49,066 nucleotides of DNA from an uncultured Clostridia bacterium (GTDB taxonomy: Bacteria > Bacillota_I > Bacilli_A > RF39 > UBA660): positions 1 to 49,066 of the forward strand of contig CAMVAF010000007.1 in assembly GCA_947165365.1 (NCBI GenBank), in the 5' to 3' direction. This document shows, in pieces, positions 1 through 49,066 of this stretch; positions within the stretch are counted from its first letter, which is position 1; the number at the start of each line of letters is the position of its first letter. The notes beneath the pieces were generated by a model. That model was not told where the DNA came from and did no database searches. It was given only the letters and a program-made list of their open reading frames with translations. Position numbers and translations under genes: made by a program.

Positions 1-2
1 AT

Positions 3-767
3 ATCAATGAAATAGAAGATTTATTAAAATTAAATCAAGAAATGTATTATAATAAAAATAAAATTAATAAAATTATTAATAATATTTATAATAGCCCTAT
101 AACATCGTATAATAATAAGTATTATGTACTACTCTTAATTAATTATTCATATACTAATGAAAATTTTAATTATTATATTATAAATAATAATGATTATAAT
201 AATATAAAACGAAATAATTGGGATTATTTATGGAGTATGAAAATAGATTATATTGAATACCAAATAAAACATTTTAATAATAAATATCCTATAATACAAG
301 GTAGTATTAATTATTATATTGGATTAAGTGAAAATGCTATTAAATATTTTAAAATGATTAATAAAAATAATGTATCATTATATGTATCACATAGAAGATT
401 TCATAAAGATAGTTTTTATAATCCAGTGGAACTTATTATTGATTATAAAGTAAGAGATATAGGAGAATATCTTAAATATTGTTTTTTTCATAATGAAAAA
501 GATATATATGAAATAAAAAAATATCTTAGAAATTTAAATATTAATAATATAGATTATTTATTATTATATACAAGAATGCTTTATCCTAGTTTTTATTTTG
601 ATATATATGATAATATAATTAATAATAATCAAGATGAAAATAATTTGAATAAAATAATTAATAGATCTAATGAATATGAAGAATTATTATATGAAATATA
701 TTTAATAATAAGAAGAAAAACTAATATAATAGGTATTTCATGGATTAATGAAAAATATTTAAAATAA
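3..767 (+). CDS. YutH/CotS-like protein, 5' end outside window
   Basis: The reading frame is open from the left window edge to the stop at 765-767. The first ATG, at 42, has no ribosome binding site, so the true start probably lies upstream and this is a partial gene of at least 254 residues. The protein is rich in Asn, Ile and Tyr. The stretch GLSENAIKYF, then VSHRRF and IDYKVRDIGEYLKY, recalls the YutH/CotS group of spore-coat-associated, aminoglycoside-phosphotransferase-like proteins, where HRRF stands at the catalytic-loop position. This assignment is from memory of the family pattern and is moderate at best. The gene is followed by a separate promoter for glyS, so the two are probably not co-regulated. 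Confidence 0.45.
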   Translation: MNEIEDLLKLNQEMYYNKNKINKIINNIYNSPITSYNNKYYVLLLINYSYTNENFNYYIINNNDYNNIKRNNWDYLWSMKIDYIEYQIKHFNNKYPIIQGSINYYIGLSENAIKYFKMINKNNVSLYVSHRRFHKDSFYNPVELIIDYKVRDIGEYLKYCFFHNEKDIYEIKKYLRNLNINNIDYLLLYTRMLYPSFYFDIYDNIINNNQDENNLNKIINRSNEYEELLYEIYLIIRRKTNIIGISWINEKYLK

Positions 768-777
768 TCGGAAACTC

Positions 778-806
778 TTTACAAATAAAGAATTATTTTA
801 TATAAT
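778..806 (+). promoter_or_regulatory. Promoter of the glyS T-box leader
   Basis: TTTACA at 778-783 and a perfect TATAAT at 801-806 are separated by 17 bases. The predicted transcript start is near 812-814, which leaves a leader of only about 150 nt before glyS. This sets an upper limit on the size of T-box stem I. Confidence 0.75.
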
Positions 807-812
807 TAAACA

Positions 813-960
813 TGTAAAACTTAGTAATTAATGCGATGATAGTATGGAAAACTGGAGCTATTAAAAAAAAGAGATTCTTTGGAATAAATAGGGTGGAACC
901 GCGGATATTATTCGTCCCTATATGATAGAGAATTTCTTTTTAATTTTAAGGAGATGATTA
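813..960 (+). promoter_or_regulatory. Glycine T-box riboswitch, very short stem I
   Basis: The T-box core AGGGTGGAACCGCGG lies at 890-904 and the pairing CGTCCCT at 913-919, which gives the antiterminator fold that binds the uncharged tRNA acceptor end. Upstream, GCGATGATAGTA (about 833-844) looks like the K-turn and AGUA specifier-loop side. ACTGGAG at 851-857 supplies a GGA glycine specifier (854-856) followed by a purine. Only about 75 nt separate the predicted transcript start from the core, so the usual distal stem I cannot be present. A 15-bp helix with two G-U pairs can form between 866-880 and 927-941, enclosing the antiterminator. The shift to termination or to Shine-Dalgarno blocking is not obvious. 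The T-box call itself is secure. Confidence 0.88.
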
Positions 961-963
961 TAT

Positions 964-2322
964 ATGAAAATGGAAGATTTAGTTAATTACTGTAAACAAT
1001 ATGGTTTTATATTTCAAGGAAGTGAAATATATGGAGGTCTTGCTAATACATGGGATTATGGTCCTCTTGGAACAAGACTTAAAAATAATGTTAAAGATGC
1101 TTGGAGAAAAAGATTTATTGAAGAGAGAAGTAATGCTTATGAACTTGATGCTGATATCTTGATGCATCCACGTGTTTGGGAAGCATCAGGTCATGTTGCA
1201 TCTTTTGCAGATCCCTTAACTGATTGTAAACACTGTAAAACAAGACATCGTGCGGATAATTTAGTTAATGATTACACAGGTACAAGTATTGGTGATACTA
1301 TGAATAATGAAGAATTAATCAAGTATATTCGTGATAATCATGTACCTTGTCCAAAGTGTGGTAAATGTGATTTTACTGATATTAGACAATTTAAATTAAT
1401 GTTTGAGACATTTAGAGGTGTTACTAAAGAAGATAAATCAGTTGTTTATTTAAGACCTGAAAACGCTCAAGGAGAGTATGTTAATTTTTTAAACGTCCAA
1501 AGAAGTATGAGAGCAAAACTTCCTTTTAGTATTGGACAAATTGGTAAAGCCTTTAGAAATGAAATAACACCAGGTAATTTTACGTTTAGAACAATAGAAT
1601 TTGAACAAATGGAATATCAAACATTCTGTAAAGAAGGTAATGATACAGAATTATATGAATATTTTAAGGAATATGGTAAAAAGTTCTTTATGGATTTAGG
1701 TCTTCCATCTGATAAATTAAGATTTCATGATCATGAGAAACTTGCTCATTATGCTAAAGCAGCATGTGATATTGAATATCTTTTCCCATTTGGTTGGGGT
1801 GAAATAAATGGAACCCATAATCGTACTAATTTTGATTTAACTAGACACGAAGAATATTCTGGTATTCCTCAAAGATATCTTGATCCAGAAACAAATGAGA
1901 AATATATACCATATATTATTGAATCTACTTATGGATTAGATAGAACTGTTCTTGCTTTGTTATTTGAATGTCTTCATGAAGAAAAGCTAGAAAATGATAC
2001 AAGGCTAGTTTTGAATATCAAACCATCACTTGCTCCATATAAAGCATGTGTTCTTCCATTAATTAAGAAAAATCATAGTGAAGAAGCAAATAAAATATAT
2101 GAAGAATTAAGAAAACACTTTATGACATGTTATGATGAAGCTGGAAACATTGGTAAAAGATATCGAAGAAGTGATGCTATTGGAACACCTTTCTGTATTA
2201 CAATAGATGATAATACATTAAATAATAATACTGTAACAATAAGAGATCGTGACACAATGGAACAAATAACTATTAATAAAGATGAAATAGTTAAATATAT
2301 TGAAGAAAAGATAAAGTTTTAG
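964..2322 (+). CDS. glyS: Glycine--tRNA ligase, homodimeric type
   Basis: Charges tRNA-Gly with glycine using ATP. The 452-residue protein starts with the class II region YGFIFQGSEIYGGLANTWDY, which is typical of the alpha2 (not alpha2beta2) enzyme. A CKHCKTRHRAD...CPKCGKC cysteine cluster at about 89-135 probably binds zinc. Motif 2 is FRNEITPGNFTFRT, motif 3 is YGLDRTVLALL, and an anticodon-binding domain ends the protein (APYKACVLPL onward). The ATG at 964 is chosen over 970 because AAGGAG at 948-953 is 10 bases away. A glycine-specifier T-box upstream independently supports the identity and indicates induction when tRNA-Gly is uncharged. Confidence 0.97.
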   Translation: MKMEDLVNYCKQYGFIFQGSEIYGGLANTWDYGPLGTRLKNNVKDAWRKRFIEERSNAYELDADILMHPRVWEASGHVASFADPLTDCKHCKTRHRADNLVNDYTGTSIGDTMNNEELIKYIRDNHVPCPKCGKCDFTDIRQFKLMFETFRGVTKEDKSVVYLRPENAQGEYVNFLNVQRSMRAKLPFSIGQIGKAFRNEITPGNFTFRTIEFEQMEYQTFCKEGNDTELYEYFKEYGKKFFMDLGLPSDKLRFHDHEKLAHYAKAACDIEYLFPFGWGEINGTHNRTNFDLTRHEEYSGIPQRYLDPETNEKYIPYIIESTYGLDRTVLALLFECLHEEKLENDTRLVLNIKPSLAPYKACVLPLIKKNHSEEANKIYEELRKHFMTCYDEAGNIGKRYRRSDAIGTPFCITIDDNTLNNNTVTIRDRDTMEQITINKDEIVKYIEEKIKF

Positions 2323-2335
2323 ACTTTATCTTTTT
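2310..2335 (+). terminator. glyS terminator overlapping its stop codon
   Basis: GATAAAGT (2310-2317) and ACTTTATC (2323-2330) form an 8-bp stem with a five-base loop, followed by TTTTT. The glyS stop codon (2320-2322) lies in the loop. Confidence 0.8.
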
Positions 2336-2343
2336 GCGAACAG

Positions 2344-2370
2344 AAAAAGAAAGTTTATGACTTTCTTTTT
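2344..2370. terminator. Bidirectional terminator, glyS / histidine kinase
   Basis: AAAAAGAAAGT (2344-2354) pairs with ACTTTCTTTTT (2360-2370) around a five-base loop. The A and T tracts make it work on both strands, ending the leftward kinase operon whose stop is at 2355-2357 and backing up the glyS terminator. Confidence 0.75.
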
Positions 2371-3770
2371 ATTTCAAAATAAAATGTTGTTCCTTTGTTT
2401 TTTTTGGATATCACACCATATTTATAGCTATGTAATTCTAGAATATTTTTAACTATTGATAAACCTAATCCTGTACCAATAGTGTTTCTTTGATGATTTT
2501 TATTAGCTTTGTAATATTTATTCCAAATATTATCAGTATCTTCCTTTTTTATTCCTTTACCTGTATCAGAAATATTAACCCTTATATTCTTTCTTGGAAG
2601 AATTGTTATATATATATTTTTACTATTTTCAGAATAATTTATAGCATTACTAATTAAGTTATATATTACTTGCTCAATTTTTATTTTATCTGCACATATA
2701 ATTAATATATCTGGAGAGTAAAAATTAAACTTATAATCTTGAGTAATACTAAATATTTTAAATCTATTAATAATGGTATTTATTAATCCTACTAAATCAA
2801 ATTGTTCAGTATTAATATTTTCTATATTATTTTCAAGTTTGGATAAAGATAAAATATCATTTACCAATAAATTTAGTCGATCAACTTCACCAGTAATAAC
2901 ACTTAAATCATTATTTCTTTTATTATCATTTTTATAGGAGATATCTCTTATCATTTCAGCATAGGCTTTTATCATAGTTAGAGGTGTTTTTAAATCATGT
3001 GATACATTAGCCATTAAATCACGTCTTATTTCGTCATTGTTCTTTAAAACATCTTTGGTATAATTTAATGTTTCTGATAATTCATTAATTTCTTTAATAT
3101 CGCTATTTACTTTAAAATTAACATTAAAGTTTCCTTTAGATAATATTTTAGCTTTATTTGTTAAATTAATAATTGGTTTAGACAATGAATTAGCTATAAA
3201 ATAAGCTGTTATACTAGCAATAATAATTGTAATTGCTGTTATTACAATTAATTGTTTTTTTAATATATTTACTGTTGAATTTATCGGAGTAATACTTGTT
3301 ACAGAAAAAATGGTAATATTATCATTTAGTTTAACACCATATATTAATAATTGATCATTGTTTCTTGGATTATTTAATTTAAATAAATTGTTATTTTGAT
3401 CACTATTTAAAAAGTTATTTTTTAATTCTTTGATATTTGTAGTTTTATTAATAAATGATGTACATGATATATTTTGAGGAATTGTTGTATGAATTAATTT
3501 TTTTTCAATATATATATCAGAACATATACCTTTATGATAGGAATATTGTTCAAGTGTATCATAAATTTTTTCTAAATCATTAGTATTATCTTTTAATTTA
3601 TTAATACTATTAATAAGTTCTGTTTTTTTACCATATTCATAATTATTTTTTAGAAAGAAAACTTGAAAAATCCATATAAGGAGAAAGATAAAAATAGTAA
3701 ATATTATTAAATATAAAAAGATTTTTTTGGAAAGATTATTATTTTTCTTCAAATTTATAACCAATACCAT
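2355..3770 (-). CDS. Sensor histidine kinase, HAMP type
   Basis: Membrane sensor of a two-component pair with the response regulator immediately upstream. One membrane segment lies at about 17-40, an extracytoplasmic sensor domain at 41-170, and a second membrane segment at about 173-196. HAMP covers about 197-245. The HisKA motif MANVSHDLKTPL carries the phospho-acceptor His258. The ATPase domain has an N box (NLISNAINYS), a G1 box (ISDTGKGIKKED) and a G2 box (GTGLGLSIVKNI), all intact. The chosen ATG overlaps the regulator gene by 32 bases and lacks a good ribosome binding site. Translation is probably coupled, and a TTG 18 bases further in (codon 7) is an alternative start. The signal sensed cannot be told from sequence. 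Confidence 0.9.
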   Translation of the reverse strand: MVLVINLKKNNNLSKKIFLYLIIFTIFIFLLIWIFQVFFLKNNYEYGKKTELINSINKLKDNTNDLEKIYDTLEQYSYHKGICSDIYIEKKLIHTTIPQNISCTSFINKTTNIKELKNNFLNSDQNNNLFKLNNPRNNDQLLIYGVKLNDNITIFSVTSITPINSTVNILKKQLIVITAITIIIASITAYFIANSLSKPIINLTNKAKILSKGNFNVNFKVNSDIKEINELSETLNYTKDVLKNNDEIRRDLMANVSHDLKTPLTMIKAYAEMIRDISYKNDNKRNNDLSVITGEVDRLNLLVNDILSLSKLENNIENINTEQFDLVGLINTIINRFKIFSITQDYKFNFYSPDILIICADKIKIEQVIYNLISNAINYSENSKNIYITILPRKNIRVNISDTGKGIKKEDTDNIWNKYYKANKNHQRNTIGTGLGLSIVKNILELHSYKYGVISKKNKGTTFYFEIKRKS

Positions 3771-4398
3771 GAATTGTTGTTATTAATTCACGATATTCTC
3801 CTAAATTTGATCTTAACATTTTAATATGAGTATCAACAGTTCTGTCATCACCAAAAAAATCATATCCCCATATCTTATTTAATAATTCTTCTCTTTCTAT
3901 TGCTTTATTGATATTATTAATAAAGTATTTTAATAATTCAAATTCTTTCAAAGTTATTTTTATTTCTTTATCTTTTATGTATAAGGAATGAGCTCTTAAA
4001 TCAACTTTTAAATCTTTATATTGATAAATATCAGTATAATTATTAGCGCGTTTTATTACTGCTTTAATTCTTGCAATAAGTTCTCTTGGACTAAATGGTT
4101 TAGTTACATAATCATCTATTCCTAAATCAAACCCTATTAATTTATCATATTCATCATTTCTTGCAGACACAATGATTGTTGGAATATTAAATTGTTCTTT
4201 TATTTCTTTATAAAAGGTATAACCATCCATTTTAGGCATCATAATATCTAAAACAATTGCATCTATCTTATTTAATTTAACGATTTTTAAAGCTTCAAAA
4301 CCATTTTCGGCTTCCATTGTTTCAAAGCCTTCATTATGACAATATTCACGGATAACATCTCGTATTAATTTTTCATCATCAACTATTAAAATTTTCAT
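3739..4398 (-). CDS. OmpR/PhoB-family response regulator
   Basis: Receiver domain at 1-115 with acidic pocket D7/D8, phosphorylation site D51 (VLDIMMPKMDGY), S79 and K100 (YVTKPF). A winged-helix DNA-binding domain at about 125-219 ends in TTIHGIGYKFEEK, the usual OmpR-family C-terminus. GGAGAG precedes the ATG. Two TTTCA copies 11 bases apart lie upstream at 4432-4447, spaced like OmpR-family binding sites, so autoregulation is possible. The kinase gene overlaps its 3' end and is the evident partner. Which genes it controls is not visible here. Confidence 0.93.
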   Translation of the reverse strand: MKILIVDDEKLIRDVIREYCHNEGFETMEAENGFEALKIVKLNKIDAIVLDIMMPKMDGYTFYKEIKEQFNIPTIIVSARNDEYDKLIGFDLGIDDYVTKPFSPRELIARIKAVIKRANNYTDIYQYKDLKVDLRAHSLYIKDKEIKITLKEFELLKYFINNINKAIEREELLNKIWGYDFFGDDRTVDTHIKMLRSNLGEYRELITTIHGIGYKFEEK

Positions 4399-4447
4399 AA
4401 AACTCTCCGATATAATTATATTATCATAATATGAAATTTTTGTGAAA

Positions 4448-4810
4448 TCATTTTGTGTTTCTCATAATACCAAGCATAGAACCAAAGGTAATACAAATAG
4501 TAATAATTAGATAATAAATAATATTTGATAATTTAATATTTTGAAAAATAATTTCAAATATAATAAAAATGGTGATAACAATTAAAGATAACTTAATACC
4601 ATATAAATATCCTTTATTTGGTACATTTCTTCCTAAGATAAATCCGCCAATAAAAGATGAAAGCATTACCATTGTCATTTCAAAATATTTCATGGTGGTA
4701 TTACTAAAAATATCGAAATAATAAAAAATATTTCCTATTAGAGAAAAAATAAAAATTAAACATAAAATAACTATTAAAGATTTAGAAATTTTTCTTAAAA
4801 CTATATTCAT
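4448..4810 (-). CDS. Small four-helix membrane protein, TIGR04086/YrzE-like
   Basis: A 120-residue protein with four hydrophobic segments (about 10-30, 42-62, 70-92, 96-116). GGFILGRNVPNKGYLYGIK and the C-terminal GSMLGIMR resemble the TIGR04086 (DUF3792, YrzE) membrane family of Bacillota, whose function is unknown. GGTGAAAAT precedes the ATG, a GGTGA-type ribosome binding site. It lies 49 bases upstream of the response regulator on the same strand, so it may share transcription with the two-component genes. The family call is by pattern only. Confidence 0.55.
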   Translation of the reverse strand: MNIVLRKISKSLIVILCLIFIFSLIGNIFYYFDIFSNTTMKYFEMTMVMLSSFIGGFILGRNVPNKGYLYGIKLSLIVITIFIIFEIIFQNIKLSNIIYYLIITICITFGSMLGIMRNTK

Positions 4811-4839
4811 ATTTTCACCATTTAAATATATGAAAGATA

Positions 4840-4868
4840 TTTACAAATAAGAACCTTAATGATAAAAT
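4840..4868 (+). promoter_or_regulatory. Promoter for the 4891-7714 gene group
   Basis: TTTACA (4840-4845) and TAAAAT (4863-4868) are 17 bases apart, 22 bases before the first start codon. It diverges from the leftward membrane-protein gene. Confidence 0.6.
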
Positions 4869-4890
4869 AATAAATACAAAGGAAGGGTTT

Positions 4891-5133
4891 ATGGAATATT
4901 ATTATGATTCTGATAATGATTTTTATGTTATTATATTAAATAATATTATTAATCAAAAAGAATATTTAAAAATATTAAAAGAAATTATTCAAAATGATTC
5001 ACGTGGCGATTTAAATGTATACTATACCACTTTTACAAATAATTTTGAATATGTTATTCTTGATTTTAATAAAAGAAAATTATCAAATGAAGAAATAATT
5101 AATTTATTAAATAAAAAGAAAAGAGGTAAATAA
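4891..5133 (+). CDS. Small protein of unknown function
   Basis: 80 residues, acidic and aromatic at the N-terminus (MEYYYDSDNDFYVIIL) with a basic end (LLNKKKRGK) and no membrane segment. I do not recognise a family. It has a clear promoter and a strong ribosome binding site (AAAGGAAGGG). Its stop overlaps the Nudix gene start as TAATG, so the two are translationally coupled and it is a real gene. A role linked to the Nudix enzyme is only an inference from this coupling. Confidence 0.7.
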   Translation: MEYYYDSDNDFYVIILNNIINQKEYLKILKEIIQNDSRGDLNVYYTTFTNNFEYVILDFNKRKLSNEEIINLLNKKKRGK

Positions 5134-5576
5134 TGAGCAGACATATAGAGGGGAGAAGGGTAGTAGCAAGAGGAATAACTTTTATTAATGATCAAATATT
5201 ACTTATTGAAAGATATAAAAGAGATAATAATAAACTACTTCATTATTATACAATTCCTGGTGGTGGTGTAGAAGAAGATGAAACATATCAAGATGCCGCT
5301 ATTAGGGAAACCAAAGAAGAAACAACATGTGATGTAGAAATTATTGAATATTTAGGAGAGGAATACTATCCCGGTGGTATTTGCCATTGGTTTTATTGTA
5401 AATATATAAATGGTACCCCAATATTGTCTGGTGAAGAAAAAGAAAGAAATACTAAAGATAATTCCTATAAAGTGGTATTAGTAAATATGAAAGATATAGA
5501 TTCTATTAATATTTTAGGAAAAGGTAAAGATTATATAAAACAATGTTATTTAAAATATAAAAATACTAAAAAATAG
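5133..5576 (+). CDS. Nudix hydrolase
   Basis: Hydrolyses a nucleoside diphosphate linked to another group; the substrate is unknown. The 147-residue protein carries the Nudix box GGGVEEDETYQDAAIRETKEET, cut here as GGGVEEDETYQDAAI then RETKEET at about 46-67. This matches G-x5-E-x7-R-E-x2-E-E, with all metal-binding glutamates present. The N-terminus (RRVVARGITFINDQILLIER) is the usual first strand pair. The lone domain and its position before xerD and deoB do not specify the substrate. Dinucleotide polyphosphate, dNTP or ADP-ribose clean-up are all possible. Confidence 0.9.
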   Translation: MSRHIEGRRVVARGITFINDQILLIERYKRDNNKLLHYYTIPGGGVEEDETYQDAAIRETKEETTCDVEIIEYLGEEYYPGGICHWFYCKYINGTPILSGEEKERNTKDNSYKVVLVNMKDIDSINILGKGKDYIKQCYLKYKNTKK

Positions 5577-5586
5577 TATTTTTTTT
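5561..5586 (+). terminator. Nudix gene terminator
   Basis: AAATACTA (5561-5568) and TAGTATTT (5574-5581) form an 8-bp stem around AAAAA, followed by T residues to 5586. The stem contains the end of the Nudix gene and its stop codon. It may be leaky, because xerD follows without a strong promoter. Confidence 0.65.
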
Positions 5587-5663
5587 ATAATTAATGTTAT
5601 TTTTTACGAAATATAGTAGATTTTCTTTTATATATTTGATAAAATTAAATATGGTAGGCGAAT

Positions 5664-6551
5664 ATGAATGATACAATAAGTGATTTTCTTGATTATATAA
5701 TATTAGAGAAAGGACTAACTGATAATACTCGTAGTAGTTACACATTTGATTTAGAATGTTTTAATAACTATTTTAGAAATATGAATATTAAAGACATTAA
5801 TAAACAAGATTTGCTAGATTATTTAAAATATTTAAAAGAGACAAAAAAATTATCTTCAAGAAGTATTGAAAGACATTTAACTACTTTAAGAGGTTTTTAT
5901 AAATATTTAAAAAAAATGAATATTATTAATGAAGACATAACTACTAATATTGATAATTTAAAATTAGAAAAACATTTACCTTCTGTTTTAGAACCAGAAG
6001 AAATAGATAAATTAATGGATATTAAACTTAATAATCCCTTTAATATAAGAACTAAAGCAATGTTAGAGTTAATGTATTCATCAGGACTTCGTGTTTCTGA
6101 ACTAGTTAATTTGACAATAAATGATATTGATTTATATAATAATATTATTATTGTTAACGGTAAGGGGAGAAAAGAAAGGATTGTTCCTATTGGTGAAATT
6201 GCAAAAGAGTCATTATCAAATTACTTAAGTTGCCGAAATGTTTTATTAAAAAAGAAAAATGGTAATCCCCAGGAATTATTTTTAAATAATCATGGTCAAG
6301 CAATAACTAGGAATGGATTTAATTATCTATTAAATAACGTATTGAAAGAGAAGGGGATAGAAAAAAAGGTTTCCCCTCATACTCTAAGACATTCATTTGC
6401 GACACATATGTTAGATAATGGTGCAGATTTAAGAACAATTCAAGAATTACTAGGACATTCTGATATTGTTACAACAAGAATATATACGCATATTTCTAAA
6501 AAACAAATTCAAGAAAATTATGACAAATTTGAAAATAGAGGTGAAAAATAA
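5664..6551 (+). CDS. xerD: Tyrosine recombinase XerD
   Basis: Site-specific recombinase that, with a XerC partner, resolves chromosome dimers at dif during division. An N-terminal SAM-like core-binding domain spans about 1-90 and the catalytic domain about 105-290. The catalytic residues are all visible: R143 (SGLRVSEL), K167 (GKGRKERIVP), H239 and R242 (HTLRHSFATHML), H265 (LLGHSDIVTT) and the nucleophile Y274 (RIYTHISK). Length 295 is normal. It is followed directly by deoB (stop and start overlap as TAATG), the same order as ripX(xerD)-drm in Bacillus subtilis. This favours the housekeeping XerD over a mobile-element integrase. Confidence 0.9.
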   Translation: MNDTISDFLDYIILEKGLTDNTRSSYTFDLECFNNYFRNMNIKDINKQDLLDYLKYLKETKKLSSRSIERHLTTLRGFYKYLKKMNIINEDITTNIDNLKLEKHLPSVLEPEEIDKLMDIKLNNPFNIRTKAMLELMYSSGLRVSELVNLTINDIDLYNNIIIVNGKGRKERIVPIGEIAKESLSNYLSCRNVLLKKKNGNPQELFLNNHGQAITRNGFNYLLNNVLKEKGIEKKVSPHTLRHSFATHMLDNGADLRTIQELLGHSDIVTTRIYTHISKKQIQENYDKFENRGEK

Positions 6552-7714
6552 TGAAATTTAAAAGAATATTTTTAATTATATTAGATTCAGTTGGTGTAGG
6601 AGCAAGTATAGATAGTGAAAAATACCATGATAATGATGCTAATACTTTAGCACATTTAATTGATAAAACAGATATTTTTATACCAAATTTAAAGAAAATG
6701 GGCTTGTTAAATACAATTACAATGGATAATAAAGAAGCTGATGCATATTATACAATTGCAGAGCCTAAAAATGAAGGAAAAGATTGTGTATCATCTCACT
6801 ATGAAATAATGGGAATAACTCCTAATAAAACTTTTGTAAACTTTAACTATGGGCCTTTTCCTAGAGAACTATTAGAAAGAATTGCTAGTGTAACAAAAAA
6901 ACCAATTGTTGGTAATGTTATAACAGATGCATATTCCGCAATTAATAGACTGTATAAACGACAAAAAGAAACAAAAGCATTAATAATATATACAACAGGT
7001 GATTCTAATTTGGAAGTCGCTGCTGATGAAGAAATTATTCCTTTAAGTGATTTATATACATACTGTGAGCAAATAAGGGAAATAACAAAAAATGATAATT
7101 GGAATGTGGCAATGGTAGTAGCTAGACCCTTTAAAAATATAGATAACAAATTGGTATTAACCGAAGATGCTAAAGCTTTTACAATATCTCCAAATAATAA
7201 ATCTGTTTTAGAATCTCTTCAAAAAAATAATTTGCAAACGATATCTATTGGAAAAGTAAATGATATTTTTAATGGAGTAGGGATAAACAAAGTTATCAAA
7301 TCATCATCTAATACAGAAGGGATTAATAAACTATTAGATATTATGAGCAAAAACTTTGATGGATTATGCGTTGTCAATTTAAATGATTTTGATTATTTAT
7401 ATGGAGCATCAAGAAATATTGACGGATATAAAAAATCTCTTGAAGAATTTGATGTTCAAATACCGTTGATTATTAATGAATTAAATATTGATGATTTACT
7501 AATAATAACAAGTGATCATGGAAATGACGTTACAATGGAAAACTTTAATCATACAAGAGAAAATGTTCCTGTTTTGATATATTCTAGAAATTTTATTGAA
7601 AGTGGTCAGATAGATATTTTAAATACTTTCGCAGATATCGGGGCTACTATAGCAGATAATTTTGATGTAGAAAAACCTTGGATTGGCAATAGTTTTCTAA
7701 GTAAACTAAAGTAA
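6551..7714 (+). CDS. deoB: Phosphopentomutase
   Basis: Interconverts (deoxy)ribose 1-phosphate and 5-phosphate in nucleoside salvage, acting in the cytoplasm. The 387-residue protein belongs to the alkaline-phosphatase-like metalloenzymes. The N-terminal metal site is FLIILDSVGVG, and the C-terminal site is LLIITSDHGNDVTMENFNHTRENVP, cut here as SDHGNDVTMENFNHTREN, with the usual Asp and His ligands. GAGGTG lies 8 bases before the start. Thymidine kinase is also encoded in this window, consistent with active nucleoside salvage. Confidence 0.95.
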   Translation: MKFKRIFLIILDSVGVGASIDSEKYHDNDANTLAHLIDKTDIFIPNLKKMGLLNTITMDNKEADAYYTIAEPKNEGKDCVSSHYEIMGITPNKTFVNFNYGPFPRELLERIASVTKKPIVGNVITDAYSAINRLYKRQKETKALIIYTTGDSNLEVAADEEIIPLSDLYTYCEQIREITKNDNWNVAMVVARPFKNIDNKLVLTEDAKAFTISPNNKSVLESLQKNNLQTISIGKVNDIFNGVGINKVIKSSSNTEGINKLLDIMSKNFDGLCVVNLNDFDYLYGASRNIDGYKKSLEEFDVQIPLIINELNIDDLLIITSDHGNDVTMENFNHTRENVPVLIYSRNFIESGQIDILNTFADIGATIADNFDVEKPWIGNSFLSKLK

Positions 7715-7718
7715 TATT

Positions 7719-7745
7719 GTAGGAGAATGACTTCCCCTACTTTTT
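7719..7745 (+). terminator. deoB terminator
   Basis: GTAGGAGAA (7719-7727) pairs with TTCCCCTAC (7732-7740) with one A-C mismatch, followed by TTTTT. A second GGGGAGTAGG at 7760-7769 could compete for the same CCCCTAC arm. Confidence 0.7.
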
Positions 7746-7803
7746 ATTTAATATCAAAAGGGGAGTAGGTAATATACAATTATTGATAAAAAACAAATAT
7801 CTA

Positions 7804-8095
7804 TCTAAAACGAATCGAAATATCAAAAGATGGATAAATGTTAATCTCGAATAAGATTTAAATATTAAAAACAATTTCTAAAACAATTTGAAATATAAAA
7901 AGATGGATAAATGTTAAACTCAAATAAGATTTAATTATTAAATATAATTTCTAAAACGAATCGAAATATCAAAAGATGGATAAATGTTAATCTCGAATAA
8001 GATTTAAATATTAAATGTAATTCATAAAACGAATCGAGATATCAAAAGATGGATAAATGTTAATCTAGGATAAGATTTAATCATAAGAAAAATAT
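7804..8095. repeat. Four tandem 73-bp repeats
   Basis: Four contiguous copies begin at 7804, 7877, 7950 and 8023 with an exact 73-base period and no indels. Copies 1 and 3 differ at 3 positions; copy 2 differs more, and copy 4 decays after about 8080. AAAAGATGGATAAATGTTAA is invariant in all four. Each copy also has an imperfect dyad TTAATCT...AGATTTAA with a six-base loop (altered in copies 2 and 4). The period is not a multiple of three and there is no frame, so it is not coding. It lies between the converging deoB and XRE-operon genes. Confidence 0.92.
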
Positions 8096-8270
8096 TAAAT
8101 AATACATTTAATTATAAAAATATTGATATATCATATAAAATATATAAAAAATAATATAAATTAATAAAAAAATCTTACTTCTTATAATATATATTATGTT
8201 AAGTTCTTTTTTTACAATAAAAAAATATTAATAGTATAATCATGCTATCAATATTTATTTATACATTCTT
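8096..8270. other. AT-rich gap with palindrome
   Basis: No gene is visible. The 14-base palindrome ATAATATATATTAT at about 8187-8200 sits inside a longer imperfect inverted repeat (CTTA...TTAAG). T tracts on either side could make it a weak bidirectional terminator for the leftward operon. Confidence 0.4.
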
Positions 8271-8483
8271 TTAGTTGTTTTTATTTTTTTTTACTAATGT
8301 ATCAACTGTAATTGTATTTTCTAAATTCTCAGATTGATTTCTTTTTTCATGTCTTTTTTGAAATTCTTCTTTTTTCATTTTTCTAATTGTAATAAATGAT
8401 CCTATTAATACAGATATTGATGCAGCAATTAAAAATGTAAAATTCCATGTATCAGTAAACGTTTCTAATATCATTATAGTCAC
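8271..8483 (-). CDS. Small single-span membrane protein downstream of XRE regulator
   Basis: 70 residues: a short N-terminus, one membrane segment at about 14-33 (FTFLIAASISVLIGSFITI), then a strongly charged tail (RKMKKEEFQKRHEKRNQSEN) probably in the cytoplasm. The GTG at 8483 is preferred over the ATG three codons in because GGAG is 8 bases upstream of it. It starts 16 bases after the regulator gene, so the two form an operon. I recognise no family. A membrane partner or signalling peptide for the regulator is an inference from context only. Confidence 0.65.
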   Translation of the reverse strand: MTIMILETFTDTWNFTFLIAASISVLIGSFITIRKMKKEEFQKRHEKRNQSENLENTITVDTLVKKNKNN

Positions 8484-8499
8484 CCACTCTACTCCTTTT

Positions 8500-9267
8500 T
8501 TATACTTTTCTTGTTTGAATCTCTGCTATTTTTTCAAAAACTTCTTTAGCATTTGATTCAGTAATTGCAGTATATCCAAGTTCTTTTAAAGCTTGCATTT
8601 TAACACTATTTAATTCTTGTGTTCTTGATAATTTTTCTTCATGTCTTTGTTCAATATCTTTTACAAATTTTTCATGTTGATCTTTAACTTTTCTTGTTGA
8701 AGCTCCCCCATTATTATACAAAGTAAATCCACTATACATTATACTTTCAAATAGTATTTGTTGATCTTCATTATAAATAAATTCTTGAGGATTAGTGAAA
8801 CCATACATTTTGGAAACAAAACCTAATAAATACTTTAGTTCTTTACTCGTTTCCATGCTTTGTAAGAAATGATATAAATAGATAAAAGTATTATACGTTT
8901 CTTTGGTTTTATCATCTTTTAAACGGTCTTTTAAGAGTGTTGTAATATCACTTAATACTTCTATTTCTTTACGATTAAATCCCTTTAAATCGCCAAAATT
9001 TCCTGTAGATAAAGCAACTTTAACTCCCTCATTTAATTTATTATCAATTTTTATAATATAGTCTCCATCAACAACAATATTATCAATTTCATCTGAAGTT
9101 TTAATATCTAGTAATTGCATTAATCTTGTTGCTTTTTCACTAGGCCAATCTTCAAGATTTTCACATGCAAGATAATTATATAACATTTGTCTTGATACAC
9201 CTAAATATTTCGCTAATCTAACTTTCGATACTCCTAATTCTTGTAATATATCATTTATTTTGCTCAT
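8500..9267 (-). CDS. XRE-type helix-turn-helix regulator with long C-terminal domain
   Basis: Residues 1-60 form an XRE/Cro-type DNA-binding domain (ILQELGVSKVRLAKYLGVSR then QMLYNYLACE). The remaining 195 residues are of unknown fold, with a charged helical stretch at about 195-225 (KDQHEKFVKDIEQRHEEKLS) that may be coiled coil. GGAGGG precedes the ATG. A perfect 7-bp-arm palindrome overlaps its own -35 box at 9306-9326, which suggests autoregulation. The gene is co-transcribed with the small membrane protein. It is not obviously a phage repressor, because no phage genes are nearby. Confidence 0.8.
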   Translation of the reverse strand: MSKINDILQELGVSKVRLAKYLGVSRQMLYNYLACENLEDWPSEKATRLMQLLDIKTSDEIDNIVVDGDYIIKIDNKLNEGVKVALSTGNFGDLKGFNRKEIEVLSDITTLLKDRLKDDKTKETYNTFIYLYHFLQSMETSKELKYLLGFVSKMYGFTNPQEFIYNEDQQILFESIMYSGFTLYNNGGASTRKVKDQHEKFVKDIEQRHEEKLSRTQELNSVKMQALKELGYTAITESNAKEVFEKIAEIQTRKV

Positions 9268-9285
9268 AAAGCCCTCCTACAATTT

Positions 9286-9313
9286 ATTTTAGCATTAAAT
9301 ATTATTTTGTCAA
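9286..9313 (-). promoter_or_regulatory. Promoter of the XRE operon
   Basis: On the minus strand, TTGACA (9308-9313) and TAAAAT (9286-9291) are 16 bases apart, 19 bases before the start codon. The -35 box is a perfect consensus. Confidence 0.7.
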
Positions 9314-9326
9314 TATATATGACAAA
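9306..9326. promoter_or_regulatory. Palindromic operator-like site
   Basis: TTTGTCA and TGACAAA are perfect 7-base arms separated by ATATATA. The left arm contains the -35 box of the XRE gene, so a protein bound here would block that promoter. The XRE regulator itself is the likely ligand, but this is inference. Confidence 0.55.
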
Positions 9327-9342
9327 TTTTGTAAATCAAATT

Positions 9343-10449
9343 TTAAAGTAAATACCATAATTTTTCATCATTTAATCTTACTTCTTTAATTATTCCTCCA
9401 CCAAGACATTTTTCACCTAAATAAAATACACATGCTTGACCAGGAGTAACTGCTTTGGCACTATTATATCGAACAATAATGTTACCATCTTGTAAGTATT
9501 CTAATTTAGCATTAATATCACTTTGACGATAACGAAATTTAACGCTACATTCACTAGGCCTTAAATCACAGTTAAAATTAATATTATCTACTAGACAACT
9601 ATTTGATATTAAATAATGATTATCTTCACCAAAAGAAACATACAAAATGTTCTTATCAAGATTTTTCCCAACAACAAACATTTTGTCTTTATATCCACCA
9701 ATATCAAGTCCTTTTCTTTGACCTATTGTGTAATACATTAAACCATTATGCTCCCCTACTTTTTTCTTTGTTTCGATATCAATAACATCGCCTGTTTTAT
9801 TAGGTAAATAATTTTCTAGGAATTTTTTAAAATTTCGTTCACCAATGAAACAAATACCAGTAGAATCTTTCTTTTTTGCAGTTATTAAATCATATTTTTG
9901 AGCAATATCACGAACATCACTTTTTACCATATCCCCTATTGGAAATAAAACATTAGATAATTGTTCTTTTGTTAATTGACTTAAAAAATATGTTTGGTCT
10001 TTATTATCATCTATTGCACGTAACAAATAACCATCCTTAATCCTTGCATAGTGTCCAGTTGCAATATAGTCAGCTCCTAATTTTTTAGCTTCTCTTATAA
10101 AATAATCAAATTTTATATATTTATTGCACATAATATCTGGATTTGGTGTTCTTCCATTTTTTAGTTCATCTAAAAAATAAGTAAATACATAATCCCAATA
10201 TTCTTTAACAAAATCAACTCGATGTAAAGGTATACCAATTTTATTACATACAGCAAGAGCATCATTATAATCTTCTTCTTGAGGACATATATTGTTATTT
10301 AAATTAGGATTACCTAAAAAATCATTATTAATTGTACTATCCCAATTTCTCATAAATAATCCTATAACTTCATATCCTGCTTCTTTAAGAAGGATTGCAG
10401 CTACTGATGAATCTACTCCACCACTCATACCGATAACAACTTTTTTCAT
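9343..10449 (-). CDS. mnmA: tRNA-specific 2-thiouridylase MnmA
   Basis: Thiolates U34 in the wobble position of tRNA-Lys, -Glu and -Gln. A PP-loop ATP site ([12 protein letters not shown]) lies at residues 7-18. The catalytic cysteine pair is C108 ([12 protein letters not shown]) and C200 (STGICFIGE), which form the persulfide relay and disulfide. The central ATGHYARI and DQTYFLSQL segments are family hallmarks, and the C-terminal beta-barrel ends in LGGGII. Length 368 is normal. GGTGAGAT precedes the ATG and an extended -10 (TGGTATAAT, 10469-10474) lies upstream. A tRNA-Glu gene, one likely substrate, is in this window. Confidence 0.97.
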
Positions 10450-10505
10450 ATCTCACCAACCAAAAGATATTATACCAAAAAAACAGATAAAAATAAATAA
10501 AAAAA

Positions 10506-11105
10506 TTATTTAATAAGAAAACTAAATAATTTTAATACAAATGGTGTAATAAATGTTTCATATAAACTACTTACTAAAAGTAAAATTAAACATATTAAGC
10601 TAACAGCAAAATATTTTTTTATAATTATATGAAAATGATATTCCTTTTTTTTAAATAATAAATAGAATAATTTAACTGAGAAATCATTAGCATAAGCAAT
10701 CATTATTAAATATGTAAACAAATTGAGTATCATAAATGGAAAAACATATATTATGCTTAAAACAATACCATTATATAAATATATATTAATTATTGATGAT
10801 GCTATAAAACCTAAAATAAAACTTTTTAAAAATAAAATAAAATTATTAAAAAATAGTCCTATTATTGATAATCCAAAAATGGTTATTAGTATTAAATAGA
10901 TGATGTTATTTTTTAAACTAAATAATAAATTATTCCAATATTTAATAGGCACATCTTCTTTTATGTTATTAAAAAAATATGTTATCTTTTCATATACAAT
11001 TTTTTGATCATTATTAGATATAATATTTGCAAAAATAAATCCGGTTATTACCCCAATAATAACAATAATTATTAAAAATAAATATTTCTTTTTAATTTTA
11101 TTCAT
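10506..11105 (-). CDS. spoIIM: Stage II sporulation protein M
   Basis: Integral membrane protein of the SpoIID-SpoIIM-SpoIIP complex that drives engulfment of the forespore. The 199-residue protein has a short basic N-terminus and five hydrophobic segments, with the family's middle GFIASSIINIYLYNGIVLS and a C-terminal helix. The ATG at 11105 is chosen because GGTGAAAAA precedes it; the frame is open 20 codons further upstream but without a binding site. In Bacillus subtilis spoIIM lies close to ripX-drm, and xerD-deoB are 3 kb away here. No other sporulation gene is certain in the window, so actual sporulation cannot be claimed. Confidence 0.75.
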   Translation of the reverse strand: MNKIKKKYLFLIIIVIIGVITGFIFANIISNNDQKIVYEKITYFFNNIKEDVPIKYWNNLLFSLKNNIIYLILITIFGLSIIGLFFNNFILFLKSFILGFIASSIINIYLYNGIVLSIIYVFPFMILNLFTYLIMIAYANDFSVKLFYLLFKKKEYHFHIIIKKYFAVSLICLILLLVSSLYETFITPFVLKLFSFLIK

Positions 11106-11151
11106 TTTTTCACCAATTAATTTTATTAAAATGAACTTTTTTATATGCAAA

Positions 11152-11182
11152 AAATAATATGACAAAAAATATCATATTATTT
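11152..11182 (-). terminator. rel terminator
   Basis: On the minus strand AAATAATATGA and TCATATTATTT form an 11-bp stem around a nine-base loop, followed by T residues. It includes the rel stop codon at 11177-11179. Confidence 0.7.
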
Positions 11183-12628
11183 ATTATCTTTAAGATATTC
11201 TATTATTTTCTTTTTAGCATGTGTTGTCTCAACCATGGAAATCCAATTTGTACGATCGACAACAACAGTTTTATCACAAATAATTCTTACACGATCATTA
11301 TTTTGTAATTTATAATCAAAAGGGACCATTTTTTCATTAACAACAGCCGCAATCATGGTATTACCAATATCTGAATGAATTTTATAAGCAAAGTCAATTG
11401 GTGTTGAATTAAATGGTAGTTCTAATACTTCTCCACTAGTAGTTCTTACATAAACATTTCTTGAGAATAACTCTTCTTTAACTAATTTTACAAACTCTAT
11501 ATTATCAACAATACTTGAATCTAATTCTTCGATTGATTTAAAAAACTGATAATTCTTTTCTAAATCACTTTGCATTTTATTTTTAGCAAGTGATTTATTT
11601 TTAAACCAATATGATGTTAATCCAAATTCTGCTATTTTATCCATTTCTTTGGTTCTAATTTGAAACTGAACTAAACGGTCATTTTGACCAAAAACAGTTG
11701 TATGTAAAGCCTGATACATATTGGTTTTTGGTTTAACAATATAATCTTTAAATTTAAAATTTAATGGTACATACATATCATGGATTATCATTAGTGATAG
11801 ATAACAATCTTTAACATTTTTTACTATTACTTCAATTCCTAATAAATCATGAATATTATTTAGTTCCATGGAATTTGTAATTATTTTTTTATATACACTA
11901 TAAATATCTTTATATCGAATTCTTAAATGACACTTTATACCTTCTTCATTAAGTCTTTTTTTGGTATCATTTATCATTTTATTCAACATTTTTTGATTAC
12001 CATTATAAATTTTTGATAATTTAATAGATAAATCTTGATATTCAGTTGGTTTTAAATACATAAAACTTATATTTTCTAATTCACATTTAATTTTATATGC
12101 ACCAATGTAATAAGCAAGAGGGACATAAATTTCAAGTGTTTGAAGAGCTATTTCTTGTCTTCTTTCTTCTTTTTTATACTCAATTGTTCGCATATTATGA
12201 AGACGGTCAACCAATTTTATTATAACAATTCTTGCATCTTCTCTTATACTAACTATAATCCTTCTTATGTTACTTGCTTGAAATTCATCTTTATTATTGA
12301 AATTTAGATGTGTAAGTTTAGTAACTCCATCAACAAGGTAAGCTATTTCATTATTAAACTCTTTTACTATGTCATCATATGTTACATCTGTATCTTCAAT
12401 TAAATCATGCATAAGGGCTGCACAAATTACAGATGATTCAGCTTTCATACCAGATAAAATATAGGCAACTGTTAAGGGATGAATAATATAGTCTTCTCCA
12501 CTCTCTCTTTTTTGACCATAATGTTTTTTCTTAGCATAATTGTATGCTTTTAATATTATAGGCCAATCTTTTTTCATATACGTATTAACTTTCTTTTTTA
12601 ATAAGTCAATTGTTATATTTTCATTCAT
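11177..12628 (-). CDS. rel: Short RelA/SpoT homologue, hydrolase intact, synthetase site altered
   Basis: (p)ppGpp metabolism enzyme. The HD hydrolase domain (about 20-170) keeps every metal and catalytic position I can place: H50, H74-D75, E78-D79 (MHDLIEDT), D141 and N145 (LVDRLHNM). The synthetase domain (about 210-340) keeps D261 (HDLLGIEV) and YQALHTTV. The catalytic Glu of the ExQIRT motif is Gln321 (VQFQIRT, codon CAG). A TGS domain (about 385-445) follows. The protein stops at 483 residues, where full-length Rel proteins reach about 730, so the helical, zinc-finger and ACT regulatory parts are missing. AGGTGG and a TTGATA-N17-TATAAT promoter precede it. It is probably mainly a (p)ppGpp hydrolase. 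Confidence 0.9.
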   Translation of the reverse strand: MNENITIDLLKKKVNTYMKKDWPIILKAYNYAKKKHYGQKRESGEDYIIHPLTVAYILSGMKAESSVICAALMHDLIEDTDVTYDDIVKEFNNEIAYLVDGVTKLTHLNFNNKDEFQASNIRRIIVSIREDARIVIIKLVDRLHNMRTIEYKKEERRQEIALQTLEIYVPLAYYIGAYKIKCELENISFMYLKPTEYQDLSIKLSKIYNGNQKMLNKMINDTKKRLNEEGIKCHLRIRYKDIYSVYKKIITNSMELNNIHDLLGIEVIVKNVKDCYLSLMIIHDMYVPLNFKFKDYIVKPKTNMYQALHTTVFGQNDRLVQFQIRTKEMDKIAEFGLTSYWFKNKSLAKNKMQSDLEKNYQFFKSIEELDSSIVDNIEFVKLVKEELFSRNVYVRTTSGEVLELPFNSTPIDFAYKIHSDIGNTMIAAVVNEKMVPFDYKLQNNDRVRIICDKTVVVDRTNWISMVETTHAKKKIIEYLKDNK

Positions 12629-12657
12629 ACATCATCCACCTACTTTTTATATATTAT

Positions 12658-12686
12658 ATTATAACGAAAATTAAATATTATATCAA
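12658..12686 (-). promoter_or_regulatory. Promoter of rel
   Basis: On the minus strand TTGATA (12681-12686) and TATAAT (12658-12663) are 17 bases apart, 30 bases before the rel start. Confidence 0.7.
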
Positions 12687-12713
12687 GAAAAATAGAAGAT
12701 TTTTTCTTCTATT
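12686..12713 (-). terminator. Terminator of the lspA-rluD-amidase operon
   Basis: On the minus strand AATAGAAGA and TCTTCTATT form a 9-bp stem with a five-base loop, followed by TTTC. It overlaps the amidase stop codon. Confidence 0.65.
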
Positions 12714-13956
12714 CATTCACATATTTTGTAACTGCTTTAACTAAGGCTTTAACAAATTTATCTTTATGATTAATGACCATTTCTAAATCATCATTTTGGG
12801 AAATATATGCAAGTTCGCATAAATAAGCTTCTACACCTTGATTCATATTACGATAAGGATTTGCTTTCTTTTTAGGGTTTCTTCCATCAGAGAATGCTTT
12901 AGTCATTATACCACCTGTTTCACGAATAAAATAGTAATATGTTACATCATCATCTAGATTATATGGCTCATAGTTATATTTTTTTGCATCTTTTTTGGTG
13001 TTTTCAATATCTCTTGATGAATATACACGCATATAAATGCCATCATCAACTTTATTCATCGGATTGTTAGAATAAGGTATTTCAGTTTCTTCATGAATAC
13101 TATCAGCAAGAATTTTGGCAAATGTGTTATCATCATGACTAGCTTTATATATTTCAACACCTCTTTGTTTACTACTTCCAGAACTATTTAAATGTATATC
13201 AAGCATAAGTTTAGCTTTTACTTCGTAAGGTATTCCTGTTCGTGATGATTCACCATATGATTCAATACTAGTATCAGTTTCTCTGGTCATTTTAACTTTT
13301 AAACCAATTTTTTCTAATTCTTCTTTTAACGATTTGGCATAATCTAAAGTAAATTTAGATTCATGATATTTACCATTACCAGCTCCTGTATCAACACCAC
13401 CATGTCCAGGATCTATTACTATATCATAAATATTTTCAGGTAATTTTTCTTCTTTAACATTTATTGTAAAATATTTTTTATTATTAAAAGTATTTTCTTT
13501 AAATGTAATTAAATTATTTTTACCATTTTTGGTAATTGTATAATATTGATTATCATGATAATCTGTTTTATTTAAAACGTTATAGTAAATATTAGTAACA
13601 TTATCTTTTAATAATACAAGATACTCCCCTACTTCCAATTTTTCAAGATTAAGTCCATTATTAATATACTTACTTAAAATTAATTTATTATTATTTGTTT
13701 CCAATTTATATGATAATTCCTTTTCATTATTTTTAAGGATTAAAACACAATCTTTCGTAGTATCAAAAGTTAAATTAAGATGTTTACCATAAATAGTTAA
13801 TCTTTCTATATCAATATTGTTTTCATTTGTATTATTTAATATATCTTCATAGACAAATTTCTCTTTTTCTGGTGTTTTTATTAAAGCATTTTTTATGGGT
13901 TTATATAGTACAATTGCTAAGGCAATTAAAATAATAAAACTAAATATTTTCTTCAT
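12709..13956 (-). CDS. N-acetylmuramoyl-L-alanine amidase (Amidase_3), membrane-anchored
   Basis: Cleaves the amide bond between N-acetylmuramic acid and the stem peptide, outside the membrane. An uncleaved signal or anchor lies at about 3-20 (IFSFIILIALAIVLYKPI), an unassigned beta-rich region at 40-175, and the zinc amidase domain at about 178-415. Zinc and catalytic residues are in DPGHGGVDTG, YHESKFTLD, DIHLNSS and CELAYIS. A long insertion at about 275-360 with SSRDIENTKKD is also seen in CwlD-like enzymes. It overlaps rluD by 17 bases and has GGAG 8 bases before the ATG. The role could be cell separation or cortex maturation; the sequence does not decide. Confidence 0.9.
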   Translation of the reverse strand: MKKIFSFIILIALAIVLYKPIKNALIKTPEKEKFVYEDILNNTNENNIDIERLTIYGKHLNLTFDTTKDCVLILKNNEKELSYKLETNNNKLILSKYINNGLNLEKLEVGEYLVLLKDNVTNIYYNVLNKTDYHDNQYYTITKNGKNNLITFKENTFNNKKYFTINVKEEKLPENIYDIVIDPGHGGVDTGAGNGKYHESKFTLDYAKSLKEELEKIGLKVKMTRETDTSIESYGESSRTGIPYEVKAKLMLDIHLNSSGSSKQRGVEIYKASHDDNTFAKILADSIHEETEIPYSNNPMNKVDDGIYMRVYSSRDIENTKKDAKKYNYEPYNLDDDVTYYYFIRETGGIMTKAFSDGRNPKKKANPYRNMNQGVEAYLCELAYISQNDDLEMVINHKDKFVKALVKAVTKYVNE

Positions 13957-14836
13957 TTTCTATACTCCTTATTATTTCATCAAATCTTTTTGGTGCTTTT
14001 ACTTCAAATTTTAATAGTTCATTATCTCTTGGATTATGAAATTCAATTTTCCATGAGTGTAGCATTTGTCCAAATTCTTCATCTATCTTCTCTTTACCAT
14101 AAACATAATCATTAAATATAGGATATCCAATATATGCCATGTGTACTCTTATTTGGTGAGTTCTTCCTGTATCAAGGATACACTCTATCAATGTGTGTTT
14201 TTTTAGTCTTTTTAAGACTTTAAAATGTGTAATAGCATGTTTACTATTTATATCTGTTACCATCATTTTTTCACGATTTTTAGGATCTCTTCCAATAGGT
14301 GCATCTATTGTTCCAGAATCATTTATTATTACACCTGAAACTAGTGCAAGATAGGTTCTCTTAACTTTTTTTTCGCTAATCATTCGTGATAATATATCAT
14401 GTATCTCATCATTTTTAGCAACTAACATAACACCTGATGTATCTTTATCAAGTCGATGAACTATTCCTGGTCTTAAATTATTGCTTGATAAATTGTATTT
14501 GCCAAGTAAAGCATTAACTAAAGTTCCTTCATAATTACCAGGAGCTGGATGAACTACCATCCCACTTGGTTTATTGATAACCAATAAATCATCATTTTCA
14601 TATATAATATCAACAGGAATATCTTCTGCTTTTATATGAATATCAAAATCTAAGTCATCATCAACATTAATAATATCCCCCGTACTTACTAGATAATTAT
14701 TCGTAGCATTTTTACCATTAATTAATATTTTTTTATTTTTAATTAATTTTTGTACCTTACTTCTTGAAATATTAAGACTTTTCGCAAGATATATATCAAT
14801 TCTTTCATTATCAACAAAAACTTCAATTTCCTTCAT
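13940..14836 (-). CDS. rluD: Pseudouridine synthase, RluD family
   Basis: Isomerises uridines in 23S rRNA (family activity). An S4 RNA-binding domain lies at about 12-60 (RIDIYLAKSLNISRSKVQKL) and the catalytic domain at about 78-290. The catalytic Asp is D130 in IVHRLDKDTSG, followed by the TGRTHQIRVHM motif. Length 298 is typical. It lies 3 bases after lspA, the same arrangement as lspA-ylyB in Bacillus. The exact uridines modified, and whether it is RluD rather than another RluA-type enzyme, cannot be fixed from sequence. Confidence 0.93.
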   Translation of the reverse strand: MKEIEVFVDNERIDIYLAKSLNISRSKVQKLIKNKKILINGKNATNNYLVSTGDIINVDDDLDFDIHIKAEDIPVDIIYENDDLLVINKPSGMVVHPAPGNYEGTLVNALLGKYNLSSNNLRPGIVHRLDKDTSGVMLVAKNDEIHDILSRMISEKKVKRTYLALVSGVIINDSGTIDAPIGRDPKNREKMMVTDINSKHAITHFKVLKRLKKHTLIECILDTGRTHQIRVHMAYIGYPIFNDYVYGKEKIDEEFGQMLHSWKIEFHNPRDNELLKFEVKAPKRFDEIIRSIENEENI

Positions 14837-14839
14837 TTT

Positions 14840-15286
14840 TTAATCCTTTCTAAAATTATATATAATAATTAATATAATACCAACAACAATAAAACAATCT
14901 GCAAAATTAAATATTGGATAATTATATCCAAATATATAAAAATCAAGAAAATCTATCACTGATCCATATGTAAGTCTATCAAAAAAATTCCCAATAATTC
15001 CTCCTAGTAACATACCATACGATAGATGTTCAATATTACTTAAATATTCATTTTTGATATTTTTATGTATGACATATAATACAATAACTGTTAATATAAG
15101 TAATGTTATTCTTTTATCTTGTAATATTGACCAGGCTGCACCATTATTTCTAGTATAAGTTAAATAAAAGAAATTGTTTATTATAGGAACACTTTTATTT
15201 AATTCTAAGACGTGACTAATAACTTGTTTGCTTATTAAATCAACCATAAAAAATAAAAAAGCTATAATATAGGTTTTTCTTTTCAC
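14840..15286 (-). CDS. lspA: Lipoprotein signal peptidase
   Basis: Aspartic protease of the membrane that removes signal peptides from diacylated prolipoproteins. The 148-residue protein has four membrane helices. The signature residues are NNGAAWSIL, GNFFDRL, and the catalytic aspartates D112 (SVIDFLDF) and D130 (FNFADCFIV). The loop between them is shorter than usual. The start is GTG, with GGTGA immediately upstream (GGTGATAAT). It opens the operon with rluD and the amidase. Confidence 0.95.
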   Translation of the reverse strand: MKRKTYIIAFLFFMVDLISKQVISHVLELNKSVPIINNFFYLTYTRNNGAAWSILQDKRITLLILTVIVLYVIHKNIKNEYLSNIEHLSYGMLLGGIIGNFFDRLTYGSVIDFLDFYIFGYNYPIFNFADCFIVVGIILIIIYNFRKD

Positions 15287-15334
15287 ATTATCACCAGTAA
15301 TATTATAGCATTAATTATGATATTTTCCAATTAA

Positions 15335-15994
15335 TTATTTTGTTTTTGGGTTATTTTTCTCACTATATTCATTAAGTTCTTGAAGCGTTGGCATCCATTC
15401 TGTTAATGCATAGAGAGTTTCATTATCCATTTTATAATTAGATGTTAAGATATATTTATTATCAAGACCTGTAACTTTTAAATAAAGATTGATTAAATCC
15501 TCATCTATACAAACATCATCACCATATATCTCATATAATAGTGAACCAACAGCTTCCATTGACAATTTCTTTTTAGGTTGTTTTAAACCATATACTTTAT
15601 ATTTTTGCTTATATTTTGAAATCCATCCTGATTTATCTAGTTTATCATAAAGCTCTTGTAATCTTTCAAAAGTTTTTGGAAAAATAATGATATCACCTTC
15701 ATCAATAATTCTAGGATAGTTATTTAAAAAAGCTAAAACAGGCCAGTATTTTGTTGATGATTCTATTCGTAAATGACTACATACTTTTTCGCTAATTCTT
15801 GATAAATTATCACCTTTCTTAACAATATATTCTCCATATTTTTTAGATTCATCCTGTTCTATTTTTTTAACAAAAGTTCCAGGATTATATGTGTTATTTG
15901 TTATTGCTAGTCCCTTTATTGGTACTAAAGAAATGCCTCCTGCCACTAATAGTGACAATAATTTTTTTGAAATTTTGATATTTGATATTTTCAT
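15335..15994 (-). CDS. Secreted LysM-domain protein
   Basis: 219 residues. A signal peptide lies at about 1-32 (LLSLLVAGGISLVPIKGLA) and a LysM domain at about 55-105 (YIVKKGDNLSRIS ... YWPVLAFLNN ... EGDIIIFP), which should bind peptidoglycan. The region after 105 is unassigned, with no recognisable catalytic domain. The ATG at 15994 is chosen because AAAGGAGGG lies 4 bases upstream; the frame extends nine codons further but only through that binding site. It begins 10 bases after tdk, so the two are probably co-transcribed despite unrelated roles. Confidence 0.85.
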   Translation of the reverse strand: MKISNIKISKKLLSLLVAGGISLVPIKGLAITNNTYNPGTFVKKIEQDESKKYGEYIVKKGDNLSRISEKVCSHLRIESSTKYWPVLAFLNNYPRIIDEGDIIIFPKTFERLQELYDKLDKSGWISKYKQKYKVYGLKQPKKKLSMEAVGSLLYEIYGDDVCIDEDLINLYLKVTGLDNKYILTSNYKMDNETLYALTEWMPTLQELNEYSEKNNPKTK

Positions 15995-16004
15995 ATTCCC
16001 TCCT

Positions 16005-16598
16005 TTATTTATCATTATCAAATTTATGATGTGTTTTTAATCTAAAACATCGTGCACATGCTGCTGTATAGGTGACTTTCCCTTCTCCATCAATTGCTAC
16101 GCTATCACCTTCTGTTTGTACTTTACCATCTATCATTCTAACATTAAACATAGCCTTATGACCACATTCACATATATTTTTTATTTCTGTTAATTCATGA
16201 GCAATTTCAAGAAGTCTCTTAGCCCCAGGAAAACTATTACCCTTAAAATCAGTTCTTAATCCATAACACATAACAGGAATATGTAAATCTATTACAACAT
16301 CCATTAACTGATTAACTTGTCTTTCTGTTAAAAACTGAGCTTCATCAACAATTAATAAATCGACATTGGTATATTTTTCAACAATAATATCATAGATATT
16401 CATTTTGTTTTCAATTAAAAAATCTACTTTTCTTTTAGAACCAATTCTTGATACTATATAATCACTTCCCTTAGTATCAATTTTAGGTTTCATAATTATT
16501 GGTTTCATACCTTGTTCTTCATAGTTATAAGCACATTGTAATATTCTTGTAGTTTTACCACTATTCATTGCTCCATAAAAGAAATATAACTTTGTCAT
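16005..16598 (-). CDS. tdk: Thymidine kinase, type II
   Basis: Phosphorylates thymidine with ATP in the salvage pathway. The 197-residue protein opens with the P-loop FFYGAMNSGKTTRIL (residues 9-16 core). DEAQFLTERQ carries the catalytic glutamate and DEAQ box. Zinc ligands are in CECGHKAMF and CARCF near the C-terminus, and the lasso segment is present. The ATG at 16598 is chosen because AAGGAAGG precedes it; an ATG eight codons earlier has no binding site. Confidence 0.96.
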   Translation of the reverse strand: MTKLYFFYGAMNSGKTTRILQCAYNYEEQGMKPIIMKPKIDTKGSDYIVSRIGSKRKVDFLIENKMNIYDIIVEKYTNVDLLIVDEAQFLTERQVNQLMDVVIDLHIPVMCYGLRTDFKGNSFPGAKRLLEIAHELTEIKNICECGHKAMFNVRMIDGKVQTEGDSVAIDGEGKVTYTAACARCFRLKTHHKFDNDK

Positions 16599-16624
16599 TA
16601 ATACCTTCCTTAATTTAATCATAT

Positions 16625-16653
16625 CAAAAAAAGATGATTATTTAAATCATCTT
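16625..16653 (-). terminator. Terminator between the acidic membrane-protein gene and tdk
   Basis: On the minus strand AAGATGATT and AATCATCTT form a 9-bp stem followed by seven T residues. It ends the rsmE operon before tdk. Confidence 0.8.
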
Positions 16654-16665
16654 GACATTATTTAA

Positions 16666-17490
16666 CTATTTATTTTCGTTCATTTCTTTTAACTTTCTCA
16701 TAAATTCATTTGTTTTTGCTCGATCCATTTTTTCATAATTGGCTGTATTTTCAAATGACAAGTCATTTTCAATTCCATAAATACTTGAGATAAATGGCAT
16801 TTCTTCTTTATGAGTATATAATGGTTTTTCTTCCTTTAATGTTTCCTCTAATACTTTAGGTGTTTCCACTTCTTTAATTTCATTTACTGTATTATCACTC
16901 GTTAAAGTATTTATCGCTTCATCAATAGATATTGGAGCATTATCATCATTATATTGTGTTATTTCATTTTGAGAGTATAAGTTATCACTATGTTTTAATA
17001 ATTCATCTAAACTAATAATAGCAGTTCTTTCTTGTTCCTCTTCAAAACTTGTTATTGTTTTTTCTAGTTTTTCATCAGTATCAACCATTGTTTCTTCAAT
17101 TTTATTTAATTCTTCATTTAATGATAATTTATGTGGTTCAAATTCTTCAATAATATTAACATTTGACTGATTATTATCTTCTTCATATTTTCTTTCTTCC
17201 TGAATCTTTAAAGGTTCAATATTTTCGTTAATATCATCTATTTGTAATATTTCACTTTTTTCTTCATCAGGGACTTCTAAAACTTCTATTGCTTCACTTT
17301 CAAGTGGTTTAATGTCTACTATGTTTTCATTAATAACAGTATTATCTAAATCCTTTAAATCGTCTAATGAAAGATCTTTTTCTTTTTTATATTCTTTGAT
17401 ATCTAGAATTGTTAATATAACAATAAAAATTAATAAAACACTAACAACTAAAATCATTAATAATAATTCATTTTGACTAAACATTCCCAT
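16666..17490 (-). CDS. Membrane-anchored acidic protein of unknown function
   Basis: 274 residues. One membrane helix lies near the N-terminus (about 6-30, LLLMILVVSVLLIFIVILTI). It is followed by about 240 residues that are highly acidic, low in complexity and probably disordered (many EE, DD and IE repeats). A short basic C-terminal segment (YEKMDRAKTNEFMRKLKEM) may be a binding motif. The ATG at 17490 follows GGTGTAAAT directly after the rsmE stop. No family is recognised. The architecture suits a scaffold at the membrane, such as a division or wall-synthesis partner, but nothing shows this. Confidence 0.75.
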   Translation of the reverse strand: MGMFSQNELLLMILVVSVLLIFIVILTILDIKEYKKEKDLSLDDLKDLDNTVINENIVDIKPLESEAIEVLEVPDEEKSEILQIDDINENIEPLKIQEERKYEEDNNQSNVNIIEEFEPHKLSLNEELNKIEETMVDTDEKLEKTITSFEEEQERTAIISLDELLKHSDNLYSQNEITQYNDDNAPISIDEAINTLTSDNTVNEIKEVETPKVLEETLKEEKPLYTHKEEMPFISSIYGIENDLSFENTANYEKMDRAKTNEFMRKLKEMNENK

Positions 17491-17492
17491 AT

Positions 17493-18203
17493 TTACACCA
17501 TCCATTCATAATTAATCATTGAAGAGACAGCAACACCGGCTGTTTCACTTCTTAAAACTCTTTTTCCAATACTTATTCTTGTATAGCCATTATTAATAAA
17601 AGTTTGTTCTTCTTCTTTAGTAAATCCTCCTTCAGGACCTACCACTATAATAATTGTATCATAATCTCTATGATTTTGTAAAATACTTTTTAATGTAACT
17701 TGACATTCATTAACACTTAATAATAGTTTTAAATCACCATTTATTTTAGAAATATCTGAAATTTTCATGGAATTATGAACTGTTGGTATTATATTTCTTT
17801 TAGACTGTTCAGCTGCTTCTTTAACAATTCTTTGCCATCTCATTATTTTTTTATCCATTTTACCATTATCTTTATTAACACTATTTACAGCATTATAAGG
17901 ATAAAATTCATTTATTCCCACTTCGGTTCCCTTCTGTAAAATTAAATCCATTTTAGTTTCATTTACCATACTTTGAATAAGAATTATTTTATATTCATTT
18001 TCATTATTCATATCTAATTCTTTATCTATTTCACAAATAAATGGTTCTAATGATTTAATTATACATAAATATACCTTTTTTTTATATACAACTTCAATAA
18101 GGTCATTGATTTTCATCCTCATAACTTTTTTTATATGATAAATATCATCATCTTTTAACCTAAAAGAGTTATTAGATAAAGTTTCACTAAAATATCGTTG
18201 CAT
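17493..18203 (-). CDS. rsmE: 16S rRNA m3U1498 methyltransferase RsmE
   Basis: Uses S-adenosylmethionine to methylate U1498 of 16S rRNA. The 236-residue protein has an N-terminal PUA-like domain (MQRYFSETL ... YHIKKVMRMK) and a C-terminal SPOUT knot domain. The knot motifs are VVGPEGGFTKEEE and ISIGKRVLRSETAGVAVSS. The ATG at 18203 follows GGTGAAA; a GTG two codons earlier lies within that binding site and is rejected. The gene diverges from rpmB. Confidence 0.95.
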   Translation of the reverse strand: MQRYFSETLSNNSFRLKDDDIYHIKKVMRMKINDLIEVVYKKKVYLCIIKSLEPFICEIDKELDMNNENEYKIILIQSMVNETKMDLILQKGTEVGINEFYPYNAVNSVNKDNGKMDKKIMRWQRIVKEAAEQSKRNIIPTVHNSMKISDISKINGDLKLLLSVNECQVTLKSILQNHRDYDTIIIVVGPEGGFTKEEEQTFINNGYTRISIGKRVLRSETAGVAVSSMINYEWMV

Positions 18204-18259
18204 TTTCACCTACTCTACTTAAATTATACTATATTTTTTTTAAAAATACCACAAAATAT

Positions 18260-18288
18260 TTGACTATTTTTAAAATATATGGTAAAGT
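18260..18288 (+). promoter_or_regulatory. Promoter of rpmB
   Basis: TTGACT (18260-18265) and TAAAGT (18283-18288) are 17 bases apart, 38 bases before the start codon. Confidence 0.6.
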
Positions 18289-18326
18289 TAATAACTGAGT
18301 TTAAGTATTACAAAGGAGGAGATTAT

Positions 18327-18509
18327 ATGGCAGTTAAATGTACTTCAAGAAAACCATTATTTGGTAATAGAAGAAGTCATGCATTAAATGCAACAAAACA
18401 TACACAAAAATTAAATTTACAAAATGTTACTTTAAGTGATGGTACTAAGGTTAAGGTTTCAACAAGAGAAGCTAAAAAATATAGAAAAGATATTAAAGAA
18501 AGTAAATAA
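18327..18509 (+). CDS. rpmB: 50S ribosomal protein L28
   Basis: 60-residue ribosomal protein. GNRRSHALNATKH matches the L28 core (GN.RSHA.N.TKR), and the basic C-terminus (VSTREAKKYRKDI) is typical. It lacks the CXXC zinc pairs of some L28 forms. The ATG at 18327 is chosen because AAAGGAGGAG precedes it. It has its own promoter and terminator, as is common for rpmB. Confidence 0.95.
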   Translation: MAVKCTSRKPLFGNRRSHALNATKHTQKLNLQNVTLSDGTKVKVSTREAKKYRKDIKESK

Positions 18510-18516
18510 GTAACAT

Positions 18517-18542
18517 AGCCCTACTAAAAAGTAGGGTTTTTT
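18517..18542 (+). terminator. rpmB terminator
   Basis: CCCTAC (18519-18524) and GTAGGG (18531-18536) form a 6-bp G+C-rich stem around TAAAAA, followed by six T residues. Confidence 0.9.
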
Positions 18543-18568
18543 GTTATTAATTTATCATATGATATAAT

Positions 18569-19309
18569 GTGAAAAATATTATTAATATCGCTACTACTAT
18601 ATTTTTATTTATTTTTAGTATTATTTACACCAAAAAAGCAATTATCTTTTTACAAAATAATGATCCATTAATCAAGGAAATTAAAAGTCAAGAGAATAAT
18701 TATTATTTAAAACCAATAGATGCTATAATTACTAAAAATTATATGATACCAGGTATATCAGGTAAAACAATAAATATTAATGAATCATATAAAAAAATGA
18801 AGAAATTAAACTCTTTTAATAAAAGTTTAATTGTCTATGAAGATATTTTACCTAATAAGACAATTAATAATAATTACGATAAAGTAATTCTTAAAGGTAA
18901 TCCTAAATTAAAACACCTAAGCATAATAGTAAATACAAATAATAACTATCAAACCATAAATAATTATTTGAAAAATAATAATTTATATTTAGATATATAT
19001 AGTAATCAAAACATTGATATTAGTAATACTAATTTTCAAAATATTGTAACTGATAGTTATTATTATTTTACTGATTATTGTCTTTATAATAATCAAGAAA
19101 TAGATAACAATTGTTATCAAAATAATAAATATACCATTAAAGTATCCAATATTAAATCATTACAAGATGTTAAAGATAATCTTTCTAATGGTGTAATATT
19201 TCTTTATAATAATAAACAACTAGATAATCTAAATATTATTATTAAATATTTAAGAAATAATAATTATCAAATAAAAACTATTGATAAGTTAATTAATGAA
19301 AAAGAATGA
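18569..19309 (+). CDS. Membrane-anchored degenerate polysaccharide-deacetylase-like protein
   Basis: 246 residues with one N-terminal membrane segment (about 5-21, INIATTIFLFIFSIIYT) and an extracytoplasmic remainder. PIDAIITKNYMIPGISGKTININESYKKMKK and SFNKSLIVYEDILPNKTI, read in parts of up to 20, resemble the N-terminal region of a membrane-bound deacetylase-related family. The end (IIIKYLRNNNYQIKTIDKLINE) looks like the last helix and strand of a NodB fold. I see no metal-binding His-Asp motifs, so catalysis is doubtful. The only usable start is GTG at 18569: an in-frame TGA lies at 18560-18562, there is no ribosome binding site, and -10-like sequences are directly upstream. Leaderless translation is possible. 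Confidence 0.5.
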   Translation: MKNIINIATTIFLFIFSIIYTKKAIIFLQNNDPLIKEIKSQENNYYLKPIDAIITKNYMIPGISGKTININESYKKMKKLNSFNKSLIVYEDILPNKTINNNYDKVILKGNPKLKHLSIIVNTNNNYQTINNYLKNNNLYLDIYSNQNIDISNTNFQNIVTDSYYYFTDYCLYNNQEIDNNCYQNNKYTIKVSNIKSLQDVKDNLSNGVIFLYNNKQLDNLNIIIKYLRNNNYQIKTIDKLINEKE

Positions 19310-19322
19310 TTAAAAAAAGAAA

Positions 19323-19346
19323 AAACCCTAATGGGTTTATTTTTTA
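19323..19346. terminator. Bidirectional terminator between 18569-19309 and tRNA-Glu
   Basis: AAACCC (19323-19328) and GGGTTT (19333-19338) form a 6-bp stem with loop TAAT. It has an A tract on the left and a T-rich tract on the right, so it can serve both the plus-strand gene and the minus-strand tRNA. Confidence 0.75.
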
Positions 19347-19349
19347 TCT

Positions 19350-19426
19350 TGGTGATCAGTACGGGATTCGGACCCGTGAATGTAGCCTTGAGAGGGCTAT
19401 GTGTTAAGCCTCTTCACCAACTGACC
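19350..19426 (-). tRNA. tRNA-Glu (anticodon CTC)
   Basis: On the minus strand the acceptor GGTCAGT pairs with ACTGATC (one G-U), discriminator A, and CCA is encoded. The anticodon stem TAGCC/GGCTA holds loop CTCTCAA, giving anticodon CTC for GAG. The T arm is ACGGG-TTCGAAT-CCCGT and the D-stem is GTG/CAC. The overall match to bacterial tRNA-Glu is good. A CTC species is less usual than TTC, and a TTC tRNA-Glu probably exists elsewhere. Confidence 0.93.
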
Positions 19427-19444
19427 AAGTAAATTTACTAATTA

Positions 19445-19473
19445 ATCGTATCACATTTTTATTTTATTTACAA
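19445..19473 (-). promoter_or_regulatory. Promoter of tRNA-Glu
   Basis: On the minus strand TTGTAA (19468-19473) and TACGAT (19445-19450) are 17 bases apart, 18 bases before the tRNA 5' end. Confidence 0.5.
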
Positions 19474-19482
19474 GATAAAAAG

Positions 19483-19507
19483 AAAAAAAGTAGAAAAATC
19501 TACTTTT
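19483..19507 (-). terminator. Terminator of the SH3/cadherin-like operon
   Basis: On the minus strand AAAAGTAGA and TCTACTTTT form a 9-bp stem followed by T residues. It overlaps the stop codon of the cohesin/cadherin-like gene. Confidence 0.75.
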
Positions 19508-21338
19508 CTTCACTTGTATCAACTAAAACATTTCTTTTTAAAGGATTAAGATCATGATTTTCATCATCTTTTTTTTCATCTTCTTTATCCTCATCATCTT
19601 TTGGTTCTTCTTCATTATTATCATAAGAATTATCAGCATCATCAATATTATAATGAGGTTTAATTTCTTCTTTATCAATTACCAACTTCTTTTCTTTTTT
19701 TCTTAATAGGAAAATAATTATTAAAGCAATAATAATCAAGAGAATTAATAATATTATTAACCAAGTTAATGAACCTTTATTACCTTTTTCAATAGTAATA
19801 AAATATCTTGTTATAGTGTTATCTTCTGATTTAACAGTTATTTTAATAATAGAACCATCAATTAAATTTTTATTTCCTTCTATATCAACGGTTGATCTAT
19901 CGTCTTCCGGAGTTACTTTAATATCCAGAGTATCTTCATCTTTTATTTTTAATGTGTAATATAAGGTATCTTTTTTAAAATCTAAAGAATAACCTGCAAT
20001 AGTGATGGATTTAACTAATGAATTGCTGGATAATTTAGGCTTTCTAGTAATCATTATAGTATAACTTACAACATCACCGTTTGGTGCAGTAACATAAATA
20101 TTTATTTCATTCTCTCCTACTTCTAAATTGCTATCTTCAACTTCAATTGAAGCTTTAGGATTACTTGGTATAACATCAATATCTGCTTTTGTTACGTCAT
20201 TTTCAACTTCATAATTATAAAGGAAGGTATCTTTAATAAGTTTAATTTCTTTATTATTAATAGATAATTTATTTAAAGTATTATTACTGCTTAACTCCCT
20301 TGTAATATTTAAATTATAGGTATTTTCCATATTATCTTCAGCAATAACAGTAATAGATACCTTATTCATACCTTCATTAAGTTCAATAGTTTTATTTTTA
20401 AAATCTTCTTTGTATTTAGATTTACTATCAGTTAATTCTGAAGTAATAGTAATTTTTTCTATTTCATTCTTTACTATAATATTATAATCATTAATATTAC
20501 TATTAAAATTGATATTACCACTTGAAATTTTTAATGATTTTAAAGTATTTATGTGACTTCTCTCATCAACTCTTGTAACATTAATTTCGTATGTTTTTTT
20601 ATCCCCTGATTCACTGGTAACAATTATTTTAAAAGTATTAACACCATATTTTAAAGATTTATTACCAATATCACCTGAGATACTTGATTTAGAATCCTTT
20701 TTATCAGCCGAAATATTAATACTTTCAGTATTTCCATTAACATTTAAATTATAAATGGTATTATTTTCATTAAAATTAGATAATTCTTTATTATCAATTT
20801 TGATACTTGATAGTGAATTATTATTTGATTTAATATATACAGTTACCGCACTTCTTGAACATGTTTTATTATCTTCATTTTCAGTATATTTTGAATTGTT
20901 ATTAATATATACAGTGGTTTGTGCATTAACACCGCTTTTTACTTTTAATTTTAAAGTTATCAAAGCATTTTTATTTGATGTATTATTAGTTAAATAACTA
21001 TTTTCATTATCAATAGTAATTTTAAAATTTAAAACAGCATTACTATTTGATAAATCAACATTTTCACTGGTAATATTTAAGCCATTTACCACATTTATAT
21101 AGTGATTATCACTTCTAACTATTTCGAAAGTATTCTTATCGTATATAATATTATATTCAAATTCTTTAATTTTACTATTTGAATTAATTTCATCAAAACC
21201 AACATCCAGTGATAAAACATCACCAACAGTTAAAGTATTATTTTGTCCTTTTTTAAATGATAAAGAACAATTTGTATCAGCTAAAACAAATATTGGAAAA
21301 AATAATATTATTAATGCTAGTAGAATTTTATTCATCAT
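19500..21338 (-). CDS. Cohesin-like and cadherin-like repeat surface protein, C-terminally anchored
   Basis: 612 residues, exported. A signal peptide lies at about 1-20. A beta-rich domain at about 22-165 resembles cohesin folds (GDVLSLDVGFDEI ... FEYNIIYDKNTFEI) and holds two cysteines (DTNCSL, NKTCSRS). Four repeats of about 80-90 residues follow (about 172-517), each like the PF12733 cadherin-like beta-sandwich and most ending in Y-x-I/L-x-I/V-T-R. A membrane helix at about 522-545 (SLTWLIILLILLIIIALII) and an acidic cytoplasmic tail end the protein. The start is in a double ATG at 21335-21338 overlapping the upstream stop; the frame is open 13 codons further but inside the neighbour. Last gene of the operon. 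A role in adhesion or envelope assembly is inferred. Confidence 0.8.
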   Translation of the reverse strand: MMNKILLALIILFFPIFVLADTNCSLSFKKGQNNTLTVGDVLSLDVGFDEINSNSKIKEFEYNIIYDKNTFEIVRSDNHYINVVNGLNITSENVDLSNSNAVLNFKITIDNENSYLTNNTSNKNALITLKLKVKSGVNAQTTVYINNNSKYTENEDNKTCSRSAVTVYIKSNNNSLSSIKIDNKELSNFNENNTIYNLNVNGNTESINISADKKDSKSSISGDIGNKSLKYGVNTFKIIVTSESGDKKTYEINVTRVDERSHINTLKSLKISSGNINFNSNINDYNIIVKNEIEKITITSELTDSKSKYKEDFKNKTIELNEGMNKVSITVIAEDNMENTYNLNITRELSSNNTLNKLSINNKEIKLIKDTFLYNYEVENDVTKADIDVIPSNPKASIEVEDSNLEVGENEINIYVTAPNGDVVSYTIMITRKPKLSSNSLVKSITIAGYSLDFKKDTLYYTLKIKDEDTLDIKVTPEDDRSTVDIEGNKNLIDGSIIKITVKSEDNTITRYFITIEKGNKGSLTWLIILLILLIIIALIIIFLLRKKEKKLVIDKEEIKPHYNIDDADNSYDNNEEEPKDDEDKEDEKKDDENHDLNPLKRNVLVDTSEEK

Positions 21339-22668
21339 GATTTTGTTGTTCATTATGTTCTTCAAATTGATTTTCATTTTCTTCTTTTACCTCCTCTTTA
21401 TTATTTTCAATATTATCTTTATGTTCCTCTATAACAACGTTATTTTTCTTTTTATTTACTAATAGAATAATTACTATAATAGTTAAAGCAAGAACAATCG
21501 ATGCCAATACAATAATAATTATCGTTTCATTATTAATTTTATCTTGTTTTTTTAGTTCTTCCTTTACCTCATTAGTTTTTCCATCATTAACATCAATTAA
21601 ATTATTAGGATCATCATTTACCATATTGTTGTTATCATTTTCATTGTTTGGTAATTGTTCTAATTTAATAACTTTTTCCCCAAATAACCCCTCTCCAATA
21701 TAACCTTTATTCTTTTTTGGAAATGTCGTATTTCCAATAGTTTGATAATCCTTATCATATTCATAATTTTCAGTTTTAATAATACCTTTTTCATCTAATA
21801 AATAATAATACTCATTATAATCACCTGTAACTGAATAATTATATGTACTTGGTTTTAAAGTCTTTATTACTTTATCATTAATATCATATAAATTAGTGTT
21901 TTTTAATAATTTAATTTTTCCAGATACTTTAACTTCAATATCATTAATAAATCCTTTTATACCATTAAAATTCACATAATATGTTGGCAAAAAATTATCT
22001 GCACTTTTTACAAAAGATACATAATTATTTATTTCGGAATCCTTAGGAATTACTCCTATTTTTTTAGTCATTTGTTTATCGCTATATATCTCTGTATCTT
22101 TAAAAACATTAATTAAAATATAATTAGAATCCAATCCCAAATAACCATTTTCAGCACTTATCCAACCTGATTTACCATTATATTCGGTGTAAAACCAATA
22201 TGTACCTGCATTGTGGGTTAATTTTAAAATAGTTTTTTCAGGTATTAAAGTAACCTTAGAATACATTGTTGAAGGTCCTTTTCGAAGATTTAAGCCACCT
22301 CCAGCTAGTACAACTGCGTTAACAGGTTCTATTTTAGTTACATCTTTATTACTTACCTCAAATTTACTATCTTTAAGCGATAAATCACTAACTTTTACAA
22401 TACAACCTTCTTCCATCATATCCTTATCTTTTATTAAAACTGAATAATAATCATTCGATTGTTTAAACTCCAAATATACTATTTTGTTATAGTCAATTTT
22501 TTTATTTGTTGCAATATACTTGTTATTTTTTTCTTCATAACAAACTGCACCATTTTTATTAGAAACTACTAGTTCAAATTTAGCTATACTAGGTGGTCCC
22601 ATATCAGCTTTAACATTAAAGGTAATTGAAAGTAATAAAATTAGTAATAAACTTAAATATTTTTTCAT
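21328..22668 (-). CDS. SH3-domain envelope protein, paralogue 2
   Basis: 446 residues. A signal peptide lies at 1-22 (KKYLSLLLILLLSITFNVKA). A conserved N-terminal module carries DMGPPSIAKFELVVSNKNGA and the CYEEKN and EGCIV cysteines. A bacterial SH3 domain lies at about 122-185 (GGLNLRKGPSTMYSKVTLIP ... GKSGWISAENGYLG) and two further SH3-like stretches reach about 270 (TKKIGVIPKDSEI, NGIKGFI). A spacer, then a C-terminal membrane helix (TIIIIVLASIVLALTIIVII) and a charged cytoplasmic tail follow. The ATG at 22668 follows AGAAAGGATT and overlaps the upstream gene's end. It is clearly homologous to the next gene upstream across its whole length, a tandem duplication. Bacterial SH3 domains usually bind wall peptides. 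Confidence 0.82.
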   Translation of the reverse strand: MKKYLSLLLILLLSITFNVKADMGPPSIAKFELVVSNKNGAVCYEEKNNKYIATNKKIDYNKIVYLEFKQSNDYYSVLIKDKDMMEEGCIVKVSDLSLKDSKFEVSNKDVTKIEPVNAVVLAGGGLNLRKGPSTMYSKVTLIPEKTILKLTHNAGTYWFYTEYNGKSGWISAENGYLGLDSNYILINVFKDTEIYSDKQMTKKIGVIPKDSEINNYVSFVKSADNFLPTYYVNFNGIKGFINDIEVKVSGKIKLLKNTNLYDINDKVIKTLKPSTYNYSVTGDYNEYYYLLDEKGIIKTENYEYDKDYQTIGNTTFPKKNKGYIGEGLFGEKVIKLEQLPNNENDNNNMVNDDPNNLIDVNDGKTNEVKEELKKQDKINNETIIIIVLASIVLALTIIVIILLVNKKKNNVVIEEHKDNIENNKEEVKEENENQFEEHNEQQNHDE

Positions 22669-22690
22669 AAGAATCCTTTCTATAATATGA

Positions 22691-23944
22691 TTATTTATCA
22701 TTTTTTACTACTACTTTTTCTTTTTTCTTGATATTAACTAGTTTTATGATGATAACAATAGTTAATGCAAGAACAATACATGATAGTAAAATAATTATTA
22801 TTAATTCATTATTAATTTTGTTTTCTTTTTTTACTTCTTCTTTAATATCATTTACATCAATTATTTCTTTAGGATCAACTTTTACATCTTCTACTTCTTC
22901 ATATTTAACTTCTTCTTTAGTATCAACACTACTTTCTTTCTTTTCACCAAATAATCCTTCACCAATAAAACCTTTTGTTTTAATATCAGAAATTGATCCT
23001 TGATCAGTAAAATTAGTATTATCATTATCAATTAGTTTAATAGTTCCATCAAATTTAGGAATATAAAAGGTGCATACATAATTCCATGCTTTTTTTGTTT
23101 CAACGCTTTCGCATGACTCAATACTATAATTTAATACTTCCCCTTTTTTTATAGTTTGTTTAGTGCCATCTCTTTTAGTTAAAGTAGCATCACTATTTAA
23201 TTTTACTTTACCATTTACTTTATAAGTAGTATTTTTAATATAACCTTTAGTTCCATTATAATTAACGAAATAAGCTGGTTCATAACTTACAAGTGATAAA
23301 TAATTTGTTATTTCTGTAAATTTAGGAATACTACCAATCTTTTTAGTTAATTTCTTATCACTAAATATCTCTGTTTCATTAACAGAATAAAGAATAGCAT
23401 CATTATTCATACCAAAGTATGCATTTTCGCCAGTAATCCAACCAGACTTACCATTATATTCGGCATAATACCAGTAATCGCCCACACGATATTTTAAGGT
23501 AACTACGCTATATTGTGGAATCAAAACTACTTTAGAAAATATTGTAGCAGGTCCTTTTCTTAAATTTAAACCTCCATTTGCAAGAATCACAGCTTTAACA
23601 GGATTTATCTTAACAATATCTTCACTTTTTAAATTATATTCACTATTTTTAGGAGTAAGATTTTTAGTTTCCACAAAACATCCAAACTGATATTCATCTT
23701 TATCATCATAATAATCTACATATAAATACTTATCAGTTGTTTCACTATAAAATTTTACAATAGATCCATAGCTTATTACTTTATCAGTTTTAATATAACC
23801 ATTATTTTTCTCTTCATAACAAACGGCACCATCTTTATTCGATACGTAAACATCATATTGGGCAATTGATGGTCCATCAGAATCAGCATAAACATTTAAA
23901 CCAAAACCTAAAATCATTAAACATAATAATAAAATTTTCTTCAT
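22691..23944 (-). CDS. SH3-domain envelope protein, paralogue 1
   Basis: 417 residues, same layout as its downstream paralogue. Signal peptide (MKKILLLCLMILGFGLNVYA), then DSDGPSIAQYDVYVSNKDGA with the CYEEKN and FGCFVE cysteines. An SH3 domain follows (GGLNLRKGPATIFSKVVLIP ... YNGKSGWITGENAYFG), then further SH3-like segments and a second cysteine pair (SIESCESVE, WNYVCTFY) that paralogue 2 lacks. GFIGEGLFGEK comes before the spacer, then a C-terminal membrane helix and a short basic tail. AAAAGGAGAA precedes the ATG. The divergence of the two copies suggests separate roles, possibly a hetero-oligomer. Function unknown. Confidence 0.82.
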   Translation of the reverse strand: MKKILLLCLMILGFGLNVYADSDGPSIAQYDVYVSNKDGAVCYEEKNNGYIKTDKVISYGSIVKFYSETTDKYLYVDYYDDKDEYQFGCFVETKNLTPKNSEYNLKSEDIVKINPVKAVILANGGLNLRKGPATIFSKVVLIPQYSVVTLKYRVGDYWYYAEYNGKSGWITGENAYFGMNNDAILYSVNETEIFSDKKLTKKIGSIPKFTEITNYLSLVSYEPAYFVNYNGTKGYIKNTTYKVNGKVKLNSDATLTKRDGTKQTIKKGEVLNYSIESCESVETKKAWNYVCTFYIPKFDGTIKLIDNDNTNFTDQGSISDIKTKGFIGEGLFGEKKESSVDTKEEVKYEEVEDVKVDPKEIIDVNDIKEEVKKENKINNELIIIILLSCIVLALTIVIIIKLVNIKKKEKVVVKNDK

Positions 23945-23956
23945 AAATTCTCCTTT

Positions 23957-24313
23957 TTAATATATAAAATTGTTTATTATTCTTCCTAATCCAAATGATG
24001 CTATATTTAAAATTAATGAAACTATATAAGGATTAATTTTTCTTCTTTTAAAGTATTTTTGATATATATAACCCTCTATTATTACAACAATTATTTCTAA
24101 AATAATTAAGACAATTGTTCTAATTTTTAAACCAAAATAATAATTAACGCTACCAACAATGGCATTAAGTAAAGGATTCGTTAAAACATTAACTAAAAAA
24201 ATATTTAATAAATCTTTTTTTCTAAAACCTAATATAAATCCAATTAAGCATTCGATTACTAAAGTTATTATTAAACTATAAAGAATTATTCTTGGTAAAT
24301 CACTTATTTTCAT
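23957..24313 (-). CDS. Four-helix membrane protein of unknown function
   Basis: 118 residues with four hydrophobic segments (about 9-29, 36-55, 62-86, 96-113). NVLTNPLLNAIVG in the second helix and IVVIIEGYIYQKYFKRRKIN, with a buried glutamate in the third, stand out. I recall similar small membrane proteins in Bacillota but cannot name a family. Its start overlaps the end of the 46-aa gene by 14 bases and the SH3 gene follows after 12 bases, so it is firmly part of the operon. Confidence 0.7.
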   Translation of the reverse strand: MKISDLPRIILYSLIITLVIECLIGFILGFRKKDLLNIFLVNVLTNPLLNAIVGSVNYYFGLKIRTIVLIILEIIVVIIEGYIYQKYFKRRKINPYIVSLILNIASFGLGRIINNFIY

Positions 24314-24440
24314 GATGTTTTAATTCCTTCCATACAAGAATAAAAGTAATAATAATAATTAAAATAATAATAGATATTGATAGAAAAAATAGTGTTTCCT
24401 TATTTTCTAAGAATCTTCCTTCATATATCCACTTAATCAT
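24300..24440 (-). CDS. 46-residue membrane peptide
   Basis: A short gene between the MFS-like and four-helix genes. The peptide starts MIKWIYEGRFLENKETLFFL, has one membrane helix (SISIIILIIIITFILVWKEL) and ends KHHENK. Its ATG overlaps the MFS stop as ATGA and AGGAGGG lies just upstream. Its stop lies 14 bases inside the next gene. Coupling on both sides and a sound binding site make it a real gene. By position it may be a small subunit of the membrane complex made by this operon. Confidence 0.75.
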   Translation of the reverse strand: MIKWIYEGRFLENKETLFFLSISIIILIIIITFILVWKELKHHENK

Positions 24441-25486
24441 TCTTCCCTCCTAATTATATAACTAAGAATTAAACTACAAGCAATTGATAATGATATAATC
24501 ATTATGCTGTTAAATGTAGTATTAACTATCTTGATAAAGAAGATTGGAGCTGTTCCTAAAAATAATCCAATTGTTGTAAGACCAAAAGCAAGAGATGGAT
24601 TTTTCTTTAACACAGAAACTAGTATTCCTAAAGTTACGGCCATAGTCATTGAAAAAAACATAACTCCAAGAAGTGATATAATCATTAAATTATCTCCTAT
24701 TAATAGAAATGGTATAGCGAAAATAGTACTTAATATGGCAACTTTTCTAATTCCCAATAAATCTGATAATATTCCTCCTAAACATTTACCTATTCCCATA
24801 ATAAAGAATAAATAAACTGTTTCTTGCATTGTTTTATTCCAAGATGTTGGAATGCCATATCCCATATAACCTCTTACAATAACTACAAGTACTGCAAGAA
24901 GAACTATGATAAATGGATGAACTTTCTTACTTTCATAATTAAATGATAAAGTATTACTATTTTTACTAATAAAAGTATTTGCATAAATTATAAAAGGAAT
25001 CATTGTTAAAATAGCAATTAACATTGTCCAAGAAGGTAACATTGTTTTAGCTAAAACTCTTCCAATTACTACCCCAAAACTTCCCCCTCCAACAAATATT
25101 GCAGGATGAGAAAGTTTACCTAAACTTACATTTAAAGTATTAAAAGCACCTTCGACATGCAAAAAAGCATTACCAAAACATATAAAGAATAATGATATAA
25201 ACTTTGGTATATCTAAAAATGAAAAGATAGAAATACCAATAAACAATAAGATAACACCAATTATTCCAAAATTAATTTTAGGATTTTTATCTTTAAAATA
25301 ACCAATAATACTCTGTGGTACAAAAGCAAAAGCATCATATAAAAATGGTACTAACCATACAATTGGACTATTAGATATTTTAGATAAATAATAAAAACAT
25401 ACTAATTCTACAATAAAATGAATATAAAAATATAAATAACCACAAATAATATTTTCCTCTTTTAAAACACGCTTTAACTTCTTCAT
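24437..25486 (-). CDS. MFS-like membrane transporter
   Basis: 349 residues, with about ten hydrophobic helices. IIGYFKDKNP between early helices and KCLGGILSDLLGIRKVAIL in the middle are the loop motifs of the major facilitator superfamily. The protein is shorter than the usual 400 residues, and the substrate is not predictable. It heads the six-gene operon, with a promoter at 25503-25530. Because all partners are envelope proteins with single anchors or SH3 domains, it might export or sense a wall-related compound, which is inference only. Confidence 0.75.
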   Translation of the reverse strand: MKKLKRVLKEENIICGYLYFYIHFIVELVCFYYLSKISNSPIVWLVPFLYDAFAFVPQSIIGYFKDKNPKINFGIIGVILLFIGISIFSFLDIPKFISLFFICFGNAFLHVEGAFNTLNVSLGKLSHPAIFVGGGSFGVVIGRVLAKTMLPSWTMLIAILTMIPFIIYANTFISKNSNTLSFNYESKKVHPFIIVLLAVLVVIVRGYMGYGIPTSWNKTMQETVYLFFIMGIGKCLGGILSDLLGIRKVAILSTIFAIPFLLIGDNLMIISLLGVMFFSMTMAVTLGILVSVLKKNPSLAFGLTTIGLFLGTAPIFFIKIVNTTFNSIMIISLSIACSLILSYIIRREE

Positions 25487-25502
25487 TTTTTCCTCTATTT
25501 TA

Positions 25503-25530
25503 AGTATAACACATTTATTTTTTTATTCAA
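25503..25530 (-). promoter_or_regulatory. Promoter of the MFS/SH3/cadherin-like operon
   Basis: On the minus strand TTGAAT (25525-25530) and TATACT (25503-25508) are 16 bases apart, 16 bases before the MFS start. Confidence 0.5.
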
Positions 25531-25540
25531 TAATAAAAAC

Positions 25541-25565
25541 AAAAAAAGACTAAAAATTAGTCTTT
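25541..25565 (-). terminator. trpS terminator
   Basis: On the minus strand AAAGACTAA and TTAGTCTTT form a 9-bp stem followed by seven T residues. It overlaps the trpS stop. Confidence 0.85.
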
Positions 25566-26606
25566 ATCAAAATAATTAATACCTAATGCTTTTTTAAATT
25601 TCACAATATTTTCTTTAGCTACCATTCTAGCCTTATTAGTACCTTCTATTAATACTTCATCAATGTAATCCATATTCTTACTTAACTCTTCTCTTTTAAT
25701 TCTAATAGGTGTTAATTCTTCATTTAAAATATTAAATAAGAATTTCTTGATTTTAACATCACCCACTCCACCTTTTTTATAGTGATTCTTAAGTTCATCT
25801 AAGTTTTGATACTCAGGTAAATATTTTTTAAAATAATCATCATTTGCAAAAACATCAAGATATGTAAATACCGTATTTCCATCTATATTTCCAGGATCTT
25901 CTATCTTTACATGGTTAGGGTCTGTATACATCATCATTACTTTTTTTCTTAATTCTTCTTCACTATCTGATAAATAAATACAGTTTCCAAGACTTTTACT
26001 CATCTTGTTATTACCATCTATTCCAGGTAATCGTCTTGCCACACTATTATCTGGTAAAAGAATTTTACATTCATTTAAAGTCTCTCCATATAAACTATTA
26101 AATTTTCTTACTATTTCATTAGTTTGTTCTATCATTGGTTCTTGATCTATTCCAGCTGGTACTAAAGTAGTATTAAAAAGTGTTATATCAGCCGCTTGAC
26201 TAATAGGATAATTTAAAAATCCTGATGGAATACTTTCATCCATATTTTTAAGCTTTAATTCATTCTTAACAGTAGGATTTCTCATTAGTCTTGCTACACT
26301 CACTAAATTCATAAAATAAAAGGTATATTCAGCAAGTTCTGGTATCATTGATTGAACAAAAATAATTGTCTTTTCAGGATCAATTCCCACTGCTAAATAA
26401 TCAAGTGCTACTTCTCTTAAATTTTCTCTAATCTTCATCGGATTATCAAAATTATCCGTTAATGCTTGACAATCAGCAATCATTATATACATCTTATCAT
26501 AATTACCTTCATTTTGTAATTTAACTCTATTTTTTAAAGAACCTACAAAATGTCCTAAATGAAGTTTTCCTGTAGGTCTATCACCAGTTAATATAATATC
26601 TTTCAT
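25557..26606 (-). CDS. trpS: Tryptophan--tRNA ligase
   Basis: Class I synthetase that charges tRNA-Trp. 349 residues. The first signature is TGDRPTGKLHLGHFVGSL (HIGH-type, residues 7-24). The substrate region is MIADCQALTDN, and the KMSKS loop is GNNKMSKSLGN. Length is normal. Its ATG overlaps the end of the coiled-coil gene by 4 bases. It is the last gene of an operon that begins with a FAD dehydrogenase, and no T-box precedes it. Confidence 0.96.
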   Translation of the reverse strand: MKDIILTGDRPTGKLHLGHFVGSLKNRVKLQNEGNYDKMYIMIADCQALTDNFDNPMKIRENLREVALDYLAVGIDPEKTIIFVQSMIPELAEYTFYFMNLVSVARLMRNPTVKNELKLKNMDESIPSGFLNYPISQAADITLFNTTLVPAGIDQEPMIEQTNEIVRKFNSLYGETLNECKILLPDNSVARRLPGIDGNNKMSKSLGNCIYLSDSEEELRKKVMMMYTDPNHVKIEDPGNIDGNTVFTYLDVFANDDYFKKYLPEYQNLDELKNHYKKGGVGDVKIKKFLFNILNEELTPIRIKREELSKNMDYIDEVLIEGTNKARMVAKENIVKFKKALGINYFDKD

Positions 26607-27010
26607 AACCTTTCCTCCTTTATAATTTTTTCTAATATTTTATTGGCTTCGTGTAAATTTTTAATATCATGACTTTTAATCAATGTATTAGCTTTATTAA
26701 TCATTTGATTTACTTTATCAATATCTTGATTTTTAATATTTATTTTATCTAGTTTTGTACATAAATCATTAAATATTTCATATTGTTTATCAATATCTAG
26801 ACTTGTATCTTTAATAAATTTATTTAAGTCTTTCATTTTACTAATAGCCTTCTTAAGATAAAATAAATCATTTTTTTCTAATAATTCATTTATTTCTTTA
26901 ATATCTTTATCAAAGATATCATTAATCATTTCAGAGAATAATGGATATTTCTTTAAATATTCTTCAAAATCCTTCTTTAATTCTTCAAATTCTTTTATAT
27001 AATAATCCAT
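26603..27010 (-). CDS. Helical coiled-coil-like protein of unknown function
   Basis: 135 residues, almost entirely predicted helical and highly charged (EFEELKKDFEEYLKKYP ... KAISKMKDLNKF ... HEANKILEKIIKEERL). No membrane segment and no catalytic motif. It is coupled on both sides: its start shares a base with the upstream gene's stop and its stop overlaps trpS by 4 bases. No family is recognised. Confidence 0.7.
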   Translation of the reverse strand: MDYYIKEFEELKKDFEEYLKKYPLFSEMINDIFDKDIKEINELLEKNDLFYLKKAISKMKDLNKFIKDTSLDIDKQYEIFNDLCTKLDKINIKNQDIDKVNQMINKANTLIKSHDIKNLHEANKILEKIIKEERL

Positions 27011-28401
27011 TATTTAATTCTTTCTAAGATATCTCTTGCTGATACAAGTCCTGTGGCTGCTGCAATAACAATATTACCAGCTTTACCTGCACCATCTCCA
27101 ATAAAATAGATATTATGGTCAATACTCTTAAATTTATTATCCGTTTCTATTTCATTAGAGAAGAATTTAATCTCAGGTCCATAAAGAAGGGTCTCATCAT
27201 TATTTACACCAGGTATTATTCTATCAAGTGCTTCTAATCCATCTAAAATATTGGTAATAATTCTATGTGGCATAACAAGAGATAAATCACCATAAACAAC
27301 ATCTTTAAGAGTTGGTGTTAAAAATAATTTATTAATACGACTTTCTCTAGTTCTTCGAAATTTCTTTAAATCTCCAAGTGTTTGTAATATTGGTTTAGAA
27401 TCCCCTAAGCAATTTGCTATTTTAGCAATACATTCACCATATTCTCTTGTGTTGGTAACAGGTTCTGTTAAATTAACTTTAGATATAAAAGCAAAATTAC
27501 TATTGTTAGATTTAGTTTCTTTTAAAGCGTGACCATTAACACATATATACCCATAATAATTTTCTTTAGTTACAAAACCTCCTGGATTAGTACAAAATGT
27601 TCTTATTTCGTCACCATATGTTTTTGTTTTAATAAAAATTGATGGATCATATATTATACTACATAAGTCTTCCAAAAGTTCACGTCTAACCTCTACTCTT
27701 ACACCAATTTCAATACTTTGTGATAAATAAGGAATTTTATATTTATCTGCTATTTCTTGAATCCATTTAGCTCCTGTTCTACCTGGGGCTACTACAACGT
27801 ATTTTCCTTTATATGAAACATCAGTTTTACCTTTTTTACCAGAAACAGTATATATTTTTTTATCTTCAATGATATCTTTTACATTAATTCCTTCTTCTAA
27901 AGTAACACCTTTTTCTTTTAAGAAATTAGTAATTCCTTCAATATAACCAGGTAAATGATCACTTCCTAAATGCTTTTGTTTAATTAATAATAATTTAGCT
28001 CCTGTTAAAGCAACTTGTTTTTCTATTTTTTTAGCTTCATCCATATTAGTTGGATAGATATCACTATCCATATGAAAGAAATTAAAGATTTCTTCAGTAT
28101 CAACAAGAAGTTTTTCTGCTTCATCACTACTCATATATTTATATAAATCACTTTTACCAAGTTTAGGTACAAAATTAAGTTTTCCATCTGAAAATGTTCC
28201 CGCACCACCAAAACCTGATAAAATAGCACAAGGATTACAGTTTTTACACTTTGTTCCATATTTATTCATTGGACATACCCTATTTTCAGCAAACTTACCT
28301 TGATCTACAAGTAATATTTTCAAATCTTTCTTTTTTGTTATTAATTCATAGGCAGCAAATAATCCTGCTGGTCCTGCACCGATAATAATTACATCATACA
28401 T
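27010..28401 (-). CDS. FAD-dependent dehydrogenase, COG2509-like
   Basis: 463 residues. The N-terminal dinucleotide fold is DVIIIGAGPAGLFAAYEL, followed by VDQGKFAENRVCPMNKYG and CKNCNPCAILSGFGGAGTFS. This cysteine-rich stretch is typical of the uncharacterised FAD-dependent dehydrogenases grouped as COG2509. The C-terminal FAD motif is YFIGDGAGKAGNIVIAAATG. The ATG at 28401 follows GAGGT; a GTG four codons earlier lies upstream of that site. It starts the operon with the coiled-coil gene and trpS. Substrate unknown; the CxxC-type cysteines might hold a cluster or a redox pair. Confidence 0.85.
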   Translation of the reverse strand: MYDVIIIGAGPAGLFAAYELITKKKDLKILLVDQGKFAENRVCPMNKYGTKCKNCNPCAILSGFGGAGTFSDGKLNFVPKLGKSDLYKYMSSDEAEKLLVDTEEIFNFFHMDSDIYPTNMDEAKKIEKQVALTGAKLLLIKQKHLGSDHLPGYIEGITNFLKEKGVTLEEGINVKDIIEDKKIYTVSGKKGKTDVSYKGKYVVVAPGRTGAKWIQEIADKYKIPYLSQSIEIGVRVEVRRELLEDLCSIIYDPSIFIKTKTYGDEIRTFCTNPGGFVTKENYYGYICVNGHALKETKSNNSNFAFISKVNLTEPVTNTREYGECIAKIANCLGDSKPILQTLGDLKKFRRTRESRINKLFLTPTLKDVVYGDLSLVMPHRIITNILDGLEALDRIIPGVNNDETLLYGPEIKFFSNEIETDNKFKSIDHNIYFIGDGAGKAGNIVIAAATGLVSARDILERIK

Positions 28402-28422
28402 ACTATACCTCACACAACATTA

Positions 28423-28451
28423 ATTTTATCACAAGTTGTTTTATTTAACAA
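28423..28451 (-). promoter_or_regulatory. Promoter of the FAD dehydrogenase-trpS operon
   Basis: On the minus strand TTGTTA (28446-28451) and TAAAAT (28423-28428) are 17 bases apart, 21 bases before the start. Confidence 0.55.
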
Positions 28452-28467
28452 TTACTATTTTCCATAT

Positions 28468-28501
28468 AAAAAGGTAAATCATTTAATTTCATTACCTTTT
28501 T
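28468..28501 (-). terminator. cca terminator
   Basis: On the minus strand AAAAAGGTAA and TTACCTTTTT form a 10-bp stem. The 14-base loop contains the cca stop codon. The last five T residues are both stem and tract. Confidence 0.65.
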
Positions 28502-29582
28502 GTTTTTCTTTAATAAAATGACAAATATTTTCTTTTTTATTTTGAATAATACCAGATAGTATTAATTTTTCTAGTTCATCATATATTTTTCCAATAAAAG
28601 AACCAGGCTTTTTCTTTAAAAGATCACACATTTCTTTAACTGAAATATCTATTTCATCTCTAGATTTAATTTTTAATTCATCATATTTTTTTAAAATATC
28701 TTTTTTCTTTATTCCTTTATTAATTCCAGCTAAAAGATTAACATATAATCCATATTTATATAAAACATAATTATCTAAGTTATTCATAGTATATACGATA
28801 TTTATCTTGTTAATTAAATCTTTTTCACTGGAAGTAAATTGGTATTTATTTGGATTAATCATAGCCCAAATACCAACAATATCACTATAATCTTTTACTC
28901 TATCCATAGAAGTTAAATCTAGTTCTTGATCTAAATTAAATTTTTTTAATAATTTAATTCCTTCTTTAGCATGAGTACTTCCAAATATTTTATCTAATTC
29001 TTCTTTTTTCCTATTAAAGGATATTTCTTTTAATAAAGATTTATTATTTATAATAGCTTTTTCTATATCAGTCGATAACTTAAATGACAAAATAGCAGCA
29101 AATCTTATGGCTCTTAAAATTCTTAAAGCATCAATTTTAAACGATGTATCAGCATCAATTATTGTTTTTAATATATGGTTATTAAGATCTTCTTTAGCAT
29201 TTAATATATCGATAATATTACCATCTTTATCCATACATATGGTATTTATTGTAAAATCTCTCCTTAACAAATCCGTTTTTAAATCATTTACATATGTTAT
29301 GGAATTAGGATGTCGATGATCAATATAATCTTCTTCTTTTCTAAATGTTGTAATATCAAATCTAACATTTTTATAGTTAATTCTTACAGATCCATATGAT
29401 TCATGCATCATATAAACATCAGGGAAAATATTTTTAATTTCCATTGGTGTAGCATTTGTTGTAATATCAATATCAGTTGTATCATTTCCAAGAAGATAAT
29501 CTCTTGTATATCCACCAATAATATAACCAATATATCCATATTCATATATTTTATTTAAAATTTCAAGACCTAATTCTTTCAT
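28479..29582 (-). CDS. cca: CCA-adding tRNA nucleotidyltransferase
   Basis: Adds or repairs the 3' CCA of tRNAs. 367 residues with the class II nucleotidyltransferase head: GGYTRDYLLG (residues 23-32) and the metal-binding DIDITT (37-42). The basic LLRRDFTINT and RILRAIRFAA segments follow, then a helical neck and body. A GGTGAAAG binding site and its own promoter are present. Both tRNA genes in this window already encode CCA, so repair may be its main task for them. Confidence 0.95.
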   Translation of the reverse strand: MKELGLEILNKIYEYGYIGYIIGGYTRDYLLGNDTTDIDITTNATPMEIKNIFPDVYMMHESYGSVRINYKNVRFDITTFRKEEDYIDHRHPNSITYVNDLKTDLLRRDFTINTICMDKDGNIIDILNAKEDLNNHILKTIIDADTSFKIDALRILRAIRFAAILSFKLSTDIEKAIINNKSLLKEISFNRKKEELDKIFGSTHAKEGIKLLKKFNLDQELDLTSMDRVKDYSDIVGIWAMINPNKYQFTSSEKDLINKINIVYTMNNLDNYVLYKYGLYVNLLAGINKGIKKKDILKKYDELKIKSRDEIDISVKEMCDLLKKKPGSFIGKIYDELEKLILSGIIQNKKENICHFIKEKQKGNEIK

Positions 29583-29597
29583 CTTTCACCTATCTTA

Positions 29598-29626
29598 ATC
29601 ATAATAAAATAATAATATTTAGTCAA
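29598..29626 (-). promoter_or_regulatory. Promoter of cca
   Basis: On the minus strand TTGACT (29621-29626) and TATGAT (29598-29603) are 17 bases apart, 16 bases before the start. Confidence 0.65.
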
Positions 29627-29639
29627 GTTTTTTTCAAAG

Positions 29640-29663
29640 AAAAAAGAAACATTTTATGTTTCT
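29640..29663 (-). terminator. HU gene terminator
   Basis: On the minus strand AGAAACAT and ATGTTTCT form an 8-bp stem with a three-base loop, followed by T residues. Confidence 0.85.
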
Positions 29664-29670
29664 CTCTCTA

Positions 29671-29946
29671 TTATTTATTAACTCTATCTTTTAAAGCACT
29701 ACCAGCTTTGAAAGTAACAGCTTTTCTTGCAGCAATTTTAATTTTTTCTCCAGTTCTAGGGTTTCTTGCTTCTCTAGCACTTCTTTTAGATACGTCAAAT
29801 GTTCCAAATCCAACAATTGGTACCTTCTTTCCTTTTTCAAGATTTCCTGCAATCACTTCAAGAGTTGCATCAAATGCTCTTGCTGCATCAGCTTTAGTAA
29901 GTCCTGCCTTAGTAGCAATAGCTTCAATTAATTCAACTTTTTTCAT
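29671..29946 (-). CDS. hup: HU-family DNA-binding protein
   Basis: 91-residue histone-like protein that bends and compacts DNA as a dimer. It opens MKKVELIEAIATKAGLTKAD, with VPIVGFGTFDVSKRSAREAR and NPRTGEKIKIAARKAVTFKA forming the beta-arm, whose tip carries the RNPRTG DNA-intercalating residues. The ATG at 29946 follows AAAGGAGGAC. The frame is open for 12 more codons, which are rejected as leader. A 6-bp inverted repeat (TAAGCA-CATCTA-TGCTTA, 29976-29993) sits in the leader, about 30 bases before the start, and could be an operator or an RNA hairpin. Confidence 0.96.
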   Translation of the reverse strand: MKKVELIEAIATKAGLTKADAARAFDATLEVIAGNLEKGKKVPIVGFGTFDVSKRSAREARNPRTGEKIKIAARKAVTFKAGSALKDRVNK

Positions 29947-30079
29947 TTTGTCCTCCTTTAAGTTAAATTGAAATTTAAGCACATCTATGCTTACATATTA
30001 ACAATATCACAACATACCTTGTAAAATCAACACTTTTAACATATTTTTTGTAAATATTTTTTATTTTTGCTTCATTAAG

Positions 30080-30108
30080 TTTACAAAATGACATTTTTTT
30101 GATATTAT
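30080..30108 (+). promoter_or_regulatory. Promoter of the 99-aa membrane protein gene
   Basis: TTTACA (30080-30085) and TATTAT (30103-30108) are 17 bases apart, 22 bases before the start. Confidence 0.6.
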
Positions 30109-30130
30109 TTATTATGTTAAAGGAGAATGT

Positions 30131-30430
30131 ATGGATATAGTTATTATTTTTGTTATTTTATTAATTGTTGCTTTAGTCTTCAAAAAAGCAAGTAATGTTT
30201 TTATCTTTTTTGGTCTAATTGATATTTTCCTTCGTATATTAGATTATATTGGTAAAAATACTGTAAGTGAAGTGAATAACTTTATTAATAAGATTTTTCC
30301 AGATTCAATACCAAGTATTATCAGTAACTATTCTGAAGGTGTACTTGAAAGTATTCTAATGTGGGGATATATTTTATTAATGATCTTATTTGTTTACTAT
30401 GTATTTAGAATGCTTTTACATAGACTATAA
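30131..30430 (+). CDS. Small membrane protein of unknown function
   Basis: 99 residues. Two hydrophobic segments lie close together at the N-terminus (about 3-18 and 22-40) and one at the C-terminus (about 76-95), with a loop between that carries a hydrophilic helix (NTVSEVNNFINKIFP). AAAGGAGAATGT precedes the ATG, and it has its own promoter and terminator. No family is recognised. Confidence 0.75.
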   Translation: MDIVIIFVILLIVALVFKKASNVFIFFGLIDIFLRILDYIGKNTVSEVNNFINKIFPDSIPSIISNYSEGVLESILMWGYILLMILFVYYVFRMLLHRL

Positions 30431-30436
30431 TAAAAA

Positions 30437-30468
30437 TGGTTTTACATTTTAATGTGAAATCTTTTTTT
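30437..30468 (+). terminator. Terminator of the 99-aa membrane protein gene
   Basis: GGTTTTACAT pairs with ATGTGAAATC (two G-U pairs) around a short loop, followed by seven T residues. Confidence 0.8.
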
Positions 30469-30477
30469 ATAAATAAA

Positions 30478-30505
30478 AACTTACGAATTTCGTAAGTTAT
30501 TTTTT
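30478..30505. terminator. Terminator downstream of tRNA-Cys
   Basis: AACTTACGA (30478-30486) and TCGTAAGTT (30490-30498) are a perfect 9-bp stem. The left A-rich side gives a T tract on the minus strand, ending the tRNA-Cys transcript. The right side has ATTTTTT for plus-strand read-through. Confidence 0.8.
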
Positions 30506-30508
30506 AAT

Positions 30509-30582
30509 TGGAGGGCCCAGTCGGATTTGAACCAACGATCAGGGAGTTGCAGTCCCACGCCTTACCACTTGGCTATAGACCC
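30509..30582 (-). tRNA. tRNA-Cys (anticodon GCA)
   Basis: On the minus strand the acceptor GGGTCTA pairs with TGGGCCC with two G-U pairs. The discriminator is U, as expected for tRNA-Cys, and CCA is encoded. The anticodon stem-loop GGGAC-style hairpin contains CTGCAAC, giving anticodon GCA. The T loop TTCAAAT is normal. It is the first gene beside the IS insertion; its promoter survives inside the left copy of the 129-bp repeat. Confidence 0.97.
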
Positions 30583-30592
30583 TTATAATTAA

Positions 30593-30721
30593 TTATAAGA
30601 GAAATAATTTTATATATGACACTTTTATATAAAAACATCTCTTACAAGTTAAAATTATATAATAATGAAGTGAATTTGTCAATTAGATTAGTGAATATTT
30701 TAAAAAAAGAAACTACTCCTT
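30593..30721. repeat. 129-bp direct repeat, left copy (target duplication)
   Basis: Identical at every base to 32772-32900, immediately outside the IS. It contains the tRNA-Cys promoter, a leader hairpin and the first half of the PFOR terminator, including its stop codon. It is therefore a duplication of the pre-insertion junction between PFOR and tRNA-Cys. Confidence 0.97.
30654..30682 (-). promoter_or_regulatory. Promoter of tRNA-Cys
   Basis: On the minus strand a perfect TTGACA (30677-30682) and a perfect TATAAT (30654-30659) are 17 bases apart. The predicted start near 30647 gives a leader of about 65 nt before the tRNA, which begins with a strong hairpin (arms 30593-30602 and 30638-30647). 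Confidence 0.88.
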
Positions 30722-30759
30722 CCGAAGTTTGACAGTTTAAGCATTTATCAATATTAATC

Positions 30760-30790
30760 AAACCTTTATTGTATAAGGTTTTTATTTTGT
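30760..30790 (+). terminator. Insulating terminator at the IS left end
   Basis: AAACCTT (30760-30766) and AAGGTTT (30775-30781) form a 7-bp stem followed by a T-rich tract. It sits before the transposase promoter and would stop read-through from outside. Confidence 0.65.
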
Positions 30791-30811
30791 CAAATTTTTG
30801 ACACTTTATTG

Positions 30812-30840
30812 TTGTGTATCTTTGTGTATTGTGATATAAT
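30812..30840 (+). promoter_or_regulatory. Transposase promoter
   Basis: TTGTGT (30812-30817) and TATAAT (30835-30840) are 17 bases apart. A palindrome TGTCAAA-TT-TTTGACA lies just upstream at about 30788-30803 and could bind a regulator or the transposase. Confidence 0.6.
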
Positions 30841-30860
30841 ATTATTGAAAGTAGGAAATT

Positions 30861-32687
30861 ATGTTTTTAAGAAAAAGTATTAGTCACGGGAAAATTTATT
30901 TATCATTTGTGCAAGGATATAGAGATGAAAATGGAAAAGTGAAACAAAAAACAATTGAAAAACTAGGATATTTAGATGACTTAAAAAAGATATTTAATAA
31001 TCCAATAGAACATTTTCAAAGTATTGCAAAAGAAAAATCCTCTGAGCAAATTAAGGAATATACAATTAAAAATCTTAATACTAAAACTATTGATGATGAT
31101 TCTCATCCTAGAAATTTAGGATATGTTATTTTAAAAAAAGTTTATGATGAATTAGGTATTTCATCTATTCTTAAAGATAAACAATCATCTTTAAATATTA
31201 AGTATTCATTAGATAATATTATGAAATTATTAGTATTTTCAAGAATTTTATATCCTTCTAGTAAAAATGAAACTTTTAATAATAAAGATATATTCTTTGA
31301 AAAATTTGATTTTTCATTAAAAGATTTGTATAGAAGTTTAGATCATTTTGATAGTTTAAAAAATGAAATTGTTAAATCTATTTGGAATAATACTAAAGAT
31401 TCATACAAACGAGATACTTCTATTTCTTATTATGATACTACAAATTATTATTTTGAAATCTCTTATAACGATGAAGATTTAATTGATGAAAATGGTAATA
31501 TTTTAGAAAAAGGTTCTAGAAAAAAAGGACCTTCTAAAGAACATAGAAAAACTCCTATTATTGGTATGGGACTGTTGATGGACAAAAATGGCATACCTTT
31601 ATCATACGATTTGTTTCCAGGAAATGAATCTGAAAAATTAATGATGAGACCCACTCTTAAAAAAACTAAAAGACAATTTGGTATTGATAGAACTATTATT
31701 GTTGCAGATAGAGGTCAAAACACTTCCGATAATACAGTGTTTATTGCAGGTAAAAATGATGATAAACATACCAATCATGATGGCTATGTTTATGGTCAAA
31801 GTATCATTGGTGCCGACAAAGAATTTAAAACTTGGGCCTTAAATCAAGAAGGATTTGTTAATGATTTTATTTATGATGATGAAGGAAACAAAGTTACTTT
31901 TAAAGAAACAATAAAAGATGAAAACGGAAACATTTTAAGATATGAAGATAAACCAGTTATCTTCAAACACAAATCAAGAGTTTATGCAAAAAAAGTTCAA
32001 ATAAAAAAAGATAATAAAAGAAATGTCAGTTATCTAATCTATCAAAAACAAATGGTTTATTATTCTAGGAAATATGCCGAAAGACAAAAACATGAAAGAG
32101 AACTTGCAATAAAGAAAGCTGAGGATTTAATTAATAATCCTGGTAAATATACACAAGCCACTTCATATGGTTGTACTAAATATATTAACAACATTCGATT
32201 TGATGAAGAAACTGGTGACGTGCCAAAAGGATTAGAGTTATCTTTAAAATTAGATAAAATCAAAGAAGAAGAAAAATATGATGGTTATTATTCTATTGTT
32301 ACAAGTGAAAAATATTTAACAGACAAGGAAATTAGAGATATATATAAAGGACTTTGGAAAATTGAAGAATCATTCAAAATTACAAAATCTGATTTAGAAA
32401 CTAGACCTGTATATGTTTGGACTAAAGAACACATTGAAGCTCATTTCCTAACTTGTTTCATCTCACTTATTATATTAAGATTAATAGAATATAAAACAAA
32501 TAGAAAATATTCAACATCCTCTATTATTGATTCACTAAAAAAATATATTTCAAACAATTTAGAACATGATATATACTTACAAAACTTCACAAATGATATA
32601 ATCAAAGATTTATCCAACACTTATAACATTGATTTATCAAGAAAATACTTAACTTTATCTGAGATTAAAAAAATTTTAAATTTTTAA
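30861..32687 (+). CDS. IS1634-family DDE transposase
   Basis: 608 residues, full length and uninterrupted. The N-terminus (SFVQGYRDENGKVKQKTIEK) is typical of the family. The catalytic triad can be placed as D in SYYDTTNYYF, D in IIVADRGQNTSDN, and E in YKGLWKIEESFKITKSDLE. In the Y-R-E-K signature the R position is Leu. A C-terminal helical part follows (HIEAHFLTCFISLIILRLIE). GTAGGA precedes the ATG. Nothing is broken, so the element may be active. Confidence 0.95.
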   Translation: MFLRKSISHGKIYLSFVQGYRDENGKVKQKTIEKLGYLDDLKKIFNNPIEHFQSIAKEKSSEQIKEYTIKNLNTKTIDDDSHPRNLGYVILKKVYDELGISSILKDKQSSLNIKYSLDNIMKLLVFSRILYPSSKNETFNNKDIFFEKFDFSLKDLYRSLDHFDSLKNEIVKSIWNNTKDSYKRDTSISYYDTTNYYFEISYNDEDLIDENGNILEKGSRKKGPSKEHRKTPIIGMGLLMDKNGIPLSYDLFPGNESEKLMMRPTLKKTKRQFGIDRTIIVADRGQNTSDNTVFIAGKNDDKHTNHDGYVYGQSIIGADKEFKTWALNQEGFVNDFIYDDEGNKVTFKETIKDENGNILRYEDKPVIFKHKSRVYAKKVQIKKDNKRNVSYLIYQKQMVYYSRKYAERQKHERELAIKKAEDLINNPGKYTQATSYGCTKYINNIRFDEETGDVPKGLELSLKLDKIKEEEKYDGYYSIVTSEKYLTDKEIRDIYKGLWKIEESFKITKSDLETRPVYVWTKEHIEAHFLTCFISLIILRLIEYKTNRKYSTSSIIDSLKKYISNNLEHDIYLQNFTNDIIKDLSNTYNIDLSRKYLTLSEIKKILNF

Positions 32688-32713
32688 AAATTTATTTCGA
32701 TACACAACAAACA

Positions 32714-32756
32714 AAAAATGAGTTTTTCGTTATACAGCAACGATAAACTCATTTTT
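32714..32756. terminator. Terminator at the IS right end
   Basis: AAAAATGAGTTT and AAACTCATTTTT form a 12-bp stem, extended by CGTT/AACG nearer the loop. Tracts on both sides make it bidirectional. It ends the transposase gene and would also stop antisense transcripts entering from the right. Confidence 0.88.
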
Positions 32757-32771
32757 ACTGTCAAAGTCAAG

Positions 32772-32900
32772 TTATAAGAGAAATAATTTTATATATGACA
32801 CTTTTATATAAAAACATCTCTTACAAGTTAAAATTATATAATAATGAAGTGAATTTGTCAATTAGATTAGTGAATATTTTAAAAAAAGAAACTACTCCTT
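32772..32900. repeat. 129-bp direct repeat, right copy
   Basis: Identical to 30593-30721. This copy is continuous with the PFOR gene and keeps its complete terminator. It carries a second full copy of the tRNA-Cys promoter. Confidence 0.97.
32833..32861 (-). promoter_or_regulatory. Duplicated tRNA-Cys promoter reading into the IS
   Basis: TTGACA (32856-32861) and TATAAT (32833-32838) on the minus strand, 17 bases apart, an exact copy of 30654-30682. It now faces the 3' end of the transposase on the opposite strand. The hairpin at 32714-32756 lies between them. Confidence 0.85.
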
Positions 32901-32910
32901 TGTAGTTTCT
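32881..32910 (-). terminator. PFOR terminator
   Basis: On the minus strand AGAAACTAC and GTAGTTTCT form a 9-bp stem, loop AAAGGA, followed by seven T residues. The PFOR stop codon lies inside the stem, and the left edge of the IS fell in this loop. Confidence 0.85.
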
Positions 32911-35900
32911 TCTAAGTTTTTAAAGTAATTATAACGATTTTCTGCATTATTTTTATTTTCACTAATTAATTCATCATACATTTCAGGGTTAATATTCTTA
33001 AGTGTGCGATATCTATCTTCTCCACCTATAAAATCTAAGTATTTAGAGAAATCACTCTTCGAATCCATAGTAAATTTCTTAGTATCAGGATTATACCTAA
33101 ATAATGGGAAATAACCTGATTCGGTAGCTAATTTTTCTTCTTCTATAGAACTTGACATTCCTTTAATAATACCATGAGCTATACATGGTGCATAGGCAAT
33201 AATGATACTAGGTCCTTTATGATTTACTGCTTCATTCATAGCTTTTATACAAGCATTCATATTACCACCAATACTAATTGTTGCTACATATACTTCTGGG
33301 TATGTTAGAGCAATCTTTGTTAAATCTTTTTTATTATTCTTTTTACCACTTGCTGCAAACTTAGCAATAGCACCTGTTTGTGTTGATTTAGATGCTTGTC
33401 CCCCAGTATTACTATATACTTCGGTATCAAGTACTAAGATATTGACATCAGCTCCACTTGCTAAAACATGATCAATTCCAGAAAATCCTATATCATATGC
33501 CCATCCATCACCACCGGTTATAAAGATGGTTTTCTTTTTAATAAAGTTTCTTAATTCATATAAATCTTCTACTTTATTATTGACAACATATTCATATAAC
33601 TTTTTAGAATTATCTTCAGTTATTTCACTTAGATAATCATCATATAATTCTATTTCATAGTCATTTGCTTTAGATAATTTATTTTTAATAATGTCTTTAA
33701 TTCTTTCTTTCATTGTAGTATCGGCTTCATACATTCCAAGACCAAATTCAGCATTATCTTCAAATAAACTATTAGCCCAAGGAGATGCATAAGCAGTACT
33801 TGGGAAACTTGCCGAATAAATAGAAGAACAACCTGTAGCATTAGCAACTACTAAACTATCACCAAATAACTGACTCATAAGTTTTAAGTATGGTGTTTCA
33901 CCACATCCAGCACAAGCTCCAGGGAATTTAAACTTAGGTTCTATAAATTGACTTCCTTTAATAGTATTAGGAGCTAAAACTCTTTTTTCTTTAACATTTT
34001 TTTCAAGATATTCTAAAGAATCAATCATACCATTTTTCTTTAAAGTTAGAATATCCGTCATCTTGATAGCTTTCTCACCCTTTTTACCAGGACAAATCTT
34101 TTCACATAAACCACATCCTGTACAATCAGGAACAGACGCTGCTACTAAAAACCATAGGTTTTCTCCTTTGATATTTGCAGGCTGTGCATTTTCTTTAATG
34201 ATATCTGGAGCGTTATTGTATTCTTCTTCATCAAGTAAGTATGGTCTTATAACAGCATGAGGGCATACAAAGGAACACATATTACACATAATACAATTTT
34301 CTTTGTTACATAATGGTGCAATATTACTAGCAAAACGTTTTTCACGGCTTGCTAATGCCGGAGGTGTTTTACCATCTTTCATATCCATAAAAGCACTTAC
34401 AGGTAATTTATCTCCAAGTCTTTTATTTACCATTTCAAACATGTCAAGTTCTTCATCATCTTCTTCATCAAATAAAGTATTACCAATTTCTACTTTGGTA
34501 ATAGCATCAAGACATTTACTAATAGCAACTAAATTCTTTTCTAAGACATTACCACCTTTATTTTGAAATTTCTTAGTTAAACTCTTCTTTATTTCTTCTT
34601 TAGCATATTCAAAATCAATTATTTTACATATTTTGAAGATAATAATTTCCATTATGGAACTAATTTTATTATTTAAACCTACTTCTTCACTAATACTATT
34701 AGCATCAATGATATAGAAATTAATATTTCTACTTTTTAAAATATTTTTTTCTTTATTACTTAAAATATTTAAAACATCTGTTTTCGATTTCGTAGTATTT
34801 AATATAAAAGTACCATTTTTCTTAATACCACTTAGAATATCATATTTACCAAGATAACTTTCTTTAGTTAATATAATGGTATTAGGATTAGTTACATAGT
34901 ATGTTCCACGAATTTCCTTTTTAGAGAAACGTAAATGACTCTTAGTAACTCCCCCACTTTTCTTACTATCATACTGAAAATATCCTTGAACATATGCTTC
35001 ACTTCCATTACCCGTTATTTTCATGATATCTTTAGAAGCTGATACCATACCATCTGATCCATATCCCATAATAACCATTTCATAGTTATCATTTGATAAT
35101 ACAAAATCATCTGTCTTTAAAGAACGATTTGTTACATCATCATTTATCGAAATCGTAAAGTTATTCCATTTATCATCACCCATTAAAAAGTCATAAACAC
35201 TTTTAATATCAGCTGGTGTGGTATCTTTACTTGATAATCCATAAATACCACCATAGGCATTAATATCTAAATTATTTTCTTTAAGCATATTAACAACATC
35301 TAAATATAAAGCTTGGCATGTACCAAATTCCTTACTACGGTCTAGTACCGCAATATCAGTAACTGTTTCTGGTAAAACATCTAAAAAATATTTTGATGAG
35401 AATGGTCTAAATAAATGAACTTCAATTAAACCAACTTCCATCTTCATTTCATTATTTAGATAATCAATAGTATCTTTAATAGTTCCACAAACACTACCCA
35501 TAGCAACTATTACATATTTAGCTTTCTTACTTCCATAATAATTATATGGTTTATAATCTCTTCCTGTTATTTCATTAATTTTTTCCATATAATCATTTAC
35601 AATATCTGGAAGATTATCATAGTTGATATTTCTTGCTTCGGTATTTTGAAAATAAACATCATCCATTTCACTTGTACCAAAAGTATGTGGATCATCTAAA
35701 TTAATTCCATGATTACGAAATTTATCTAGAGCTTTTTGATCAATTAATTTCTTTACTTTATCAAAATCAATTATTTCTACTTTATCAAGTTCATGACTAG
35801 TTCTAAAGCCATCAAAAGCATTCATAAAAGGAACATGACCCTTTAATGATGCTAAATGAGCTACACTAGTTAAATCCATAATATCTTGAACACTGGAATT

Positions 35901-36317
35901 AAAAAGTATGGCAAAACCAGTTCCTCTTGCAGCGTATACATCCTGATGATCTCCCATAATTGATAAAGCATGTGTTGCCAAACTTCTTGCAGCCACATTC
36001 ATGACCATTGGAAGCCCTTCTCCTGCTATTTTATACATATTAGGTATCATTAATAAAAGTCCTTGACTTGCCGTGTATGTTGTTGTTAAAACACCGGATA
36101 GTAGACTTCCATGTACCATACCGGCAGCTCCGGCTTCACTTTGCATCTCAATTACTTTGACCTTACTTCCAAAGAAATTAAGTTTACCACTTGAAGCCAT
36201 AGCATCCGTATTTTCGGCCATTGGACTTGCTGGTGTTATCGGATAAATCCCAGCAACCTCTGTAAAATTGTATGAAGCAAGACTAGCTGCTTCGTTTCCA
36301 TCCATTATTTTATACAT
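32892..36317 (-). CDS. nifJ: Pyruvate:ferredoxin (flavodoxin) oxidoreductase
   Basis: Oxidatively decarboxylates pyruvate to acetyl-CoA and reduces ferredoxin; oxygen-sensitive and characteristic of anaerobes. The 1,141-residue single chain contains all usual parts. An N-terminal domain carries YPITPASPMAE; then come the CoA and gamma domains, and two 4Fe-4S clusters (CIMCNMCSFVCPHAV and CTGCGLCEKICPG). A third cluster region is CAGCGETPY, and the thiamine site is GGDGWAYDIGFSG ... DTEVYSNTGGQASK. GGAGG precedes the ATG. The gene follows a 248-aa unknown gene after 1 base. The 3' end is intact despite the adjacent IS insertion. Confidence 0.97.
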   Translation of the reverse strand: MYKIMDGNEAASLASYNFTEVAGIYPITPASPMAENTDAMASSGKLNFFGSKVKVIEMQSEAGAAGMVHGSLLSGVLTTTYTASQGLLLMIPNMYKIAGEGLPMVMNVAARSLATHALSIMGDHQDVYAARGTGFAILFNSSVQDIMDLTSVAHLASLKGHVPFMNAFDGFRTSHELDKVEIIDFDKVKKLIDQKALDKFRNHGINLDDPHTFGTSEMDDVYFQNTEARNINYDNLPDIVNDYMEKINEITGRDYKPYNYYGSKKAKYVIVAMGSVCGTIKDTIDYLNNEMKMEVGLIEVHLFRPFSSKYFLDVLPETVTDIAVLDRSKEFGTCQALYLDVVNMLKENNLDINAYGGIYGLSSKDTTPADIKSVYDFLMGDDKWNNFTISINDDVTNRSLKTDDFVLSNDNYEMVIMGYGSDGMVSASKDIMKITGNGSEAYVQGYFQYDSKKSGGVTKSHLRFSKKEIRGTYYVTNPNTIILTKESYLGKYDILSGIKKNGTFILNTTKSKTDVLNILSNKEKNILKSRNINFYIIDANSISEEVGLNNKISSIMEIIIFKICKIIDFEYAKEEIKKSLTKKFQNKGGNVLEKNLVAISKCLDAITKVEIGNTLFDEEDDEELDMFEMVNKRLGDKLPVSAFMDMKDGKTPPALASREKRFASNIAPLCNKENCIMCNMCSFVCPHAVIRPYLLDEEEYNNAPDIIKENAQPANIKGENLWFLVAASVPDCTGCGLCEKICPGKKGEKAIKMTDILTLKKNGMIDSLEYLEKNVKEKRVLAPNTIKGSQFIEPKFKFPGACAGCGETPYLKLMSQLFGDSLVVANATGCSSIYSASFPSTAYASPWANSLFEDNAEFGLGMYEADTTMKERIKDIIKNKLSKANDYEIELYDDYLSEITEDNSKKLYEYVVNNKVEDLYELRNFIKKKTIFITGGDGWAYDIGFSGIDHVLASGADVNILVLDTEVYSNTGGQASKSTQTGAIAKFAASGKKNNKKDLTKIALTYPEVYVATISIGGNMNACIKAMNEAVNHKGPSIIIAYAPCIAHGIIKGMSSSIEEEKLATESGYFPLFRYNPDTKKFTMDSKSDFSKYLDFIGGEDRYRTLKNINPEMYDELISENKNNAENRYNYFKNLEETTKE

Positions 36318-36318
36318 C

Positions 36319-37065
36319 TTATTTCCTCCTAAATCTATTTGTGTATTTATCTATTTCATCAATATCATGGTATAAAAATAAATTTTCATCTGAATCACTA
36401 TTATATTTTAAAAATTCATCAGCATCATCATCAATAATAACTTTTTCCAAACTTTGTTCTAATGCTTCATTAATCTTTTTTTCTTCTTTTTGTTTAAACT
36501 GTCTTTTAACATTAGTTTTCATTATCATAATAATATCATTGTAATTCTTATCACTTGGATAATTAAAATATTCATATAAATATTTCTTTTCTTCAAGACT
36601 TACATGATAATTATATTTTTCTAAAATATTAATATAATAATATACTTTATCTCTTTTTAATAAAGGTTTCTTATTTAATTTTTCTAAAGCTATATCAATA
36701 ACTTTTTTCATAAAGCATATAGCATCACTTTGATTATTCAAAAGAAGATAATTTCTAACTACTTTTCTTTTTTGATATTTAATTTCAATAAATTCCATTT
36801 CCTTACGACTATTATAATAAAAAGCTGATATTCTTCCTTTAAATTTCTTATTTTTAGTTTCATTTTCTGAAACAATTTTCCTGTTATCCATTAAATATTC
36901 CGATATTTCTACCTCAAAATATTTTCTTAATTCTTCATAATCATTAAATTTACTAGTAAAATCATCTAGTTCAGAAACATTTTTAAATTTCTTTAAAATG
37001 TAATAATGATTATTAACATTATACTTATCAATAAATAATGCTAAACTTATTTCTTTATCTATCAT
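36319..37065 (-). CDS. Unknown protein co-transcribed with PFOR
   Basis: 248 residues, soluble, charged and mostly helical. There is a Lys-rich middle (KRQFKQKEEKKINEALEQSL) and an acidic end (IIDDDADEFLKYNSDSDENL). No cysteine clusters or nucleotide motifs are visible, so it is not a ferredoxin or maturase by motif. GGTGGTGTAA precedes the ATG. Separation from PFOR by a single base implies an operon. Function unknown. Confidence 0.7.
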   Translation of the reverse strand: MIDKEISLALFIDKYNVNNHYYILKKFKNVSELDDFTSKFNDYEELRKYFEVEISEYLMDNRKIVSENETKNKKFKGRISAFYYNSRKEMEFIEIKYQKRKVVRNYLLLNNQSDAICFMKKVIDIALEKLNKKPLLKRDKVYYYINILEKYNYHVSLEEKKYLYEYFNYPSDKNYNDIIMIMKTNVKRQFKQKEEKKINEALEQSLEKVIIDDDADEFLKYNSDSDENLFLYHDIDEIDKYTNRFRRK

Positions 37066-37140
37066 TTACACCACCATATTAATTATATAACAAATATCAA
37101 TATTTTAAAAGATATTTATACACTTTTTGTTATTGTTTAT

Positions 37141-37171
37141 AAAAAAGAAAAAGTGTATATTTTATACACTT
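37141..37171 (-). terminator. Heat-shock operon terminator after dnaJ
   Basis: On the minus strand AAGTGTATA and TATACACTT form a 9-bp stem with a three-base loop, followed by a T-rich tract. Confidence 0.85.
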
Positions 37172-38281
37172 TTACTTATTAACAAATCGATTAAATTTAT
37201 CTATTTCACTAGTTGTTAAATCAGTATCATCTAAACTTTCAAATAATTTCTTTTGTTCTTTCGTTAATTTACTTGGGATAATCACTTTAAAGATGATATA
37301 CATATCCCCCGTATTACCGGTAGAACTATTTTTAATTCCACGTCCTTTTATTCTTTGTTTATCTAAAGTATTAGTACCAGCTGGAACTGATAATGTAACA
37401 ACACTAGATAAAGTCTTAATATCTACTTTACCACCTAATACTGCTTGCGTAAGCGTAATAGGTACTTCAAGAAAGATATCATCCCCTTCTCTTTTAAAGT
37501 AGTCATGTTCTTTGACACTAAATTCTAGGTACAAGTCACCACTATCTCCACCATTTACTCCTGCTTCACCTTTTCCTGGAACACGAAGACGCATATCATT
37601 ATCAATACCACTTGGAATCTTAACAGTAATTGTTTTACTTTCTCTTACTACACCATCACCATGACATTTAGAACATACTTTTTTAAATGTTTTCCCGGTA
37701 CCAGAACAATTTGGACAAGTTGTTTTACTCATAAATGCCCCAAATAAGGTGTGTTGTTCCTGGGTTATTGTTCCACTTCCATGACACTTAGAACATGTTT
37801 CTTTATCAAAACCACCTTCTCCATCACATGAAGAACATTTAACATTACTCATTACTTTAATGTCTTTTTCACAACCAAATACTGCTTCATCAAAGGTTAA
37901 ATTAATTTTTTGAAGAAGATCACTTCCTCTTCTAGCTTTATTTCTTCCTCTTCCATAACCTCTTCCACCAAACATATTACCCAAGATATCATCTAAATCA
38001 ATATCAAAATCAAATCCAGAAAAATCAAAGCCACCAAATCCTCCAGCTCCACCATTATTATCAAAGGCTGCATGACCAAATTGATCATACTGACTTCTTT
38101 TATCTTTATCTGATAAAACCGCATAAGCTTCTTGAGCTTCTTTAAATTTAGCCGGAGCATCTGGATCTTTATTTATATCAGGGTGATATTTCTTAGCAAG
38201 TTTACGAAAAGCTGATTTTATTTCATCATCCGTTGCAGTCTTACTAACACCTAATACTTCATAATAATCTCTTTTATTCAT
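37172..38281 (-). CDS. dnaJ: Chaperone DnaJ
   Basis: Hsp40 co-chaperone that delivers substrates to DnaK and stimulates its ATPase. 369 residues: J domain with [11 protein letters not shown] (HPD intact), then a Gly/Phe-rich linker ([18 protein letters not shown]). Four zinc-binding repeats follow ([32 protein letters not shown]) and the two C-terminal beta domains. The ATG at 38281 is chosen because AGGAAG is 8 bases upstream; ATG and GTG codons just before it are too close to that site. Last gene of the heat-shock operon. Confidence 0.97.
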
Positions 38282-38293
38282 ACACATCACTTC

Positions 38294-40075
38294 CTATAAA
38301 AGACTTTTGAATTCATCAATTATTTTATCAAATTCTTTAATTGCCGATAAGTAAACTTCTTCACCTTTAACATCGACACCAGCAACTTTTAATTCATCTG
38401 CAGGATACATACTTCCACCTGTTTTTAAGAATTTTAGATAATTTTCTTTAGCATCTTTTTTATTATTTAGAATTCCATCTACTATCTTTGTAGCAGAAGA
38501 AAGTCCTACAGCATATTTATATACATAGAAATCATAATAGAAATGAGGAATTCTCATCCATTCATTTTGAATTTCTTTATCAATTACAACATTCTTACCA
38601 AAATATTTTTTTACTAGTTCATAATATTTACTTGATAGATATTCATTAGTTAAAATTTCCCCATTTTCAAGATCATGATGCATATCACGTTCAAACTCGG
38701 CAAACATAACTTGTCTAAAGATAGTACCTTTATATAATTCCATCAATTGATTTAATAAAAATAATTTTTCATTTTTATCTTTAGAATTCTTTATCAAATA
38801 ATGAACAAGTAATAATTCGTTAACAGTTGAAGCAACTTCTGCTACAAAGATATTATAACTAGATAAATTATATGGTTGATTATTACATGAATAATATGTG
38901 TGCATCGAATGTCCCAACTCATGAGCAAGGGTTGTTACATCTTCATATCTTCCTTCAAAATTTAAAAGTAAATATGGTTTAGTATCATAAAATCCACTAG
39001 AATAAGCGCCACCTCTTTTACCTTTATTATTATAAATATCAATCCATCTTTCATCAAAAGCTTTATTTAAATTTTTGATATAATCATCACCTAATATACT
39101 TAAAGCTTTTAATACTGTTTCTTTTGCTTCATTAAAAGTATATTTTTTATCATTATTACTTACAAGTGGTGTATAAATATCATATAAATGAAGTTCATCT
39201 AACTTTAACATTTCTTTCTTTAAATCATAATATTTATATAATACAGGTAAATTCTTATTAACTGTTTCAATTAATTTATTATATACAGAAACATCAATAT
39301 TATCAGAATATAAACTTGCTTCAATACTAGAATTAAAATTCTTTATTTTGGCCATACCAGTTAATAATTCAACATTACCACTAAAAGTTTTAGCAATAGT
39401 ATTTTTAAAACTTCCATATGTTGTTAAAAGATTATGAAAAGCATTCTTTCTAATTTCTCGATTATCACTTCTTACATAAGTATTATAGTTACTTTCATTA
39501 AGTTCGTAAACATCTTTCCCTACTTTAAAACTAGGGAAAGACATATCAGCATCTGATAATGCTTCAAACGTATCTTCTGCAATAAAACTTTTAGATAAAG
39601 TAGATAATAACTTTTCACTTTTCTCATCTAAAGAATGATTTTGATAACGATAAATTGATTCGAGATTAAAGCGATACTTTTCTAAATATTGATTTTGATC
39701 AATAAAGCCTAGTACATCACGATAATTTCCTTTTAATAATTCCGGGATTACAAAACTTGTACTAATACTATATTCTTGTAATAAATTAGAAACCTTTCCT
39801 TCTAATTCTTGAAAATGCGTATTGGTTGTATCAACATCAAGATTCAAGTGAGCATAATAATATAGTTTATATAGTTTTCTTTCAATATTATCAGACTCTT
39901 CTAAAAACTTTAATAAAGAATCACTACTATCTAATATATGGCCTTTAAAATTTGTAATACTTTTCATTTCATCTTTAACTAATTCTAAACTTTCAAAAAA
40001 CTCTTTTTCATCTTTAAAAATATATGTTAAATCCCAAGTATCTTCAACTTTAATATCTTTTCTTAATTTTTGCAT
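38294..40075 (-). CDS. pepF: Oligoendopeptidase F, M3 metallopeptidase
   Basis: Zinc peptidase that degrades oligopeptides in the cytoplasm. 593 residues, the normal length for PepF. The zinc motif is TLAHELGHSMHTYYS (HExxH type) with the third ligand in NIFVAEVASTVNE. The N-terminal part (EDTWDLTYIFKDEKEFFESL) is typical. AAAGGAATC precedes the ATG. It sits between dnaK and dnaJ, unusual for this family, so it may rise with heat shock and clear peptides made during stress. Confidence 0.93.
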   Translation of the reverse strand: MQKLRKDIKVEDTWDLTYIFKDEKEFFESLELVKDEMKSITNFKGHILDSSDSLLKFLEESDNIERKLYKLYYYAHLNLDVDTTNTHFQELEGKVSNLLQEYSISTSFVIPELLKGNYRDVLGFIDQNQYLEKYRFNLESIYRYQNHSLDEKSEKLLSTLSKSFIAEDTFEALSDADMSFPSFKVGKDVYELNESNYNTYVRSDNREIRKNAFHNLLTTYGSFKNTIAKTFSGNVELLTGMAKIKNFNSSIEASLYSDNIDVSVYNKLIETVNKNLPVLYKYYDLKKEMLKLDELHLYDIYTPLVSNNDKKYTFNEAKETVLKALSILGDDYIKNLNKAFDERWIDIYNNKGKRGGAYSSGFYDTKPYLLLNFEGRYEDVTTLAHELGHSMHTYYSCNNQPYNLSSYNIFVAEVASTVNELLLVHYLIKNSKDKNEKLFLLNQLMELYKGTIFRQVMFAEFERDMHHDLENGEILTNEYLSSKYYELVKKYFGKNVVIDKEIQNEWMRIPHFYYDFYVYKYAVGLSSATKIVDGILNNKKDAKENYLKFLKTGGSMYPADELKVAGVDVKGEEVYLSAIKEFDKIIDEFKSLL

Positions 40076-40096
40076 TTAAGATTCCTTTCTAATTAC

Positions 40097-40130
40097 AAGT
40101 AAAGGTCCTAGAAACCTAGGACTTTTACTT
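40097..40130 (-). other. Hairpin between dnaK and pepF
   Basis: AAGTAAAGGTCCTAG and CTAGGACTTTTACTT can pair over about 15 bp with one G-U or mismatch and a short loop. There is no T tract on the minus strand, so it is probably a partial attenuator or an mRNA-stabilising end rather than a true terminator. It could lower pepF-dnaJ expression relative to dnaK. Confidence 0.6.
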
Positions 40131-42242
<2,112 letters not shown>

Positions 42243-42246
<4 letters not shown>

Positions 42247-42824
42247 TCGCTTACCTTAACTAAAGCAGCACGAAGTAATTTATCTTTAATCATATAACCT
42301 TTTTGTAAAACTTCAATAACCATACCAGGATTAATTCCTTCCCTATGTTCCGTCATTAAAGCTTGTTCAAAATTAGCATCAAATTCTTTATTTAAGCAAT
42401 CAATTTCTTTTACTTCAAATTTATTTAAAATATTAATTAAGTTATTATACATAATCTTAAATCCGCTTAAATATTTTTTAACATCATCACTTAATTTATC
42501 TTCAGGAACAGTAAGAGCACGCTCTAAACTATCAACTACTGTAAGTAATTCTTGAGACATTTCTAAATTCTGATATTTAAGCATATTTCTTGTTTCTTCT
42601 TCTCGACGTTTTTTGAAATTAGCAAATTCTGCTTGTTGATATAAAAGTTTATCTTGAAGTTCATGAACATTACTAGATAGAGATTTAATCATTTCATCTT
42701 TCTTATCTTGCTCTTCTTTATTTTCATGTCTTTTGATTCTTCTTTCATGTTTCTTTTTTAATTCTTCTAGTTTTTCTTCTTGTTCAGGTGTTCTTTCTTC
42801 TTTTTTCTTTATTTCTTCTTCCAT
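42243..42824 (-). CDS. grpE: Nucleotide exchange factor GrpE
   Basis: Releases ADP from DnaK. 193 residues: a long charged helical N-terminus (EEIKKKEERTPEQEEKLEEL), a coiled-coil dimerisation stretch (LQDKLLYQQAEFANFKKRRE, the GrpE signature), a four-helix bundle, and the beta-wing ending GYMIKDKLLRAALVKVSE. It lies 2 bases after hrcA in the operon. Confidence 0.95.
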
Positions 42825-42826
42825 AA

Positions 42827-43822
42827 TTACCTCTCAATCTGTTTCTTGATGTAATCCAGTAAATTAACAACTCTAGAGTATTCCATTCTCTTAGGTCCGA
42901 TAATAGCTATTGTACCATTATCTTTATCCGTTTTATAATTTGTCTTAATTACTGTTACATCATCATCTAATTTATTTTCTTTACCTATATAAATACTAAT
43001 ATCATTGTTTTGAGTATCTTCTTTAATACTTAACATCTTCTCATCATCATCAAACTTTTCAAAGATATCTTGTACTTTATCTATATCATTAAATTCTTTA
43101 TGTTTAAAAACATTATTCTTACCAACAATATTAATATTATTACCTTTTCTTGACATATCTTCAAAAACATTATAGAAAGCATTATAAATCATTTCATGTT
43201 GTTTTACATACTTTCCAATAATTGGTTTAATATCAAACTCTAACTTACTACTTACCTCATCAATAGGTGTACCTACTACTAAATCATTAATTAATTTAAC
43301 AGTATTTTTAACTTCATCTAAACTAACACCAGTAAGTCTTAAATCTTTGTGTTCCACATAACCTTTATCAGTAACAATTAAAACAACCATTTCTGATTCA
43401 TTAATTGGTACAACAGATATTTCTTTAAGTTTATTTTCATGTGATTTTTCATCCAAAATAACTGTTGTATAACTAGTCATATCACTAACTATTTGTAAAC
43501 TTTTGGTAATTACATCAGAAAGTTCTAGTTGTTGATTATCAAAAATAATTTGTAATTTCTGATAATCTTCTCCATTTAATTCCTTAACTTCCATTAAATG
43601 ATCAACATAATAACGATATCCTTTTTCACTAGGAATTCGACCACTAGATGTATGTGTTTTCTCAAGGTATCCTAACTCTTCTAAAGCCATCATTTCATTT
43701 CTAACTGTTGCTGATGAACACTTAAGTTTATCACATATTAAATTAGATGATACAGGATGCGCTAACTTAATGTATGACATAACAATTAATTTTAATATTT
43801 CATTTTGTCTTTCAGTTAACAA
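42827..43822 (-). CDS. hrcA: Heat-inducible transcription repressor HrcA
   Basis: Repressor that binds CIRCE and is released on heat shock. 331 residues: N-terminal winged helix (LTERQNEILKLIVMSYIKLA; CSSATVRNEMMALEELGYLE), a GAF-like middle, and an inserted dimerisation domain. The start is TTG at 43822: GGAGGTG lies 4 bases upstream, and the protein then opens MLTERQ as is usual for HrcA. The frame is open seven codons further but that would place the binding site inside the gene. Confidence 0.95.
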   Translation of the reverse strand: MLTERQNEILKLIVMSYIKLAHPVSSNLICDKLKCSSATVRNEMMALEELGYLEKTHTSSGRIPSEKGYRYYVDHLMEVKELNGEDYQKLQIIFDNQQLELSDVITKSLQIVSDMTSYTTVILDEKSHENKLKEISVVPINESEMVVLIVTDKGYVEHKDLRLTGVSLDEVKNTVKLINDLVVGTPIDEVSSKLEFDIKPIIGKYVKQHEMIYNAFYNVFEDMSRKGNNINIVGKNNVFKHKEFNDIDKVQDIFEKFDDDEKMLSIKEDTQNNDISIYIGKENKLDDDVTVIKTNYKTDKDNGTIAIIGPKRMEYSRVVNLLDYIKKQIER

Positions 43823-43836
43823 GTTACACCTCCATA

Positions 43837-43863
43837 ATAGCACTCTTTTTATCTGATTGCTAA
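43837..43863. promoter_or_regulatory. CIRCE operator
   Basis: On the minus strand TTAGCAATC-N9-GAGTGCTAT matches the CIRCE consensus (TTAGCACTC-N9-GAGTGCTAA) at 16 of 18 arm positions. It lies between the promoter and hrcA, in the 5' leader. A further half site, TTAGCACTT on the plus strand at 43883-43891, lies in the promoter spacer. Confidence 0.92.
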
Positions 43864-43867
43864 TAAC

Positions 43868-43896
43868 ATTATAAATCTATGTTTAGCACTTGTCAA
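43868..43896 (-). promoter_or_regulatory. Heat-shock operon promoter
   Basis: On the minus strand a perfect TTGACA (43891-43896) and a perfect TATAAT (43868-43873) are 17 bases apart, ahead of the CIRCE element. Confidence 0.9.
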
Positions 43897-43960
43897 CTAT
43901 TCTTGCTAATTTTTTTTATTTTTTTCAAATTCATTATGTTTTCAATAATTATATTTATAC

Positions 43961-43985
43961 AAAAAAGATGTATTTCTACATCTTT
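43961..43985 (-). terminator. Terminator of the hybrid-kinase-like gene
   Basis: On the minus strand AAAGATGTA and TACATCTTT form a 9-bp stem with a four-base loop, followed by a T tract. Confidence 0.82.
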
Positions 43986-43998
43986 AATCTACAGGATA

Positions 43999-45783
43999 TT
44001 AATACTTATTAATTATTTTTTCAATATCATTTTCAATATTATTGGTAATTAAATAATCACTAAATCCATCTTCAATAAAATGTTCTTTAATATTTTCTTT
44101 ATCTTTATTTAACATAATGATACATGGTATATCAAAGTTATTAATATTCTTTAATTCTTTTAAAGTCATATATCCCGATATTTCTTTCATTTCATCTTCT
44201 ATTAAGATAAAATCATAATTTTTACCAGATTTAACTTTATCGACACCATCTTTACCATAATATAATGTTGAAACTGTCATATTGTTTTTAACCAAATATT
44301 TCTTTATAGTATTTATCAATTCTTTATTTTGAGCTATTAATAAAACTTTTTTAAAATTTGCAATATCATTTTCATATTGATTTAAAATACTTTTATCTTT
44401 TTCATGATATACTCTTTGATCTACAGTTAAATTAATTTCTGTACCTTCACCAACATTAGATTTAATCATTAAGTTACCACCCATTATCTTAATAACTTTT
44501 TGACACACTTTAACATTATATTCTTTAGTATCTAAGTTTTCTAATTCTTCTTTATCAAGTTCTCCAGTAGTACTTAATAATTCATTAATTTTATCTATTT
44601 CCATACCACTACCGGTATCAGAAATATTAAAAATAAGTCTTGCAACATCATATTTTTCAATTAAATTAACTTTTAAATTAATACTACCATTTATGGTATT
44701 CTTACATGAATTAATCAGTAAGGAATAAAGAATTTGTCTTAGTTTCATGTAATCCCCATAAAGTTTTGGTATTTGTTTAGGATATTCGATAGTAAAGTTA
44801 ACACCTGGTTTAACAGAAGGTTTAATCTTTGTTACGACATCATCACATATTTTATCAAGTTCATATTTACTATTAATAATTTTTACTTTAGAAACATCAA
44901 GACTCGAAATATTTAAAACATTATTAATAGAAAAATCTAATCTTCTAGTTAAAACATTTAAATAATTAATTTTTTCTTTAACAGAATCTGATACATCTTC
45001 ATTTAATAGTTCTCTTGTAACACTATTAATATCTACAATCGGACTTCGAGCTTCTTGTGTCATTTCAAATAAGAAATTATATTTATCTTCATAACTTTGT
45101 TCCATTAATTCTTTATTTTTATATAATTCATTTAACATACTAACATCAGGATTTTCAATTGTAAAATACATTAAGAATGTTATGAATGTTTCAGTATATG
45201 TTAAAAGTAATAATGCTGGGTTTAGTTTTTGGATAACCATAACAACCCCACCTAATAACATAAATAATATAAGGGGGTAATATTTCTTTTGAAATATTTC
45301 CTTTCTATTTTTTAACATACAATATATTAAAACAATAATTAGTATTCCTGATAATAAATATATCAAATTAGCAGCCATACCATAAGAATATACCCTATCT
45401 CCTTCACTTACATATTCTAATGGTAGCAAAAAGATACCGCAAAATAACACAAAATATATAATATAAAAGTAGGATTTCCATTTATCAAAATTTAATTTTG
45501 GAAAAGTTATTACTATTGTATATAAGCAAAAAATAGATAACCAGGTAATTAAATAAACTAAATATAATCTAGAAAATATAATATTTAAGAGTGGATAAAC
45601 ATTCATATTTTTCATAAAGTACCATGTTCCAAGACCTATTGTTACACCAAAAAAACATGTTATAATTAAATATGAATATATTTTATTTTCTAATCTATTA
45701 ATTCTAGTTTTAGAAAAAAACACAAATAATAATAATATTATATAAAATAAACTTGCTAAAGTAAAATTAATTCCTGCACTCAT
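43999..45783 (-). CDS. Membrane hybrid histidine-kinase-like protein with degenerate acceptor sites
   Basis: 594 residues. Six or seven membrane helices occupy about 1-205, then a linker and kinase-like core. The HisKA H box reads FEMTQEARSPI, so the phospho-His position is Gln243 (codon CAA). The ATPase region keeps an N box (LLINSCKNT) and G1 (ISDTGSGM), but the glycine-rich G2 box is not recognisable. A C-terminal receiver-like domain (about 478-594) has Ala-Gln for the N-terminal acidic pair, Glu529 at the phospho-Asp position (FILIEDEM), and no conserved Lys. GGTGATAGG precedes the ATG. It has its own terminator. Probably a non-phosphorelaying sensor or scaffold. Confidence 0.85.
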   Translation of the reverse strand: MSAGINFTLASLFYIILLLFVFFSKTRINRLENKIYSYLIITCFFGVTIGLGTWYFMKNMNVYPLLNIIFSRLYLVYLITWLSIFCLYTIVITFPKLNFDKWKSYFYIIYFVLFCGIFLLPLEYVSEGDRVYSYGMAANLIYLLSGILIIVLIYCMLKNRKEIFQKKYYPLILFMLLGGVVMVIQKLNPALLLLTYTETFITFLMYFTIENPDVSMLNELYKNKELMEQSYEDKYNFLFEMTQEARSPIVDINSVTRELLNEDVSDSVKEKINYLNVLTRRLDFSINNVLNISSLDVSKVKIINSKYELDKICDDVVTKIKPSVKPGVNFTIEYPKQIPKLYGDYMKLRQILYSLLINSCKNTINGSINLKVNLIEKYDVARLIFNISDTGSGMEIDKINELLSTTGELDKEELENLDTKEYNVKVCQKVIKIMGGNLMIKSNVGEGTEINLTVDQRVYHEKDKSILNQYENDIANFKKVLLIAQNKELINTIKKYLVKNNMTVSTLYYGKDGVDKVKSGKNYDFILIEDEMKEISGYMTLKELKNINNFDIPCIIMLNKDKENIKEHFIEDGFSDYLITNNIENDIEKIINKY

Positions 45784-45811
45784 CCTATCACCATCCTATT
45801 ATATATTGTAT

Positions 45812-45843
45812 CAAAAAAAATAGTATTATGAAATACTATTTTT
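45812..45843 (-). terminator. Terminator of the acyl-CoA-ligase-like gene
   Basis: On the minus strand AATAGTATT and AATACTATT form a 9-bp stem followed by eight T residues. It separates the ligase from the kinase-like gene. Confidence 0.82.
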
Positions 45844-45853
45844 AATTTTTTTA

Positions 45854-47743
45854 TTATTTTAAAACTTTTACCTTCTCTTTTTGATTTGTACGATAATCAA
45901 TTACATCTTCATTTAATCTTCCAATTTCCATGGCTAATTTAGAAAGAGCAATATAATCTACTTTTTCCATTAAAGTATATGGAATATCATCAATTACTCT
46001 TATCCATTTTGGTCTTTCTCTTGGAGGAATATTATCATTTATTAAATTTCTTATATCTTTTAATGAATCCAATAAATTAACATCATCATTTAATTTTACA
46101 AATAACATTGGAAGTTCCCCTGCGGAGTCACTTCTAACTTTCATACCAACTGCTCCACATGAATATACATATTTACTACTTGCTACAGCATTTTCAATAG
46201 GCAATAATGGTGTAGTATGTCCATCTGGTCTCATAATAGCGTGACTTCTTCTTGATGCAAAAAATACGACACCATCATTATCTATATATCCCATATCAGC
46301 AGTTCTAAACCATCTTTTTCCATTACTATCTTCATAAAAAGCCTTTTCTGTTTGTTCTTCATTATTCAAATATCCATTTGCTAATGTTATCGATGAAACT
46401 TCTATTTCACCAATATTTCCATATGGAAGTTCTTCTCTTGTCTCTTGATCAACTATTTTAACAATATTTTGAGCAAGAGGTATTCCAACACTACCGATTT
46501 TGTTATCCATATCGGAAGATGTTGTAGTAAATCCTCCACCATTTTCTGTAGAACCAAGTCCTTTTTTTATTTTAGAGGCTCCTCTATCTACAAATGTTTT
46601 ATTCATATGAATTTCATGAGGTTCTAATATCTTATCTCCACCAGATACCAAACATTTTACATAATCAAGTCTTTCTTTAGGGTGTTTACATAAATAATTA
46701 TCAAGAACTTCAAAATGTTTTGGAGAACCCATTACAAATGTACATTTGGAATCACGAATATATTTTGCAAATTTTTCAATTTTTGGACTAGGTAAAAGAT
46801 AAATCATAACTCCATAACATAAAGCATTATGCATACCACTACTTGATCCATAAGCAGAAAAGAATGGAACATTTCCTAAAAATATCTCTCCAGGTTTTGG
46901 AAAAAATCCAGAGTATTTAATTTGTAAATTTTGTCCATTATAAGTTTCATTTCTAAGACAAACTCCTTTTGGCACACCACTAGTTCCACTAGTATAAACA
47001 ACAACTGCCGTTTCATTTGGATGATATGGATATTCCTTAACATCTTCTACATAATTCCCTAAATTATAAAAATCTTTATAATCAATATACTTACCATGAG
47101 TTTTAATTTTTTTATGTGTTAAATCATAAATGATTTTTTTACCCTTTGGCAATGATATACTAGGTGATACTGAAATAATAGTATTTAATGTACTTTCATT
47201 AGCTATTTTTTCAATATTATCATAACATTTATCAACCATAACCATATATTTTGCTTTAGCTATATCTATATAACTTAATATTCTTTTTGCATTTGTTCTA
47301 GGTTCAATTAAGTTTGGAATTGCTCCAATTTTAATTAATCCATAAAATGCATAAACAAATTCTGGGGTATTAGCCATACAAATAACAACATTATCTGATG
47401 CTTTAACACCGATAGCAGAAAAACACCTTGCAAAATAATTACATTTTTCAATTAATTCTTTATATGTAATATATGTTCCTTCATAAAATAATGCATTTTT
47501 ATCTTCAAATTTTTTAGAATTTTCATTTAACACTTGCCACATTGTTTTGGAAACTATTTTATCTTTATCAACCTCTTGTGGTAAACTCTTAAGCCATGGT
47601 TCATCAATTGATGCATACCCTGTCATAGGACCTTGCCATTTACCATTTTGTAAATTTCTTAAATACATTTTATGATCTAATTTATCTTCTTCAGATAAGC
47701 TAAACACATAATCTCTATAATTGTCAATATCTTTTTGTTTCAT
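45854..47743 (-). CDS. AMP-binding (acyl-CoA ligase-like) enzyme
   Basis: 629 residues, ANL superfamily, forming an acyl adenylate and probably a thioester. The P-loop is VVYTSGTSGVPKGVCLRNET, the middle motif GLGSTENGGGF, the hinge region GYIDNDGVVFFASRR, and the C-terminal domain holds PYTLMEKVDY with the expected catalytic lysine. A 40-residue N-terminal extension contains GPMTGYASIDEPWLKSLP, similar to one seen before some gut-bacterial CoA ligases. GGAGGGAAAG precedes the ATG. No carrier protein or other fatty-acid gene is adjacent, so the substrate is unknown; fatty or aryl acids are possible. Confidence 0.85.
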   Translation of the reverse strand: MKQKDIDNYRDYVFSLSEEDKLDHKMYLRNLQNGKWQGPMTGYASIDEPWLKSLPQEVDKDKIVSKTMWQVLNENSKKFEDKNALFYEGTYITYKELIEKCNYFARCFSAIGVKASDNVVICMANTPEFVYAFYGLIKIGAIPNLIEPRTNAKRILSYIDIAKAKYMVMVDKCYDNIEKIANESTLNTIISVSPSISLPKGKKIIYDLTHKKIKTHGKYIDYKDFYNLGNYVEDVKEYPYHPNETAVVVYTSGTSGVPKGVCLRNETYNGQNLQIKYSGFFPKPGEIFLGNVPFFSAYGSSSGMHNALCYGVMIYLLPSPKIEKFAKYIRDSKCTFVMGSPKHFEVLDNYLCKHPKERLDYVKCLVSGGDKILEPHEIHMNKTFVDRGASKIKKGLGSTENGGGFTTTSSDMDNKIGSVGIPLAQNIVKIVDQETREELPYGNIGEIEVSSITLANGYLNNEEQTEKAFYEDSNGKRWFRTADMGYIDNDGVVFFASRRSHAIMRPDGHTTPLLPIENAVASSKYVYSCGAVGMKVRSDSAGELPMLFVKLNDDVNLLDSLKDIRNLINDNIPPRERPKWIRVIDDIPYTLMEKVDYIALSKLAMEIGRLNEDVIDYRTNQKEKVKVLK

Positions 47744-47940
47744 ACTTTCCCTCCAGTTAAGTTATATTAACATAAAACATAAATAAATAATATCCCCATA
47801 TTTAAGAACATATTTACGTTTATATTTATGTACTACATACTTATAATAACATAAAAAAATATTTTATACTAATTAAAAGTGTCAAATAGACAAAAATGAA
47901 TTAATATAACCCATCTTTCAATTTTTTTAAATATTTTTAA

Positions 47941-47995
47941 AAATATCATGTTATATAAATAATTATAATCTATATAATACTATTTACTTTATTAA
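47941..47995. repeat. 55-bp direct repeat, copy A
   Basis: Identical to 49012-49066 over 55 bases (offset 1,071). It covers the last 26 bases of the ORF6N gene and 29 bases downstream of it. Confidence 0.95.
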
Positions 47996-48851
47996 AAAGC
48001 ATTTTACATACCTCAACATCACCTATTAGATTAATGGAAAATGTTTTATATCCAATTCTATTTATACTTGTTCCACAGTGGTAAATATCATTATCATCTA
48101 TCATAAAATATCTATCATGGAATGTATTATCATAGATTACTTTTAAGTTATGATATTGACTATTATATTTTTTAATATCTTGATGAGTCAAAAGGTTATC
48201 TTTTTTAGTTATAATGGTTACAGAAACATTTAATCTTTTAATAATATCTAATATTGTTTTATCAGCATAAGCATCTATAATTATTAATTTATTTGTTGCA
48301 ATTTTAAATATATCCTGTATTTTAGAATATGCATCATATATTTGTCCATTAAAATATATTTCGTTAACTTTTCTTTTTTCTTCTATTTTTCCAAATGATT
48401 CCTTCAATAATTTTATATCTGAATCATGTTCTAATACTAATTTATTTATATACCCTTGTTCAATTAAGTTATTTGATATATACTTTCTCATAATTACAAA
48501 GGCATTAATTATTTGAATACTCATTTTTATTGCAATTTCCGTATGAATAACACTTGAAAGCATGGCAACACCTTGCTCTGTAAAAACATATGGATTATAT
48601 CTTCTTCCACCTCTTACTTTTGAGGTTCCAGTTTGGAACCTCAAATTTTCATATTCATCATCTGATAACTGAAACATAAAACTTTCTGGAAATCTATTGA
48701 TATTTCTCTTAACTGCTTTATTTATATCTTTTGTACCATTAGCACATTCATACAGTCTAGCTAAATCAGAGTCTATTATCACCTGTTTACCTCTTATTTC
48801 ATAAATTAAATTTTCTATTACTATTTCTTCCTTTTCAGCCACATTATTCAT
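47970..48851 (-). CDS. ORF6N DNA-binding domain protein with PLD-like C-terminus
   Basis: 293 residues. Residues about 8-95 form an ORF6N domain (LIYEIRGKQVIIDSDLARLY ... NRFPESFMFQLSDDE ... RRYNPYVFTEQGVAMLSSVI), a DNA-binding module common in phage antirepressors and mobile genes. A helical linker follows. The C-terminal part carries FHDRYFMIDDNDIYHCGTS, which resembles the phospholipase-D-type HxK(x)4D(x)6GS motif with Lys replaced by Arg. GGTGG precedes the ATG, and a 23-codon frame overlaps the start. No other phage gene is near. It might regulate or cut nucleic acid, but this is unproven. Confidence 0.82.
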   Translation of the reverse strand: MNNVAEKEEIVIENLIYEIRGKQVIIDSDLARLYECANGTKDINKAVKRNINRFPESFMFQLSDDEYENLRFQTGTSKVRGGRRYNPYVFTEQGVAMLSSVIHTEIAIKMSIQIINAFVIMRKYISNNLIEQGYINKLVLEHDSDIKLLKESFGKIEEKRKVNEIYFNGQIYDAYSKIQDIFKIATNKLIIIDAYADKTILDIIKRLNVSVTIITKKDNLLTHQDIKKYNSQYHNLKVIYDNTFHDRYFMIDDNDIYHCGTSINRIGYKTFSINLIGDVEVCKMLFNKVNSII

Positions 48852-48919
48852 ATAGTCACCACCATACTTTTATTGATATTAATTGACTTTAATTTCATCA
48901 TTTTTATTAATTTCTTCAT
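48848..48919 (-). CDS. Possible 23-residue leader peptide before the ORF6N gene
   Basis: An ATG at 48919 with AAAGG seven bases upstream opens a 23-residue basic peptide (MKKLIKMMKLKSI then NINKSMVVTI). Its TGA overlaps the ORF6N ATG as ATGA. It could couple translation or be chance; the binding site and overlap favour the former. Confidence 0.35.
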   Translation of the reverse strand: MKKLIKMMKLKSININKSMVVTI

Positions 48920-49011
48920 TAATCATCCTTTCTTTTAAACAGTAATTCCTATAGTTCATTTTAGAAGAATTATTATTTATTTTCAAGTAAATTGACAAAA
49001 AATAATATTTC

Positions 49012-49066
49012 AAATATCATGTTATATAAATAATTATAATCTATATAATACTATTTACTTTATTAA
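49012..49066. repeat. 55-bp direct repeat, copy B, at window edge
   Basis: Identical to 47941-47995 and cut off by the window end. Since copy A includes the end of the ORF6N gene, copy B is probably the 3' end of a second such gene lying just outside. Confidence 0.9.

Follow-up and report, generated by a model that had tools for sequence, protein, structure and literature searches.

An unnamed four-gene membrane cassette with tagged exported partners in an uncultured Clostridia bacterium

Introduction

Located on contig 7 of a metagenome-assembled genome (1.4 Mb, 82% complete) from an uncultured Clostridia bacterium is a tight run of six genes encoding membrane and exported proteins. The whole stretch of DNA analyzed, hereafter referred to as the window, is 49,066 nucleotides in length. 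A sequence-only reading had taken the six genes as one operon, lying behind a single promoter and ending at a single terminator, that specifies a self-interacting, wall-binding membrane complex without a named counterpart. The question raised by the locus is which of the six genes constitute a conserved unit, and what such a unit might do in the cell envelope.

Results

Layout of the locus

Listed in Table 1 are the features of the locus. The six minus-strand open reading frames run contiguously from position 25486 to position 19500, with overlaps or gaps of no more than ~22 nt, and thus the proposed operon stands as far as six real, contiguous genes are concerned, although the part that is conserved comprises four. 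Upstream of the run lies trpS, whose end is a U-rich hairpin visible in the sequence. The anticipated terminator is represented by a hairpin-forming stretch behind the last gene, but the anticipated promoter is weak. Indeed, 102 promoter-like sites were found in comparison to 112 expected from shuffled sequence. The arrangement is not an assembly artefact, given that a second, independently assembled genome of this species (L004) and a sister metagenome-assembled genome (L003) show the six genes in the same order. Purifying selection acts on all six genes. The dN/dS values versus the sister species are 0.088 for the MFS-family protein, the lowest of the six, 0.114 and 0.146 for SH3 proteins a and b, respectively, 0.167 for the cadherin-like protein, 0.185 for the four-helix membrane protein (4TM), and 0.41 for the 46-aa peptide, this last value arising from 46 codons only.

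Two other plus-strand features of the window were noted. A 246-aa exported-looking protein (18569-19309) with no Pfam match is encoded between a ribosomal-protein-like open reading frame (18279-18509) and a tRNA-Glu gene, and is syntenic in L003. A transposase with a DDE domain (30861-32687) lies beside a tRNA-Cys gene on the strand opposite to that of its surroundings.

Table 1. Features of the locus, with positions given in window coordinates.
Feature	Position	Strand	Basis or remark
MFS-family protein, 349 aa, first cassette gene	24437..25486	-	ORF call; MFS_1 in 19/22 relatives; 4TM adjacency 19/19 outside the window's family
Single-helix membrane peptide, 46 aa, overlapping both neighbors, with a C-terminal "KEL"-type basic tail	24300..24440	-	ORF call; counterparts in the window's family
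Four-helix membrane protein (4TM), 118 aa, core component	23957..24313	-	Invariant T17, E21, N46, E73, E80, N103, S106; no Pfam family
SH3 protein a, 417 aa: signal peptide, D..P motif, ~4 SH3-like modules, linker, C-terminal helix aa 379-408	22691..23944	-	
Post-signal motif ADSDGP of SH3 protein a, residues 20-25	23870..23887	-	A20, D21, P25 invariant among 15 relatives
SH3 protein b, 446 aa, tandem paralogue (48% identical to SH3 protein a)	21328..22668	-	
Post-signal motif ADMGPP of SH3 protein b	22591..22608	-	
Cadherin-like surface protein, 625 aa, four PF12733 domains, C-terminal helix, acidic tail	19500..21377	-	Genus-specific neighbor, outside the conserved core
Terminator-like hairpin, 13 pairs, 3' of last gene	19482..19511	-	Hairpin in sequence
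Candidate promoter TTGAAT-16-TATACT, TG-extended	25503..25530	-	Count not above chance expectation

The conserved unit

The conserved unit is a four-part cassette composed of the MFS-family protein, a single-helix peptide of ~45 aa, the 4TM protein, and an exported SH3 protein that is anchored through its C-terminus. Across ~11 genera whose flanking genes differ, the four genes stand in the order MFS-peptide-4TM-SH3 or in a permuted one, and counterparts of the 46-aa peptide lie directly after the MFS gene in all cassettes examined in the window's family. Within the order the distribution is patchy, at ~5%. Profile searches identified the 4TM protein in 15 of 288 genomes, one of which (G261) carries a weak remnant with stops, and the SH3 protein in 13 of 288. 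Both were present in 12 genomes (Fisher p ~1e-17, with the two 288-genome samples, which share handles, treated as one draw). The tandem duplication of the SH3 gene is confined to the window's species and its sister, and G322 and G323 have one SH3 gene each. In the loci compared, neither substrate genes nor a kinase or regulator travel with the cassette. A second cassette copy in G094 (L030, 5261-7008) consists of SH3 and 4TM genes with no MFS gene beside them, and the other copy in that genome (L031) is complete.

The patchiness, with 15 of 288 genomes positive, is what might speak for unrelated genes that lie together by chance. That explanation is barely credible in light of the recurrence of the same genes in ~11 genera with different flanks, the adjacency of the MFS and 4TM genes at 19 of 19 loci, and the fusion of the 4TM protein to an exported domain, both described below. 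For the four core genes chance grouping is refuted by their conserved synteny in unrelated flanks.

The cadherin-like neighbor

The four cadherin-like domains that had been assigned to the last protein of the run were indeed found with Pfam (PF12733, E = 2.5e-28). The cohesin-like domain assigned to the same protein was not, in that no cohesin profile from Pfam matched any of four orthologues at E ≤ 5 and there was no PDB sequence match. In four species of the window's genus the gene comes next after the SH3 gene, and it is absent from the cassettes of other genera, whereas 185 of 241 genomes have relatives of the protein and most of these genomes lack the cassette. Because only the window's genus has it next to the cassette and its relatives are so widespread elsewhere, the protein is a neighbor and not part of the core. 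A dedicated complex of all six proteins, as proposed earlier, would fit the contiguity and common orientation of the genes and the constant position of the cadherin-like gene in the four species. Given how common such proteins are without the cassette, and given that the cassettes of other genera do without the gene, such a complex is very unlikely, and the six-gene unit was rejected. What relatives do keep together are the MFS, peptide, 4TM, and SH3 genes. Very long open frames (~2,000-6,000 aa) matching cadherin-like repeats were observed in G154, G239, G091, and G155.

The SH3 proteins

Both paralogues match SH3_3 in Pfam (E = 2.6e-9 and 4.5e-7), in agreement with their previous description as tandem SH3 proteins. 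In the AlphaFold2 model approximately four SH3-like β-modules are predicted, delineated by residues ~31-98, 110-179, 185-236, and 240-306, followed by a disordered linker and one C-terminal helix formed by residues 379 to 408. The best Foldseek match to the model is the SH3 array of Bacillus subtilis YrvJ (1.5e-8), and weaker matches include the teichoic-acid-binding domains of SlpA and the phiSM101 endolysin. At the sequence level, the profile likewise matches the phiSM101 lysozyme and SH3 chains from clostridia. On the basis of these matches it is plausible that the SH3 modules bind a wall polymer, although likeness to wall binders is no proof of binding. Note that while the predicted folds match those of the SH3b wall binders YrvJ, the phiSM101 endolysin, and SlpA (PDB 9a7d, 4krt, and 8alu), the modules of the cassette reside on a membrane-anchored protein without an enzyme domain. 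Of the paired cysteines emphasized earlier, the first pair of the SH3 proteins is found in only part of the SH3 family and is replaced as a pair in other members. The notion of a self-interacting, wall-binding membrane complex thus retains a conserved module and SH3 proteins of a wall-binding type, but loses the cohesin-based self-interaction.

The MFS-family protein

The window's MFS-like protein, taken alone, matches MFS_1 at a level below Pfam's cutoff. Among 22 relatives, 19 match MFS_1 at E ≤ 1e-3, with a best value of 2.5e-12, which upholds the original assignment, and the L043 homologue contains 12 hydrophobic segments. With this profile and ~12 predicted helices the protein can be placed in the superfamily, though the superfamily match is weak. 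No NCBIfam model for a named MFS subfamily matched any of the 22 relatives at E ≤ 1e-3, nor was there a PDB sequence match.

A profile search of the class for the MFS protein returned 23 of 395 genomes at E ≤ 1e-20. At all 19 MFS loci outside the window's family the 4TM gene is adjacent, with at most tiny open reading frames between the two. The reverse was addressed by a search for the MFS protein in 33 genomes, of which G042 and G117 are not 4TM carriers and were left out. None of the 21 genomes with a fused type of 4TM protein carries the MFS protein. Of nine genomes with other 4TM loci only G388 was positive, and there the MFS gene adjoins the 4TM gene. G248, a 4TM carrier from the window's family, has no MFS protein. 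Given the 19 of 19 adjacency and the 0 of 21 result, the presence of the MFS protein implies that of the 4TM protein, but the 4TM protein does not imply the MFS protein. In G248 (L042, 5774-8682) the 4TM gene is accompanied by genes for two tandem motif-bearing anchored proteins, and the genome has no MFS gene of the cassette type.

The 4TM protein and its fused form

With a broader profile the 4TM protein was found in 50 of 392 genomes of a phylum sample, all matches being in the window's class. Seven residues, namely T17, E21, N46, E73, E80, N103, and S106, are invariant across 26 sequences, and three of these are glutamates within the membrane. The invariant residues are spaced by 3, 4, or 7 within the helices, which would place them on one face and is consistent with a shared polar cavity.

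In ~20 of the 50 genomes the 4TM protein forms the C-terminal part of a single protein, preceded by a signal peptide, an ADMGPKP-type motif, and an exported β-domain of ~130 aa. An alignment of 22 such fused proteins reveals the A, D, and K of the motif and the T/E/N/Q/E/E/N series to be invariant or nearly so. The fused form would fix the N-terminus of the 4TM protein on the outside of the membrane, in agreement with its basic loops. A fused protein was modeled by AlphaFold2 with a pLDDT of 86 and a pTM of 0.72. A Foldseek search of this model against solved structures gave no match at E ≤ 0.001, the best being the PepT2 extracellular domain at a nonsignificant 0.02. There is no Pfam family for the 4TM or the fused protein, the few matches being weak and isolated, and no NCBIfam family for the fused proteins scanned.

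Two other candidate identities were rejected. A defense system found no support in PADLOC, which returned no match for a fused 4TM protein or for the MFS, 4TM, SH3 a, SH3 b, and cadherin-like proteins of the window. A mobile or phage origin was likewise discarded, since tblastn gave no plasmid match for the MFS and fused 4TM proteins and no phage match for the fused 4TM protein. A search for viral contig relatives of the MFS protein found none. A related arrangement, with a longer 4TM relative and a 147-aa membrane protein, is seen in L113 (309-1926) and L115 (1378-3013), where the exported proteins begin with ANAPAPGP in place of ADxGxP. Similar "AD..P" SH3 proteins and "LVN..TNP" 4TM proteins presumably occur in Clostridia.

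The D..P tag

The exported partners, from peptides of 45 aa to SH3 proteins, have in common a D-x(2-4)-P motif after the signal peptide. In the 15 aligned SH3 proteins A20, D21, and P25 are invariant, even though all but one of these proteins are only 19-48% identical to that of the window. In the 22 fused proteins the A is invariant, and the D, K, and P are kept in 20, 20, and 19 sequences, respectively. Elsewhere the exported partners are peptides of ~45-60 aa or proteins of 130-230 aa with L-D-V-x-x-P-type starts. At 21 MFS-4TM loci the motif is present in 31 of 42 small membrane open reading frames of the cassettes versus 5 of 254 elsewhere, with at least one in every locus; the corresponding p value of 1e-27 is overstated, given that the loci include close relatives and that the pattern was defined with the sequences already in view. 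An earlier, looser count gave 50 of 85 versus 10 of 59, several of the 10 being true partners in divergent orientation. The 46-aa peptide of the window has no D..P motif, and it has conserved counterparts in the window's family. G020 encodes an 81-aa version composed of signal peptide, ADVAAP, and anchor helix, from which the SH3 modules have been lost, whereas its congener G123 keeps the long multi-SH3 form; this suggests a single exported family of modular build, the outer parts of which are interchangeable. Four tandem membrane peptides of 45-57 aa are encoded between the MFS and 4TM genes of L068 (2033-2698), three with the D..P pattern and all with a basic C-terminus.

A tag common to proteins whose exported parts are unrelated, including 45-aa peptides and the tandem four of L068, could signify a maturation or anchoring machinery in which the 4TM protein, joined in some lineages by the MFS protein, recognizes the tag in order to process, orient, or modify exported anchored proteins. 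The three invariant membrane glutamates would suit such a role. The tag is kept, though, where the exported part is fused to the 4TM protein and recognition of a substrate in trans is unneeded, and the clients are confined to the cassette instead of being spread across the genome, 12 of the 13 genomes with an SH3 protein also carrying the 4TM protein. A maturation role is accordingly quite unlikely.

Discussion

The reading that we favor, with a confidence somewhat short of even, is that of an undescribed envelope complex whose exported, tagged subunits are held by the 4TM protein and, in this lineage, coupled by it to an MFS carrier. Its core would be the 118-aa 4TM protein, with conserved polar and acidic residues in the membrane, together with an exported protein whose D-x-x-x-P tag directly follows the signal peptide. 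Positioned at the membrane surface, the tag may dock on, or plug, the 4TM protein. In this lineage the core would be joined by an MFS carrier of its own and by a very small subunit with one helix, and the exported protein would be a string of SH3 modules that binds wall polymer and is anchored by its C-terminal helix. Most probably the MFS carrier would import, export, or flip a small molecule, either related to the wall or resembling a peptide, while on the outside the exported subunit would capture this ligand or sense the wall. It is from the conserved cassette, the obligate MFS-4TM adjacency, the fusion of the 4TM protein to an exported domain, the common motif, and the invariant membrane residues that we infer physical contact within a complex, docking of the motif, transport, and the nature of the substrate and function.

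The absence of the MFS protein from all 21 fused-type genomes argues against the transport part of this reading, as the core there needs no transport by this type of MFS carrier. Weighing against the favored reading, too, are the absence of substrate genes traveling with the cassette and the missing motif in the 46-aa peptide of the window's family. Since the fused form exists without the MFS protein, the core would have a role of its own, and this leaves room for an envelope sensor or tether. Monitoring or holding of the wall would then fall to the 4TM and exported proteins, with the MFS protein being only a membrane scaffold or receptor. Also in keeping with a sensor or tether are the resemblance of the SH3 modules to wall and teichoic-acid binders and the wide variation of the exported domains, when neither the motif nor the 4TM protein varies. 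Nevertheless, of the six proteins it is the MFS protein that is under the strongest constraint, and its MFS signature has been retained, which better fits an active carrier than a scaffold. Moreover, no kinase or regulator travels with the cassette. A sensor or tether without transport is on these grounds unlikely, though the least so of the alternatives. A further reading is a new kind of envelope machine, in which an acidic polar cavity of the 4TM protein is operated by a conserved extracellular D-x(2-4)-P tag on interchangeable 45-aa peptides, SH3 wall binders, or a fused domain, with the MFS protein added in some lineages. We regard this as possible but doubtful.

Three known arrangements invite comparison. 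GLMP is a single-span protein with a large domain outside the cytoplasm. It is the obligate accessory subunit of the mammalian lysosomal MFS carrier MFSD1 and the pair resembles the cassette in that an MFS protein is matched with an accessory membrane protein (PMC6819133, PMC11252000). MFSD1-GLMP differs in that it is not known to have a 4TM subunit, tiny peptides, or a D..P tag; the likeness is one of arrangement, and no sequence relation is claimed. In the mycobacterial pair of the lipoprotein LprG and the MFS protein Rv1410c (PMC4709180), a bacterial locus likewise encodes a putative efflux protein together with an exported protein that is bound to the envelope, again a likeness of arrangement and not of descent. 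LprG is a lipoprotein with a lipid pocket, however, rather than a protein with SH3 modules and a C-terminal helix, and there is no 4TM protein. Finally, AcrZ, KdpF, and similar proteins are small membrane subunits of transporters (PMC7267776, PMC11539335). Like them, the ~45-aa single-helix peptide is encoded with a transporter, but the partner transporter families are different. To our knowledge, the D..P motif is not among the known features of such subunits.

A limited literature search revealed nothing on the composition of the cassette or on the ADMGPKP string, which agrees with the earlier statement that no named system corresponds to it. The core is taken as new on account of its absence from Pfam, NCBIfam, PADLOC, the PDB, and the literature so searched. 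Three of its features had not been recognized previously: the 4TM protein belongs to a family that is widespread but has no name, an exported domain is fused to it in other genomes, and its exported partners have the D..P tag in common. The locus is a real and unusual operon, and what is conserved in it is a module that has no name, bears a clear tag, and has a membrane core belonging to no family. The 4TM family, which like its tagged partners has no name in the libraries searched, is present in about one-eighth of the sampled phylum genomes (50 of 392), many small genomes among them. The fused form, the tag, and the invariant residues provide direct handles for testing function, and the tag offers a route to further members. 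If docking of the tag is true, it would offer a general means by which one membrane unit could be fitted with variable surface domains.
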